Origin: Actinomortierella ambigua
Lineage: Eukaryota; Mortierellomycota; Mortierellomycetes; Mortierellales; Mortierellaceae
Direction of reading: 5' to 3'
Assembly: GCA_016098155.1 (NCBI GenBank)
Contig: JAAAJB010000005.1
Location: 97,356 to 161,355 of the forward strand
DNA length: 64,000 nucleotides
The position numbers and the translations under genes were made by a program. This document shows positions 1 through 64,000 of this stretch, in pieces; the first letter of the stretch is position 1; every line of letters starts with the position of its first letter. Under the pieces are notes generated by a model. It saw only the letters and a program-made list of their open reading frames with translations, ran no database searches and was not told where the DNA came from.

Positions 1-1357
1 CCAGACGCGAGAGCACCAGGGCGTCGTGCATTCGTCTGCCCCTCAGCCGCTGGCTATCAAGGGATTGGCTACGCCTCCTGAGACACCGTCGTCGACGCCC
101 TCACCACTCTGCCTCAAGCCACTGCCTTCGCCTGAGCGCGCGCGCCAGATGTCTCCTCTGTCTCCTACGTCCCCGATGCCGATGCTGATGCCAGCTCCTA
201 CAAGTTCACCGACGTTTGTTGTGCAGTCTCATGAGCCCCAGCAGCAGCCTCAGCAGGCAGCAGGTGCACAGGCTCCGCTGGGCGGCGCCTTGGCCGGCTC
301 GGACGAGCTGAGGGCCAGCAAGATGATCAAGCAGCGCAAGCCTTCAAAGTCCACGATCAAGGCAGCTGCCGGCATGGGTGTCCGTTGCCAGAACTGCGGA
401 GTGACGGTGACGCCTCTGTGGCGGCGGTCGGCCAACAATGAGCCGCTGTGCAATGCCTGCGGCCTCTACCACAAGCTGCATGCGATGCATCGCCCCAAGC
501 ACCTTCAGACTCTCGGTGGTTCGAAGAAGGGCCTGTCTGTTCGCGGAGCACGCCTCGGCGGCCACCGGGCCTCGTTTGATGGCAGCGATGACAGCGATAG
601 CTCTCTTCGTGATGCGAATGGTGCACAGGATCCTTCGCAGGCTGGTCCTCAGCCCTCGTGCACCAACTGCAAGACGACGTTGACGCCCTTGTGGCGCAAG
701 GACGACAAGGGTGAGATTCTGTGCAATGCTTGCGGGCTGTACTACAAGCTGCACCATGTCCACCGCCCCATCTCGCTCAAGCAAAACGTCATCCGCCGCC
801 GAGTCCGATATGAGAATGGGCACGCCACTGCTGGGGCCAATGGTCGCCGGGCCTCTGCGCAGGCGCGCGTGCATCACTCTCTTGCTCAAGGTGGAGGAGC
901 AGTCGCTTCTACAGCTGTGCTGGCTCGTGTGCCTATGATGCCGGGTAGTGCTGGTCACGCCCTGCATCCTCTGGGCCCTGCTCCTCCAATGCCGCTTGGC
1001 GCAGCAGCAGGGGCTCCGGCAGTGCCTGCTGTTCCTGCTGGGCTCCAGCCTTTCCCTGGTCACCCCGCACATGGTCCTCATGGTCATCCTCACCACGTAC
1101 ACCATGCGCACGCCCACCCCCACCACCATCATCACCATGGTCAACATGCGCACCCTCACCACGCCTCGCCGCAACCACAGCAGCAACAGCAGCAGCAGCA
1201 ACAGCAGCAGCAACAGGCACACCACGCGCATCACGCACATGCAGTCATGGCTGGCCACGTCCAGCATGTGCACCCTCTGGCGCACGCGCACGCCCACTCT
1301 ATGGGATTTGCATTTGCTCAGCACCACCACCTCCACCAGACTCTCCCTCCTCAGTAA
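1..1357 (+). CDS. GATA-type zinc-finger transcription factor, two fingers (5' partial)
   Basis: The reading frame is open to the left edge of the window, so the N-terminus is missing; GTG at 26 is not a credible start. Two class-IV fingers are visible, each C-x2-C-x17-C-x2-C: finger 1 at bases 386-460 ([18 protein letters not shown]) and finger 2 at 659-733 ([18 protein letters not shown], followed by a basic NVIRRR tail). Such proteins bind GATA motifs in promoters in the nucleus. Two-finger fungal GATA factors include the iron/siderophore repressors (SreA, Urbs1, Fep1), and finger 2 resembles their C-terminal finger. The 60-odd residue linker here has no cysteine, so the Cys-rich iron-sensing centre of that group is absent. 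The C-terminal third is a His/Gln/Ala/Pro-rich low-complexity tail with a (CAG)n-coded Gln run. GATA class is certain; the subfamily is open. Confidence 0.9.
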
Positions 1358-2016
1358 AACTACTAGTAGCCTCTATTTCTTGTTTGTTCTTCTGTACAAT
1401 AATCTTCTGTACCATAGCCGACAATAACAATCTATTTTGCAACTCGGTCTTGCCTCTATTTTTTTATAAACATGCTTGTGCATGGGATATGGGGATATGA
1501 ATGGAGTGGGGGGGGGGTGGTAGAGAGAATGACTCGAGGCTATTGGCCTTGTGCAGCCCAAAAAATGATTGGTCGCGTGAGTGAGCTTTGGAGGGAGAGA
1601 GGGGGAGAAAACAAGCCAAGCCACCCAATGGATCACTCATCACTCATTGTGATTGGAAAATAAGGGGAAGAGGGGGAGAGAGAGAAACAGCAGAAAGGAC
1701 AGACAGGCCCGAGACGAGACAGAGGGGTGTAAGATTGGGTGGTGCCAGGCCAACTGCGAAAAAAAAAAAAAAAATTCGACTGTAGTCTGTTTTCTTCCTT
1801 CCCCTTTCCCCCCCTCCCCTCCGTCCTCTCTCTTCCTTCTACACAACTCCTGTTTGTGAGTAGACGAATCACCTATATAGGAAGTTGCTCCTCCTTCTCA
1901 CATTTCATTCATTCATTGGTTTACATTCTCCTTCATTCCACACACACACACACATACACAACACCTCTCTCCTCCACTCTCTCTCTCTCTCTTTGTACAC
2001 ATATAGCACTATAACC
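1358..2016. other. Intergenic: GATA 3' region and alanyl-tRNA synthetase leader
   Basis: No gene seen. It holds AT-rich 3' sequence after the GATA stop, purine-rich and poly(A) stretches near 1760, a TATA element and a C/T-rich leader with short CA and TC microsatellites before the AlaRS start. Confidence 0.6.
1873..1880 (+). promoter_or_regulatory. TATA-like element of the AlaRS gene
   Basis: CTATATAG lies about 140 bases before the ATG at 2017 and is followed by a C/T-rich leader, a usual fungal promoter arrangement. Position and sequence only. Confidence 0.45.
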
Positions 2017-5000
2017 ATGACGTTCAACCCGGAAAAGTGGCCCGCCAAGGTCGTGCGTGAGACCTTTATCAAGTTCTTCAGCGACGAGCACAAGCACAAC
2101 TTTGTCCCCTCGTCGTCGACCATCCCATTCAACGACCCTACCTTGCTCTTTGCTAACGCTGGTATGAACCAGGTAAATGTCCTTTTCTTTGTTGTTTGTG
2201 CTTGTTGTTTTATGCTTTTTTTTTGGATCCAACGTAGACGCTCTCAACCCCTGTTCACGCCAGGGCATTTGGAGGGAGGACTGCATATGGGCTTGAATGG
2301 TACTAACCCCATACCCATGTGGACCTCTTTCCCTGCATTGAAATATTCAGTTCAAGCCCATCTTCCTGGGAACCATCGATCCCGAGTCTGAGATGGGCAA
2401 GATGTCGCGTGCCGTCAACTCGCAAAAGTGCATCAGAGCTGGTATGTTCCTGTAACACCTTGTAAATATTCTCACACTGATGTTCACCTTCCCTCCTTGA
2501 TATGTATCCCATGCTGAACTGATCATCTTACCTCCCCGCCCCTCCCCTTCCTTCCTCTCCCCAATAACAGGTGGCAAGCACAACGATCTGGAGGATGTCG
2601 GCAAGGATACATACCATCACACATATTTTGAGATGTTGGGCAACTGGTCCTTTGGCGACTACTTTAAGAAGGAGGCGATCGACATGGCCTGGACGCTGCT
2701 GACAGAAGTCTTTGGACTGCCCAGGGACCGCCTGTACGTTACCTACTTTGGCGGAGACGACAAGCAGGGTCTCCCTGCCGATGTGGAGGCCAAGAACCTC
2801 TGGCTCTCTGTTGGTGTCCCTGAGGAGCACATTCTCCCCGGTTCCGCCAAGGACAACTTTTGGGAGATGGGCGACCAGGGCCCTTGCGGCCCTTGCTCCG
2901 AGATCCACTTTGACCGCATCGGAGGACGCAACGCTGCCCACCTCGTCAACATGGACGACCCCAACGTGCTCGAGGTCTGGAACCTCGTCTTCATGGCCTT
3001 CAACCGTGAGGCTGACGGCTCTCTGCGCCCCCTCCCCAACCAGCACGTCGATACCGGTATGGGTTTCGAGCGTCTCGTCTCCATTCTGCAGAACAAGACC
3101 TCCAACTACGACACCGACGTCTTCCAGCCCATCTTCGCCGCCATCCAAAGAGTCACTGGCGCTCGCCCCTACACCGGCCTCCTCGGTGCCGAGGACAAGG
3201 ATGGTGTCGACATGGCCTACCGCGTCATTGCCGATCACGTCCGTACCCTCACTTTCTCTATCACTGACGGCGGCATTCCCAGCAACGAGGGCCGTGGCTA
3301 TGTTCTGAGACGTATTCTTCGCCGTGGTGCTCGTTATGCTCGGAGAAAGTTTGGTGTCCAGATTGGCACCTTCTTCTCGTCGCTGGTCGACACCGTCATC
3401 GCCGAGTATGGTGAGGCTTTCCCCGAACTTCATACCCGCATCGACGATGTCAAGGAGATCCTGAACGAGGAGGAGGAGGCCTTCTCCCGCACCCTGGATC
3501 GTGGCGAGAAGCTCTTTGAGGGTTACCTCCAAAAGGCCAAGGACGCCTCCGCCACCCACCTCAGCGGCGCCGATGTCTGGCGTCTGTACGACACCTATGG
3601 TTTCCCTGTCGATCTGACTCGCCTGATGGCCGAGGAGAACGGCATCCAGGTCGATGAGGTCGAGTTTGAAAAGGCACAGGAGGCTGCCAAGGCTCTCAGC
3701 CGCGCTGGCAAGGGCTCTGGCGCTGGCGCCGGAGAGGTCGTTGCCTTTGACGTTCACGACATTGCTGCGGTCGAGGCCATGGACAGCGTGCCCAAAACCA
3801 ACGACTCGTTCAAGTACCAGAACGGCAACGTCACCGCCCGCGTCAAGCTCATCTACCATAACCACGAGTTCCCCAAGGATACCACCGGTCTCAAGGAGGG
3901 CCAGTCCTTTGGTGTTCTGGTCGACAAAACCAACATGTATGCCGAGCAGGGTGGTCAGGAGTACGATACTGGCAGCATCACTATCGACGGCAAGGCCGAG
4001 TTTGTTGTCGAGAATGTTCAGGTCTATGGTGGCTATGTCCTCCATACCGGCTATCTGAAGTACGGTTCGCTCAATGTCGACGACGAGGTCATTGTCCAGT
4101 TTGAGGAGCTCCGCCGCTGGCCCATCCGCAACAACCACACTGGTACGCACGTTCTCAACTATGCTCTCCGTGAGATCATGGGTGACCAGGTTGACCAGAA
4201 GGGTTCGCTTGTTGCTCCTGAGAAGCTGCGCTTTGACTTTACCTGCAAGAACGGCATGACTGCCCAACAGATCAAGCAAGTGGACGATATTTGCAATGAC
4301 TTTATCAAGCGCAACTTGCTGGTGTACTCGCAGGAGGTTGCTCTGAACGTTGCTCGTGAGATCACTGGCCTGCGTGCCGTCTTTGGCGAGGTCTACCCTG
4401 ATCCCGTCCGCGTCGTCAGCATTGGCTATGATGTCAAGGAGATCCTGAAGAACCCTACAGACGCAAAGTGGGGCAACACCTCGATCGAGTTCTGCGGTGG
4501 TACTCATGTCGCCAAGACCTCGGACATTAAGCACTTTGTCATCATTGAGGAGTCGGGCATTGCCAAGGGTATTCGCCGTGTCATTGCCGTCACCGGCGAG
4601 GAGGCTCACGAGGCCGAGCGTGTTGCCAACGAGTTTGAGCAGAAGCTGGTCGAGCTGGAGGGTTTGAAGGATGCGGAGCTCGAGGCTCGCCTGAAGGTCG
4701 TCGCCAAGGAGATTGACCAGATCCAGATCTCTGCCTACCGCAAGTCGGTGATGAAGGATCGCTTCAACCAGATCAAGAAGGCCTTTGACGATGCCGACAA
4801 GGCTCGCAAGGCCAAGCAGGTCAAGGACTCTGTCGATTCGTGCAAGGCCTTCTTTGAGCAGAACCCCGATGCTACCGTCTACGTTGCTCTGCTGGATGTT
4901 GGCTCCAACACCAAGGCCACTGCTGCCGTCGTGACCCACGTGAAGACCAACCTCAAGGGCAAGGCCGCCTACGTCTTCTCCGTGGACGAGGCCAGCGGCC

Positions 5001-5212
5001 GTGTCAGCCATTCGTGCGTTGTTGGCCAGGATCTGCTGACGTCGTCCAACAAGGCCCTCAAGGCCGGTGAGTGGGCCGAGGAGGTTGTCAAGGCTGTCGG
5101 CGGCAAGAAGGGTGGCAAGGACGATGCTGCTCAGGGCAGCGGTGACCGCCCCGAGAAGATTGATGAGGCTCTGAAGATTGCTACCGAGTTTGCCAAGCTC
5201 AAGCTCCAATAG
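2017..5212 (+). CDS. ALA1: Alanyl-tRNA synthetase, cytosolic type
   Basis: Charges tRNA-Ala with alanine and hydrolyses mischarged Ser/Gly-tRNA-Ala. Exons: 2017-2172, 2351-2441, 2571-5212; introns are phase 0 and phase 1, with GTAAAT and GTATGT donors. The product is 962 aa, the usual length for eukaryotic AlaRS. It opens with the class II catalytic domain ([27 protein letters not shown], then [15 protein letters not shown] across the exon 3 start). The editing domain keeps its zinc ligands: [12 protein letters not shown] (HxxxH) near residue 604 and CGGTH (CxxxH) near 724-728. A C-Ala domain follows to the end. ATG at 2017 is preceded by a leader, and the first residues match cytosolic enzymes. 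The frame stays open upstream to TTG 1885, so a longer non-AUG form is possible. The large open frame on the other strand is a codon-use shadow. Confidence 0.96.
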
Positions 5213-5658
5213 ACCCTTGTTGGGCCACGTTAGCCTTTTCATTCTTGCAAAATAAGAATTATCAGCAAAATCTTGTACCCCCTAAAAATTACATTGGATT
5301 TGTCCCTTTTGGTGGCGATTGATTTCTCCACTGATCTTTCTAGATTTGACTCGGACCAATTGTCTGCAGCCAGCGAATATCGCGCCCTGGTTTTTCCTCT
5401 TGGCTCTCATCTCAATCCATCTCCACATTGACATTATTTATTCCATCGGTTTCCTTTTTTTTTTTTTTTTTTTTTTTCTTCTTCTTGTTCATTGTTCATT
5501 GCCTAACCAACCTTCCCTCTCCCCGCTATACTCTTCTTAACGTTACCTTGTCACAAATTCTTCACTTTTTATCCTTGTCATTTTGTACTCTCTTTGTGCC
5601 TCCCACATCTTTTTTCTTCTTTGTATTTCCCTAATCCAAGTTTACTATCACCACCACC
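5213..5658. other. Intergenic: AlaRS 3' end and GRP94 promoter
   Basis: No gene seen. It has A/T-rich 3' sequence, a CCAAT box at 5356-5360, a 17-base-plus poly(T) tract near 5456 and a C/T-rich leader ending in an ACCACCACC context at the GRP94 ATG. Confidence 0.55.
5356..5374 (+). promoter_or_regulatory. CCAAT-N9-CCAGC, similar to an ER stress response element
   Basis: CCAAT at 5356-5360 is followed after exactly nine bases by CCAGCG, about 300 bases before the start of the ER HSP90 gene. The animal ERSE is CCAAT-N9-CCACG; the match is close but not exact, and use in this fungus is only a guess. Confidence 0.2.
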
Positions 5659-8575
5659 ATGAAGAAGTCGTTCCTGTTCCTCGGTATCTTTGCTGCCCTG
5701 TCGCTCGTTGCTGCCGAGTCTCCCGCAGACACCGCTTCCAAGATCAACAGCCCTGTTGAGAAGCGTGTAGTTCCCGGCAGTGAGGGTTTTACGGACAACT
5801 TTGCCTACGTCAATGAACAGCCTGTTCTCCAGGGCGAGAAGTATCAGTTCCAGGTATATTCACCTTTCTATGCGAAGGGGAAAGGCCAACAACAAGCCAA
5901 AGGGCTGAGAGGATCGGTGCCTTGGAGCCATTGAGATCATATGCTGATCAATGTCATTTTATTCACTCAACTCTTGTTCTAGACTGAAGTCTCGCGTTTG
6001 ATGAACATTGTCATCAACTCCCTGTACAAGACGCCCGAGATCTTCTTGCGTGAGCTGATCTCCAACGGTTCCGATGCCCTGGACAAGATTCGCTTCAAGT
6101 CGCTGACGGACCCAAGCGCCCTGGACAGCAACCCTAGCTTGAACGTCACCATTGCTACGTACAAGAATGAGCGTGTGCTCACAATCACTGACTCGGGCAT
6201 TGGCATGACCAAGCAGGACCTCCAGAACAACCTGGGTACCATTGCCAAGGTAACGTATGAATATGGATGCACAGAGATTGACTTTTTGATAAAGCAAAAA
6301 GCCCATGTGATCCAATCGTATCAACCAAAACAGATTATGGTTTGGCGCTGGCATTTTACCCCTCTCTCTCCCCCCCCTTTCCCCACAGTTTTTCTGTTGG
6401 TCATTCGTTCTAAAATTTTGTGTGTACAAACTCTTTTTTTTCCTCTTGTAGTCCGGTACGTCCGAGTTCCTTGATGCATTGGCAGAGAACAACTCGGAAA
6501 GCGTGGATTTGATCGGCAAGTTTGGTGTCGGATTCTACTCAGTCTTCCTGGTGGCCGACAAGGTGCGTGTGACGTCCAAGCACAACGACGACGACCAGTA
6601 CATCTGGGAGTCGACGGCCGTCAACGACTTTACGATTGCCAAGGACCCCCGTGGCAACACATTGGGTCGTGGCACGCAGATTGCCATTTACCTCAAGCCC
6701 GACCAGGGCCAGTACCTGGAAGAGCGACGCCTTTCAAAGCTGGTTGAGAAGTACTCTGAGTTTATCAGCTTCCCCATCTACCTCCGCCGCGAGAAGACCA
6801 AGACGATCGAGACACCCGTCGAGCCGGTGTCGGAAAAGAAGGCAGACGACGAGTCTGAGGACCCGACGGTCGAGACGGAGGAGGAGGATAAGGCCAAGCA
6901 GCCCCAGACCAAGAAGGAGAAGGTGACGTTCCTCGAGGATGACCTGGTCAACTCGAACAAGCCAATCTGGATGCGCGACCCCAAGGAGGTGTCCGTGGAG
7001 GAGTACGTGCAGTTCTACAAGGTGGTGGCCAGGGACCAAAAGGCGACGCCGATGGCGTACAGCCATTTCCGTGCAGAGGGTGACGTCGACTTTAAGGCGA
7101 TCATCTACATCCCGCGCGAGCCGCCAAAGGACCTGTACCGACGAGTGGACAACAACTACAACAATGTGAAGCTGTACGTGAAGCGGGTGTTTATCACCGA
7201 CGAGTCGCAAGAGTTTTTGCCGCGGTGGCTCAGCTTCCTCAAGGTGGTGGTGGATGCCGAGGATGCGCCGCTGAACGTGTCGCGTGAGACGGTGCAGTCG
7301 TCCAAGTCAGTCAAGTCGATCAAGAAGCGCCTGACCAAGAAGGTGTTTGACCTGCTGCGCGAGCTGTCCAAGGACGAGGAAAAGTATGCCGAGTTTATCA
7401 AGCACTACGGCACGAGCCTGAAGCTCGGTGCGCTGGACGACCGGACCAACAAGGCCAAGATTGCCAAGCTGCTGCGGTACAAGTCTGCCAGCAGCGTGGA
7501 TGGCGAGACCAAGATGACGTCGCTGGACGACTACATTGCGCGGATGAAGGTTGGCCAGAAGGACATTTACTACTTCACGGGCCTGAATGCGGCTGAGATC
7601 AAGCAGTCGCCCTTTGTCGAGGCCCTGTTGGCGCGTGGCTACGAGGTGCTGTTCATGGACGACCCGGCCGATGAGATTGTGGTCAACACGATGCAGGACT
7701 TTGAGGGTCATTCCTTCCAGAACGTCGGCAAGGCCGACCTCAAGCTGGGCGACGAGGACGAGGCGGCCAAGCAGCAGCTCGAACAAGAGTATGCGCCCAT
7801 CGTCGACTGGATCCAGACCACGCTGAGCAAGGAGGTCGAGAAGGTGCGCCTGTCGAGCCGTCTGACAACGTCGCCCGCGGCCTTGGTGGCACCCACCTAT
7901 GGCTGGACGGCCAACATGGAGAAGCTGATGGAGACGTCGGCGAAGCAGAACCGCGACCAGGCCATGAATTCGTTCTACCGGTCGCAGAAGAAGATTCTCG
8001 AGATCAACCCAGGTCACCCGCTGATCAAGGGTATGTTGGCCCGCGCCCAGAAGGACCCCAAGGATGGGTTGGAGAAGGATGCGCAGTTCCAGGAGATGGC
8101 GCGCATCCTGTACGAGATCACGCTTATCCGGTCGGGTTACTCGCTCAAGGACGGCGTCAAGGATTTCGCGGGCCGTGTTGAAAACATGTTGCGTGTGAAT
8201 CTGGGTGTGGACATGAACGCGCAGGCCGAGTATGAGGCGCCTGCGGCCGAGTCGCGGCCGCAGTCGGAGATTGACGAGGATATCAAGCAGCGCAAGGAGC
8301 AAGAGGAGAAGCAGGCCAGGCTGGATTCCCTGCCAGGTGCGGAGGATGACAAGGATGATGAGGACGAGAAGGAGGGTATGTCGGTTGACGAGCTGAACGA
8401 GATGATCAAGGAGATTACCGACGATGTCCCGAGCCAGAAGGTCTTTGCCCATGAGCAGCCTGAGCTTGTCAAGAAGGTTCTCGATGTGGACGATGTTGTC
8501 GCGGATTCGGAGAAGGAACTCGATGCCGAGGACGCGGCGGCGGATACTCAGAAGACTACCCATGATGAGCTTTAA
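5659..8575 (+). CDS. GRP94: ER HSP90 (endoplasmin/GRP94 type)
   Basis: ATP-dependent HSP90 chaperone of the ER lumen. Exons: 5659-5853, 5983-6249, 6452-8575; both introns are phase 0. The product is 861 aa. It starts with a signal peptide ([20 protein letters not shown]) and ends in HDEL, the ER retrieval signal, which separates it from cytosolic HSP90 (MEEVD end). N-domain ATPase motifs are intact: [10 protein letters not shown], then TDSGIGM, then [10 protein letters not shown] split by intron 2, then [17 protein letters not shown]. An acidic/Lys linker lies near residues 270-306. The middle domain has [11 protein letters not shown], and the C-terminal dimerisation region is followed by an acidic tail of about 60 residues. 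The ATG sits in a strong CCACCACC context. It is convergent with the eIF3m gene. Assignment is secure from the signal peptide, HSP90 core and HDEL together. Confidence 0.96.
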
Positions 8576-8655
8576 AAAGAATGACTCTCTCCGCCTCGCT
8601 TCCTTTTTTTTTCGTCTCTTAGAAACTTGCATACATTTTGTTAGATAAAATCGCC

Positions 8656-8686
<31 letters not shown>

Positions 8687-9027
8687 AACCATTGTTTTTT
8701 TTTTTTTTTATCTTTTATAAGGGGAACATGGTCAGCTCGAGTATAAAGTGGGTACTTGAAATCTTTCAAGTATCGTATTGGGACAGATTGAGGAGAGGAA
8801 CCATGGTCGAGGTGTAGACTTTTTTTTTTTCTTCTTCTTCTCTTACACAATATTGTTTATACAAAATGAAACACAAGAGCTCAATGTACAAGAATGACAA
8901 AAAGAAGGGATAAGAGGAAAGAACAGTTTTTGTTTGGCGAAAGGGGTACTAAAAGGAAAAAATGGCTGGAGTGGGAGGACTACATAACAAAGGAAAAAAC
9001 ACAAAAAAAAAACAAAAGGGTCTTCTT
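8576..9027. other. Intergenic between convergent GRP94 and eIF3m genes
   Basis: No gene seen. It contains the 3' ends of both genes, the C23-A12-T15 homopolymer block at 8654-8709 and further A- and T-rich tracts. Confidence 0.6.
8654..8709. repeat. Homopolymer block: C run, A run, T run
   Basis: About 23 C (8654-8676) and 12 A (8677-8688), then a short spacer and about 15 T (8695-8709). It lies in the convergent 3' region just after the GRP94 stop. Run lengths are likely to be unreliable. Confidence 0.85.
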
Positions 9028-11180
9028 CTAGTTGTTGGTGACAACGGCAGTGCTAATGGCCGCATCCGTCGTCAGCTTGGCATTGGCGACGACCTGGAGG
9101 ATATCTTGCAGGGACTGCTTCCAACCCTCAAGGCGGGTGTGGAGCTGCTGCCACTGGGCGTTGCCAAAGGTGCGGTAGATGGAGCGGTTGATGATGGCCG
9201 TCTTGGCCACCTGGTTGAGCTTGGCCTCGACCAGACCTGCCCGGATGACATCAATGACCCACATCTCGACCTCGTCCTCCGAAATCTCAAGGGCCTCTGC
9301 AATCTGTGCATAGCCCAACTCGCGCGTCAGGTGCTCCGAGCCCAACGAGGCCAGAGACAACAGACGCATCTTGCGCAGGTTCTCCTCATCATCCAACTTG
9401 AGCTCGCCGACCAGACCCGTGTGCTTGGCCACCAGCTGGCGGTAGTCCTGGACATTGCCGTTCAAAAACACAGAGAGCAGCTCGTACACCTTCTCGCCCT
9501 TCAGGTGCTGGATCGCGTCAATCTTCAACAGGTTCTCAAAGTTGAGCTCATCGGCCGCGCCCAACGACTCGACCACTGCGCGTGTTGCCAGTGGCTTTTG
9601 GGCATCCAGCTGGCTAGCGCCGTTGAAGGTCGTCAGGTATTTCAGGAGAAGATCCAGAGACTGCTTACTATTGTCGTTGTCGTTGTTGTTGTCGTTGTTG
9701 TTGTTGTCCATGATATTCAAGGTGATGAAAAAAGGATGGTGTTGTTAGAGTTAGGTGGAAGCAAAACAAAAGAGTGCCCTTCACGACAATGCAGTTTTTT
9801 TTTCTTGTTCTTAGATCCTTACGTGTTGCCAGTCTCCTTGAGACGGTCGCTCAGCGACAGGTACAGAGCACGCTCCTCATCGACCGAGACACCCCACTCC
9901 TGGATCCAGGCAGAGACATATGGCAGCTGAGGGATGACAAGATCAATCTCGTCGCTGGCGGCAGCCAAGTCGACAATCGTGCTGAAGACCGTGAGACGCT
10001 GAGCCGAGTTGGCAGGAAGAATGTTGAAGATGTTGGACAGGCTATGGAAGGAGATAGAATTTTTCAGAGATGACAATAAGTTAGATGAAAGTCCTGCTGC
10101 AAATCCTCATATTCATGCTGCCTCTCTCTTTTTTTTTCTGGCTTCTGAGATAACATGATCCATGATCCACATACACCTTGAACTTGATAGCGGTCTTCTG
10201 GTTGGCATCCGACGAGACGATCTTCAACACCTCGGCCAGAAGAGCCTTGTCCTCGTTAGCCATCACGAGAGCAGCCAGAAGGTTGAAGGCACCCTCAAAC
10301 TCTGTAAAACAGAAACAAAAACAAAGATAAATAAAAAAAAAAGAGGAAAAACGTCCATGTTAAAAGGTCAGTCCTGGATGCCGAGAAGAGCGACGACGCG
10401 AGTAATATTTTGTGTTTTTTCCTGCCACCGATCAGCCAATCCAATCCTGACACGACTTTTCTTTTTTTTTTTATCTTTCCCATGCAGTAGAAAAAGGATC
10501 TCCCTTTTTTTTTTCTCGCACCTCTCTCGGGAGACTCCAACAGGGTCTTGCTCTCGCGAAGGATGACCTTGGTGGCTTCGGTGAGCTTCTCGGCCTCAAC
10601 GATGGGAGTCACCTCCTTGACAAGAGCCTGCTCCTCATCGCCACGGAGAGAGCTGATGTAGGTGGCCAGCTCAACAACCTATTCAAAAAAAAGGGAGGTA
10701 ATTGTGATAGAAGGGTGGATCAAATAGTCAAATGGTTAATAGGTTAATAGGTCAATAGGTCAATAGGGGAGAATCTACATCGAGGATTTGGGGTGGGGAA
10801 AAGGGGAAGCTGCGGGTTGGGTGAAAACGCCACCATTGATCTTCCAGTAACCGAGAATACGAGAAAACATCCGCTGATAACGGTGTTGGTGCTGGTCGAG
10901 AGTGGTTCTCTCTCCCCTCCTCTCTCTCCTGTGTGCTACGTGTCCATGCATCCAGCCTGTATTCCAACGACGTGATGATGTATTGCATTCGCATTATTCT
11001 CGCGGACATGTCCAAGGTGCCGCTATTCGAGGATGTAGATGTCGAGTGCGAGTGGATCGTTTCTACGGGGGGCTTGTGATGTGTGGTGGTGTGTGTCCTG
11101 TAGGGAGTGAGGATGAGGTGCAAGGAAAAAAGAGGCAGTACCTGCTCAGCAGGGGCAGAATCGATGAAAATGGTATCCAT
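9028..11180 (-). CDS. eif3m: Eukaryotic translation initiation factor 3 subunit M (PCI domain)
   Basis: Subunit of eIF3, which loads mRNA and initiator tRNA onto the 40S ribosome. Exons in coding order: 11180-11142, 10678-10522, 10301-10175, 10041-9823, 9667-9028; intron phases 0, 1, 2, 2. The product is 393 aa, close to human eIF3m (374 aa). The order of conserved blocks matches the family: SSLRGDEEQ, then FNILPANSAQRL, then the C-terminal PCI winged helix (KMRLLSLASLG, VEMWVIDVIRAGLVEAKLNQ, RTFGNAQWQQL). The intron 3 donor is GTATGT; using the GT two bases upstream would break the frame. Intron 4 ends in AACAACGACAATAG, a purine/Asn-codon repeat with no pyrimidine tract; the join gives GNTKQSLDLLLKYL, as expected for the family. 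Intron 1 is 463 bases. Confidence 0.92.
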
Positions 11181-11423
11181 GGCGTGATCTAGAGGAAGAA
11201 GGATGGAGTGTCTGGCTGGGACCTGAAATGACAATTGTTTTAATGCCCTGAGCACTTTTTTTTTTTCCTTCCCAGATGCCCTTGTCGCAGTCTTCAGTTG
11301 TTCTTGGGCCTTTTTTTCAGGGCAAAGCCAGCGCTTTCAAAACAGTGATCAATCCTATAGTAGTGATTACATTAAAAATAAAACGGTGACGTAGATGGGC
11401 GTCTTTCCATCCCATCCGGTCAC

Positions 11424-12225
11424 ATGACCGATTCATATGGCGTAGAGACTCGCGACACCTACCAGGGACATTCTGCCCTCGTCACGGCGCGTTTCGTTGA
11501 GGACATGAATAGAATCGATAACTCACCTACCAAACATGCTCTCAAGGAGGGGGATGAGGGTGAATCTACCTGTTCTGCAATAGCAATTAAGCCAGTGTCC
11601 GTCGTAACGATATCTTCGGGACTTGATAAAACAACATCGGCAACAGAGAACGTAAAGTGGCGAGTCTTGCGAATCATGCAGGATATATCGCTGATCTCAT
11701 CAGCGAATTGATGAGGACGACGATTGATTGGGACTCGACACCCAGCTTTCTGCCTATGAGTGACCACAAAGCAGATTTTGCAAATCCATCGTTTTTGACC
11801 GCATTCATATGTACTTTCGTCGTCGTTCATTCGAGCAGCCTCCTTTGGTCAACCCGAGCGAGTACTCATCCATCATCCACTTCAAGCTATCAAAATGTGA
11901 CTCCGGGGATATCGTTCAACGTTTTAACCAGTTTATTCTGAATCGGGACATTCCATACCCCCTCAGAGAGAAAGCCTCGAAGCTGGAGCTGCTCTACAAG
12001 AGTAGACTTGTTTTTTTCTTCCAATGCCTCCAAGACAAATACGAATGTCGTTCTTATAAACATGCGCGAAAGTTTTTTTATGGCTTTCGCATCTCGCTGT
12101 ACCTCCATGCCCACCACAACTTGATAGCGGAGCACTTACACAGGCGAAGAAGAAACTCGCAAAGACCTCACTCCCCATTTGTTATAGCAAGCCTATGTGG
12201 AGAGAGAGAGAGAGAAGATATTTAG
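11424..12225 (+). other. Unresolved coding-like patch (possible decayed or spliced orphan gene)
   Basis: Base composition is more even than in the surrounding C/T-rich DNA, and open frames follow one another in three frames: 11424-11711 (95 codons from ATG), 11657-11941 and 11809-12225. The last includes segments such as SSIIHFKLSKCDSGDIVQRF and DIPYPLREKASKLELLYKS that look like ordinary protein. Frame changes near 11700 and 11810 have no good splice sites, so the patch may be a frame-shifted relic. The minus strand also has a 123-codon open frame (11830-11459), so even the strand is not settled. No family recognised. Confidence 0.25.
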
Positions 12226-13285
12226 CCGCTCGTCTCATTCGCACACTCACTCACACCTCTCCTTCACATGTGCTGATGCATTCGTCTTGTTATGAGCTGA
12301 CCCATTCCTCATTGCTTGCTTGCTTGTAAGTCTTCACTCCAGTGCTTTTAGTAGATTGCTTTGACCACTTGTTTCCTCCTGGAGTGGTCGGAGGTTACAA
12401 CAAGGTTGCCCCCCCCCCCCAATATGGCGTACACGCTGTAGGGTGTCTGTGCTTAGGCGGAGAGCAGACTTGGCCCATATGGGAGAGAGAGGACGTAACG
12501 GTGGGAGAAATGCATGAATGAATGAAGAGAAGAGGCCTCCATTTCACAAACATGCGTTTCAGCGAGTAGCAGTGTGGAGGCAGGGGAGCGGCTGTCATCT
12601 TTGAGATTTGCTGTGTTGCCACCAAAAAGAGAAAGATCTGAAACCTGCCCCTCGTTCTCAGTTCCCATCAATGTGACAGAAACTTGGACATCTTTCTCTT
12701 CTACGCCACCATACCTCTGGGACATGGTAGCCAGCCTGTCAGCCACACTGCGCCTCCAATCTCCGGTGTGGCACAATAAATTGGTGGATAGATAGGCAGC
12801 TAGGCCGACAAAAGAGATAGATAGACAGGGAGAGAGATATGCCTCCTCGAATCTCCATCTCTCTGCTGCTGAACAGGGGCAGGGAATAAGGCATATTTTC
12901 TCCACAGGTCCTTCTCTTCTGTTGTCGTGAAATTGGTATTGGACATGAGTCCATCATATTGTCTCCTGTCAAAGGTGAAAGGGACAAAAAAAAAGTGTAG
13001 TGCAACGATGCAACATACACACAGCACATGCTAGTGCACCTCCTACTACAAACAATACAAAGAGCAAAACAATACACCACACAACAAAACACAAATACAG
13101 TTCCTGTGTACAGCAGACTGTGTTCCGCGCTCGTGTTCAAACCTCCCTCTATCGATTTCTTGCTGACCTAGACGCTTTCACGCTCTCTCTCTCTGTTGTC
13201 TTCTTGAACCTGAATCATCTTTTCAATTCTTCATCGCATTCCAGCCTCATGTCTACTGCACCATAGTCATTCCAATACGCCCTTT

Positions 13286-13297
13286 CAGACGCGTCTG
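13286..13297. promoter_or_regulatory. MluI cell-cycle box in a 12-base palindrome
   Basis: CAGACGCGTCTG is a perfect palindrome around ACGCGT, about 470 bases before the cyclin ATG. In yeasts ACGCGT (MCB) is bound by MBF and drives cell-cycle transcription. Its role here is inferred from position only. Confidence 0.35.
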
Positions 13298-13764
13298 TTC
13301 TCTCTGCTTCTGTTTCTCTTTCTCTTTCTCCCCACTCTCTCTCCTCTCTCCTCTCACTCTCTCAGTCTCACCACCCCACCCCTGGCCTTTCCTCCTCTCC
13401 CTGTATTGATTGAAGGAGTGACTCGAGAGAGCTGGATTATTCCTCATCCTCTCTCTTTCTCCCATTCGATTCATTCCTCCCGATTGTGCTTGTGATCGCA
13501 CAAGCAGCTCCCTGGCCCAAGGGGACTGACACTCGACGCCAACCTTGGTTGGTCCGTTCGCCAGAGGTCCCAGATTATCTGGAGCCAAGAACCCCGCTCC
13601 ACCCCCTCCCCACACATCACCTCACCGTTACCCGCCATCCCAACTGGCAGGACAACCAACCTTATCTGTCGCTCCTGTGTCCGTCGTCCTCGCTTGATAT
13701 CATACAATTATTCCCCTTTCCCACCGTTCTCTCTCTATCTCTATCTCTCCCCAACGCTGTGAAA

Positions 13765-16363
13765 ATGTACTCTTCGGCTGGAATCCCGCGGCACCAACAG
13801 CCAACGGGAAACCTCCGACGGGCATCCAGCCATCTGCAACTGCAACGGAATAGCCATCTCACACCCTCGATGCCTGTTCCAGGGTCCATGACCAAGGCAC
13901 GATCCTTCCCAGACGAGAATCGGCCACCTATGGCTCATTTGCTTACTGAGCGTCCACAGAAGTCTGGTGCACTCGTCGGGAGCAAGTCGCGTCCAGTTTC
14001 GTATCCATCAAAAGAGGCAGTCGCACCCACTACCACCACCACCAACACCACCACCATTCCGCGGCGGTCGTCAGACAAGGACACGGCCTCTATCCGCAAA
14101 TCATCGACAGCTCGACCATCTCTTTCACGCGTTCCTAGCATGGCAAGCAAGGCTGCACTTGCTGAAGTGACCAATCTTCCTTCTGCAACACAGGTATTGC
14201 ATAAAACGCATCGCAGACGCATGCTTGGAAGAGGCAGAAGAGGAGTGGGAAAAGAGGAGAGAAAGAGAGAGAGAGGAGGTGCTGCTCGTCCCATAGGTTT
14301 GCATGAAAATCGCCATGGCGATCTCTCGGCAGTAAGACTTACCATGACTCGGGACATATGAGTAACTGTGCTTCTTTCCTCTGTCCACACCCTCGCTCCT
14401 CCCTTTTCCTGTCTTCAGTTCATGTCCCTTTTTTTTATGCTTTGTGTTGCCTTCCCTTGCCCTTCCCTTACTTGTGCTAGCCCTATTACTGCTGGATCGT
14501 AACCACCCCACCCTCTCCTTCTTCTCACTTGACTAGAATCGTGATGGCTCGCGCACCACACAACGATCGACTGTCCGCCGTCCACATTCCGTTGTACCCC
14601 AGGTTACTCTGCAACAGCCAGTACCACTTTTGACCACCTCCTCCGCATCCCTAACCACCGGGATGAGGGCCCTGTCTATTGTTCAACATCGAATTGTGAA
14701 AACTACCGCAGGTCAAAACGCCAAGGCCCATACCGGCAACAATGGCCAGAAACCCAATGCACCCCGTCCACCACTAGTCACAACCTCTCGCTCCTCCTGG
14801 CTCAAAGCAACCCCTCCTTCCTCCACCTTTCCATCTGCCAAACCCCCTGCATCGGTCACAACCAATGGCCTCAAGCAGCAGCAGCAACAGCAGCAACAGC
14901 AACAGCAGGCAGAGGCCCGTCGGGCTCCAAAGCCACCCCCAGCGCCGAGGCTCCCTCCTGGCGCTCGTCAGCAGACCATGGTTCGGCCTCCAAGAACGAC
15001 CCACCCAACAGGAGCTGAGACGGCTTTATTGAAGCGCTCGCTCAGACCACAATCCTCACGGTTGTCGGTCTACACGGATCAGGATATGTCCATGGTGACG
15101 CCCAAGGTAGCCACCAGGACGGTGACAACCGCTAGAAGAGCAGTTGTCTCCAATGCTTCTTCAAAACCTCTAGTATCAACGACATCGACATCATCATCCA
15201 CGGCCAGATCAAACATGCGGATACCGATACCGCCGCAGCAGCAGCAGCAGCGGCATCGGGAGCGTCGTGGCCCTGCTGCTCCCACTAACACGGCATCAGC
15301 CCCAACAGAACACCTTCCAGCGCCTCGAAAGCGAGAGCTCATCATCCCGGCAGTGCCCATGTTTGATAGTGAGCTTTTCCTGGATGTCGATATCGAGATG
15401 GTGGACAAGGATGGCAGTGCAAGACATCGACGCACCTTGTCGGACAATTTGGCGGTGGACATGATGTCGATGGACATGTCATCGGAGGATGCTTCAAGGA
15501 CGAACGGTGACTACAACGGACATAGCAACGAAGACGACAATGACGAATATGATCCAGACCCAGTCTTTGTGAGCGAGTACCAGGCGGACATTTTTGCGTA
15601 CAAACGGGAGCTAGAGATCAAGCTGATGCCGGACCCGGATTTCATGGACCGGCAACCGGAGCTGACGTGGCACTACCGTGTGCACCTAATCGAATGGCTG
15701 ATCCAGGTGCACGAGCGGTTCGGCCTGCTACAGGAGACGCTCCATCTCTGCGTCAACTATCTGGACCGGTTCCTGTCGCGAATGGTGATCACGGTCGACA
15801 AGCTCCAACTCGCCGGGATCGTGGCGCTGTTGCTCGCGTCCAAGTACGAGGAGATCCAGTCGCCGTCGATCCAGACCTTGGTCGAGCTGGCCTCGCACCA
15901 ATACACGGCTGAGCAGGTGCGGTCGGCGGAGATCCAAATGTTGCGGGCCCTGCAGTACGATATGGGCCATCCGGGGCCGATGAGTTTCCTGCGGCGGATC
16001 TCGCGGGTGGATGGGTACGATGTTGACCTGCGGACGATGGCCAAGTACTTGGTCGATGTCACACTGTGCGATCATCGCTTTGTCGTCGTGCCGTCGAGCA
16101 TGGTCGCCGCTATCGCCTACCGGACCTCCATGTTGCTGTTGCTGGACCGTGCCAAAGGGTGCTGGACGGACCAGCATGAGCGCTGGTCGGGCTATGCAGA
16201 GTCGACGCTGGCGGCTGGTGTAAATGTGCTGCTGAATATGCTGGAGCGTCCAGAGCTGACCCACCCGGTGCTGTTTGAAAAGTATCAGGACCCGCAGCTG
16301 CTTAGTCCGAGTACCTATGTGCATGGACTCGTTGTCGAGCTGCTTTGTGCTTTGCGCCTCTGA
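13765..16363 (+). CDS. B-type mitotic cyclin
   Basis: Regulatory subunit of the mitotic CDK. Exons: 13765-14193 and 14537-16363, phase 0; intron donor GTATTG, acceptor TTGACTAG. The product is 751 aa, longer than most fungal B cyclins (about 450-650) because of a Ser/Thr/Pro/Gln-rich N-terminal half. A destruction-box-like motif, KAALAEVTN, lies at residues 129-137 just before the intron; Lys replaces the usual first Arg. The cyclin box starts near residue 490 with YQADIFAYKRELE and continues with WHYRVHLIEWLIQVHERFGL, ETLHLCVNYLDRFLS and ALLLASKYEE, the B-type pattern. A C-terminal cyclin fold follows to residue 751. The frame is open upstream of the chosen ATG, but that sequence is C/T-rich leader without coding character. 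Confidence 0.93.
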
Positions 16364-18145
16364 TCCCCCTGCTTCTCGTTGTGGTCCCTTTGGAGGGATA
16401 GCCCAAAGAAGGAAGAAAAGAAATAGTCTTCAAGATACCCTACCCCACTTACCTCCGCCTATTGTATTTTTGTGATATTTTGTTTTGTAGTGCGTCTTTT
16501 CCCCCCCTCCCCCAATCCATTATATTATTTTCTACACATGTCAATGATGTTCGTTTCACTTGAGGAGAGGCTCGATGAGGGATGTTTTCAGGTCTGGCCG
16601 GGGTTTAAGGTGTGTGCCACAGAACTTCTAGACGAGGTATGCTTAGAGCCGTCCCTGGTTGACTTGTACAGCCAAGGCCGTAGTGAACAAGAAAAACAAA
16701 ATTCAGGAGAGTCGTATGAACACCTCGAAAAAAAAGGCCGTGAAGGGGTATGTTAGTGTGTGTATGTGTGTGTTTTTGAGGTCTGTTTGAGAAAGGTTCG
16801 CTAGGAAAAAATCCAATTGTGGAAGACCCGTTGGCCTGGAACGTGAGTAGGTGGAGCTTTTCCTGCTTCATTTTCATCATTTTGACGATAAAATATGCAC
16901 CCAAGGTCGCGTGTCAGAGGAGGTGGCAAAAAGGTTGAGGGTGCGAGAAGGGATAGGGGAGGAGGATGCAGCAGATGAACGAAAGTACTCGCATGCATGA
17001 ATGAGGAGGCATAGGCTAGAGCGGGAGACATGTGGACGAAGGAGGGGAAGGGGGAGGGGAGGAGGAGCACCAAACTCGACCTTTTATTCCAGGCTGGTGA
17101 GATGGGCACGCAGTGCTGTGAAGGGCTGGAAAAAAAACGAAGAACGCACCATCTCTTTCAAGGGGGAAAAAAGGTTGGCGTCGTCGACGACATGTTGCGG
17201 AAAGAAGATGCAATCGACAGAACATCGAGTTTATGAATACTTTGAGGTGGGCGTGGCACAAAGTTCAAGAATGATTGGCTGTAAGCGCAAAGCGTCGAGA
17301 ATATGGACCATGACAACCGCGTCAACAGAGAGACCAAGAAAAGGGGGAGGGAGGGGGAGACGAGGAGAGTAGGGTGGCACAAAGGAAGGAGGAGTGTTTC
17401 TAGCAAGAGTGTCGAAATACAAACAAAATAATGCAGGAGAACACAAGTCGCGCACTGTTTGTGGAGAACTCGAAGAGTTGCATTGCAGTGCTTCTGCTCG
17501 TGGAAAAAAAATGAGGACGATCTAGAAATCGTTGCACCTTATGTTTTCATCCATGGTGGACAGAAAAGGGTAGAGGTAGAGAGAGAAGAAGATTGAACAA
17601 AGCAAGGCATCGTGTTTCATTGATGTTGCCCCCCATGCTTGGTTCTCTCTCTTCACATCTCTCTCTCTCTCTCTCTCTCTCTCCTTTTCTAAGATGGCAT
17701 TCATTCTTTGGAGCAAAAATAGGGGCCTCCTGAACCATGGCGTCGGCCATTAAGGAGGGCAAGGCTGTGGCACATGTTCGCTCGATATCAGGGAAACACC
17801 ATTCTTTCCACTAGTCGAATTTACTAGTGTGTACAAAAGATCAGTCACCAAAGAGCCCTTGTCTACAGTGCATTCAGTGTTGTTGTTGGCTGCTGAGATC
17901 TGCTGCATGGGGTGCCAAAAGACAACTTTAAGCACCACAAGGTTCTCCCTTGGACGTCAGACGTCAGAGAAGTATACTGCTGGAAGGTGCTATCGAGGCA
18001 TGGCTCGGTTACCCAGAAATACGTAGCTGGTCATGTGCAGCAGAAGAGAAGAGGGGTAAGAAGGGAGGATAGATGATAGACAACAAAATGCACACATACG
18101 TACACTACTGTCTCCTTCCCAGAAAAGAACAGGTTATCGTCACTT

Positions 18146-18207
18146 CCCCCCCCCCCCCCCCCCCCCAACCCCCCCCCTCCCTTCTCCCCCCCTCCCCNNN
18201 NNNNNNN
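18146..18207. repeat. Poly(C)-rich tract ending in a 10-N assembly gap
   Basis: A run of about 21 C (18146-18166) and further C-rich sequence lead straight into ten Ns at 18198-18207. The gap is probably a sequencing drop-out over the C tract. Confidence 0.85.
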
Positions 18208-20062
18208 TTATGTTTTTTTATCGGGGCTCACGATGCACCACAGGGTGCAAACCAGCGAAAAGTCAATTTCGATCCCGGACTGATCACATGGATCACAGCC
18301 CTTCACTATCACTCTCTCATAAACGCGCACACCTACAGACTTTCCAGATAGAAAAATGGATTGCGACACTTGCATTATCCCTCGTCTGTACCTCTATACT
18401 CTCCCTTTCTTCCCCCCCCCCCCCCCCACACACACACACACCATCTCCTTTCTACTCACTTGCCGACCACATCTCCCTCCTGCAAAGAGGCGTTGGATCT
18501 ATCCCATCCTCACTTTCGACAGCGCTTCAGCGACGAAATTGCTTTGGATTCAAGGGATGGCTAAGGGGTACGAAGGGGGGAGGTGAGAGCGATAAAATAA
18601 TAAAGACTTGTTGGCTGCTAGTGGGTGCTCGGATAGCGATGCTGATCCCTGGTGAGCACCACCTCGCACCACATTCTGTCATTGTGTGGCACTAGCTTGC
18701 ATGGAAGACAAAAACTTGTTCGTTTGTGCTCGCCAGCCGTGGGGTACAATGTGGCAAGATCATTCATGATGGATCGTGGTGGAGTAAAGGAGTAGACCAC
18801 GAGGCATAAGGAGACAGAGACAGAGAAAGACAGACAAAGAGAGGAGTGGCGATCTACCCGCGCTTTCCACCTATGATTCATTCTCCATCCTTTCGAGGGC
18901 ACCAACTTGCAACAAGATGAAGGAAAACGAGATCCAGGAACGCAGTAAACGATGAACGAGCGTGTGAGTGGCAGTCTCGGTCTCTTTAAAGTGCATGACA
19001 TGAGCACTGCAATGCTCCCCTGCACCTCTGTAAACACACACACACATGTATGTGGCAAGGAACAAGAAGAAAAAGAGGAACAAGAGGTATTTTTTTTTTG
19101 AGTTGGATCCCCCTATTCACTTTCTTCTCTTTCCCTGCCAATCGAAGACGGCTGAGCCTAATCGTGTTGCCGCCCATCGGGTATAAAGACCAAGCGTCCA
19201 CTCCCCCCTACTCTTTCCACTTTTTTTTTTCCCCCTTCCTGCAACTGCCGGCAGCTCATTCTCTCATTCTCTCTCGCCCCTACCTCATTCCTGTCTTGTT
19301 CTTGTTCCTCTCTCTCTCTCCACAGCATCTGGGACAGAGCTCCTCAGTTTCTCCTCATTGCCATTCATTCATACCGTCTTCCATTCCCAGAAGACATCAA
19401 ACTCCTTCGAGTACAAAGCTGAAAGAAGAAAGAATACAAGGTACATGTTGCATGAGCATTCGTTCATCTCTCCATTCTGAGCCGCATTACTGCTCACCTC
19501 CCAAGGAGTAGAAGCATGGAAGAAACCTTCTCCAGGGTTTCCGTTGTATCTGTAGCATGTTCTGCATGGTGTCCCCATTGTCATACTCCCCCCTCCCCTC
19601 TCTTTCCTCTCCACTGGGCATGGGTGGCGAATCCTTCCTCCTTTTCTCTCAGAGTAAAACAGGGGGAGGGGAGTCCAGGAAGGGGGCTGCTCATTCCTCT
19701 CAATGCCATATGACTATCCGTAATTCCCAAGGGTAGAGAGTATATGACAGCAAAGGAAGACAGGGTCCTGCTCTTGATGTTTTGTTTGTTGTTGTCCAGG
19801 AAGCAGTTGTCTGCTCGCCCTTGTTGAAGTACTGGTGATAAAGTGGTTTTGCGTATTGTCAGTTTCTTCAGGCAGCAAGCAGAAAAAAAGGAGAGAGGGG
19901 GGTTCAGTCAAGGAGAAGCGCACAGGCACAAAGAGGGAATGACGGGACAACGGGTGGATGATACTGGTTGGTTGCCTTGCATGGTCATTAAAGCATGCGC
20001 ACTCAAGGGTCTTTGTGCACTGTCCTGTCTGGGTCCCATAAAATCAGCCCGCCCAAGCTATG

Positions 20063-20064
<2 letters not shown>

Positions 20065-20105
<41 letters not shown>
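20065..20105. repeat. (TC)n microsatellite
   Basis: About 20 copies of TC without interruption, some 620 bases before the antiporter start. Confidence 0.95.
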
Positions 20106-20108
<3 letters not shown>

Positions 20109-20416
20109 CCACTGTACCTCGTTCACACACCATACATACATGACGAACAGACTTGGATAGATGGATCAATGGTGGCCACTGGCGATGGAGCGAGACTGTG
20201 GGATTGCTCCGCTGGACAGAGCACAAACAGGAGATGGGTGGAGTAGACAAAAACACGAGAGCCTGGAGGGGTCCAACGCACCAGCAGCATGCTTCTGATA
20301 GGGCATAGAAGACTGAGAAAGCAAACAAACCTTCCTTTCTCGCCCCCAGACCATCAAGGAATGCACCGTCTGTCAACGGACTAGACGACCCCTGGCCTCC
20401 CATTCCCCTTCCCCTT

Positions 20417-20426
20417 CCAATAAAAA
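20417..20426 (+). promoter_or_regulatory. CCAAT box fused to a TATA-like element
   Basis: CCAATAAAAA lies about 310 bases before the antiporter ATG and is followed by C/T-rich leader sequence. It is the best core-promoter candidate in the region. Confidence 0.3.
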
Positions 20427-20730
20427 GCCCTCTCTCTCCCCTGCTCTCGCTCTTTGCTTTGTTTTCCTTTGCCCTTTTTTCCCTTTCTCTCGCTTTCACT
20501 CACTCTCTATCTCTCTCCCTCTCTCTTCACTCCACCACCACCAAACTAACCACATCGTCCATTGTCTGCATACTTTTCTCGAATCTGTTCCAGCCAAAAA
20601 AAACAACAACAACAACAACAACAACCATAAAGGCAGCCAGGCAGCCAGTCCTCTGCTCTCTCGCACCTCTTTGATTCAATTCGCTCTCCCCTGCTTCTTC
20701 TCCTTCAAGTAAAGCCAGCCCATTCAAATC

Positions 20731-23700
20731 ATGGGTACTGCCAATGGTATGTGTATTGTCTATTCTAGCATGATTGGTGGTTATCACCCCCTATCCCATC
20801 TTCAGCCTGATATCGGTAGACGTTAACAAAGCCGAGTACTTTATCTCTCTCTCTCTTTCTCTCGATACATCCTTCCAGGAAGCGTCCTGACGGGCCTCAA
20901 CCCCACAGAGGTCAACAGCAGCAATCCACTGCCCCTCTTCATTATCCAGGCAAGTTCACTTTCCTACAGTGTCACATGGAGAGCGATGGTTGGTTGGTCC
21001 AGCGCTTTTGACATACGCTGTGCCATTGGGGATCGTACAGAAACTTTATTTGTCTCGTTCCTCGCGTGTTGTCTTGTCGCACACATCTTTATGATGATTG
21101 GGTTGCTTCCCACGCTGTGGCCACGTGTCTCGGCCAATGATACACAGTGTATCCTGAAACATTTTGGTGGTGCTGACTGGTAGAATCATTCTCCCCTCCT
21201 CTTTACCCGCCTTCTATGGGTCCTGTAGGCGACAATCATTGTAGTCTTTTGCCACATCCTGAACCTGCTTCTTCGCCGCTTGAAGCAGCCACGAGTCATT
21301 TCAGAAGTCATAGCGGGTATCTTACTAGGCCCTTCAGTCCTAGGTCGCATTCCAGGCTTTCTCCCCACCATCTTCAACCCAGCCTCACTGCCGTACCTGA
21401 ACCTCGTCTCAAATCTGGGTCTTGTTTTCTTTTTGTTCCTCGTTGGTCTTGAGCTTGATCCTGTCTTGGTCGTCCGTCGTGCGCGCCATGCTCTCAGTAT
21501 CTCGCTTGCAGGCATTGCCTTGCCCTTTGCTGTCGGTGCTGCTGTCAGTTATGTCCTTTATGAGGAAATGGGTCCCGACACCAAGGTCGGTTTTGGTCAG
21601 TTCCTGCTCTTCACAGGTGTCGCCATGGCCATCACAGCCTTCCCTGTCCTGGCACGTATCCTGGCCGAACAAAAGTTGTTGACGACCAAGGTCGGGTTCC
21701 TGACCATCTGCGCTGGTGCTGTGGGCGATATTGCTGCCTGGGTCCTCTTGGCCTTGGTGGTGTCGATCCTCAACAGCGGCAGCAAGCTCACGCCGCTGTA
21801 CGTCGTCCTGCTGTCGATTGCATGGATCTTGATCCTGGTCTTTGCGTTCAGGCCGCTGTTCCATTTCATGATCCGTGTGACAAAGTCGCATGATGAGCCC
21901 AGCCAAACCATGATGGCCTTCACCATGTTCTCTGTCCTTGCCAGCGCCTTTGTCACGGATATCATTGGTATCCACGCTATTTTTGGGTCTTTCCTCGTCG
22001 GCCTTATCATTCCTCACGACTCGGGCTTTGCTCATGGTGTTACCAAGCGCATCGAAGATTTGGTCACCGTCGTTCTTTTGCCCATTGTAGGTCGCTCGAT
22101 CTTTTTGTGTTATGCAGACTCTTGATGATGTTACTGTCATCGCTGTTACTGCCGTAGTTGTTGCGCAGCTTCCATGACGAGATAAGGTGCTGACAGCTTT
22201 AATTAATATCTAACTCCCTCTTTTTTCCCCCCCATCTTAACACCCTAATAGTACTTTGCATTGTCGGGTCTCAAGACGCAAGTGGGCCTGCTCGACAATG
22301 GCAGGACTTGGGGCTTAGTGTTCTTGGTGACATTTGCGGCCTGCTTTGGCAAGATTGTCGGCTCGACAGGTGCGGCAAAGTTGCAGGGCATGGAGTGGCG
22401 CGAGTCGCTTGCGATCGGATTCCTGATGAACTGCAAGGGTTTGATCGAACTGATTGTGTTGAACATTGGTCTGGATGCTGGTGTGATCAACCCGCGTGTC
22501 TTTGTCATCATGGTGGCCATGTGCTTGATTACCACCTGTATGACCACGCCTTGCGTCATGGCGCTCTATCCACCCAGCTACCAGCGTGCTGTGGCACTTC
22601 GCAACCAGGCCAAGGAACGTCAGGCACGTGGCGATCTGGAAAAGACCGGCGATAGCCTGGATGAACCACCTCGGTCGGGCTTCATTCTGTGCCTGGACAA
22701 GATCCAGAACCTGCCGGCCATGATGACTTTGCTCAAGATGTTCCATCACACTGTCCAGCATCACCAGCAGCAAGTACAGCAGCAGAACACCGATTCCAAT
22801 ACGAGCGACTACTCGGGCTCGACACACGGCCATAGTGGCGGCAACAACTCACCCTTTGTGCCCCTGAGCAAGTCGACTAGCCTGAGCGAGATCCCCTCAC
22901 TGGTGGCGCTGCGTCTGCTTCACCTGACGGACCGTAGCTCGTCGGTGCTGATGGCGGCGACGGAGCGTGCCGAGGTCCTGCGCCGCGATACCCTGATTAC
23001 AGTACTGCAGGCCTTTGCCAAGCTCAACTCGATCTCGCTGCAACCGCGTATGACGCTCTCGACGGACCCGGATGACTTTGCCAACAGCATTGTGGATGAG
23101 GCCCGTGAATCGGGTGCGGATGTGATCATCTTCCCCTGGAACTCGTCGGCGCTGCCGGATCCACCCAACGCGGTGGTCGATGCCGAGGGCTCGTTGCTCG
23201 CCCGTCCCGCCATCACCTCGAATACCCCGGTTGTCTCGCGTCTGCTCAACACGACGGCCCACACAGGGCTGACGACGGCGGTCTTGGTCGATCGTGAGTT
23301 TGGCAGCTCTGGCCACTTTATGAACCTGATGGTGCCCCTGTATGGATCCCATGACGACGAGGCGGCGTTGAAGCTTGCGGCTGCGCTCAGCCACAACCGC
23401 GACTGCTTCATTACTATTGTCCGTGTCGAGCCTCTCAGCAAGACACTTGCCATCCCTGTTCCCCAGGCTGTCGGCGGTGAGTATCACAACCACCACGGTC
23501 CGGAGGTTGATATGCTCTCGATCGACGCGACTGGCCTTGGGGAGAGCCCCGTGCTCCCCGAGGATGACAAGACGCTGGTGCTGACCTATTTCCCACACCG
23601 CGCCTGGCTGGATGACCATCACCGCAAGTCGCTGCGAAAGTCGACGGCGTCGACCTTGGACGGCAACTCCAATCTGCGGGGCGAGAACCTGGCGATCCAT

Positions 23701-24384
23701 ACGGTGCCGACCATCCACGATGCTATTGGTCTTGCAAAGTCGCTGCTCACATCCAAGGATCTCCTCGTTGTCGGTCGTGGTGTCACATCCAAGCGTACCG
23801 TGGCCACAGGAGGAGGTGATGCTGAATCCCCCGGTATTCCCATCAACTCGACGACCCCGACATGGCTGTCAACGCATTCGGGAACGACAGGTCAGAACAA
23901 CAACAACAACAACAATTCCAAGTCGCCCGAAATGGACAATTCGATTGCCGAGAGCTCGGCGGCGGGACTGCGTCATCGACACTTGCGGAACCAGCCCTCG
24001 TCGCGGGACCTCCAGCATTCGAGTGTGACGATCATGACGATCCTGGGCGTGGTGTCGCATGCGTTCTTGACCTCCGAGTTGACATCGTGTCTGTTGTCGG
24101 TCCAGTCTGGTTTTAGCCCGACGGCTGGTGTGCAGCTGTCGAGGATCGCGTCTGCTGTCCCACCCTCGCTGCGCGGTATGCCTGCAGAGGGATCGGGTTT
24201 GGTGCAGAAGAAGTCGTATCCTGGTGGTGGTGCTGGCACTGGTCAGATGGGCTTGCATCAGCTCCAGCCTTCAACAGGGTCGGCGACCTCTGGAGGCGCT
24301 CATCATCTGCCAGCGTTGTATACACCGCCCCAAACGCAGCCCCATGGAGCGACTGGGGGTCAAAAACAAGAGACTCAGGATTAA
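20731..24384 (+). CDS. KHA1: CPA2-family monovalent cation/proton antiporter (Kha1/CHX type)
   Basis: Membrane K+(Na+)/H+ exchanger, in fungi usually of endomembranes. Exons: 20731-20746, 20879-20949, 21229-22086, 22252-24384; the product is 1025 aa. The first coding exon is 16 bases and the second 71. Intron 2 has a GC donor (CAG|GCAAGT), and no GT alternative keeps the frame. The membrane domain covers about residues 25-425 with roughly 12 helices and family blocks EVIAGILLGPSVLGRIPGF, FFLFLVGLELDP, GVAMAITAFPVLARIL and AGAVGDIAAW, then LLPIYFALSGLKT exactly across intron 3. The cytosolic C-terminal half (about 600 aa) has USP-like segments (LLHLTDRSSSVL, ESGADVIIFPWN) as in plant CHX proteins, and Gln, Asn and Ser-rich inserts. 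Family assignment is secure; ion and organelle are not known from sequence. Confidence 0.93.
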
Positions 24385-26002
24385 ACAAAAGTAGAAGGGG
24401 GGAGGGAGGAAAAATCTGGACATGCACACACTCACACACGCACGCATCACTTGATTTTCTCTTTATGTAGTTTTTTTGTCTCTCTATACCAATTTGTATC
24501 TTAGCCTTTTTTTTTTTTAACTTTGCCACCAAAAAATAACACTGACCACTTTTTCATTTGTGAGTCTTCAGGATCCATTGTTGGTTCTATGCAGGAGCAC
24601 TGCACTAAAGAACATTGTGCTGTGCAAAGTGCACTACACTAGTGACAGGAAGGAATAGTCTGCTCACATAGCATTGCTCTCTATGGTTCTTAGGCAGGGA
24701 CGCGTTCGTTTAGTGTTTCCCTGAAGGGGCTCTGGAACGGAGAGCCAACAGAGGAAGGGTTCACAAAAAAAATGTGAGCATCAAGTCGATTCTCTTCACG
24801 CTAGCCATTCTAGGCCCATTTACACCATGGGCTGAGGAGATCTAGACAGAGAGAGAGAGAGAGGGAGAGAGTCGACAAGGCTAGATAGAAAGAGAGATAA
24901 ATGAATAGTCAGATAGAGAGTGAGCGAGAGACGAAGAATGAACACTTTGCTACCTGGTAATCGCCAACGCCCTTCTTTGATATTGGGGATAGGTTAATTG
25001 ACGTGAGGGAGAGCAAAAGAAAAAACAAGAGATTGTGAGACGCGTCAAGGAGGAAAAAAGGAGCTGGCGGTATATATTTTTTATTCTCTCTTCGGCTGAG
25101 GAGAGGAAGCGAAAATAGATCGCATATCCTAAACCGCTCATCGCTTTCATCTCTCGCCTCTGTCCTTTTTTTCTCGCATGGATAATGTACGGCGGGATGC
25201 ATTGTTATTTGAGTCTCGGTTTTTTATTGTGTGGATCCCTGGTATTCAAAAAATTTCATGCACGCCCACCGCCGCAAAAAAAAAATCTGTCAGCCCGAAA
25301 CAAGAAAACAAGTGAAGGGTCAACAGCTCTTGTTGGACCACACCAAAAAAAAAGGCGCCACTACAAGAAAGAAAGAAAGAGAAAGAGAATGAATGAATGA
25401 AGGCAACGCTATAGGAGGCGCCAAAAGGAAGGGAGCCCAATTCCTTTGTGGTTTACCTGTCTTGGCTGCACCAAGAAGTCCAGAGAGACCTCAATTCCCA
25501 ACGTTCCTACATTTTTTTTTTTTTTTTGCTTTTCTGCTCCCCCTTTCCCCTCCCCCCGGCCCGTTTTCTCCTCGTTTGCCGGCTTTGCACTTTGATCCAT
25601 CGGAGCACAAAGCTGCTATCATACACACAGCAGCAAAAGAAAAAAAAAGGTGTACCTGGGACAGGGAACAGGCGCTTGGGCCATAGATATTGATCTACCC
25701 CCCTTCACTTCAAACTCTCTCTCCTTTCCCCGTTCTTTCAAGATGCACGCCCCCTCCTCACCTCTCTCCCCCTCTTTCTTCCCCCCCCCCTCTCGGGCCT
25801 GTCTCATCCAGAGAGGACGGTAGCAAGTGGGCTATTGTTATCGAAAAACAAAAACAGATTGTTTTTTTTATATCTTATTTATTTTAAGCGAAATGATGGT
25901 ATGAATGATCTTATATTCAGAGGGGAGACGGTACATATCCCCCCTTGGAAATAGATATTGACATTAGGAGGATGAGAGAGAGAATGTGTGTGTGTGTGTG
26001 TT
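24385..26002. other. Intergenic between convergent antiporter and CotH genes
   Basis: No gene seen. It holds 3' sequences of both genes, (GA)n-like stretches near 24850, several poly(A)/poly(T) runs and C-rich tracts near 25550 and 25780. Confidence 0.55.
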
Positions 26003-28152
26003 TTACTTGGGGAGGGCTCCGGCACGCTTGTTGATCCATTGCCTGATACCAAAGTTGATGCTGTAGCCAGTCTTCTTGACGGGCTTATCGATGGAGGTGA
26101 AAAAGTCCGAGATGGTCCATCCATAGTTCTTGCCGGGCTGGGCAGAGCGGTCGATGCTGTAGTCCCAGGCAACATCCTCCTTGATGAGTTCCTTAAAGGC
26201 CGTGATGCGGGGCTCGAGGACCTTGTCCGTGAAGACGGCGTTGGCGATGGATTTGAGGATGAACTCGAAGCGGGCGGCAATGTCCTTGTTCTTGTAGATC
26301 AGCTTTGTGATCAGGGGGTGGTCCTTGCCCTTGCGTCTCAGACGGCTCGCAGCAAACTGCTTGTAGTCGACATCGACATCGGCACGGCCGCCGTCGGAGA
26401 AGGTCACGTCAAAGTCGGTGGGGATGAACTGCCAGACCTTGGTCTCGACGTTGAAGTACATAAAGTAGTTGTTGCCCTTCCACCAGTAGGCGTCCCAGTG
26501 GCCCGTCAGGAACTCGAGCGCCATCGAGCGCAGGAAGCCATCGAGATCCAGATGAGAGTTCCAGAATTCAATAGCATCGGGCTTGGTAGGGTCATAGTCG
26601 CGGAGAACCTTCATAAAGTCGATGAACTGGGCCATCGGCTCCTCCTTGGTGTTCTGACCCAGGACCTTGTTCTCGTAGATCTCGGGGTGGTAGTCGGCCG
26701 TCTTGGAACCGTTCCAGGCCATGGTGGCCTCCAGGCCAGTAATGTGCGAACCCATCTGGTAGAGCGAACCCATCTCCTTCTCCTTGGTGATCCGGCCGTG
26801 GTGGATGCGCGTCGACAGGAATGGAGGCTCAATGTCCTCGACCATGAGGTAGAAGCCGTGGGGCTTGCCGTTGACAAACACGCGGACGTAGCTGCCCTGG
26901 TAGGTAGGGACTGCGACCGAGTTGACCAGGTCAATGTACAGCCTCTCGCGGATCATGGTAGGGTCAAAGACCTGGGAGCGCAGCTTGATGATGGGGCGGT
27001 TGTAAAAAGTGTCGTCTCCGTCAAACTTGATGCGAAGCGACAGCTTTTCAAACTTGCGCGAGCCGTGACCGGAGACCTTGATCTTGACGGGCTCTACGGC
27101 ATCGTAGACGTTTCCGGCGTTGATGAACTTGAAGCCAGCCTTGATGGCCTTGACATCCACGGTCGGGTCCGTTGGCTTTTGGGGGTTATCGATCATTTTC
27201 TTAAACTCTGCAGGGTCCGGGGTCAGATGGATCGTACCGATCTGGTTGTTATCAAAGGCGACCGAGCCCTCGGGGGGCAGCGTAGATGGGTACACCTGCT
27301 TGATGGCCGGCACATCCGCCACCGTCACTTGGCGGTTGAAGAACTCGTTGGCGGTGGCGGTCAGCTTGCGGTTCTTAAAGGCACGCAGAAACTTTTCGCG
27401 CAGCACCACGCCGCCCTTGTCGTTCAGCTGAAGGTACCGGTAGCCCGACGACGACGATGCCTCGGGGATCTTTGCAGACCACAGAGGGAATGTTTTCTCC
27501 GTCGTCTCAAGAGGATAAAGCTTCTTGTTGATCTCCACCGCGAAGGTGTTGGTCTTGCTATCGGGGAAACCGATAACATTGTAGGTCACTGGAACGATTT
27601 TTTTTTGAAAACAATGAGAGCAAAGAGCGGAAGCAGAACATCCAACAGAATACAGAACAGAAAAAAAAAAGGTCAGCTTTGGCTCTTTTTGTGTTTGGAG
27701 TGTGTGTTTTGTTTTGTCATCCACATCAAAGACAAAAGAAATGAAACAAAAAGGCTGGCCTAGAGTGGCAAAAAATTAAAAACCAGAGTATTGTCTGATG
27801 GTGGTGGGGCGGGGGCGGGTGAGGCATAAGTGAGATCGTTGCAAGGGTGGGAAGGCGGAGAGAGAGGCGCACGCACGACGATCAAAAACAGAGTCGACTC
27901 GAAGCAATTAGGGTTTTGTGCTAACCAAAGCCGGAGAAAGGTTGACTAAACAAGCATGCGCCGAAGTATGAAACGGGGCTAAGCTCAAGAATTGGGGAGA
28001 GGGTGGGAGGGTGGAGTGGACTAAGGAATGCATGCGTAAAGTGTTGGCCACGCTTTAGGCGACACACATTTAACGGTTTGATGATTCACCATACCTTCAG
28101 CATAGACGCTCGAGGTCAAAGCCAGCAGACCTGAGAGGAGATAGATACGCAT
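26003..28152 (-). CDS. cotH: CotH-family secreted protein (atypical kinase fold)
   Basis: Member of the CotH spore-coat/atypical protein kinase family, which is expanded in Mucoromycota; some members are surface proteins. Exons in coding order: 28152-28095 and 27588-26003, phase 1, with a 506-base intron (donor GTATGG, acceptor TTCCAG). The product is 547 aa. Exon 1 encodes a signal peptide, MRIYLLSGLLALTSSVYA, so the protein enters the secretory pathway. The CotH core has KFDGDDTFYNRPIIKLRSQ, MIRERLYIDLVNSVAVPT, YVRVFVNGKPHGFYLMVEDI, EFLTGHWDAYWWKGNNYFMY and IPTDFDVTF; the last resembles the DxD metal site of CotH kinases. It ends INKRAGALPK, with no hydrophobic GPI-anchor tail, so a soluble secreted or wall-bound form is likelier. 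Family is clear; function in this fungus is unknown. Confidence 0.9.
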
Positions 28153-28362
28153 GACGAAAGAGAGGCGGAGAGCAATGGAAGAGGTAGTGAAGGGGTAGGA
28201 GAGTAGATGATACCGGTAGACGGCAGGAATGGGGCGGAGGGAAGGTGGAGGGAGGGTGGGAGGAGGGAGGAGGGAGGTGGAGGTAGGTAAGGGTTAGGGG
28301 GAGGTAGTAGGTGGTGGGGACAAAAGACAAAGGTCGCTGGACAAGAAGTGGGGTCTGCCCGG

Positions 28363-28370
28363 TTTATATA
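28363..28370 (-). promoter_or_regulatory. TATA box of the CotH gene
   Basis: TATATAAA on the minus strand, about 210 bases before the ATG at 28152 and followed by a C/T-rich leader. Confidence 0.5.
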
Positions 28371-28775
28371 CAATGTCTTTGCGACTGTATCGTTGAATTG
28401 TGCGGGCTGGCTGTACATACTCTTTTTTGCGCGTGTGGATGGTGGGGAGTACGCATGTTCCTGACCCATCCTTCTGGGCTGAGAAAAATCTGTGAAAAGA
28501 ACAAACACACCCACCTAAAACTCTATGCGGCAGCCGCGTATAAAAAAAGATCCGGGCAAAATGCTTTTTGTTCGGGTCATGTCCACCGATGTGTGGTGTT
28601 TATGTGGGCAGGCATACCAAGTAAAGAAACTGAAGAGATGGAAGAGCACTTTTTCCTGTACAGGGGAGAGAGAGACAGGAGAATCCGAGAGAGAGAGAGA
28701 GAGAGAGAGAGAGCAAGAAGGGGCATGAAGCAAAGCTTGAGGAGAGAGCCCAAGCGAATATCTGAATATCGATGA

Positions 28776-28796
28776 TACACACACACACACACACAC
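28776..28796. repeat. (AC)n microsatellite
   Basis: About ten AC copies upstream of the CotH promoter; a (GA)n tract lies close by at about 28690-28712. Confidence 0.9.
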
Positions 28797-29206
28797 CTGC
28801 ACGCCTTCACAAAAGACAGGCAGACAGACAGAAGACAGGCATCTCGATGCCTGGTTGAGCACAAGGGCTGAGACGAATCGTAAGGCACACTTGAGAGCGA
28901 AAGCAAACAACAGGAGAAGCAAGTGGGGCGGATGACTGAGTTGACCGAGTGGTGTGGCGAGAGCTTGCGGATCGAGGTTGCTCTTTCACTTTCACACTCT
29001 ATTTCTCTCTCTCTCTCTCACGTTACAACTTGTCCAAACTGTCTTTTCTGGGGTCATGGGGAACCTTTCTTTAAATTCCATAAAGCCAAATTGTTTGTTG
29101 TACCACAACAACTATACTGCCATGCGCACACCACACATCTATTAAAGTCTAATGTACAACCCTCGACGGTCTGGAATGCCGGTGCACCATATATTTATAG
29201 CTAATC

Positions 29207-32200
29207 TCACAGTACGATGTCGTCTTCTGTGTAGCTTTGTTTCTCGCAACCACGGCCATCGTCTCTTCGACTACAGCGCCCACTCACTGCTGCTCCATGG
29301 TCGTCCACACCTCCAACTCCTCCTCCTATCCCACCAACGACGCCTCCTGAAATTCCTCTAGAGGGTCGTCCTTCCCCTTCCTCATCTCCTACTCCCCCCC
29401 CTCCTCCTCCTCCTCTTCTTCCTCCTAGATTTCTCCTCGCCTGTCTGACCGTCCAAACGGTTGGCTCCGATTGTCCGTACATCATTGCTGCCTTCCACCT
29501 CGTGAATTCGTCGTTGGCCAGAATGGCTCGCGTTCGTTGGGCCCTGGCTTTTGTGCTCAAGAGGGAAATTGTCGTGCTGCTGGTGCTGCCATTACCGCTG
29601 CTACCTGCTGGAAGAGCATGATCTCTGTTGATATTGACGGCAGCATCGTCGTTATCGTCAATCCTCAGATGCATCATGGCCTCTGTCAACAACGCAGGTT
29701 CCTTCAACCGGTCTTCGATCAGCTGCTTGGCAACATGCCCTTGCCGGTAGAGCCCTGTATCCAGCATTGCACATTCGTGCCAAAAGCCAAAGATGCAGCT
29801 TTGTACGCTCTTGATGATCTTGTCTGCCACCGTACTATTTCTTGTCGTCGTCGCCGTCTTCTTCTTCTTCTTCGTTGCCTGCCTGACCTCGCCCTTACCA
29901 TCCTCAACCGCATGGTTCACCTCGTCCTCATCCTCGTCCTCTTCTTCTTCCTCCTCGTCTTCTCCTTTGTCGTCTTCATCTTCTTCATCATTGCTGTCGG
30001 GGGCGAGGAGACAGTCTGCTGCCCATGCCTGCATCATCTTGAAAGTAGACGAGGAAGACGACTGAAACGGAGCCGATACAGTGGAGCCTCCATTGGTTCC
30101 CCGCCCCCTTCCTCCGCCTCCGATCTGCCCTCCTCCTCCGCCTCCTCCGCCTCCTCCTCCTCCGTGGCCCGCTACTGGTCGAAGAGCTTGCGCGTCCTGT
30201 TGCAAGGCCATGGGTCGGAGTTGTGCTTCCAGATCGCGCCGAACCACATGCTGGAAATTTGTAAAAACTCCGCTGGAACCGCCACTGCCGTTTTTGGTGG
30301 TACGGGTGGTGTTTGTCCATGGAATTGTTACAAATTCTTGCAGGCTAGACTCGAGAGACATAACATCCGATTTAGCAGGCGGGCTCTCCATGTTCCAGCT
30401 ATCAATGCCTCCCCCTCCATTCAGGCATGTCGTCGTCAGCACACATGTATCTACATGACTCGCGTGGGCTGATGGTTCCGTCTCAGTCATTGTGTTACCA
30501 ACAACACCGCTTATAGTAGTAGTAGTAGTGGAGGCACCCCTAACCCTATCAGTCGTGGCACCTCCACCACCCCCGCCACCGCCAGAACGCCCATCGAACA
30601 ATCGGGCCAAGAGTCGATACCCATAGGCCCATGCATAATGGATGAGATCATGGAAGGCTTCTCGCCAGCCTTCATTGCTCTCATCTATGAAGGCGTACAA
30701 CATGAAGACATGAAGAGGCATAGATAGAGAGAGAGGGATAGAAGAAAAAGTAGACCAAAATTGACGGTGATTAGTGTTGTACATTATTTTGTGCTAAGCC
30801 CAAAAGTTTAAAAAAAATTAGACAAAGCCTAAACTTACAGAATTCTGGAAAGTCGATTCGCGTTTGGCGCGCAATGCGGGCCATTACGCCAAGAAGCTCG
30901 AGTAACTGGCCAGTCAAATGAAGAGCTCGTAGAACATTCCTAGTATCGGATGATTGTAGCAATGTGGCGATGCGCTGATGATGACGATGATGATATGGCT
31001 GTTGTTCCTGCGGCTGTTGCATGATAAATTGGCGAAGCTGTGCTGGCCGCGACAGCCTAGAGTCTAGCATCTCCGACACAATGGCGTTCAGCGACGGCTC
31101 TGATCGGTCGATCAATTGCTCGGTGCCGTACAACGCCTGAAAGATGGGCGCAAACATGGCCGATGTCTCACGCTGAAACGCCTCATAGCCGGTCAATCTA
31201 GCGTTCGTTGGCGAAGCAGAAGATGGCCCTGTTGGGAGCAATGCAATATCTTCAGCCACGGCATGCAGCACATCTTGTAGCGTGCGGGCAACAGAGGCGC
31301 TGACCATCATCAATTCTGGATGGGTCGGTATCGTCCGTTGCACCAGAGACTCGTTCCTCCAAGGATTAGCACCCCAGGACTCTCGACCGCTACTGCCGCT
31401 GCCGCGGCTGCCTTGATCGGGCCCCCAAAAGGCAACCAGGAAAGGGTTGGTGATTGACATGAACACCATCATGCGGAATGCACCAAGGACCTTGTTCCTG
31501 TATTTTTTTTTTGAGTAGAACAGCACATGTGTTAATAGTCTCGACTATAGATTATAGGCTTTCTCTTCTCTTCTCCTCTCTTCTCCTCTCTTCTTTTTTG
31601 TTTCGTAAAAGTAGAAAGGTTCTTACCATTGATGACGATTGTCCGAGTCAGAGACGACATTCCGGAGAGCGGCTGCTAGTGTACGGGCTGCAAGCTTGGA
31701 AGCATCTGCAGGACCTCCTTTGGCCGCCTTGGCCTTGATCGACTCGTTCTGGACACTGACAAAGCTCTTGATGCTGGTCTGTCCATGTTTGGTGGTGGTA
31801 GGGGTTGCGAATGAGGTCTGATGAAATGGATCCCTCGTCGTAGCCGTAGTGGTCGGACTCTCAGCTCCGTGTCCACCACCCCTAGTACCATCGGCAGCAC
31901 GAGGTGTCGCCTCGGCCGCCCCAGATGAAAAAAGGACGATGCCACCTTCCATGATCCGAATCTCACTCTCTTCCGGTGGTGCGCCTTGATCTGTCAAAGC
32001 AGCAGCAGCAGCAGCAGTGCGATCCATCCTCGCCTCGAAGCCTTCAGTCTCGCCCCGATGATCGGCGTACGAGTGCTTGCGGATGCCTTTCACTCTGGAG
32101 AGCTGGCTTTTGATCAGACCCAAGAGGACGCCAAAGAACTGGCGATCTCCTGCCTGGTAGAGATAGGCAAATCCGCGAATCTTTTGGATAAGGAACAGGT

Positions 32201-35200
32201 CATCACTAAGGAGGAAAAAAATCAAGTATCAGAAAGGTTCATCGCGAACGCGAGAGGGCAAGGGGGGGAGGAGATATAGAGAGTTAGAGAGAGAGAGAGA
32301 GAGAGAGAAAGTACCATCATTAATCAAAAAAGGGGAGTAACACCTGTCTCAAGCCTGATGAAAGAAATTAAAGATGCGAGATATGCATGGTAGTAAACAT
32401 ACATCTTTGGTTGCGGGAAATGTTGTGGGGATGTGAGAAACCCAAAAATCGAGTCGGACGAGCCAGTAAGACTGGAGTTTTGGAGGATCAGTCCACAATG
32501 CTGAATGATGTGTCCAATGACATGGTGCGCTAGGTCCACGACCTGGATTGAGTCCCGCGTCTGGCGACGGAGCTCCATCCGCTATTCAAAAATAAGGACA
32601 GTGATGATACATGAAGATGGAAATTCGTTGGATTAGTCTCAGTCGCCATGAGAATTAATGAAGAACGTATTATACAAGGTACCATAAAATGAAGCATGTA
32701 CCTCATAATCAAACTTGATCTGGTGTAAGATAAACCCAAGGTACTTTTGATATTTGGCCTTAATAAGGTAGCTTGTGTTAGACCTGTGTTGGTAGCCTTG
32801 AGGGTCCGACCCCAAGGTTTGTTCCAGGTCGATTCTGGACCGCGTGAAATGGTCACCCATATTACTCAGCACCTTGAGCAAGATCTGCAGTCGGGCTTCC
32901 TTGAACTCGCGAAAAAGAGCTGCATCGGCCTCGGTGCTCAGTAGACTCAAACTGAGAATGTCCACTAATGCAGGCCCCCCACCCGGTGGGAGGTTGATCC
33001 CACCACGGGTATCACCTTCCTTACCTGAACTTTCATAGTCCAAATGAGCAAAAGGAAGGTCTCTCAGCAACTCTGTCGAAACAGATGGACCTGGATCTAC
33101 CACCGCTTGACCACCAGTCTTGGCTGCTGCAACAGTTATATTGGCAGTGCTTTGAACAGCCTTGTCGGTCGACTGGAGCATGGCTCGCAAGAACCTGTGC
33201 TGCAACGTAAGCTCCAAAGTTGGAATCGTAATAGTGCTGCACCAAAGGCCAAGAAAGTAGTCCTCATGCTCTCCAACAGCAAGCTGGGGCCGCTCCTCCA
33301 ACAAAAAAGTCGCCCATGCCAGTTCGTCCGCCCGTCGCGCAGCTTGGATCCAAAGACTGAGCCACACTTCTCTCTTGAACATGCGATTCGTGGCATCTGC
33401 CAATGTCATGTTGCCTCGACGGAACAGGATGAGACTCGACCTGGCCAACACCTTGATGAATCGCCAAATGCCTTGCTGAGAGATCTGGGAAAGATTGCTC
33501 GGAAGAGCGGATGGTGCTGCACCAGGGGTACTGGTGCCTCGTGATCCAAACATCGGTGTTACGGTGGGCATTGCGGCCGTTGTTGTTGTTGCAAAGGCAT
33601 CGAGCGGCCCCTTGAAGGAGAGGGGTCTCCCACCACCGCTGAAAATAGTCTCATTGGGTCGGCTCTGTCCGGATCCATGACCCGGCGTGCTTGAAGAGAC
33701 GCTGGAAAAGCGTGCAAAGGTCTGCTGATTCTGGTCATGCAAGAGCTGGTGCCGCTCCTTCAGCAGTGTCTCGATCCACGGTAACACGCGCTCGTTCAGC
33801 AATTTGACTAGGTCTACATCCAGCTCCAGCATAGGTTCGTCAGGCAGCTGAGCACTTGAAGGTTCCGAGCCCCCCCTTGTTACAGAGGTTTCATGTTCAG
33901 CTTGTTGGCTCGACGACTGCTCAAAGGACCAAAAGTCGTCATCAACGTCAAGTTGTTCGTAGTCCAATGAAGAGAAGCCGTCGTCGGTGGGAACCGCCGC
34001 TCCTGCAGTCTGGTCCTGTTGCTGATGGCTACTCGGCTCACTACCAAGAGTCGGTGGAAGAGCAGCGGGCGCCTCGAAAATCTTCGTCACGTTGCCTTGC
34101 GCCATACTGATTGAAAGTGCTGGAGTGATCGGCGCTAGAGTGATTGGTGCCGTTGATGAGAGCATGACTTCGCTCGCTTGCCGCTTCCAGACTTGGTCCA
34201 AATGCTTCTTCCGCAACTCCAAAAACTTTTCAACGACGCCGAGAGCCTGAAGTCTCATTCCAGGTGGGAATGGTATGCCACTATCCATGATCACACCAAT
34301 CCCTATAAGAGGAAGAAGAAAATAAAAAAATAGAAGGTACGACAACAAGTAAGCAAATTGACATTTTTTTTTCATCGATTCATGCCATCGTGACAACCGT
34401 CCTTACGCTGATCCAAGTAGGCAAGGGACGGATACGGCGTAGAATGGAACGACTCCAATTGAGTCAAAAGGTCCATGATATGGCCAAGGCAGGTTTCGAT
34501 CAAAGCGCCGACGGGGAACTGGCGCTTGTTTCGAGGGACATATGCACTAGTGCCTTGCTCCACCGCCCGAAGATCCTGCTCGTATACAGTGGACAGCGAG
34601 CGTAGCTTTGAAAAGAAAAACTCGAGCACGTCCTCAATGCGTCGCCTGGGAAAGGCCTCTTGGTTGGTGAACCACTGGCGCTGCCACGCCAACCCCAAAA
34701 AGGCCATGGCCTGTAGAATGATCCTCTGTGAAGCATCGTCGCTAACGTCAAAGTCTAGAAAGCTCTGCAAATAGCTTGAAGATGAAGGGCGTAGACTGTC
34801 TGGGACAAGGATGGTGATCAGCAGGACGAGGTTACATGGGTTACACAGCGTGGAATAACCTGGGCCACCTGGAGGTCGCGAGGGAAGGAAGGATGTGACA
34901 ATAGCGGGCGAGATGGACGATAGCAGTCGCTTGCAATTGCGAATCTTGTCGTTACGGTTCAACAGACGCGGTCCTGAGATCCCTGCCGACGAGGACGCTG
35001 CTTCGGACGTCAGCCACGTAACGGCCGAATCGTGTCCCGTGGCCCTAGACGAGGAAGATGACTCTGCCATGGCTGACGACGATCTTTGCTCAAGGTCCTG
35101 CTCACCTTCGATCGATCGAACTAGATAGAGCACTGTGAGACCAGTAATCTTGAGGAAAATCTCAAAGCATCGATCATGGTTAGATGGTGGTAGCTCAAGC

Positions 35201-38200
35201 ATCTCGATATCGATCGCGACCCCACCGATACGGGATTGTGTGACCGTCGGATCCCCGAGCTTCCGAGGCTCTCTCTGGATAAGCTGCTTCAAGAACTCGG
35301 GTAGTCGATACCCGGGCTCGCTCACAAGATCTGCAAAGCCTCTAGCAACAAAGTAGCGGTAGAACTGCAACACCATATCCGATGACGGAGCCCAGCGCCA
35401 GATACAAAGTAAAGAATGGCAATAGACCAAAAACTCGCGGAGCTGTATCTGCCTAGACTTGATCGTGAATGGATCGACGGCGGTTGCATCTGCTTTCAGT
35501 CCAACAACCCAATGATGCTGTGCCAGCCAGTGGATCAGCGGCCAGTTATCTCGGGCCCTCAGATTGGTAGTCGTGCAGCCTTGCTTATCAAACTGGTGCA
35601 AACGACAGAGATTCACGACCAGGTCGAGCACATGACCTGCCCTACGTTGTGTCCACTCATCACTGGCAATACGATCCCGCTCTGCTTTAGCCGCCTGGCC
35701 CATCCACCCTTCTTGGATCTGTTCGTTCACATGGACCCAGAATCCTGACAGCGCAGAGACGTGCTTGCTCTGGTCCTGATCGTCAACCTGGCCGAGAAGC
35801 TGGATCAGGCAGATCCAAATCTCCATGACATCCTCTCCAATGACCACCAGACTAGACGTCGCGTTGCGTCCAGAGGCTGCAATCTTGTTCAGTCGACGGC
35901 AGAAGGCTGGGCCGCTTGCTGGTACTAATTGTCGAATGAGTGCTCCGACCACGCGGTGGAGGGTCAGGTTATACCCTTGGCCATCGCGCTCCGCATCGCC
36001 CCGTACCATGAAGAGGCGATCGGTCTTGAACTGCTTAAACAATGCTGCCCACGTTACAAGAGTCCATCGACTGTAGATCAAAAGCAGCCAATCAGGTGAA
36101 GAGGTCGGGTCGTCTCGAGGTTGCTGATGTTGAGCATGGGCCTGCTCCATATTGTCGACAAACGCCTCGAAAACCCGGCAGAACCCCTGAACAAACGGTT
36201 GCCAAAATGCCTCTTGTTGGTTGGTAGGCAACAGTCCGACTCGTTCCAGCAAAACAAGTGTGATCGTGTCGAGAGTCTTGATACACGCATCCATCTCTGC
36301 CTTGGCTTCCGCAGCACCGCCAAATCGCCGGATATCCTCCGGGCTTCGTCTTCGTTGTTGCTTTTGCCACACAGCCTGCTGAATGACTGCGTAGTGTCGC
36401 TTAAACTCAAAAAACACTGGCCAAAGTCCATCCACAAAATCCTGTGGCTGCGTCCAGTCGGGAAGAAACCACTCGTCAAAGAGCTGGAAGCTCGCGCATG
36501 TGTCAACGCGATGTAGAGGGCCCGGCGCTTGAGACGGGCAAAGGGTATAGAGGAGGTGTGCAAGTCGGCCCCGACCTATGTATGACTCTCGAGGAAAGTA
36601 GATGCCATTCGGTAAGGGGTCATAAGCGGACGTAGAGGGTCTAGTATCGGCTGCAAGCACGGACTCCAGTGTCCGATGACCGTGGCGCGAAGATGGTGGT
36701 GGTCGGTTGTTCTTGGGAGCAGCAAGTGGTGGCGGATCGACTACAGTCTGCTCCTGGTTCCTGTCCATGATATCTGGTGCCTCCTCTGAAGGATCATTGA
36801 CTGTAACACCTTCGTGAACAAAGTCGTCCATACTGTCGTAATCGTCGCCCGTTGTTGTATGGCGCATCAACTTTTCCTCGGTAGGTGGCCGAAACATGGG
36901 CTTGTCAAAAAGCTGCGGTCGCGCCGTTTGGCTGCCAAGAACGAAGGTAGTTTGAATTGAGCCGCCGTTGCCTTTGTTCTTCAGATTGGCCTGGGCCTTG
37001 CTCTTCTTTTGCTTGTGAATGGGCTGACGCGGCACCACCTTGGCACGAGAGAGTCCTGTTGGTTTCCTCCGCTTTGGCGTCTGTACAGATGGTCGAGAAT
37101 TGGATGGCCGAGTCCGTGGTACTGCATGCCGATGCGATGACCTAGCAAAACCGTCATAATTCAAGCTATCCTGCTCAAGGTAGTCAAAACCATGCTCCTC
37201 GCGGCGCTCCAAATATCGATCAATCTGTTGTTGTCGCTTTCTTGGTCCCAATGAGTGTAGATCAAAAGTGTTGGGGAAGACTCCATCATCGTGCCATTGC
37301 TCCTGATCCTCATCCAACGAAGCGTCAGTCTCAGCGTCAACCGATCTGGATCTTCGACCTCTGTCTTCAGCTTCTCTTGGCACTGCTTCTCGGCGGACTC
37401 CTCCATTCATAGCTGCCAGGCGAATGGCTTTGAGAGACCTATGCCTCCCGCTAGTTCTTCTTCTCTTGCGGGAACTGTGACCTCTTGATGTCGAGCCTGT
37501 TCCAGAGCGGACCTGCATCCTGTCAATCATGTCACGCCTCTCTTCTGTGAAGGCGGATCTAGTGGCGTGCTGACGATTTCGAACCCTCTGTCGTGGCGGT
37601 CTGTCGAAGGACAGACCAAAAGCGTCCAGCTCGCCGTCATCTGATCCATCCGAGTCGCGTACTCCAGCCGACACGCGTGATTCTGTATGTGCCGAATGAC
37701 TAGAATATCGCTGGCGATCGAAATTTCGATCTTTCGGCAATGCCTACAACAAAGTGAAATACGGTTAGGTTACAAAAGGTTGGACATTTGATATGTCACA
37801 TGGAAACTATCAAACAGCCAACCAAACAAACAACAAGCTTCATCTTACCATTTCTGGGCTGTTGTGTTCGGAATTCGATGCAGGCATGACATCCTGATAA
37901 TACTGTTCATGGTCCGAGAAGGCAGCATTGACAGGGATGGTATCCTCCCAAGAAGGACGCCGGGGCCGTTGGAACAATGGAGACATCGAGCGGTGGCGGT
38001 ATCGGGATCGCGGTGACTGACGAGGAGGCGAGTCAAGGTCAACATGGTAGGTAGGCAATGGCTCCCCCGATAAACCGCCATCCATGTCGTCACTGTCGGT
38101 TCCTTCCTGAGCAAGCCGCGCCATAAAGTCGTGGAGAGAATCTGCCTCGGTGGATTCTCGTGATGCCATCCTTGTACGAGCATGATGCAGTTGAGGGTGG

Positions 38201-40093
38201 ACAAGTGGCTCCTCGTGACGCCGGGCTGACGACGAATGAGCAGTGCCTTCTCTGGATCCTATGATCTGTGACCGCATCGACATCAAGGTATTCTGATCAT
38301 CCGGGAGTTTGTTCCGCTTGAAGAACGACATGGGTAGCACATGCTGGCGAGCTCGCCTCGCCTTCCTTACACGGGAAGGATGTGATGGCGAAACATCCGA
38401 CTGGTTACCTTCGTCGTTATCCGTGATGTGGTGATGGCTTTCGTCAATATCGATCATGTGGGCATGATTCTCGCCTTCCCTGAGGGGTTGAATGTCGGCT
38501 GCATCGTTGTAGAGAGTGAAGGACGCATTGTCTGCTGCGACGTCACGCAATCCATCGTCATGACCACCAATCTTTTTGGAGTTTGTGCGAAGATGCGCCC
38601 TGTCCTGATTATTGCCGCTCGTTTTCGTCCGTCGATGATGCCCTTGATAGGTTTTGCTCAGTGACTTCCTAGCAGGCTCAAATGGCTCGGGCACGTTGAC
38701 CGGAAGCAATGGTTCGAGTTGCTGTCGTGCTAACCTTGCCAACCGCTTTTTGGCGCTTGCCGAGAGCATCCGTGTGGTCTCTACTGTTGTCAACGTGGTA
38801 CGAGCTTGTCGATCCTTGTGCCGTTGAGTCTTGTGAGAGGACGTTGGCAGAAGTCGACCACTCAAGATATGCTCTCGGAGCTGATCCAATGAGGGCAGCT
38901 CGTCGTCGTCGTCGTCGTCCCTGGCACCTTCCGCTAACACAGTCGATGTCGACGCCTTGTCGGGTAGGGAGCGCTCCTCGTAGTCTGAATCCTCCTCATC
39001 AGACCTATTCTGCAACAGGGTATCATCGAGCAGATCGAGTCCATTACCGTCTTTTGTCAGCGCAGTCGACCGTTTGGAGACAACGCCTCGAGAACGAATG
39101 AGATTCAAGTGTCTCTGCTTATCTGCTGTGTATGGCTTCCGCTGCTGAAATGTGCGTTTCCGTAATGGATAGGCACGCTGGGTCGGTGCCTCCGGATTTT
39201 CATAGAATGCAGCGGCAAAACCAGAGATTGTTTCTTGCGCTAGCACCACTGACGAGGATGGTGCCTTTGGAGCTGAGGTAAGTGGTGGCGGTGACGGAGG
39301 AGGGCTTTGCTGCTCCACAAGAAAATCAAAATTCGACAAGGGCAGTAACGCTCGTAGTCCTGTGAAAGATTTTTCCTTTGTCGACGGCTCTTCCTGTAGT
39401 GCAAGCTCTTGTCCATGCTCTCTGTCCAAGGTTGTTGTCGCATCAGGTGTGCGCAGTGATAGACCACCCCCGTCTGTGGTCTTGAGCCGTTGACCTGGAC
39501 CCAGGGCTTTTTCGCTCATTGGTTGAACATTTGCGCCAACGCTAGCCAAACATGTTTTGCTGTCAGATTCATCCTCGATATCTGATCCAGGCACCTCCTA
39601 CAGAGACAACGATAGGCGCGAAGAGGCGTCAGTCGCAATGTGGATATTTACAAGGGGTAGGAGACAAGAAGCCTTTCAGCATAGAATCGCTAGGTTTGTA
39701 TCTCCTAGCCAACTAGCCACTTTTTTGTTTCCAATTTACCTCAAGCTCGTGCTGCGAAGCGCTTATCCTGTTGCTAGGAGCAATGCCACTCAGGGACATT
39801 GGATCGATGCACTCGAGGAAGATGCCCACAGAGCTCGACCGAGAGCTATAGGCAGGCGTGTCCTGCAATTGCTCGTCTTCATCGTCGGACCTGGAGACAA
39901 GGACGATGGGCGCTCCTGGTACACTTGCGACAGCGACCTGCGCGGGATGGTTCTTGGGCCGCCGCCTTGTTTCTGTCAACGTCTTTGCCACCGATCGTTG
40001 GTTGTTACGGGTGCCAGTATCGAGGAGTGTCGGTCCACCATTCTCTTTGGGTAGCTTGTTGAGTCTGGCGTGAGTCTGCATGTGGACAGGCAT
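29207..40093 (-). CDS. mus7: Mms22/Mus7-family DNA repair protein, giant form
   Basis: Mms22/Mus7 proteins act with Mms1-type cullin ligases at damaged replication forks. Exons in coding order: 40093-39740, 39597-37849, 37743-34407, 34302-32702, 32581-32403, 32205-31627, 31497-30839, 30684-29207. Phases agree at every join (0,0,1,0,2,2,1), giving 3311 aa against about 1450-2200 in yeasts and moulds. Family marks: a basic N-terminal LRKRTFQQRKPYTADK block near residue 265; ARQHVLPMSFFKRNKL near 540; and the long conserved alpha-helical region from YIGRGRLAHLLYTL (about 1077) to LHDLIHYAWAYGYRLLARLF-like sequence at the exon 8 start. The rest is acidic or Ser-rich, and exon 8 adds a Gly/Asp/Glu-rich tail of about 460 aa. 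An AG acceptor at 40121-40122 in frame just before ATG 40093 suggests a possible further 5' exon. Family call is from motifs recalled, not a search. Confidence 0.68.
32281..32309. repeat. (GA)n microsatellite inside an intron
   Basis: A GA tract in the intron between exons 5 and 6 of the Mms22-family gene. Confidence 0.8.
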
Positions 40094-41274
40094 GCGATCC
40101 ACTTGAATGCAATCAACAGCCTACACTCCTGGAATCAATGTAGCGGGCGGGAGGGAGTGGGTGGGTGGGTGGTGAATGAATTCGCGTCAGGGCCAATTTG
40201 CTGGCATGAAAAGTCTCGATTTATTTTGGTGGCGCAATAGCTCAAGGCATGACATTTTTTGTTTCCAGAGATGTTTCCATGGAGAACGCGTGCGAGAAGG
40301 GGGATGTGGATAGAGTATAAGTGGGAGTGAGAGTAAGAGAGAGAGAGAGAAAGAGTGAGGGTGGGAGCGAGAGTGAGAGTGAGGATGCAGTCATTCATTC
40401 CTCTCCTCCACCTCCATCCAAATCCCTTCTCTCCCCTCACTCTCGTTCTCTCCTTCGTCGTGCCTCTCCCCTGTAGAAGGTGGTAACTGGGCTGCTTTTC
40501 AAAGAAAAAAAAAACGCGCCAAGACGCGACTGTTAGAACTGATTACTTTTAAGCGCACAGACACACACACAAAAAAAAAAAAAAAAAAAAGCTATGAGCA
40601 CTATCATCCACAACAAGCAGTTACCACCCGAATAAAATAATAATAACAATAATAACAATGTAAATCATGTTCGGAGAGACTGAGATCGGGACAGGGACGA
40701 ATGCGATGACGAGAGGCCCGATGCCAGGGCGGAGACAGCCAAAAGAAGATAACGAGGGTGATGATGGGGAAAAACGACAGGAGCCAAAATAATATCAAAA
40801 AGGGGATAGTCTACACCGAGCTGATGGACATACGAAGTAATAATGGGAGGCACCCATTGGTACCCCGGCTGCATCCGAGCCGATTGGCCCATACATGTGT
40901 CCCAAAATTACTGACTAGCTGACTGGACTTCACTTGGCACGAGAGCGCCTAACGGTGCCTAAACGACAGCCCACGGGGTCAGCTAAAGCCCTCTCTGTTC
41001 GCACGAGGATATGACATGCACATTGCGAGAGAGCAAAATTTCTGTCTGGACCGCCCTCAGCATGTTAGCATTGGTGGGCCCTTTACGTTGGAAATGAAAT
41101 CCATTAAAACCATCCGCCATGTCCTATTGTTTCTCCCTCACCCCCCCCCTCTCTTCTTGCTTCATTTTTTTATTTTGTATTTTTTTTTACTCTCGTCAAC
41201 TCTTTCTCTCTCTTTTCTCTTTCTTTTTCTCTCTTCTTTCTCTTTCTGTGATTCTTGCTTGGCATTCTATTGTC
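40094..41274. other. Divergent intergenic region between Mms22 and the first Cys-rich gene
   Basis: No gene seen. On the minus strand the C/T-rich leader and a TATA-like TTATACTCTA (about 40312-40322) belong to the Mms22 gene. A 20-base A run lies near 40571. The right part is a T/C-rich leader (41160-41250) before the first Cys-rich gene. Confidence 0.5.
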
Positions 41275-41651
41275 ATGGCACAGACGCGCATGTCATCGCT
41301 GCATTCGTCTCGTATGTCTCGTCAGTCTCGTCACCGCCAAACCACAACGAACAGATTTTGCATTATCATCACCATCATTACCGTCTTCCTATTGGCCAGT
41401 GGCTCCCTTGTTGAAGGTGGGGCACCAGGGCAGCGCTTGATATTACAGAACCTGGCGTAGAAAAAGACGACAAAGTCATCACTAACTCTAAGGCGTCCCC
41501 AATCAACGTTTCTCCGTTCTTTGCTGAGGATATAATAGCAACTTGCACGCAAGAATGTGATAGAGAATTGCACATATGCATCCTTGACGAGGTTGTATGT
41601 AAACAGAAATATAATGATTGCATGTCGTTATGCACAGGCAACACTAAATGA
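41275..41651 (+). CDS. Small secreted cysteine-rich protein, copy 1 (new family)
   Basis: Unrecognised, 84 aa as modelled: exon 1 41275-41416, intron 41417-41538, exon 2 41539-41651 (phase 1). Exon 1 has a basic N-terminus and a hydrophobic segment (FCIIITIITVFLLASGSLVE), a secretion leader; M14 (ATG 41314) would shorten the long basic part. Exon 2 has six cysteines spaced C-x3-C-x6-C-x6-C-x6-C-x3-C, from TCTQECDREL to MSLC, then a stop at 41649. The acceptor ATAATAG and a branch-like ACTAAC at 41481-41486 support the intron; the donor GTGGGG is weak. The neighbour at 42190 has the same layout, intron phase and cysteine spacing. An alternative acceptor at 41527-41528 would add DIIA in another phase. 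An AATAAA lies at 41729. Function unknown. Confidence 0.6.
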
Positions 41652-42189
41652 TATCGACATAAATACTGCTTCAGTTACAAGACTCTTCCAACGATCAACA
41701 CTTTTTCGTTCATTCACCATGGTAATCCAATAAATCAAAAAGGTCAAACGGTACGCCTAGACCATACAATGCGACCGCCCTGAATATGAGACGCTTGTAT
41801 TAGTCTTGGTCTCACTTTCTTCTTCTCCTTCCCCATCTTCCCATTTCACCGTCTATCGTGCCCGTCCTATTCCTCACCCTCCTCCTCTTCCTCTTCGCTT
41901 GCTGCATCGTTCAACGCTCCGGCCTATTCCTGTCCACCCGTCATTTTACTCCACCTTTCACTGCCCTTCCTCCTGACCTCTTCTATCCATTCATTCATTA
42001 CTTCATTCTTTACCTTCCTCCCTTTCCTTCTCTTCCTTCCGTTCACTCATTATTTCTTCTGGTGAGATGCAAACCCTACCTAATCTTCCTCCTCTGCCCC
42101 TCCCCCTTTTAAAAACTGCACACGATGGATTCTCCCAAACTGACGGAGCTTCTTCTCAGGTCGCAAACCAGAACTCGGCCACTCTACAG
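41652..42189. other. Spacer between the two Cys-rich genes
   Basis: 3' sequence of copy 1 with AATAAA at 41729-41734, then a C/T-rich promoter and leader for copy 2. ATGs at 42067 (in frame with the 42190 start) and 42125 (another frame) precede the chosen start. Confidence 0.5.
41729..41734 (+). terminator. Polyadenylation signal AATAAA after Cys-rich gene 1
   Basis: AATAAA lies 78 bases after the stop of the first Cys-rich gene, a plausible 3'-end signal. Confidence 0.35.
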
Positions 42190-42573
42190 ATGCGTCTACC
42201 TTGCTGCTCTTTGGTTGTTGTTCTCACGTGCGCAAGTCTCCTACACCGTGTGTTCGGTAAGAAGTCGAAGGATGTGGCAATGCATAACCTCCCCTCCCCC
42301 TTCAACACGATATACCGGTTTCCGTCGGGAAAAAAATTACTTCAGGGTCATGTAGCCCAAAACCTCCTTGAAAGATCACGTTGCCGCACGCATTCTCTCG
42401 GGTCTTGACACATCTAAAGATTCTTGTTTGACAACATAGCCACACCTGCCTGCCAATCTTCATGCGATCGTGACAAGAACTTGTGCCGTGAGACCGAGGA
42501 GAAATGTAAAGCAGACTACGAAATCTGTATAAACAAATGCAACCAACACAGTGCGGTCGAGAATGCACACTGA
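42190..42573 (+). CDS. Small secreted cysteine-rich protein, copy 2 (new family)
   Basis: Unrecognised, 66 aa: exon 1 42190-42256, intron 42257-42439 (183 bases, donor GTAAGA, acceptor ACATAG, phase 1), exon 2 42440-42573. The first exon plus the first codon of exon 2 give a textbook signal peptide, MRLPCCSLVVVLTCASLLHR then VFA, with cleavage before TPAC. The mature part of about 43 residues has six cysteines in C-x3-C-x6-C-x6-C-x6-C-x3-C (CQSSCDRDKNLC, then CKADYEIC, then CINKC), the same spacing as copy 1. C-C-DR-C-E-C-K-Y-C-C are identical between the two over the 30-residue core, 11 of 30 positions. The C-terminus is hydrophilic. A secreted, disulphide-bonded peptide is inferred; no target or activity can be read from sequence. 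ATG 42067 would add 41 residues in frame before the leader and is less likely. Confidence 0.65.
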
Positions 42574-43511
42574 CCAGCCCGACACCAGCCGTAGAATGAG
42601 AATCCCTTTGTTAGTTATGAAAAAAAACACACAGTCCACCATGCACCGCCATCCACCCTATTAAATGGAGAGGATGAAAGCCACACACAGCAGTGGTTCC
42701 TTTTATTTTATTTGTCCTACCACTATCAGGGTCATTATGCACTCCCACCCCCCCCTCTCTCTCTCACTCTTTCCAAGCCCGTACTCTCTCCGCCTTTGCG
42801 CCACAATGGTGGCAGTATGCGAGTGACTGGTGTATGTAGGGGACGGTGAGGTGTATGAGGGGTGAGCGTCGGAAAAATAAATCGTGCAAGGTCAAGTGTT
42901 TGGATGTCCATGGCGTCGTCTGAAAGCATGATCGGATGACAAGGAGAGGGAGCTTGTATCAAACTCAATAAAGACAGGGATCTTCACATTGCTTCCTTAG
43001 CCTTTTTTTTTCTTGGTGGGCCTAATTGCCGATGACCAGGGAAGAGACTACACCAGGAATGAATGCTCGCCTATCTACTACAGACGCAGATAGAAGGCGA
43101 AATAGATAATTGTAACCACGGGGGGTGGGAAGGGGGCAAGGGGGTTGCTAGGCGTATGTGTGTGTGTATGTATGTATGTGTGCGTATGGTTGTTGTGCAT
43201 GACGACACCATAACCTTGTTGCCCCGCAGATACTGCGAGTTAGGAGCACATGGTGTCTCGAGTTTCTTTTTTCCTCTCTTCTTTGTACTGTCTGTGTAGA
43301 GTAGAGCGCTACTTTCTGCTCCACCCCTTTTGTTTAATGGCCCCTCCTCTCCCTCCCCTCACAAAGTCATCAAATTGGACAATGGCGTACACAAGGGCAT
43401 GGGCGTAGCCTAGTTTTAAAGCTGTAAACAGCGAGACGGCGACAGGCAAACAAGTAAACGGATGAAGCTCATAGCGTAGTTAAAGTAAAAATATATAGCA
43501 TGGGTGCTGCT

Positions 43512-43537
43512 CCTGCTGCTGCTGCTGCTGCTGCTGC
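43512..43537. repeat. (CTG)n microsatellite
   Basis: About eight CTG copies outside any supported coding exon. Confidence 0.85.
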
Positions 43538-44048
43538 CGATGGTGTTTGTATTGACCATCCTTTGCTGTACAACTGGTATCATTGGGCGAACAAGACCAC
43601 AAGGATGCTGCTTCTAGGTCCTGCCGTTTAGGGTTTTGGTTCAAAGGGTCAATGCATCCTTAAGAAAAAAACAAAAAGAACGGCACACGCACACACACAC
43701 AACAACAACAATAAAATCCTCCTCCCGCCATTTTTTTTCTTTTTTACCGCGCGTTCAGAAGTACAAAGGAGGAGGGGGGGGCAGTGGGGTTTGGACCTGA
43801 CCCTGAACTGTAAAAGAGAAACAAATCAACAAAGGGCTTTCTCAGAGTAAATGAAGGGCAATCCACTCGTCGAGAGAGCTAACCAAATGCTGGGTCATTC
43901 TTGCTCGTTTTGGCTGTTTGGCTTCTTCCGCGGATGCACGCAACCATGGACTGTGTTGCGAGATGCATGAGTTGAGCGAGCATTTTGTTTGTGTGTAGAG
44001 TAGACTAGTGAATGTGCATGTGTATGTGAGTGTGTTTTTTTGGGGGTG

Positions 44049-44095
44049 GGGGTGCAAGGTGGGGTGCAAGGTGGGGTGCAAGGTGGGGTGCAAGG
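44049..44095. repeat. 12-base tandem repeat, about four copies
   Basis: GGGGTGCAAGGT is repeated almost perfectly four times (the last copy lacks one base). It lies in non-coding DNA. Confidence 0.95.
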
Positions 44096-44810
44096 CATAC
44101 ACTCACAGAACAGAGAGAGAGAGAGAGAGAGAAGGAGGATGGACCACATAGTGAGGTCGTCTGAAGATGAAGCAAGGGTTCACAGCGATATCTCCCTCAG
44201 CATGATAGCCATCCATCCTTGACCTGACCTAAAACAGAACCAAGCCATGGCCCGGGGGAGGGGATAGGAGGAACAGTTTGCGACGAGTCGGATTTGTCTC
44301 GCAGCCTGCGATATCTCGAGGGGGGAGAAGAAGGGAGGGGGAGAGGAGTCAGGGATGGGGTGGAGGGAACGAGTGGAGAGAGAGAGAAAAGAGCGTGCGA
44401 GAGAGATAGATAGTCGAGGATCGGTGGGGGCAAAGGGCAAAGGCGCATTGGATGAGGCCGTTCCCCTTTTTTTTTTGTAGTCTTGTGTGCATGTACAAGG
44501 TTGTCGCTGAGCACAATCTTGCCCCTCCCCTTTTTTTTTCTTACTCTCGACTATTAGAGACTGGGTGGGGTGGGTGGAGAATAAACAGCAGGTGTAGATC
44601 GGGAAAGTCATAGGGAGAGGAGAGAGAGAGAGAGAGAGAGAGGAGAGAGGGAGAGGCAGCGAGATAGATAGCAAGTGGGATGAGTAAGATGGCAATAGAT
44701 AGAGCACGTAGTGAGAAATAAGGGGAGGGGAGGGGCGTGACATGGTTGGAGTTTTCCCTCGACAACGAACATGGCACAGCAAGCGTCTGTTCTGGCTTGA
44801 ATCGAATCGA

Positions 44811-44841
<31 letters not shown>

Positions 44842-45075
44842 ACACACACGCACTTTTATTCTTATGGAAGAAGGGGGGGGGTGGAGTGAGGAGGAGAGGT
44901 CTGCTGTTGTATTTTCAAGGCACACTCACAGAACAAAACGTCCATCCATGAGAGGGCTGTGTAAGTTGGTCGAGGGTGCAAAAGTGGTACGTAGTATGTA
45001 TGACACATTGTACGCTTCGAACCTTGGTGCCAAAGAGGGGGGTGAGGAAGGGAGAGTGTTGTGATGATGTGCTGC

Positions 45076-45081
<6 letters not shown>

Positions 45082-45106
<25 letters not shown>

Positions 45107-45140
45107 TTGCTGCTGCTGCTATTGCTATTGCTGTTGTTGT
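45082..45140. repeat. CTG/TTG trinucleotide tract
   Basis: Interrupted CTG repeats that grade into TTG and ATTG units, in the non-coding region before the Gln-rich gene. Confidence 0.8.
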
Positions 45141-47477
45141 TTCTTTCTTACTCACTCCCATACACTCTTGACCTTAACTCCATTCTACTTGTAGAACCAT
45201 GGGCCCAAACAAACACGCAACATAGACCTCTCTTTCTTCCTCCCTTTCCCTTTCCCCCCTCCCCCACTCGTTCTCTCTCCTTCTCTCTCTCTCTCTTCTC
45301 CACGCCACTCTCTTTTCTCCCTCTCCTCTCTTTCTCTTTCTCTTTCTCCCTCTCCACTCCTCCCCACCCACCCCCATTCCTTGTCCTGACAGCTTTGCTT
45401 CACTCGCTCGCCACCCTTTTGTTCACACCCATCCTCTCCACTTTGCTCGACATCCGTTGTCACCACATCTTTCTCTTCTTGTAACAGCTCCAGCTTCCCT
45501 CGTTTCTCCTCCTTCTCCAAGCACCGCTTCCAGGAGCAGGACCAAGTAATATTCTTTTTTTCTTCTTCTTCACTTACTCGCACATTCTCGATCGACTCAT
45601 GCGCACACAGACTCACATCCACCATATAACAACCGCACACACATCCACAATATAACAACCGCACCGACCCCGATCCACCGAGCGATCCCTCTTGTCTCGC
45701 TCTCGCTCCCACTCCACTCTTAGTCTCTTTCTCTCCCGACAATACTTTATCCCACTACCCAATAGTCTTTGTACATGTTACCACAATGCATCCAGGGTTC
45801 CCTTGATCCTCTCCCTCTCTCTCTCCTGCTTTATTTTTATTTCTTGTAATCCTCATCCGTGGATGGATCATTGGTTTTTTTTTCTGCTGGTGCTCAATTG
45901 CCTTGTAGCAGTATGTGGGCCTGGCTCTTTCAAGTCCATGGGTGCCTGGATAGGATGGAATGAGGTGGGAAGACAGGGCTCTCATGTTTGATATGATCCC
46001 TGCGCCCGTGCAGCTGGCCTTGTCTCTGGACAGAGCACCAGCACTGCTGCTCAGTACGTGTGTATGGCCATGGGGGGGGACCTTGCTTTTTTATCGTACC
46101 TACCGATCCGTCCGTCCCTTGTTGTCTCTGCTCTATTCCCCCCCCTTCACTCACACACATTTACATTCACATACAACACATACATGTACACACACATCCC
46201 CTTTTTCACTTCACTGCCCTGAGGTAAAACTCTTCAAACAGCAGCATCTGCCCAAGGGGGACGAGGGCTTCTGGGGAATCCGGCCTCTCTCGACCAATGA
46301 AAGCGATCCTGTCTATTACTGACCACACCCGCTAGAAGAGCACTCTGCAGAACAGGACCCTTTTTCCTGAATGTTCAGTCCCTGCTCCCCGATGCTGGAG
46401 CTACAAAGAAGCTGGCCAGAGGGCGAGAGCAAGGGCGGAGAGTGGGGTGAGCGAGTGACTGAGAGAATAAGACAACCAAAAAAAAGGGGGGGAGGGGGGA
46501 GAAGTAAGGAGGCAAGCACATGGAAACAGGGATGCACTATGTACGCTTTTTTCTTTTTTTTTTTTTCTGTACCGGTCTTTGTCAAAGGATAAGAGAACAA
46601 AAATCTTGGTCGTTGTTGTTGCCCAGGCTCACCCACAGCAACAACAACTATTCATTGCCCAAAAAAAAAAACAAGTAGCATGGGGGATGGATGGGTGACC
46701 CTCTTTTTCTTCATTTCACGGCAGACCGGCAGACTCCCTTCCTTCCTCCTCTCTCGTGTTTTTTATTCGCTTCCCAAGCTTCTCGCTCCCGATATCGCCA
46801 CTCTCCCTCCTCTCTTTCCTCTGTTTCTCTCACCCTCCCTTATCTCACACCTCGGCGATTCTATTAGAGTTGTGGGGGGTTTCCTTTACTGCGTTAGACC
46901 CCCCCCCCCGATTCAACGACCTTTGATCTCAAGGTTTGCCTTTTCTCGACTTCGACTTCAATCCTCCCCCCACCCCTTGTTTACACACCCAACTCTCTTT
47001 TCCTTTCAACATCGTTTTTTTTCACACCACAAGAAACTTTGTAGGATACAAGCTTTCCGTCTTGCAATGCCCTTTCTTGTACTTTTGTTGCCCCTCTCCC
47101 CCTCCCCCTCCTTGTTCTTGTATTGTCAACATGCATCTAAATGTTCCTTGGAACAATTTTGAAAGATACTTGTTGTTCTTTTACCTCAAAAAGAAAAAAA
47201 AAAGAAGGGCAGGCAAAACGACGAAGCAGCTGGTTCGCCTATGTAAGCTGTCTGTGTCTGCTGCTTTGCTCATTCCTGTTGTGGTATTTTAGGGCCATGT
47301 TTTGGTACAGTTGCACCATGCACCTCGGTTAGGGCGCACAGAAATAGGGAGATTGCAGCAGTCCTACACTGCAGCTGTGTTTAGGACCCGGTTGTTGGGC
47401 CATGGGTAGATGTGCAAACATTTGTATATGCAAGAAAACAATGTTGTTGGGTCTTTTGCCATGCCTACACCCATGCA

Positions 47478-47538
47478 TCCACCACCAACACAACCACCAC
47501 CACCACCACCACCACCACCAACACAACCACCACCACAC
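47478..47538. repeat. CCA-rich tract
   Basis: Two copies of an AACACAACCACC-type unit are separated by (CCA)n; it lies in non-coding sequence before the Gln-rich gene. Confidence 0.8.
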
Positions 47539-48104
47539 CGCTTCTCGTCGATGTCCACCACCTCCGCCCAACTGTCCTCTATTACGCTCACATACGCACG
47601 CATCTTTATCCTCCCCCCCACTATTCCCTTTTTTTTTGTTGTACACTCAAGCCCTGTACCTTCCCCCCTTCCCCTTCCCCTTGCCCTCGTCTTCTGTTTC
47701 TCTCTTGCCACTATAAAGTCACTCTCCACGCCGACCCCCTCTTCCCCCCCTTCTTCCCATCGTTGCGCATGGCCCAAACAGAACTCGCTGTCCTTCCCCT
47801 CCCCTCCCTCTCTCCCTCCACCACCCAACCTTTTCTATCGCTCCCAACTTGGAGATGCACCACACGGTTCCTGACACATGTCCGCTTCGCTCATGTCTTG
47901 TTCTAGATTTCCACAGCCGCCCTATCCTTAAAGGACGAACGTACCAAGCCCTCTCTTCTCTGTTGTTAGCTTGAACAAGGTTGTTCGGGCGCTCTCAAGC
48001 ACCCAAAGTTGTAAGTATAACAGGAAGAACACATACATACACACATCCGAAAAAATAGAAAGTACATCAATTTTGTGGTTGACACTTTCTTTTTTACTTT
48101 TTTT

Positions 48105-48114
48105 NNNNNNNNNN
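48105..48114. other. Assembly gap (10 N)
   Basis: Ten Ns follow a T-rich stretch about 100 bases before the start of the Gln-rich gene, so its leader is not fully known. Confidence 0.95.
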
Positions 48115-48218
48115 TTCGTTCTCATTTCACTGCATCCCCACCCCTCCCATGCTACCCTCAAGTCCTTGACCTGCACACCCTTTTGTCGTACTCTCACCTT
48201 CCATCGTGCAAACCATCG

Positions 48219-50740
48219 ATGGCTGCTGTATACGACACTTTGTTACCCGAACAGCAAGCCTCGCCTCGCACTAGCCCTCGTCAATCGCCTGGGCCATCTT
48301 CCCCTCTGCTCTCCTCAGGATCTGAGCTGTTACTGCGAGACACCTTTATTCTATCGTCGCCTTTGCAACAGTCGATCCAGCCCCAGCCGACACCTCCTTC
48401 CTCAGCCACACCTTCCTCCTCTTCCACGACAACCTCCTCCTCCTCCTCCTCCTCCACCTCCTCTACCTCCTCCTGCTCCTCCTCCTCCTTCTCCACAACC
48501 TCTGCAAAGCCAGGAGTTGGAATGAGCGATTTTCGGCAAACTACCTCTGCCCCCGCCCTTCGACCAAGAGATCCAATAACACCAACGCCCACAATATCGA
48601 CCACAATATCATCGACTAGTTACCGGTCGGACCAGGATCCCGCCACTCCACATCAACGCGTCCCTACCGATACCGTCCTCGAAGGCACTGTCTCGCCAAG
48701 CCCCTCTTCTTGGGCAGGCGAACAGTTTGAGGACATTGACATTCACAGTGGCGACGACGGTGGGTTCTCTCCAGCCTCGAACAACAACGAAGACCAAGGT
48801 GAGGACGCCACTCCAATTTCCTTGTCAGAAATGAGTGCCACACAGTCCACCTTCTTTGAGCGGTCAGCCAGCAAGGGCGAGCATTCGGGACTCCGCCACC
48901 GCACCCTCCCTCTCCCTCCGCCACCCGAAGATAGCAGCGCAGCAGTCGACCCCGCTACCTCATCGATGCCCACCGTAGACAACAACTCTGCCGGCAGGAG
49001 TGGGAGGTCGTTCATGGAGCAGATCCTATCTGACTTGGTAGTTCAGGGAGTCTCCGATTCGTCTCCGTCAACATTGCTGGTAACAGACACATCAGCTACT
49101 ACTCTTAACACCACCACCACCGCCACCACTACAACGACATCAGCAGTAGGGACAACTCGCAGACCGCAGTCTTCGTGGCATCCTTCCTCAACCCCCTCTT
49201 CGGAATCCTCGTCGCCATCTTCTTCCCCAAAAGATCGGCAACACTTTGGTGATGTGGAGCAACCCTTGCTCAGCAACAATACCCCGTCACCAGGCGGATC
49301 TCCCTCCATGATCCTTCCCGGCACCTCCATCTCTCCAGGCACAGCACAGGCCCATCTCTCTCTATCAAGGCTTTCTTCGTCGTCGCCTTCCTCATCTGTC
49401 CATTCCTCGCCCTCTGTCTCGAGGAGTCGGTCGGGTGCGAGTCGAACAAGCGACCGTCAGCCTACGGCTACGTACCACCAGCTTCTGCACTCCGTGAACA
49501 GGCTCGAGGTCGAGAAAGCCTTTCTTTACAATCAGAATGTGGCTCTGATGCGCGAAGTACAGCAGGCTCGACAAACGGCCGTGGCGCTCAAGCAGATCCT
49601 AGCCCAACGCGACGACATGATCACAAAGCTACGCCATGAGTATCGACAAATGTGCATGAAGGCGCGCTTTATGGAAAGTGTCATCATTGGGCAGCGCGGT
49701 CAGGTTCTCATGCAGACCACAGCCGGTTCCACCAGTCAATCCTCCCTTTCATCGTTCGCTAGCGAGGTTATGCCTGGCCCTTCTTCGTCTGCAGCGCCTA
49801 CAGCAGCGACAGCGACAGTAGCAGTAGCAGCGGCAGCAGCAGCGCGCGGTACAGGATCGTCTAGTACAGAGTCTCTTCCTCTATCCACATCCGGTCCCCA
49901 GCCTACAGTACAACACCCTATCAACCAAACGCTCAGTACAACTCCTAATAGAGTCGTTGGGTCGGGGCAAAGAGTACCAAACACTGATGCTATCAAGGCA
50001 TCTCTACAAAAGGCCCTTGGTCCATTGAACCCGGAGACGGAACGGACCTTGATGGAAATGATCCTCAAAGGCGTCAACGCCAATCATCGCGGGGACGAGG
50101 GCGAGGGTGAGGAAGGGGACGACGACGATGAAGACGATCTTGATGATCTTGACGACGACGACGATGATGACGACTTTGACGATGACGACGACGACGATTA
50201 TGACGACGACGACGAAGAGGAAGAGGAGGATTTGACAGACGATGAAGACGAAGATGCACAGGACGATGCCGAGGATCGTGATGGAGACGTCCGAATGGCG
50301 CACGGTCTTGCCAAAAGTCGAGCTGGCCCGATACAGTCATCACAGGATTGGGTCCCACCCACAAGATCCCAGCCTTGGATGGTGCGCCCGGGAGCAAAGC
50401 AGACAACGGACCCAACGCTGGCAGTGAAGATGGCTCAACAACAGGCGCTAATTCAACAACAGCGGCAGCGGCAGCAGCAACAAATGCAGCATCTGGCGAC
50501 GGTGCGCCAACAACAACTTAAGCAGCAGCAGCAACAGCAACAACAACTACAACAACAACAACAACAGCAGCAGCAACAACAGCAGCAGATACAGCTACAG
50601 CAACAGCTACAACAACAGCATCAACTACAACAGCATCATCAATTACAACAGCAACATCAACTACAGCAGCAACATCAATCAAACTTACTACTACTACAGC
50701 AACAACAACAACAGCAGCAGCAGCAACATCAATCAAACTT

Positions 50741-50776
<36 letters not shown>

Positions 50777-51511
50777 GCTACTGCAACAACAACAACGTCA
50801 ACTACAGCTGCAACAGCTGCAGCGGACCTCTCACCAGCAGCCAATACAGCAGGCAGGGGGGCGGACATCACGGCATGCTGACCCGAGACACCTCCTTCGC
50901 CGCAAACCTCCGATGCCACTCTCCTTTGCTGCTGCGCAACAAAACCTTTCCAAGGGTGATGCCCTCGGAATCATCTCGAGCGAGGAGCTTGGTCAGCAAG
51001 CGCAGCAAGAGCTGCCACTTCTACAGGAACAGCAACAACAACAACAACATCATCATTCGACATCCTACGATGGAGGAGAGGCTACCCGTAGCGAGGCCAG
51101 TGGTTCTGAACTAGACGACTCTCCTGGAGATGACCATGGACCCACTCAACTCGGAATGGCAGACGATGGCGCAGCGAGCTTGACAAAGTCGGATTCAGGA
51201 TTGGAGCTTGCCGATGAGCATGGTGGTCCACCTCCTCCACCTCTGCTTCTGCCTCCGACAGAGCCCGAGGAAGACCAGAGGAATCCGGACCTCGACCAAG
51301 CTCCTCAGCTCTTGTCGTTGGAGGACTCTGAGGCGGAGGGACAGACACGATTTTTGGCTGCGGACGAAATTCTGCATAATCATGATCATGGCACGACCGC
51401 GGATGCACCTCCATCTCTACTGCTGCAGCAGTTCAGCGCCATTGTGGAAACTAGTACAGCGTTGACGAGTCGAGACAGCACAGACTTGGTCCAGGGGCAC
51501 AATGCGACGTC

Positions 51512-51543
<32 letters not shown>

Positions 51544-52190
51544 AGCCCGAGGACCAGCCAGAACCACCGCTATCGCAGCCAACTCTGCATCCTGAACTCT
51601 TTCATGCATCAGGTTAGTCGCTGATTCATCACCTTAGGCTAGGGTGTCCTTGTTTGTGCATGCATTTCTCTAACACATTCTTTTTTTCTTTTGTGCTCCC
51701 ACCCCTTCTTTTTTCTTTTTATCCAAAGCTAATGTGGCATTACTGGTGTCACCTGATGCCTTGACCCCTGCAGCCCCTGCCTCCGAGACGCAGGAGCAAC
51801 AGCAGACGCAGGAGCAACATCAACATCAACATCAACAACAACAACAAGAACAACAACAACAATCGAGTCATCGTTGGACTAACGACCTTGAGGCCCATCC
51901 ACCCCATTTGACTGAACTGAGTACCGATTCTAGCCATGGCACTGCCACGGAGGAACAACCATGTGAACGACCTGCTCATCTGATCGAGGAAAGAATCTCT
52001 GTCGTAGAAATGACATCAGAGATAAAGCGACAGCCTAGTGACGCGGAGCTAGAAGTCGAGTCCAACTCATCGTCCACCTCCACCGTCGCTGGTCCTTTGC
52101 TGCTTGTCAACCTTGCATCTCTGATACACAATGATGGCGAGTCTACAGCAGCGTCAGTGGTGGCGGTCCAACAAGGAATGTCACCCGAGT

Positions 52191-52222
<32 letters not shown>

Positions 52223-53850
52223 GCGACACCCATCACACCGACAAAGGGGGACGGCCACGCTCGACAATTGTCCCACGAGTCCATCCAAGGGACGGTCCTG
52301 ACAGGCGCCACATTGACCCGCTACGACTCTGCAACGGGACAAGAGGTGCCTGTGGTGCCCCTATCCGATCCAAGACAATCTCCTCTGACGACGAGCCCCA
52401 CGATGGACCGTACCGTGCACTTTGATGATGAGGCGACCACCACTGCAGCAGCGTCGGTCGGCGCGTCCGCCACCAGCCTCGGGCCGACAGTGAATTCCAC
52501 GACGGCGATCGTTCTCACGGATGCTGGTGGTGGTGGTGGAGGGGGGAGCGGTGCTTTCGGTGCTACCAACGATGACGGTGCGATTGCAAACGCTGTGGCT
52601 GTCATCGATGCCACTACTGCCAAGGAAGGTGGAGATGTGTCGCCTCCTTTGGTCACGCCCCTTCCAGTCAGCCCTACCACACCGACAAGCAAAGGTAATG
52701 GTGGTGGTGGCGGCGGTGTGTTTCGCTGGAGCAGTAAATTCCTCCGCTCGAGAAAGTCGCGCTCGACCGACGAAGGCCGCCTCTCTCCACAACACCACCA
52801 CCACCACCCTCTGACCGACAACCACCCTTTCAAGACACGCATCGCCATCGTCGAGGTGGAGCCGAACAAGTCCGCCAGCCAAGAAGAGCTGCTGGAGCCA
52901 CTTCCGCACCGACCAATGACAACGACGACGACCACTGCCGCCACAGTCCACGAGCATACCTCTCCGTCGTCCCCATCATCCCCAACCGCTTCTCAGGAAC
53001 AGTTTCACCATGCCACCACCACCACTACAGCAGCAGCAGCAACAGCAGTGGCAGCGACGAACGCCCTTCCAAAATCATCTCTGTTCAGGACTCGATCCCG
53101 GAACCGGTCCGAATCCTCAACACATGGTGGCAATGGCGGTGGTGGTGCCACTACGGGTGCCACCACATCGAGTCCCCCCACCTCGCCCAGGACCTCGCTC
53201 TTTGGCGCCGTTCTGCACCCACGGGCGAGTCGCCGCACCTCGAACCATAGCAAGCAGGCTTCGGCAGCCACTGTAGCCTCCTCGTCCGATGGTAGTGCAG
53301 GAACGGTCGATTGGAATGGCTCGACGGGTCAACTGCTCCACCGAGCCACAGCAGCACCAGCACCAGCATCAGCAGCACCAGCACCAGCAGCGTCGACAGG
53401 TAATGTTGTGAGCACCAGTCAAGATTCAACACTGCCACCACAACAACCACCGCAACAACAACAACACCAACATCAACGTGATGACGAGCAGGACGGAGCG
53501 CACCAACACCAGTCTCGGCACGAAAGAGGGCTTTCCATCTCCCGTCTCTGGCGTGGACTGGGCCGTACCTTGTTTGGTTCCAACCCTTCTTCCTCTTCCT
53601 CCCCTGCCGCTGTAGCCTCGATGACGACAGGTCCTGCAGGCAGGCAGCAGCACCCTTCTTCTCCCTACGCAACCCGTCCTCCTCTTCCTCCCGGCGAAAG
53701 CGAGGTCACAGGCTCGCGCAGCCGTCTCCGCCAGATGAAGATGATAATGACGATGGGCAGCAACAACTCGTCTGCGAACGGCAGCAGCAGCAACCTGACT
53801 GGCCGCCGACCCATCAGCATGCCCGTCTTTCCGCCCAACCAGCAAGAGCC

Positions 53851-53891
<41 letters not shown>

Positions 53892-54607
53892 ACCACCATG
53901 GTCGGGCTCTGAGCGAGCAGAACGAACCGTCGCGTCATCGTTTTTATCACCAGCAACATGAACAGCAACAGCAGCATCAGCATCAGCAGCAGCCCTTCTG
54001 GGAAGGCAGCAGCAACAGCAGCAGCGGTGGTGGTGCTGGTGGTGACGGCGGTGGCGGCCCCACGTTTGTGGTTGAGGAGGTCGAAGAGGTCGTGGAGGAG
54101 ATCGACGGGCCGGCATCGTTTGCCACCGCTGTCAAGATGATGCAACTCAAGGAGGAGAAGCAGGAGGAGGATCACGAGGATCATCATCATCATCAACAGC
54201 AGCAGCAGCAGCAAAATCAGGTGGAGGCGGAAGAAATAGAAAATATCCAAGAACAAAAAGGCGACAACGACAACAAAAGCAAAAATGAGCGGTCGGTTGC
54301 CCCAATGACCGAGAACGATGATCACAATCGTGAGACACTAGCAACAGGACCAGCAGCAGCAGCAGCATCAGCAGCAGCAGAAGTGACAGCAGCAGAAGTG
54401 GCAGTGTCAGAGAAGGACCTCGTCGCCACGACGGCCGCCGCCAAGCGCTCCAATGTCGTCGTCGTCAGTCATGACCCACTGTCGCCTTCGTTCCTGAACG
54501 ACGACAGCCCCGTCACCGCTCTGGCGGTCGTCGAGGGTCATGATCACGATTCAATGCTCAAAATCGAGCGATCGATGGCATTTCACCAGGTCCCAGCTGG
54601 CGTCTAA
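48219..54607 (+). CDS. Long Gln/Ser/Thr-rich disordered protein with a central coiled coil, function unknown
   Basis: Exons: 48219-51612 and 51729-54607, phase 1; donor GTTAGT, branch-like CTAAC near 51671, acceptor CAAAG. The product is 2090 aa. The start MAAVYDTLLPEQQ follows a C/T-rich leader. Residues about 415-495 (from YHQLLHSVNRLEVEKAF to ARFMESVIIGQR) form the only clearly ordered part, a likely coiled coil. Then come an Asp/Glu run (about 624-690) and a Gln tract of about 130 residues from 740, split by His, Leu and Asn. Exon 2 has Ala, Gly, His and Gln runs and short basic-aromatic motifs, FRWSSKFLRSRKSRS and GLSISRLWRGLGRTLFG, that may bind membranes or partners. No known domain recognised. 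Without splicing, exon 1 would end at a TAG four bases after the junction, so two separate genes is the alternative. Confidence 0.72.
50450..50830. repeat. CAG/CAA tract coding for poly-Gln
   Basis: Mixed CAG and CAA codons with inserted CAT, CTA and AAC encode the main Gln tract of the 2090-aa protein. Codon mixing should make it more stable than a pure repeat. Confidence 0.9.
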
Positions 54608-55468
54608 AATCTCTCGAAAAAAAGAATAAAATAAACATGATTACATGATAAAAAAAAAAGAATTTTATATTTACACCTGGCAAGTCATGGTGGGGGCTAT
54701 ATACCATGCCATGATATGCCAGCTCCTCCTCTAATAATAATAATAAACTCCTTCGTTTCGATCAGAATATGATCCACGCCATGTCAACTGTCAATGTCAT
54801 AATGAGTTGAAGGCTTGTCTGGGCCAAACTTGTGCTTAAGACAACTAGCTTGGTGAGGATGGAGTCAAGCAAGCAGGCCTTTGAAGCGTTCAACCCCATT
54901 TGTGCGTGGGTGATACAAGCAGAGGCGAGTTGGCATCCACTCGAGACATCGACGAAGCACTCGAGATAGTGGAGTCGGAGGCACTGATCTCGACTGGACA
55001 GACTGAAGGAAGATCTTCTCCTCGCAAAGAAAGATCGGCTATCGCTGCATCTTCACGGGAATAGATTATGCAAACCGGTATAACACGAGCCACGGGCCCA
55101 GCCTGGTTGCGTAACCTATCGCGGTGATGATGCAGCGACACCCCTTTTCATTTACAAAGGAGATCTTCCGTCACTTTGCCCAGTCGAGACCGTGCCTCTC
55201 AACTTCACATCTCAGGTACTTGCGTGTGAGACACCTCGAGTCAATGGCAAAGTCGAACGTTTCAATGGCTTGCTCGGTTCTATTCTCATCACGCTCGAAG
55301 GTGCTCATCGATCCGGTACCTTCCTGCCGCTCTAATTTTTTTTTGTTTTTGCTTGCCATGTCCCGTCAGCACTCTGCCACCCCGGGTCTCTCCTTTCAAA
55401 AGGGGGCCGAAGCATTATTTTTTTTTTTTTGGGTTGGGTTGGGATGGGGGGCATATGTCTTACAAAAA
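54608..55468. other. Intergenic between the convergent Gln-rich and TSC2 genes
   Basis: No supported gene. It starts with overlapping AATAAA signals, then ATAATAATA, and ends with T-rich and G-rich sequence beyond the TSC2 stop. An open frame from 55124 runs into antisense TSC2 and is not supported. Confidence 0.55.
54625..54635 (+). terminator. Overlapping polyadenylation signals after the Gln-rich gene
   Basis: Two overlapping AATAAA hexamers (AATAAAATAAA) begin 18 bases after the stop codon. Confidence 0.5.
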
Positions 55469-58400
55469 CTACGAGTAGCGAGTAAAGTCAACAACAGACT
55501 CGAGGCCAAGAATACCTCCTGCACCTCCACCTCCACCTCCACTACCACCACCACCTCCACCAGCGCTACCGGAATGAGCTCCGGCTCCAGCGCCACCATT
55601 CGCGCTGCTTCCTCCACCTCCACCAAGACCGCCCGTCAATGCCGATCCAGCACCGCCGCCGCCTCCACCGCCGCCGCCTCCACCGCCGCCGCCAAGAAAC
55701 CGTCCTCCGCTCCCCTCGCCAACGGAGCTTGCCATGCTGGCGCCAAGGGACGACGAGGCCATAGACGATGACAGCGTGGATCCAACGACATTCGAGGCGA
55801 GCGAGGACAGGCCAAGACCGAGTAGACCTGAGCTTTGTAGTGGTTGTTGTTGCTGCGATCCTCCGCCGCCAAGCAACCCCGTCTCAAAGTCAAAGTCATC
55901 ATCAAAGTCTTGCTGTTGTTGCTGCTGCTGCTGCTGTTGTTGTTGAAGTTGAGCCTGCTGTTGTTGCTGTTGTTGCTGTTGCTGCTGTTGCTGTTGTTGC
56001 TGCTGTTGCTGCTGTGTCAACCGCTCCTTGATCCGCTTGATCTGTCGCAGACGCTCCTGCCAATTGGACACATACTCGACACTGCCCTGCAAGTGCTGGT
56101 AATACACCTGCGCATACAGATTGGCATGCAGCGCCATCTGTCGCACAAACTTTGGCAACTCTGACGCACTGATGATCTTGGGCGTCGCAAGCGGTCCAAT
56201 CTCTGGCATGTCTGCTCGTCGAAGCATCACCACCCGGAACCACACATTCTTGAGCGGCTGGATCCCCGTCAGTCCCGACCCTACTAGCCCTGCATGCCCG
56301 CTCAGGAATGCTGGCGAGGCTTGTATGTTGTTGTTGCTGGTACCACCTGGCTGCAATTGTTCTGACGACGACGACTGCTTGGCACCTGTCGTCTCGACAC
56401 TCGCCTGCTGTTCCCTTCGTTGCCGCTCTTCTTCCTCCTCCTTCTTCTCTTCCTCCTCTTTCAACTGCTGCTGGTGGTGATGCCACTGCAACAACTTTGA
56501 CGCCGCCTCCACAAACGTGATGGATGCCATCGAGACCGGGGTGATGACCAGCGTAATGAAATTAAACTGTCCAGAAATGGTCCCGAAATCATACTCGGCC
56601 TCCGAATCATTGTACACGACCGTGACCCAATCGTTACCGATATGGCGCTTCTTGCCATGGCACTGCGGGTCATGGTCGACATTGGTCGGCATCATCGTCG
56701 CCACGTGGAAGACCATCTGGGTGATCTCGTCCTGGTGCGAGTACGCATACTCGCCATCCAGATCCATCGACGTGTCCAACCCGCCCGTGTACAGCGTGCT
56801 GTCCTTGAGCCGCACCAACGACCCCAGTCCCGTCAGGAACCGCGTGTACTCGTACGATCCATGGTTATTGCGTAGAATCTCCGTCTCCGTCCGCTGTCCC
56901 CTTCCGACATAGATCACGCCCACCTTGTGGAAATCCACCACCGGCGTCCGATCCAGGACACCCAACGCTCGCACTGTCGCATCATCATCGCTCAGCAGGA
57001 TCGGCGTCTCGCGTGCCATCGCATCTGGGAACGACGTCAGTTGCATAAACAAGAAACTCGGATCTACCATCGCCTCCATCGCTCGATACGGTCGCATCAC
57101 ATTCCCGGACGACGACGTCATCATCGTCGCTGTCGTCGCCGCCGTCGTCGTTGTTGGCCCATCATACGGCGTCGTCCCTCCAGAGCCACCACCACCACCA
57201 GGAGTAACTCCTCCACTACTACCACCACCAATGGCCGTCAACAACGGTGGCCGATGGTCGTCCGTCGAAAACGCCGGTCGATACAACTTGCCGATTGCTC
57301 CAGTGATGCTATTGTGCCGTGACGTGGTCGCCGACACCGATCCAGACCCCGATGCGGATCCCTTACGGCTACCAACACCACCACTGCTGTGGCCTGGACC
57401 GGCAGTACCACCTCCACCACTGCCGCTGCCACTGCTAGAGCTCCGCTGGATCGTCGACCCTCCGAAGCCTCCTCCTCCTCCTCCACCTCCACCTCCAGTG
57501 CTACTGCCCATCATCGTCTGCGACAGGAGCGACTTTGTCTGCTCTAGCGCACTGCCCAGCGGGCCGCGACTCAGCTCTGCATGCTTGACGACGCTACCAC
57601 CGACGCCACCGCCACCACCACCGCTGCTGCTGTTGCTGCCGCCGAGTCGATGCGCCGAGCTCGCCTGATCGCCTGCAGATTTTGACCGGCCCAACGAGCC
57701 AGACAGTGCATTTCCAGCGCTAATGCCCATCTGATGACTCTGACTACTACTACTACCGCCCTGGCCGCTGCCGCCGTGGTGTTGGTGAGGATGAGTGTCC
57801 ATGGCAAGAGAGGACGACGACGAGGACGACGTGCCCATCGCTGCTGCTGCTGTCACGTTGGTCACCGTCGGGTCGACGGGTGTGGGTGACCGTGGTTCAA
57901 ACTGGGTCGTCGCCGTTGCCGTTGTCGTTGTTGTGGATGCTGCTGTGTTGGCCAACGTCTCCGCGCTATCGCCCGATGGATGGAAGCTCGACACATGATC
58001 CGTCGGCGCCGTATGTACACGATGATGCCCTCCTCCTCCAAGACTTCCAAGGCCTCCAAGACCTCCTCCAGGCAACGTCGTCTGCGCAATCGCCTCACGC
58101 GTGGCCGGCATCCACGACCGGGTTGGTGGCGAGCTCGACGGTGTGTTTTCGCCCGACGGTAACGGCGACGCACGCGGTGTATGGCGCGGCGTCTGGGCTG
58201 GTGTCTGCAACGGCGTCACCTGCGGCGTCACCTGTGGGGTTGTGCGTGGCGACAGCCACGAGGTATACGGTGGTTGTTGCTGCTGCTGCTGCTGCAAGTC
58301 GCCGAGTCGATGCTGAAGAAGACCACCACCACCACTACCACTACTATTACTTTGAAGGCTATTCGTGCTCTCAAACCCAGGGGGTCCTGATGGTGGGAGC

Positions 58401-61400
58401 ACCGTCGGCATCATCATTCCTCCATGTCGCTGTGATTGCAACAACGATGACGACGAGGATGATGATGCGAGCAATGCCGGTGCTGGAGGGAACGGAGGAA
58501 GAGAAGGAGGCGGATGTACCACAGAGGGTGGTGGGAGCGGTGGTAGATGCGCCGTAGTCGTCGAGGCAGCAACAGCTCCTCCGTCCTCGCCCGATCCCGA
58601 TGGGAGGAACGACGACAACGATGACGATGACGCCGACGACGACAACAGCGACGTCCGGATCTCGGGCCCCATGGCCGGTTGGATATGCACGCCAACAGCC
58701 CTTGCTGCCACATCAGGCGTTGGTAGAGCCGTCGTCCGCGCTGAGGTAGATCCACCTGGTACCACTGCCATTGTTGTCGCTGTTTCTGCTGCTCCCGCCG
58801 TCGTCGTCGCCGCCGCCGCCGCCGCAGCCGCCGCCGCTGTAGCAGCAGCAGCAGCAGCAGCAGCCATCGACTCTTCTTGCAAGCGCAGAAAAGCCGGCAG
58901 GATCACAGACTCGAGCTCGTCCGTCGAATGCATAAACAGCTCATTCTCGACCTTGACCAAAAACGACACGGTCCCTGACGCGCGGCGCACCGTGATCTCG
59001 GCCCACCCAAGGTTCTGGCTCGTCGTCACCGAAATAAACGCATTGCCCTGGATCCACGTCTTGGTGTGCACGCGACCCACCATCGCCACGTTACCACAAT
59101 GGCTGCTGCTACTGCCTCCTGCTGCTCCTGCTCCTGTTCCTCCTCTTGCCTTCCGCATTAGCAATTTCTGTGTCAGCGAGGGCCGTGGCTTGGGCTCGCA
59201 ATTGGCATACGAGTACCGCGCCAACATGTCCAGACAGACCTCCGATTGCTCGTCCAGCTTCTTGCTGTTCTCGTTGGCCTTGAGCAGGTTCCGCACCACA
59301 TACGGCACATACTTGCGCCGCTCTTGCAGCCGCTGCAGCATGAACCATATGTCAATCACTTGGTACGCCATGATCAGCACGTATTGTGGAAGGGCACGTG
59401 CGCCGGCTGAACTCTGGTGAAGACCATGGGTATGATGATGATGATGATGGCCGCCGTGGTGGTGGTGTTGGTTTCCGCCCTGTTGCTGTTGCTGCTGAGA
59501 TGCAACGTTGCCACTGCCACTACTACCACCGACTGAACCTGTCGCTGATGAACCTGCTGTGGTCTGTTGCTGTTGCTGCTGCTGCTGTTGGGCAACACTA
59601 TGGGTATACTGGATATACTTGAGAGCAATACCAAAGACACGCTTATAGTCGCTCTCAACAAAGTTGGCATACAAGGCCGGCAACCGCGCAACGGTGGACA
59701 GGAACTCGAGGATATGGACGCTGATGGTGGCCGTCGACATGATCTGGGACAGGCGCAACAACGTCGCCGACAAATGCTTGGTCATCGACTGTGGCAGCTC
59801 AAAACAACACAACACCAACGCATGGATACAAATCTTGGCACACGTTGCCTGGCGTTGCAACCCAACCACAAACGCATGCACGAGATCATGCTGGTCCTGC
59901 ATCGTCAGCTTGCTATGGTAGCACAACAGAATCACCAACACGCGATACGCCAGAATATGGAGCGTGTTCCGTCGCACGCTGACCGGCACCATGTTCCGAA
60001 GCCCCTCTGGAACCCGGTCCTTGCTCGTCATCGACACCAGGGCTTGATCCAGCTGCTTGATCTGGTCACCACTGTTGCAAAACAGATGCTTGTTGAACAG
60101 CTGGATCCCCAACCGCTGCATCAGAAACGTGTACACCTCCCAGTCCCGCTCCTGCTGCAACAGACTCAACACCCCGCTCACGTACAGCGGAACGTTGAGG
60201 ATCATCTTGGCACACCGGACCAACGGCACTGGCAGATTCTCGCTCTCTCGCTGGTCGCCATGGTCGTTGGTTGTTTTGTTGTTATTGTTGTTGTTGTTGT
60301 AGTCGTCGTCGTCATCCGCTCTCGTCGATGCAATTTCGAGATATGAGATCACATAGGGGCTCGCATGCACCGTCCGTCCGTGTTTAAGCAACTTCCAGCT
60401 GGTCGATGGGTCGAATGTCGTCGTCGTCGTCACTGTGGCTGTGGCTGACGTGGCAGAGGCCGATGGAGCCGGTTCGCCTGCAAGATTTGTCTGCTGCCTC
60501 AATCCGCTAGGTCCATGTCGCGAGACGCCTGTGCGCGCCAATCCAGACCCACTGCTACCACCGCCACCAACACCACCACTACTACCGCCAACAACACCAC
60601 TACTAGCAGCTTGTCTCATCTCATCGACACCCGGTAGAGAATCACCAACAGCGACCATCTCCTCGACGACCCGTGGGTCCTCGCAGTAGATGCGGTGATC
60701 GAGGTCGACGCGAAGGCAAAGCAAAAAGTCGAGCATGACCAGCCGAGACCGTTGGTGGACCTCCTGGTTGATGGATAGGCTGACCAGCAGGCGGAACAAG
60801 TCATCTACCTTGGACGCGCCGTCGGGATCATACAGCGCCAGTTGGAACAGGTCAATGAGCCCCACAGCGGCTCGAAGAGACTGGCAGGCTGCATGCGGTA
60901 GTGCCGACGATTGTTGTTGTTGTTGTGATGATGAATGTAGGGATCGATTCCTATTGGGGAGACGAGTGCCGGCACCCCCACTGCTTCCACTACCTCCACT
61001 ACTTGTTCCTCCTCCTCCTGTACCAGCAACATTCATCATGTTGGAGCTGCCTTGACTACCGCCACCACCGCCACCACTGCTGGTACTACTACTTCCGCTA
61101 CCACTGGAAGTCATTCCGAGCCTTGAAGCGAGAAAGGAATGTGGAGAGCTGGCAGTTCCCTGTTGCTGGTGGTGGTGCTGTTGTTCCTGCTGCTGCTGTT
61201 GCTGCTGTTGCTCCTGTTGTTGCTGTTGCGACTGCTGCGAGTGAGGCTGAGACTGCTGTGGCTGAGGCTTGGTGACACATTGACACCGAACAATCTGTAC
61301 AATGCGATCCAACAGGACACTAAACAGGTCGTCCGAGGCATACTTGATGCTATCGACGAGCAACGTCGCCAACGCGGCCGCCATCTCGCCATTGGTCTCC

Positions 61401-63205
61401 TGCGGCAGGGTATCAAAGATGTCGAGAAAGATGGTCCGCACAATTTCCTCGTGGAAAAACTCGATCGAGGCCTGATAGACATCGATCGCCGTCGCTAGCG
61501 CCTTGAGCCGCACACTCGACCGCGTCTCCTGAATGATCGACCGCCGTACCATCTCCTGTAGCCGCTCCAGCCAGTGCGGCGTGTATGGGTAAAAGGCGTG
61601 GTCTGTGTGATAGTACGCCAACAAGAGAATCAGTGTTTGCTCTGGAAGGTGCCGCTGACACTGCGAGAGGAGTTGCATCAGTCGCTTGGTCACCGATGGG
61701 ATCGCGTTAGCCTTGTAGAGGTCGACGAGGAGGAAGAGTAGTTGGCCAAAGTTGTCAATGAGCTGTTGAAATGGCGAAACGTTTTCCCCATGTTCGAGCT
61801 TGGTCCCAAAGATGAAGAATGGAGGTTGTTGCTTTTGGGTTGTTGCTGTTGTTGTTGTAGTGCTGGTGGTGGTCATGGGGGCTGAAAAGAGGCCGATGCT
61901 GGTCGTCGTTGTGGACGCAATGGTTGCTTGGTCGCTGGTCTCGGGCTCCAGCCATTGAAGCATCTTCTCCATGATTTCCATGACAATCTCAAACTCCAAG
62001 TCGCCGAGGGTTTCCAGTCGTGACCTCAACAGCCGGGTGATGCTGGCCAGGATGTCGCAGTTGATGGGAAAGGCCTGGAAGGAGAGACAGCTCTTCATGG
62101 ACCAGAGTACGGTCGTGTACGGGAAGGAGAGGCCCTCGATCTGCATGGGCCCCCATACGGATCTTTCCAACAATCGGATGCTTCCCTGGATGGTGCGCGT
62201 GTGTGCCGGGGTCGGTGGTTGAGACGAAGAGTCTTGAGGGCGAAGGTTCTGACAGAGGATGCGTAGGGCACCGTGGGCGCTGTGACTCTTGAGAAGGTTG
62301 AGGGTGATGGTCCAAGCCTTGTCGCTGTAGGCGTCGATCATGGTGATGTGACAGAGGATCCGGAGAAAGGTGGGCAGTCCGACGACAGGCACGAATCCGT
62401 AGCGGACAATGACATCCAAGAAGCCAATGGTGTGGGGGATGTCCTCGGGAGCGTTGATGCAGATGGTGTAGAGGAGTTGAAGGAGGCCGGCAATCTCATC
62501 CTCCTCAAAGAAGACAAAGTTGAAGCGGACGACGTTGATGAGCAGGGCCATGATGGCCTCGAGGTGGGGGATGGGTTTGGTGAGGAGGATGAGGTGCGGG
62601 GTGCTGCTGGAGGCAGGGAGGGAGGTGGTGGACTTTTGCATGCCGATACGTTGTTGTTTGATGTGCTGCGCTACCTTGGCCTGTTCAAAGCTGGAGTGGA
62701 CCCAATGCGAGAGGAGGCGAACGATATTCTTTTCGAATCCGTAGACATCGCGGCCGTCGTTGGTGAGCTCCTTGAGCGCCTGGAGTTTGTCGTCAAAGTC
62801 GTCCCAAATGTCGTGTTTGTTGATGGCCTGGTAAAAGACGGCGCGCAACATCCCGAGGTCCTCAAACTGTCCATGGATGCAGGCAATCATGAAGGACCAG
62901 ACAGTTTTGCGGGCGCGATGGGGGACGCCAGCCTCGAGCAGGTCCTCGACGGCGACCCATAGTTCGCTCGTGTGTTGAAACGGGTATATGGTGATGATGC
63001 CGTTGAGCTCCTCGAGCGTGCGAAGGCGAGACTGGAGGGTGTTTGTGCCAGGGATGAGCTGGTGAACAATCTCGTGGGCGTCAATGGGGTCCGTTGGGCG
63101 CGCCGAGTCGAGTCTGAGGGTCTCATGGAGCGACGTTTCCTTGGATCTGGATGAAAACTTGAAGAAGCTGTTGATCTTTGAGGTGGACCCCGACTTTTTG
63201 GACAT
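55469..63205 (-). CDS. tsc2: Tuberin (TSC2), Rheb GTPase-activating protein
   Basis: With TSC1, tuberin switches off the GTPase Rheb and so TORC1. One 7737-base coding exon from ATG 63205 (MSKKSGSTSKINSFFKF) gives 2578 aa against about 1800 in human. The N-terminal alpha-helical repeat domain runs from about residue 30 (LRTLEELNGIITIYPFQHTS, WDDFDDKLQALKELT). The Rap/Ran-GAP domain is near residues 2080-2260 (TPVVDFHKVGVIYVGRGQ, YEYTRFLTGLGSLVRLKD, GKKRHIGNDWVTVVYNDS). The Asn of HIGND, about residue 2191, is the catalytic asparagine thumb and is intact. Between and after these are long Gly, Ser and Gln tracts, with poly-Gln and poly-Gly in the last 220 residues. The frame stays open to 63373, but an AG acceptor at 63279-63280 points to a spliced 5' leader. 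Convergent with the Gln-rich gene. Confidence 0.92.
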   Translation of the reverse strand: MSKKSGSTSKINSFFKFSSRSKETSLHETLRLDSARPTDPIDAHEIVHQLIPGTNTLQSRLRTLEELNGIITIYPFQHTSELWVAVEDLLEAGVPHRARKTVWSFMIACIHGQFEDLGMLRAVFYQAINKHDIWDDFDDKLQALKELTNDGRDVYGFEKNIVRLLSHWVHSSFEQAKVAQHIKQQRIGMQKSTTSLPASSSTPHLILLTKPIPHLEAIMALLINVVRFNFVFFEEDEIAGLLQLLYTICINAPEDIPHTIGFLDVIVRYGFVPVVGLPTFLRILCHITMIDAYSDKAWTITLNLLKSHSAHGALRILCQNLRPQDSSSQPPTPAHTRTIQGSIRLLERSVWGPMQIEGLSFPYTTVLWSMKSCLSFQAFPINCDILASITRLLRSRLETLGDLEFEIVMEIMEKMLQWLEPETSDQATIASTTTTSIGLFSAPMTTTSTTTTTATTQKQQPPFFIFGTKLEHGENVSPFQQLIDNFGQLLFLLVDLYKANAIPSVTKRLMQLLSQCQRHLPEQTLILLLAYYHTDHAFYPYTPHWLERLQEMVRRSIIQETRSSVRLKALATAIDVYQASIEFFHEEIVRTIFLDIFDTLPQETNGEMAAALATLLVDSIKYASDDLFSVLLDRIVQIVRCQCVTKPQPQQSQPHSQQSQQQQQEQQQQQQQQEQQHHHQQQGTASSPHSFLASRLGMTSSGSGSSSTSSGGGGGGSQGSSNMMNVAGTGGGGTSSGGSGSSGGAGTRLPNRNRSLHSSSQQQQQSSALPHAACQSLRAAVGLIDLFQLALYDPDGASKVDDLFRLLVSLSINQEVHQRSRLVMLDFLLCLRVDLDHRIYCEDPRVVEEMVAVGDSLPGVDEMRQAASSGVVGGSSGGVGGGGSSGSGLARTGVSRHGPSGLRQQTNLAGEPAPSASATSATATVTTTTTFDPSTSWKLLKHGRTVHASPYVISYLEIASTRADDDDDYNNNNNNNKTTNDHGDQRESENLPVPLVRCAKMILNVPLYVSGVLSLLQQERDWEVYTFLMQRLGIQLFNKHLFCNSGDQIKQLDQALVSMTSKDRVPEGLRNMVPVSVRRNTLHILAYRVLVILLCYHSKLTMQDQHDLVHAFVVGLQRQATCAKICIHALVLCCFELPQSMTKHLSATLLRLSQIMSTATISVHILEFLSTVARLPALYANFVESDYKRVFGIALKYIQYTHSVAQQQQQQQQQTTAGSSATGSVGGSSGSGNVASQQQQQQGGNQHHHHGGHHHHHHTHGLHQSSAGARALPQYVLIMAYQVIDIWFMLQRLQERRKYVPYVVRNLLKANENSKKLDEQSEVCLDMLARYSYANCEPKPRPSLTQKLLMRKARGGTGAGAAGGSSSSHCGNVAMVGRVHTKTWIQGNAFISVTTSQNLGWAEITVRRASGTVSFLVKVENELFMHSTDELESVILPAFLRLQEESMAAAAAAAATAAAAAAAAAATTTAGAAETATTMAVVPGGSTSARTTALPTPDVAARAVGVHIQPAMGPEIRTSLLSSSASSSSLSSFLPSGSGEDGGAVAASTTTAHLPPLPPPSVVHPPPSLPPFPPAPALLASSSSSSSLLQSQRHGGMMMPTVLPPSGPPGFESTNSLQSNSSGSGGGGLLQHRLGDLQQQQQQQPPYTSWLSPRTTPQVTPQVTPLQTPAQTPRHTPRASPLPSGENTPSSSPPTRSWMPATREAIAQTTLPGGGLGGLGSLGGGGHHRVHTAPTDHVSSFHPSGDSAETLANTAASTTTTTATATTQFEPRSPTPVDPTVTNVTAAAAMGTSSSSSSSLAMDTHPHQHHGGSGQGGSSSSQSHQMGISAGNALSGSLGRSKSAGDQASSAHRLGGSNSSSGGGGGGVGGSVVKHAELSRGPLGSALEQTKSLLSQTMMGSSTGGGGGGGGGGFGGSTIQRSSSSGSGSGGGGTAGPGHSSGGVGSRKGSASGSGSVSATTSRHNSITGAIGKLYRPAFSTDDHRPPLLTAIGGGSSGGVTPGGGGGSGGTTPYDGPTTTTAATTATMMTSSSGNVMRPYRAMEAMVDPSFLFMQLTSFPDAMARETPILLSDDDATVRALGVLDRTPVVDFHKVGVIYVGRGQRTETEILRNNHGSYEYTRFLTGLGSLVRLKDSTLYTGGLDTSMDLDGEYAYSHQDEITQMVFHVATMMPTNVDHDPQCHGKKRHIGNDWVTVVYNDSEAEYDFGTISGQFNFITLVITPVSMASITFVEAASKLLQWHHHQQQLKEEEEKKEEEEERQRREQQASVETTGAKQSSSSEQLQPGGTSNNNIQASPAFLSGHAGLVGSGLTGIQPLKNVWFRVVMLRRADMPEIGPLATPKIISASELPKFVRQMALHANLYAQVYYQHLQGSVEYVSNWQERLRQIKRIKERLTQQQQQQQQQQQQQQQQQQQQAQLQQQQQQQQQQQQDFDDDFDFETGLLGGGGSQQQQPLQSSGLLGLGLSSLASNVVGSTLSSSMASSSLGASMASSVGEGSGGRFLGGGGGGGGGGGGGGAGSALTGGLGGGGGSSANGGAGAGAHSGSAGGGGGGSGGGGGGAGGILGLESVVDFTRYS

Positions 63206-63947
63206 GACTGGTGATGATGATGACGATGCTGCTGCTGCTGTTGCTGATGATGATGATAGTACGGTGGGAGACACGGGCCTACAACAAACAGTGTGAATGG
63301 TCCAGTGGTGAGCACCTTTGCAAACAAAAAAAAAAGTCGTGAGGAAGAGAGAGAGAGAGACAACACCGCCCATCAAACAAAAGAAAACACCAGCAGATTG
63401 TTAGTCAGACTGACTGATTGATACTCGACGCGTACAGAGCACACAACAGCATCGCCAACACACGGGGACACACCTCAGCAGGGAGCTTGTAACTGTCGCG
63501 AAGAGGGGAAGGAGCGGCTAGGAGGTGCGAAGGGCAGCCACTAGAAAGAGGAATAAGAAAACCACGTAGGTTAAGGTATGCTTTTTTTTTTTGTTTTCTG
63601 TGTATTTATTATAGAGTCATTGGGGCAAGGAGATTACCTCTCAGAATGTAATGGATGGTTTGAAGGCAATGCAGTGCAGAGCAGAGCAGAGCAATGCAAA
63701 GCGATGGAATGCAATGGTGGGGTGAGTGTGGTCAACAGATGCAAAGTGAAGACGAGCGTGCGACTATAAAAAAACACAACTCTGTGGGAAGAAGGGGAGG
63801 ACAGAGGGAACGAAGAACGAGTCACAATATCTTCACGGGAAGGATGAACGTAGTCTTTATTTGTATCTGTCTATCTGTCTAACAGTTTTCTGTGCACTGG
63901 GCACACGAGCAAGCAGGCGTGCAAGGTACTCTCTCTGTCTGTCTGTC

Positions 63948-64000
<53 letters not shown>
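63206..64000. other. TSC2 upstream region to the window edge
   Basis: No gene seen. On the minus strand it carries the TSC2 leader with a good 3' splice site (TTTGTTGTAG, ending at 63279), a C/T-rich tract, an ACGCGT at 63428-63433 and, at the far end, a (CTGT)n microsatellite. Confidence 0.5.
63935..64000. repeat. (CTGT)n microsatellite, cut by the window edge
   Basis: At least 15 nearly perfect CTGT copies run to the last base of the window, so the full length is unknown. Confidence 0.95.

Follow-up and report, generated by a model that had tools for sequence, protein, structure and literature searches.

Two short genes, here called A and B, lie on the plus strand of a contig from the soil fungus Actinomortierella ambigua (Mortierellomycota), with start positions 0.9 kb apart and a gap of 538 bp from the stop codon of A to the start codon of B. 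The window that was analyzed, a stretch of 64,000 nucleotides, covers bases 97356 to 161355 of this 161,355-base contig, in an assembly of 33.8 Mb and 846 contigs. Both genes combine a leader exon, a phase-1 intron, and a last exon bearing the exact frame C-x3-C-x6-C-x6-C-x6-C-x3-C (Table 1). The preliminary description had proposed this common plan and noted that neither gene is a single open reading frame; every element that it stated is present in the sequence. The two introns are of the GT..AG type and split the Ala codon of a V-x-A|T site, which reads V-E-A-T in A and V-F-A-T in B. This motif is consistent with the -3, -1 rule of signal peptidase cleavage. The leaders reach a peak 11-residue hydropathy of 3.25 (A) and 2.78 (B), and the predicted mature peptides, TCTQECDRELHICILDEVVCKQKYNDCMSLCTGNTK for A and TPACQSSCDRDKNLCRETEEKCKADYEICINKCNQHSAVENAH for B, are both acidic, with pI values of 4.95 (36 residues) and 5.49 (43 residues) and a net charge of -2 each.

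Table 1. Features of genes A and B, in window coordinates
Feature	Position	Strand	Description
Pyrimidine-rich tract immediately 5' of gene A	41125..41274	+	86% C+T
Gene A	41275-41416 and 41539-41651	+	84 codons, then a stop
Gene A exon 1	41275..41416	+	leader by translation, hydrophobic core CIIITIITVFLLA
Gene A intron	41417..41538	+	122 nt, phase 1, AAG|GTGGGG...ataatag; weak donor
Gene A exon 2	41539..41651	+	remainder of Ala codon, mature peptide TCTQEC...GNTK (36 aa), stop
Gene A six-cysteine core	41544..41633	+	spacing 4-7-7-7-4
Candidate poly(A) signal (AATAAA) for gene A	41729..41734	+	consensus match only
Pyrimidine-rich tract 5' of gene B	41820..42060	+	83% C+T
Gene B	42190-42256 and 42440-42573	+	66 codons, then a stop
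Gene B exon 1	42190..42256	+	putative signal peptide MRLPCCSLVVVLTCASLLHRVF(A), by translation
Gene B intron	42257..42439	+	183 nt, phase 1, TCG|GTAAGA...acatag
Gene B exon 2	42440..42573	+	remainder of Ala codon, mature peptide TPACQSSC...VENAH (43 aa), stop
Gene B six-cysteine core	42451..42540	+	spacing 4-7-7-7-4
Candidate poly(A) signal (AATAAA) for gene B	42876..42881	+	consensus match only

Alternative starts exist for both genes. Gene A has two more in-frame ATGs, at 41290 and 41314, while upstream of gene B an in-frame ATG at 42067 would place 41 extra residues ahead of the leader and another, at 42125, is out of frame. The latter opens another frame that overlaps the leader of gene B (window 42113-42355, plus strand), with the hydrophobic string YLAALWLLF; it could be an overlapping upstream frame, or chance. 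The pyrimidine-rich tract before gene A may have a promoter role, and only 0.16% of the 150-mers of the window are as strand biased. The 150 bases immediately before 42190, at gene B, contain just 62% C+T. Further poly(A) candidates for gene B are ATTAAA at 42660 and AATAAA at 42967. Upstream, the neighbor of the pair is an MMS22-type gene on the minus strand, and further downstream lies a gene for a tuberin-type protein (DUF3384, Tuberin, and Rap_GAP; window 55472-63400, minus strand), which forms a single unbroken frame of 2643 codons.

Relatedness of the two cores

The cores of A and B are identical at 11 of 30 positions, the count given previously, comprising the six cysteines plus D, R, E, K, and Y. 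Conservation is thus concentrated in the cysteines (6/6, versus 5/24 for the other positions; Fisher test, 7.8e-4), whose spacing, 4-7-7-7-4, is a palindrome. The Smith-Waterman score between the cores is 68, whereas shuffled sequences average 25.6 (standard deviation, 5.2) and none of 5000 reaches 68; BLASTP, run as a single comparison, returns an E value of 7e-6. Moreover, of the 6606 stop-free segments in the contig, 917 with homopolymers were dropped; among the 5689 that were scored, each core is the best non-self match of the other, the next-best segments scoring 53 for core A and 43 for core B. The segment that scores 53 is a cysteine-rich frame, ACDAQDHQCVRVAKVCATDGAACQSVC, at about window 56082-56321 on the minus strand, in another frame of the tuberin gene. 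We take this match as a product of chance, and it serves as a yardstick for the score of 68.

The spacing itself is rare, as it arose once in 300,000 shufflings at the fixed composition of B. None of 1731 Markov-resampled contigs contained, on the same strand and no more than 3 kb apart, a pair of six-cysteine runs with equal spacing, while the real contig holds 82 six-cysteine runs and a single such pair, A and B (low-complexity runs and runs with adjacent cysteines being excluded from both the real and the resampled counts). The resampled contigs average only 40 runs; since twice the runs would give about four times as many chance pairs, the upper bound is still under 1 in 100. A looser scan, in which overlaps are counted, yields 85 six-cysteine stop-free segments in 164 kb, so that a lone segment of this kind proves nothing. 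The exact regular expression gave five extra matches, all inside a single low-complexity poly-Cys stretch on the minus strand (50566-50617), which was set aside. Outside low-complexity runs, neither the frame nor its two half-motifs occur elsewhere on the whole 161 kb contig, and no third copy was found there. The A/B pair is not due to chance. The earlier proposals of an old tandem duplication and of small secreted cysteine-rich peptides are both well supported by the spacing, the shared residues, the leader, and the intron position.

Coding status and searches for relatives

We hold with strong confidence that A and B are real genes. Four of the 11 identical core residues are encoded by different codons, which argues for selection on the protein, and the introns, at 122 and 183 nt with TAG ends, resemble the 129- and 202-nt introns of the HSP90 gene in this window, which have TAG ends too. 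Codon usage does not favor the coding claim and counts against it. Scored against five core-gene stretches of the window, the two cores obtain -22.4 and -14.6, whereas equally long coding windows reach means of 8.9 and 10.6, and for synonymous choice alone both cores fall below all of 2000 simulated coding draws. Compared with intergenic-type draws, the whole coding sequences show no clear excess (P = 0.09 for A and 0.17 for B). Identity between A and B by codon position (13, 17, and 13 of 30) carries no coding signature. The weak donor of A, the existence of splice choices other than the modeled introns, the out-of-frame ATG ahead of B, and the failure to find a third copy on the contig or a homologue in the searches below also count against the claim. 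Weak codon bias is expected in young, weakly expressed genes.

This intergenic-like codon usage, together with the failure to find an annotated homologue, would suit pseudogenes or a noncoding remnant of a duplicated ancestral gene. Such an origin is nevertheless very improbable, as both copies retain open frames, splice sites, the cleavage site, and all six cysteines, the latter even though 19 of the 24 other core residues differ. The pair most likely represents two orphan secreted-peptide genes.

Searches for relatives agree with the earlier statements that the genes are unannotated and belong to no named family. For A and B, Pfam gave only C_tripleX and Axin_b-cat_bind, both under their cutoffs, and NCBIfam held no family for either. 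C_tripleX (PF02363) scored 15.5 bits on the last exon of B, against a curated cutoff of 22.9, and did not match A; across the A. ambigua genome, its profile gave four sub-cutoff matches, with the frame in none of the four loci. Among 5.8 billion proteins, including those annotated in A. ambigua, no relative of either precursor was found, a candidate being defined by 0.55 to 1.75 times the query length and three 5-residue words in common. PDB sequences yielded no relative (two rows with a best E value of 3.2 in one search, one row at 0.17 in another, and none in a third), and Rfam gave no match. Pattern searches returned 43 stretches in prokaryote genomes and 22 in viral contigs, none of which was confirmed; plasmids, searched with B only, yielded no relative. 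In the A. ambigua genome, protein and DNA queries recovered only themselves. Since this shared-word search misses A when started from B, a larger family may exist in the genome.

Fungi often have orphan secreted peptides rich in cysteine, so the surprise is moderate, and the interest of A and B lies in the annotation gap and in the structural prediction discussed below. Gene finders readily overlook peptides of about 40 residues when an intron interrupts the gene at the signal cleavage site, so that the set of peptides secreted by Mortierellomycota may be larger than annotations suggest.

Predicted fold of the six-cysteine core

Going beyond the earlier reading, we propose that the A and B peptides probably fold as helical hairpins. 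In helix geometry, core positions 1, 5, and 12 fall on one face, and positions 19, 26, and 30 do likewise. A rigid two-helix fit brings the cysteine pairs 1-6, 2-5, and 3-4 to 4.2, 4.5, and 3.9 Å between C-betas. This pairing scores 1.1, whereas the five other inter-helix pairings score 13.8 to 135 (at least 12 times worse) and the remaining 9 of the 15 pairings would need an intra-helix bridge. Given a hairpin, we are quite confident in bridges 1-6, 2-5, and 3-4. Random spacings fitted equally well in 1 of 120, 4 of 200, and 7 of 665 trials, although these began from 6 to 8 poses and the real spacing from 25 to 30, a bias in favor of the latter.

AlphaFold2, provided with the two peptide sequences alone, predicts helices H2-11 and H17-33 in peptide A (mean pLDDT, 89.9; pTM, 0.59) and H2-14 and H19-39 in peptide B (mean pLDDT, 86.7; pTM, 0.62), these being the best of five models, with mean values that spread from 57.4 to 89.9 for A and from 51.5 to 86.7 for B. 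Block pLDDT over residues 1 to 30 lies between 92 and 97 in both peptides. These results consist of helices and their confidence, the bridges having been predicted separately. The rigid-helix test and AlphaFold2 agree on a two-helix hairpin as the predicted fold. Also in favor of the proposal, neither 30-residue core contains Pro or Gly, which has a chance of about 0.001 at the local composition. That the inter-helix loops, ILDEVV and RETEEK, are also devoid of both residues counts against a hairpin.

The same loops would suit a core forming one helix of about 30 residues, with its cysteines in a single stripe, that zips by disulfides into a dimer, either antiparallel (1-6', 2-5', 3-4') or parallel. 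With all of the spacings, including the middle 7, the cysteines would stay on one face of the helix, within 60 degrees, and at 100 degrees per residue the six-rung dimers score 1.42 and 1.21, close to the 1.12 of the hairpin. We strongly doubt this arrangement: the dimers fit less well than the hairpin when the helix turns by 98 or 102 degrees per residue, and AlphaFold2 breaks the helix at a nearly equal aligned site in A and B, albeit in a monomer job, which cannot offer a dimer. In addition, secreted plant peptides are already known to use stapled hairpins as a scaffold (PMC4695807).

Known counterparts and possible function

By leader, V-x-A|T site, length (36 and 43 residues), and six cysteines, A and B conform to the general plan of small secreted cysteine-rich peptides. 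Their frame, and the string CX3CX6CX6C, were not found in the published literature searched. The known fold nearest to the predicted hairpin is that of the plant alpha-hairpinins (such as EcAMP1, VhTI, and BWI-2c), a bridged antiparallel helix-turn-helix with the motif CX3C...CX3C (PMC4695807). These have two bridges and are rich in Lys and Arg, whereas A and B are acidic and have six cysteines, with two extra conserved cysteines between the outer CX3C pairs. Alignment of B with EcAMP1 spans just 8 residues (E = 0.28). The small Tim proteins of mitochondria have a comparable twin CX3C helix-loop-helix, with bridges 1-4 and 2-3 (PMC3759932), but they have four cysteines and are mitochondrial. 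PF02953 matched neither A nor B up to an E value of 10, while giving eight exon-level matches elsewhere in the genome.

The nearest printed frame that we found belongs to the aphid peptide BCR3, a secreted orphan with six mirror-symmetric cysteines, a CX3CX6C start, and a CX6CX3C end. The full frame, CX3CX6C-x21-25-CX6CX3C, matches A and B in its outer parts, but its central spacer has 21 to 25 residues instead of 6; its bridges are listed as unknown, and BCRs are given as restricted to aphids, in PMC9604261. We take the likeness, which on the published pattern concerns the frame only, as probable convergence. Since a defining feature fails in each case, A and B are assigned to none of BCR3, the alpha-hairpinins, and the small Tims. 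The bridges 1-6, 2-5, and 3-4 predicted from the palindromic 4-7-7-7-4 frame would extend to BCR3.

In the mechanism that we propose, the leader exon ends at V-x-A|T, with its Ala codon split by the phase-1 intron, as read in the sequence. Removal of the leader in the secretory pathway would release the two acidic peptides. Each would form two antiparallel helices carrying three cysteines on the inner face, and a three-rung disulfide ladder would replace a hydrophobic core. Taken jointly, this view of A and B as secreted, disulfide-stapled helical-hairpin peptides and old tandem duplicates has an even chance of being right. The last step is the weakest: the stapled hairpin would be a stable scaffold outside the hypha, whose outward positions diverged while the cysteines were kept, and the two copies might differ in the proteins that they bind in competitors, grazers, or partners. 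Such a role in biotic interactions is a tentative suggestion. As to function more generally, protein binding outside the cell seems most likely, the net charge of -2 favoring it over membrane lysis.

The peptides could instead serve the development or structure of the fungus that makes them, as part of the spore coat or hyphal wall or as a peptide signal, with no link to other organisms. This would be in line with their acidic, noncationic character and with the position of the pair among housekeeping genes, MMS22-type and tuberin. We regard such a role as unlikely, given that conservation of only 5 of the 24 noncysteine positions suits changing partners better than a fixed structure.

An antimicrobial function, in which the peptides permeabilize bacterial or fungal membranes and perhaps keep endohyphal bacteria in check, as is thought for BCR and NCR peptides, is distinctly unlikely. 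It draws on BCR3, which shares the palindromic six-cysteine plan (PMC9604261) and which, as a synthetic peptide at 5 µM, left no colony from treated E. coli (PMC6594739), and on one survey, cited in PMC10386755, in which 30% of Mortierellales isolates were bacteria associated. The net charge of -2 of both mature peptides speaks against it. The sole bacterial-type small-subunit rRNA match found in the assembly (C589:6145-7498; 5 of 579 candidates scored) lies in 34% GC DNA and is followed by a frame that we take to resemble GIY-YIG intron endonucleases. This setting indicates that the match probably belongs to the mitochondrial genome, so that the idea of an endobacterium here rests on analogy.

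It is a long shot that A, B, and relatives in Mortierellaceae might constitute a new fungal class of three-rung hairpins, convergent with the plan of BCR3, both serving the host in its dealings with bacteria. If so, fungal peptides, like BCR3, would help their host to deal with bacteria living in or on it.

The HSP90 gene of the window (5659-8572, plus strand) encodes a leader and a C-terminal HDEL, which mark the protein as the endoplasmic-reticulum form. It is 98.9% identical to one A. ambigua record over residues 155 to 860 and 89% identical, over the part searched, to a second record of the same name, which suggests that more than one species may be filed under A. ambigua.
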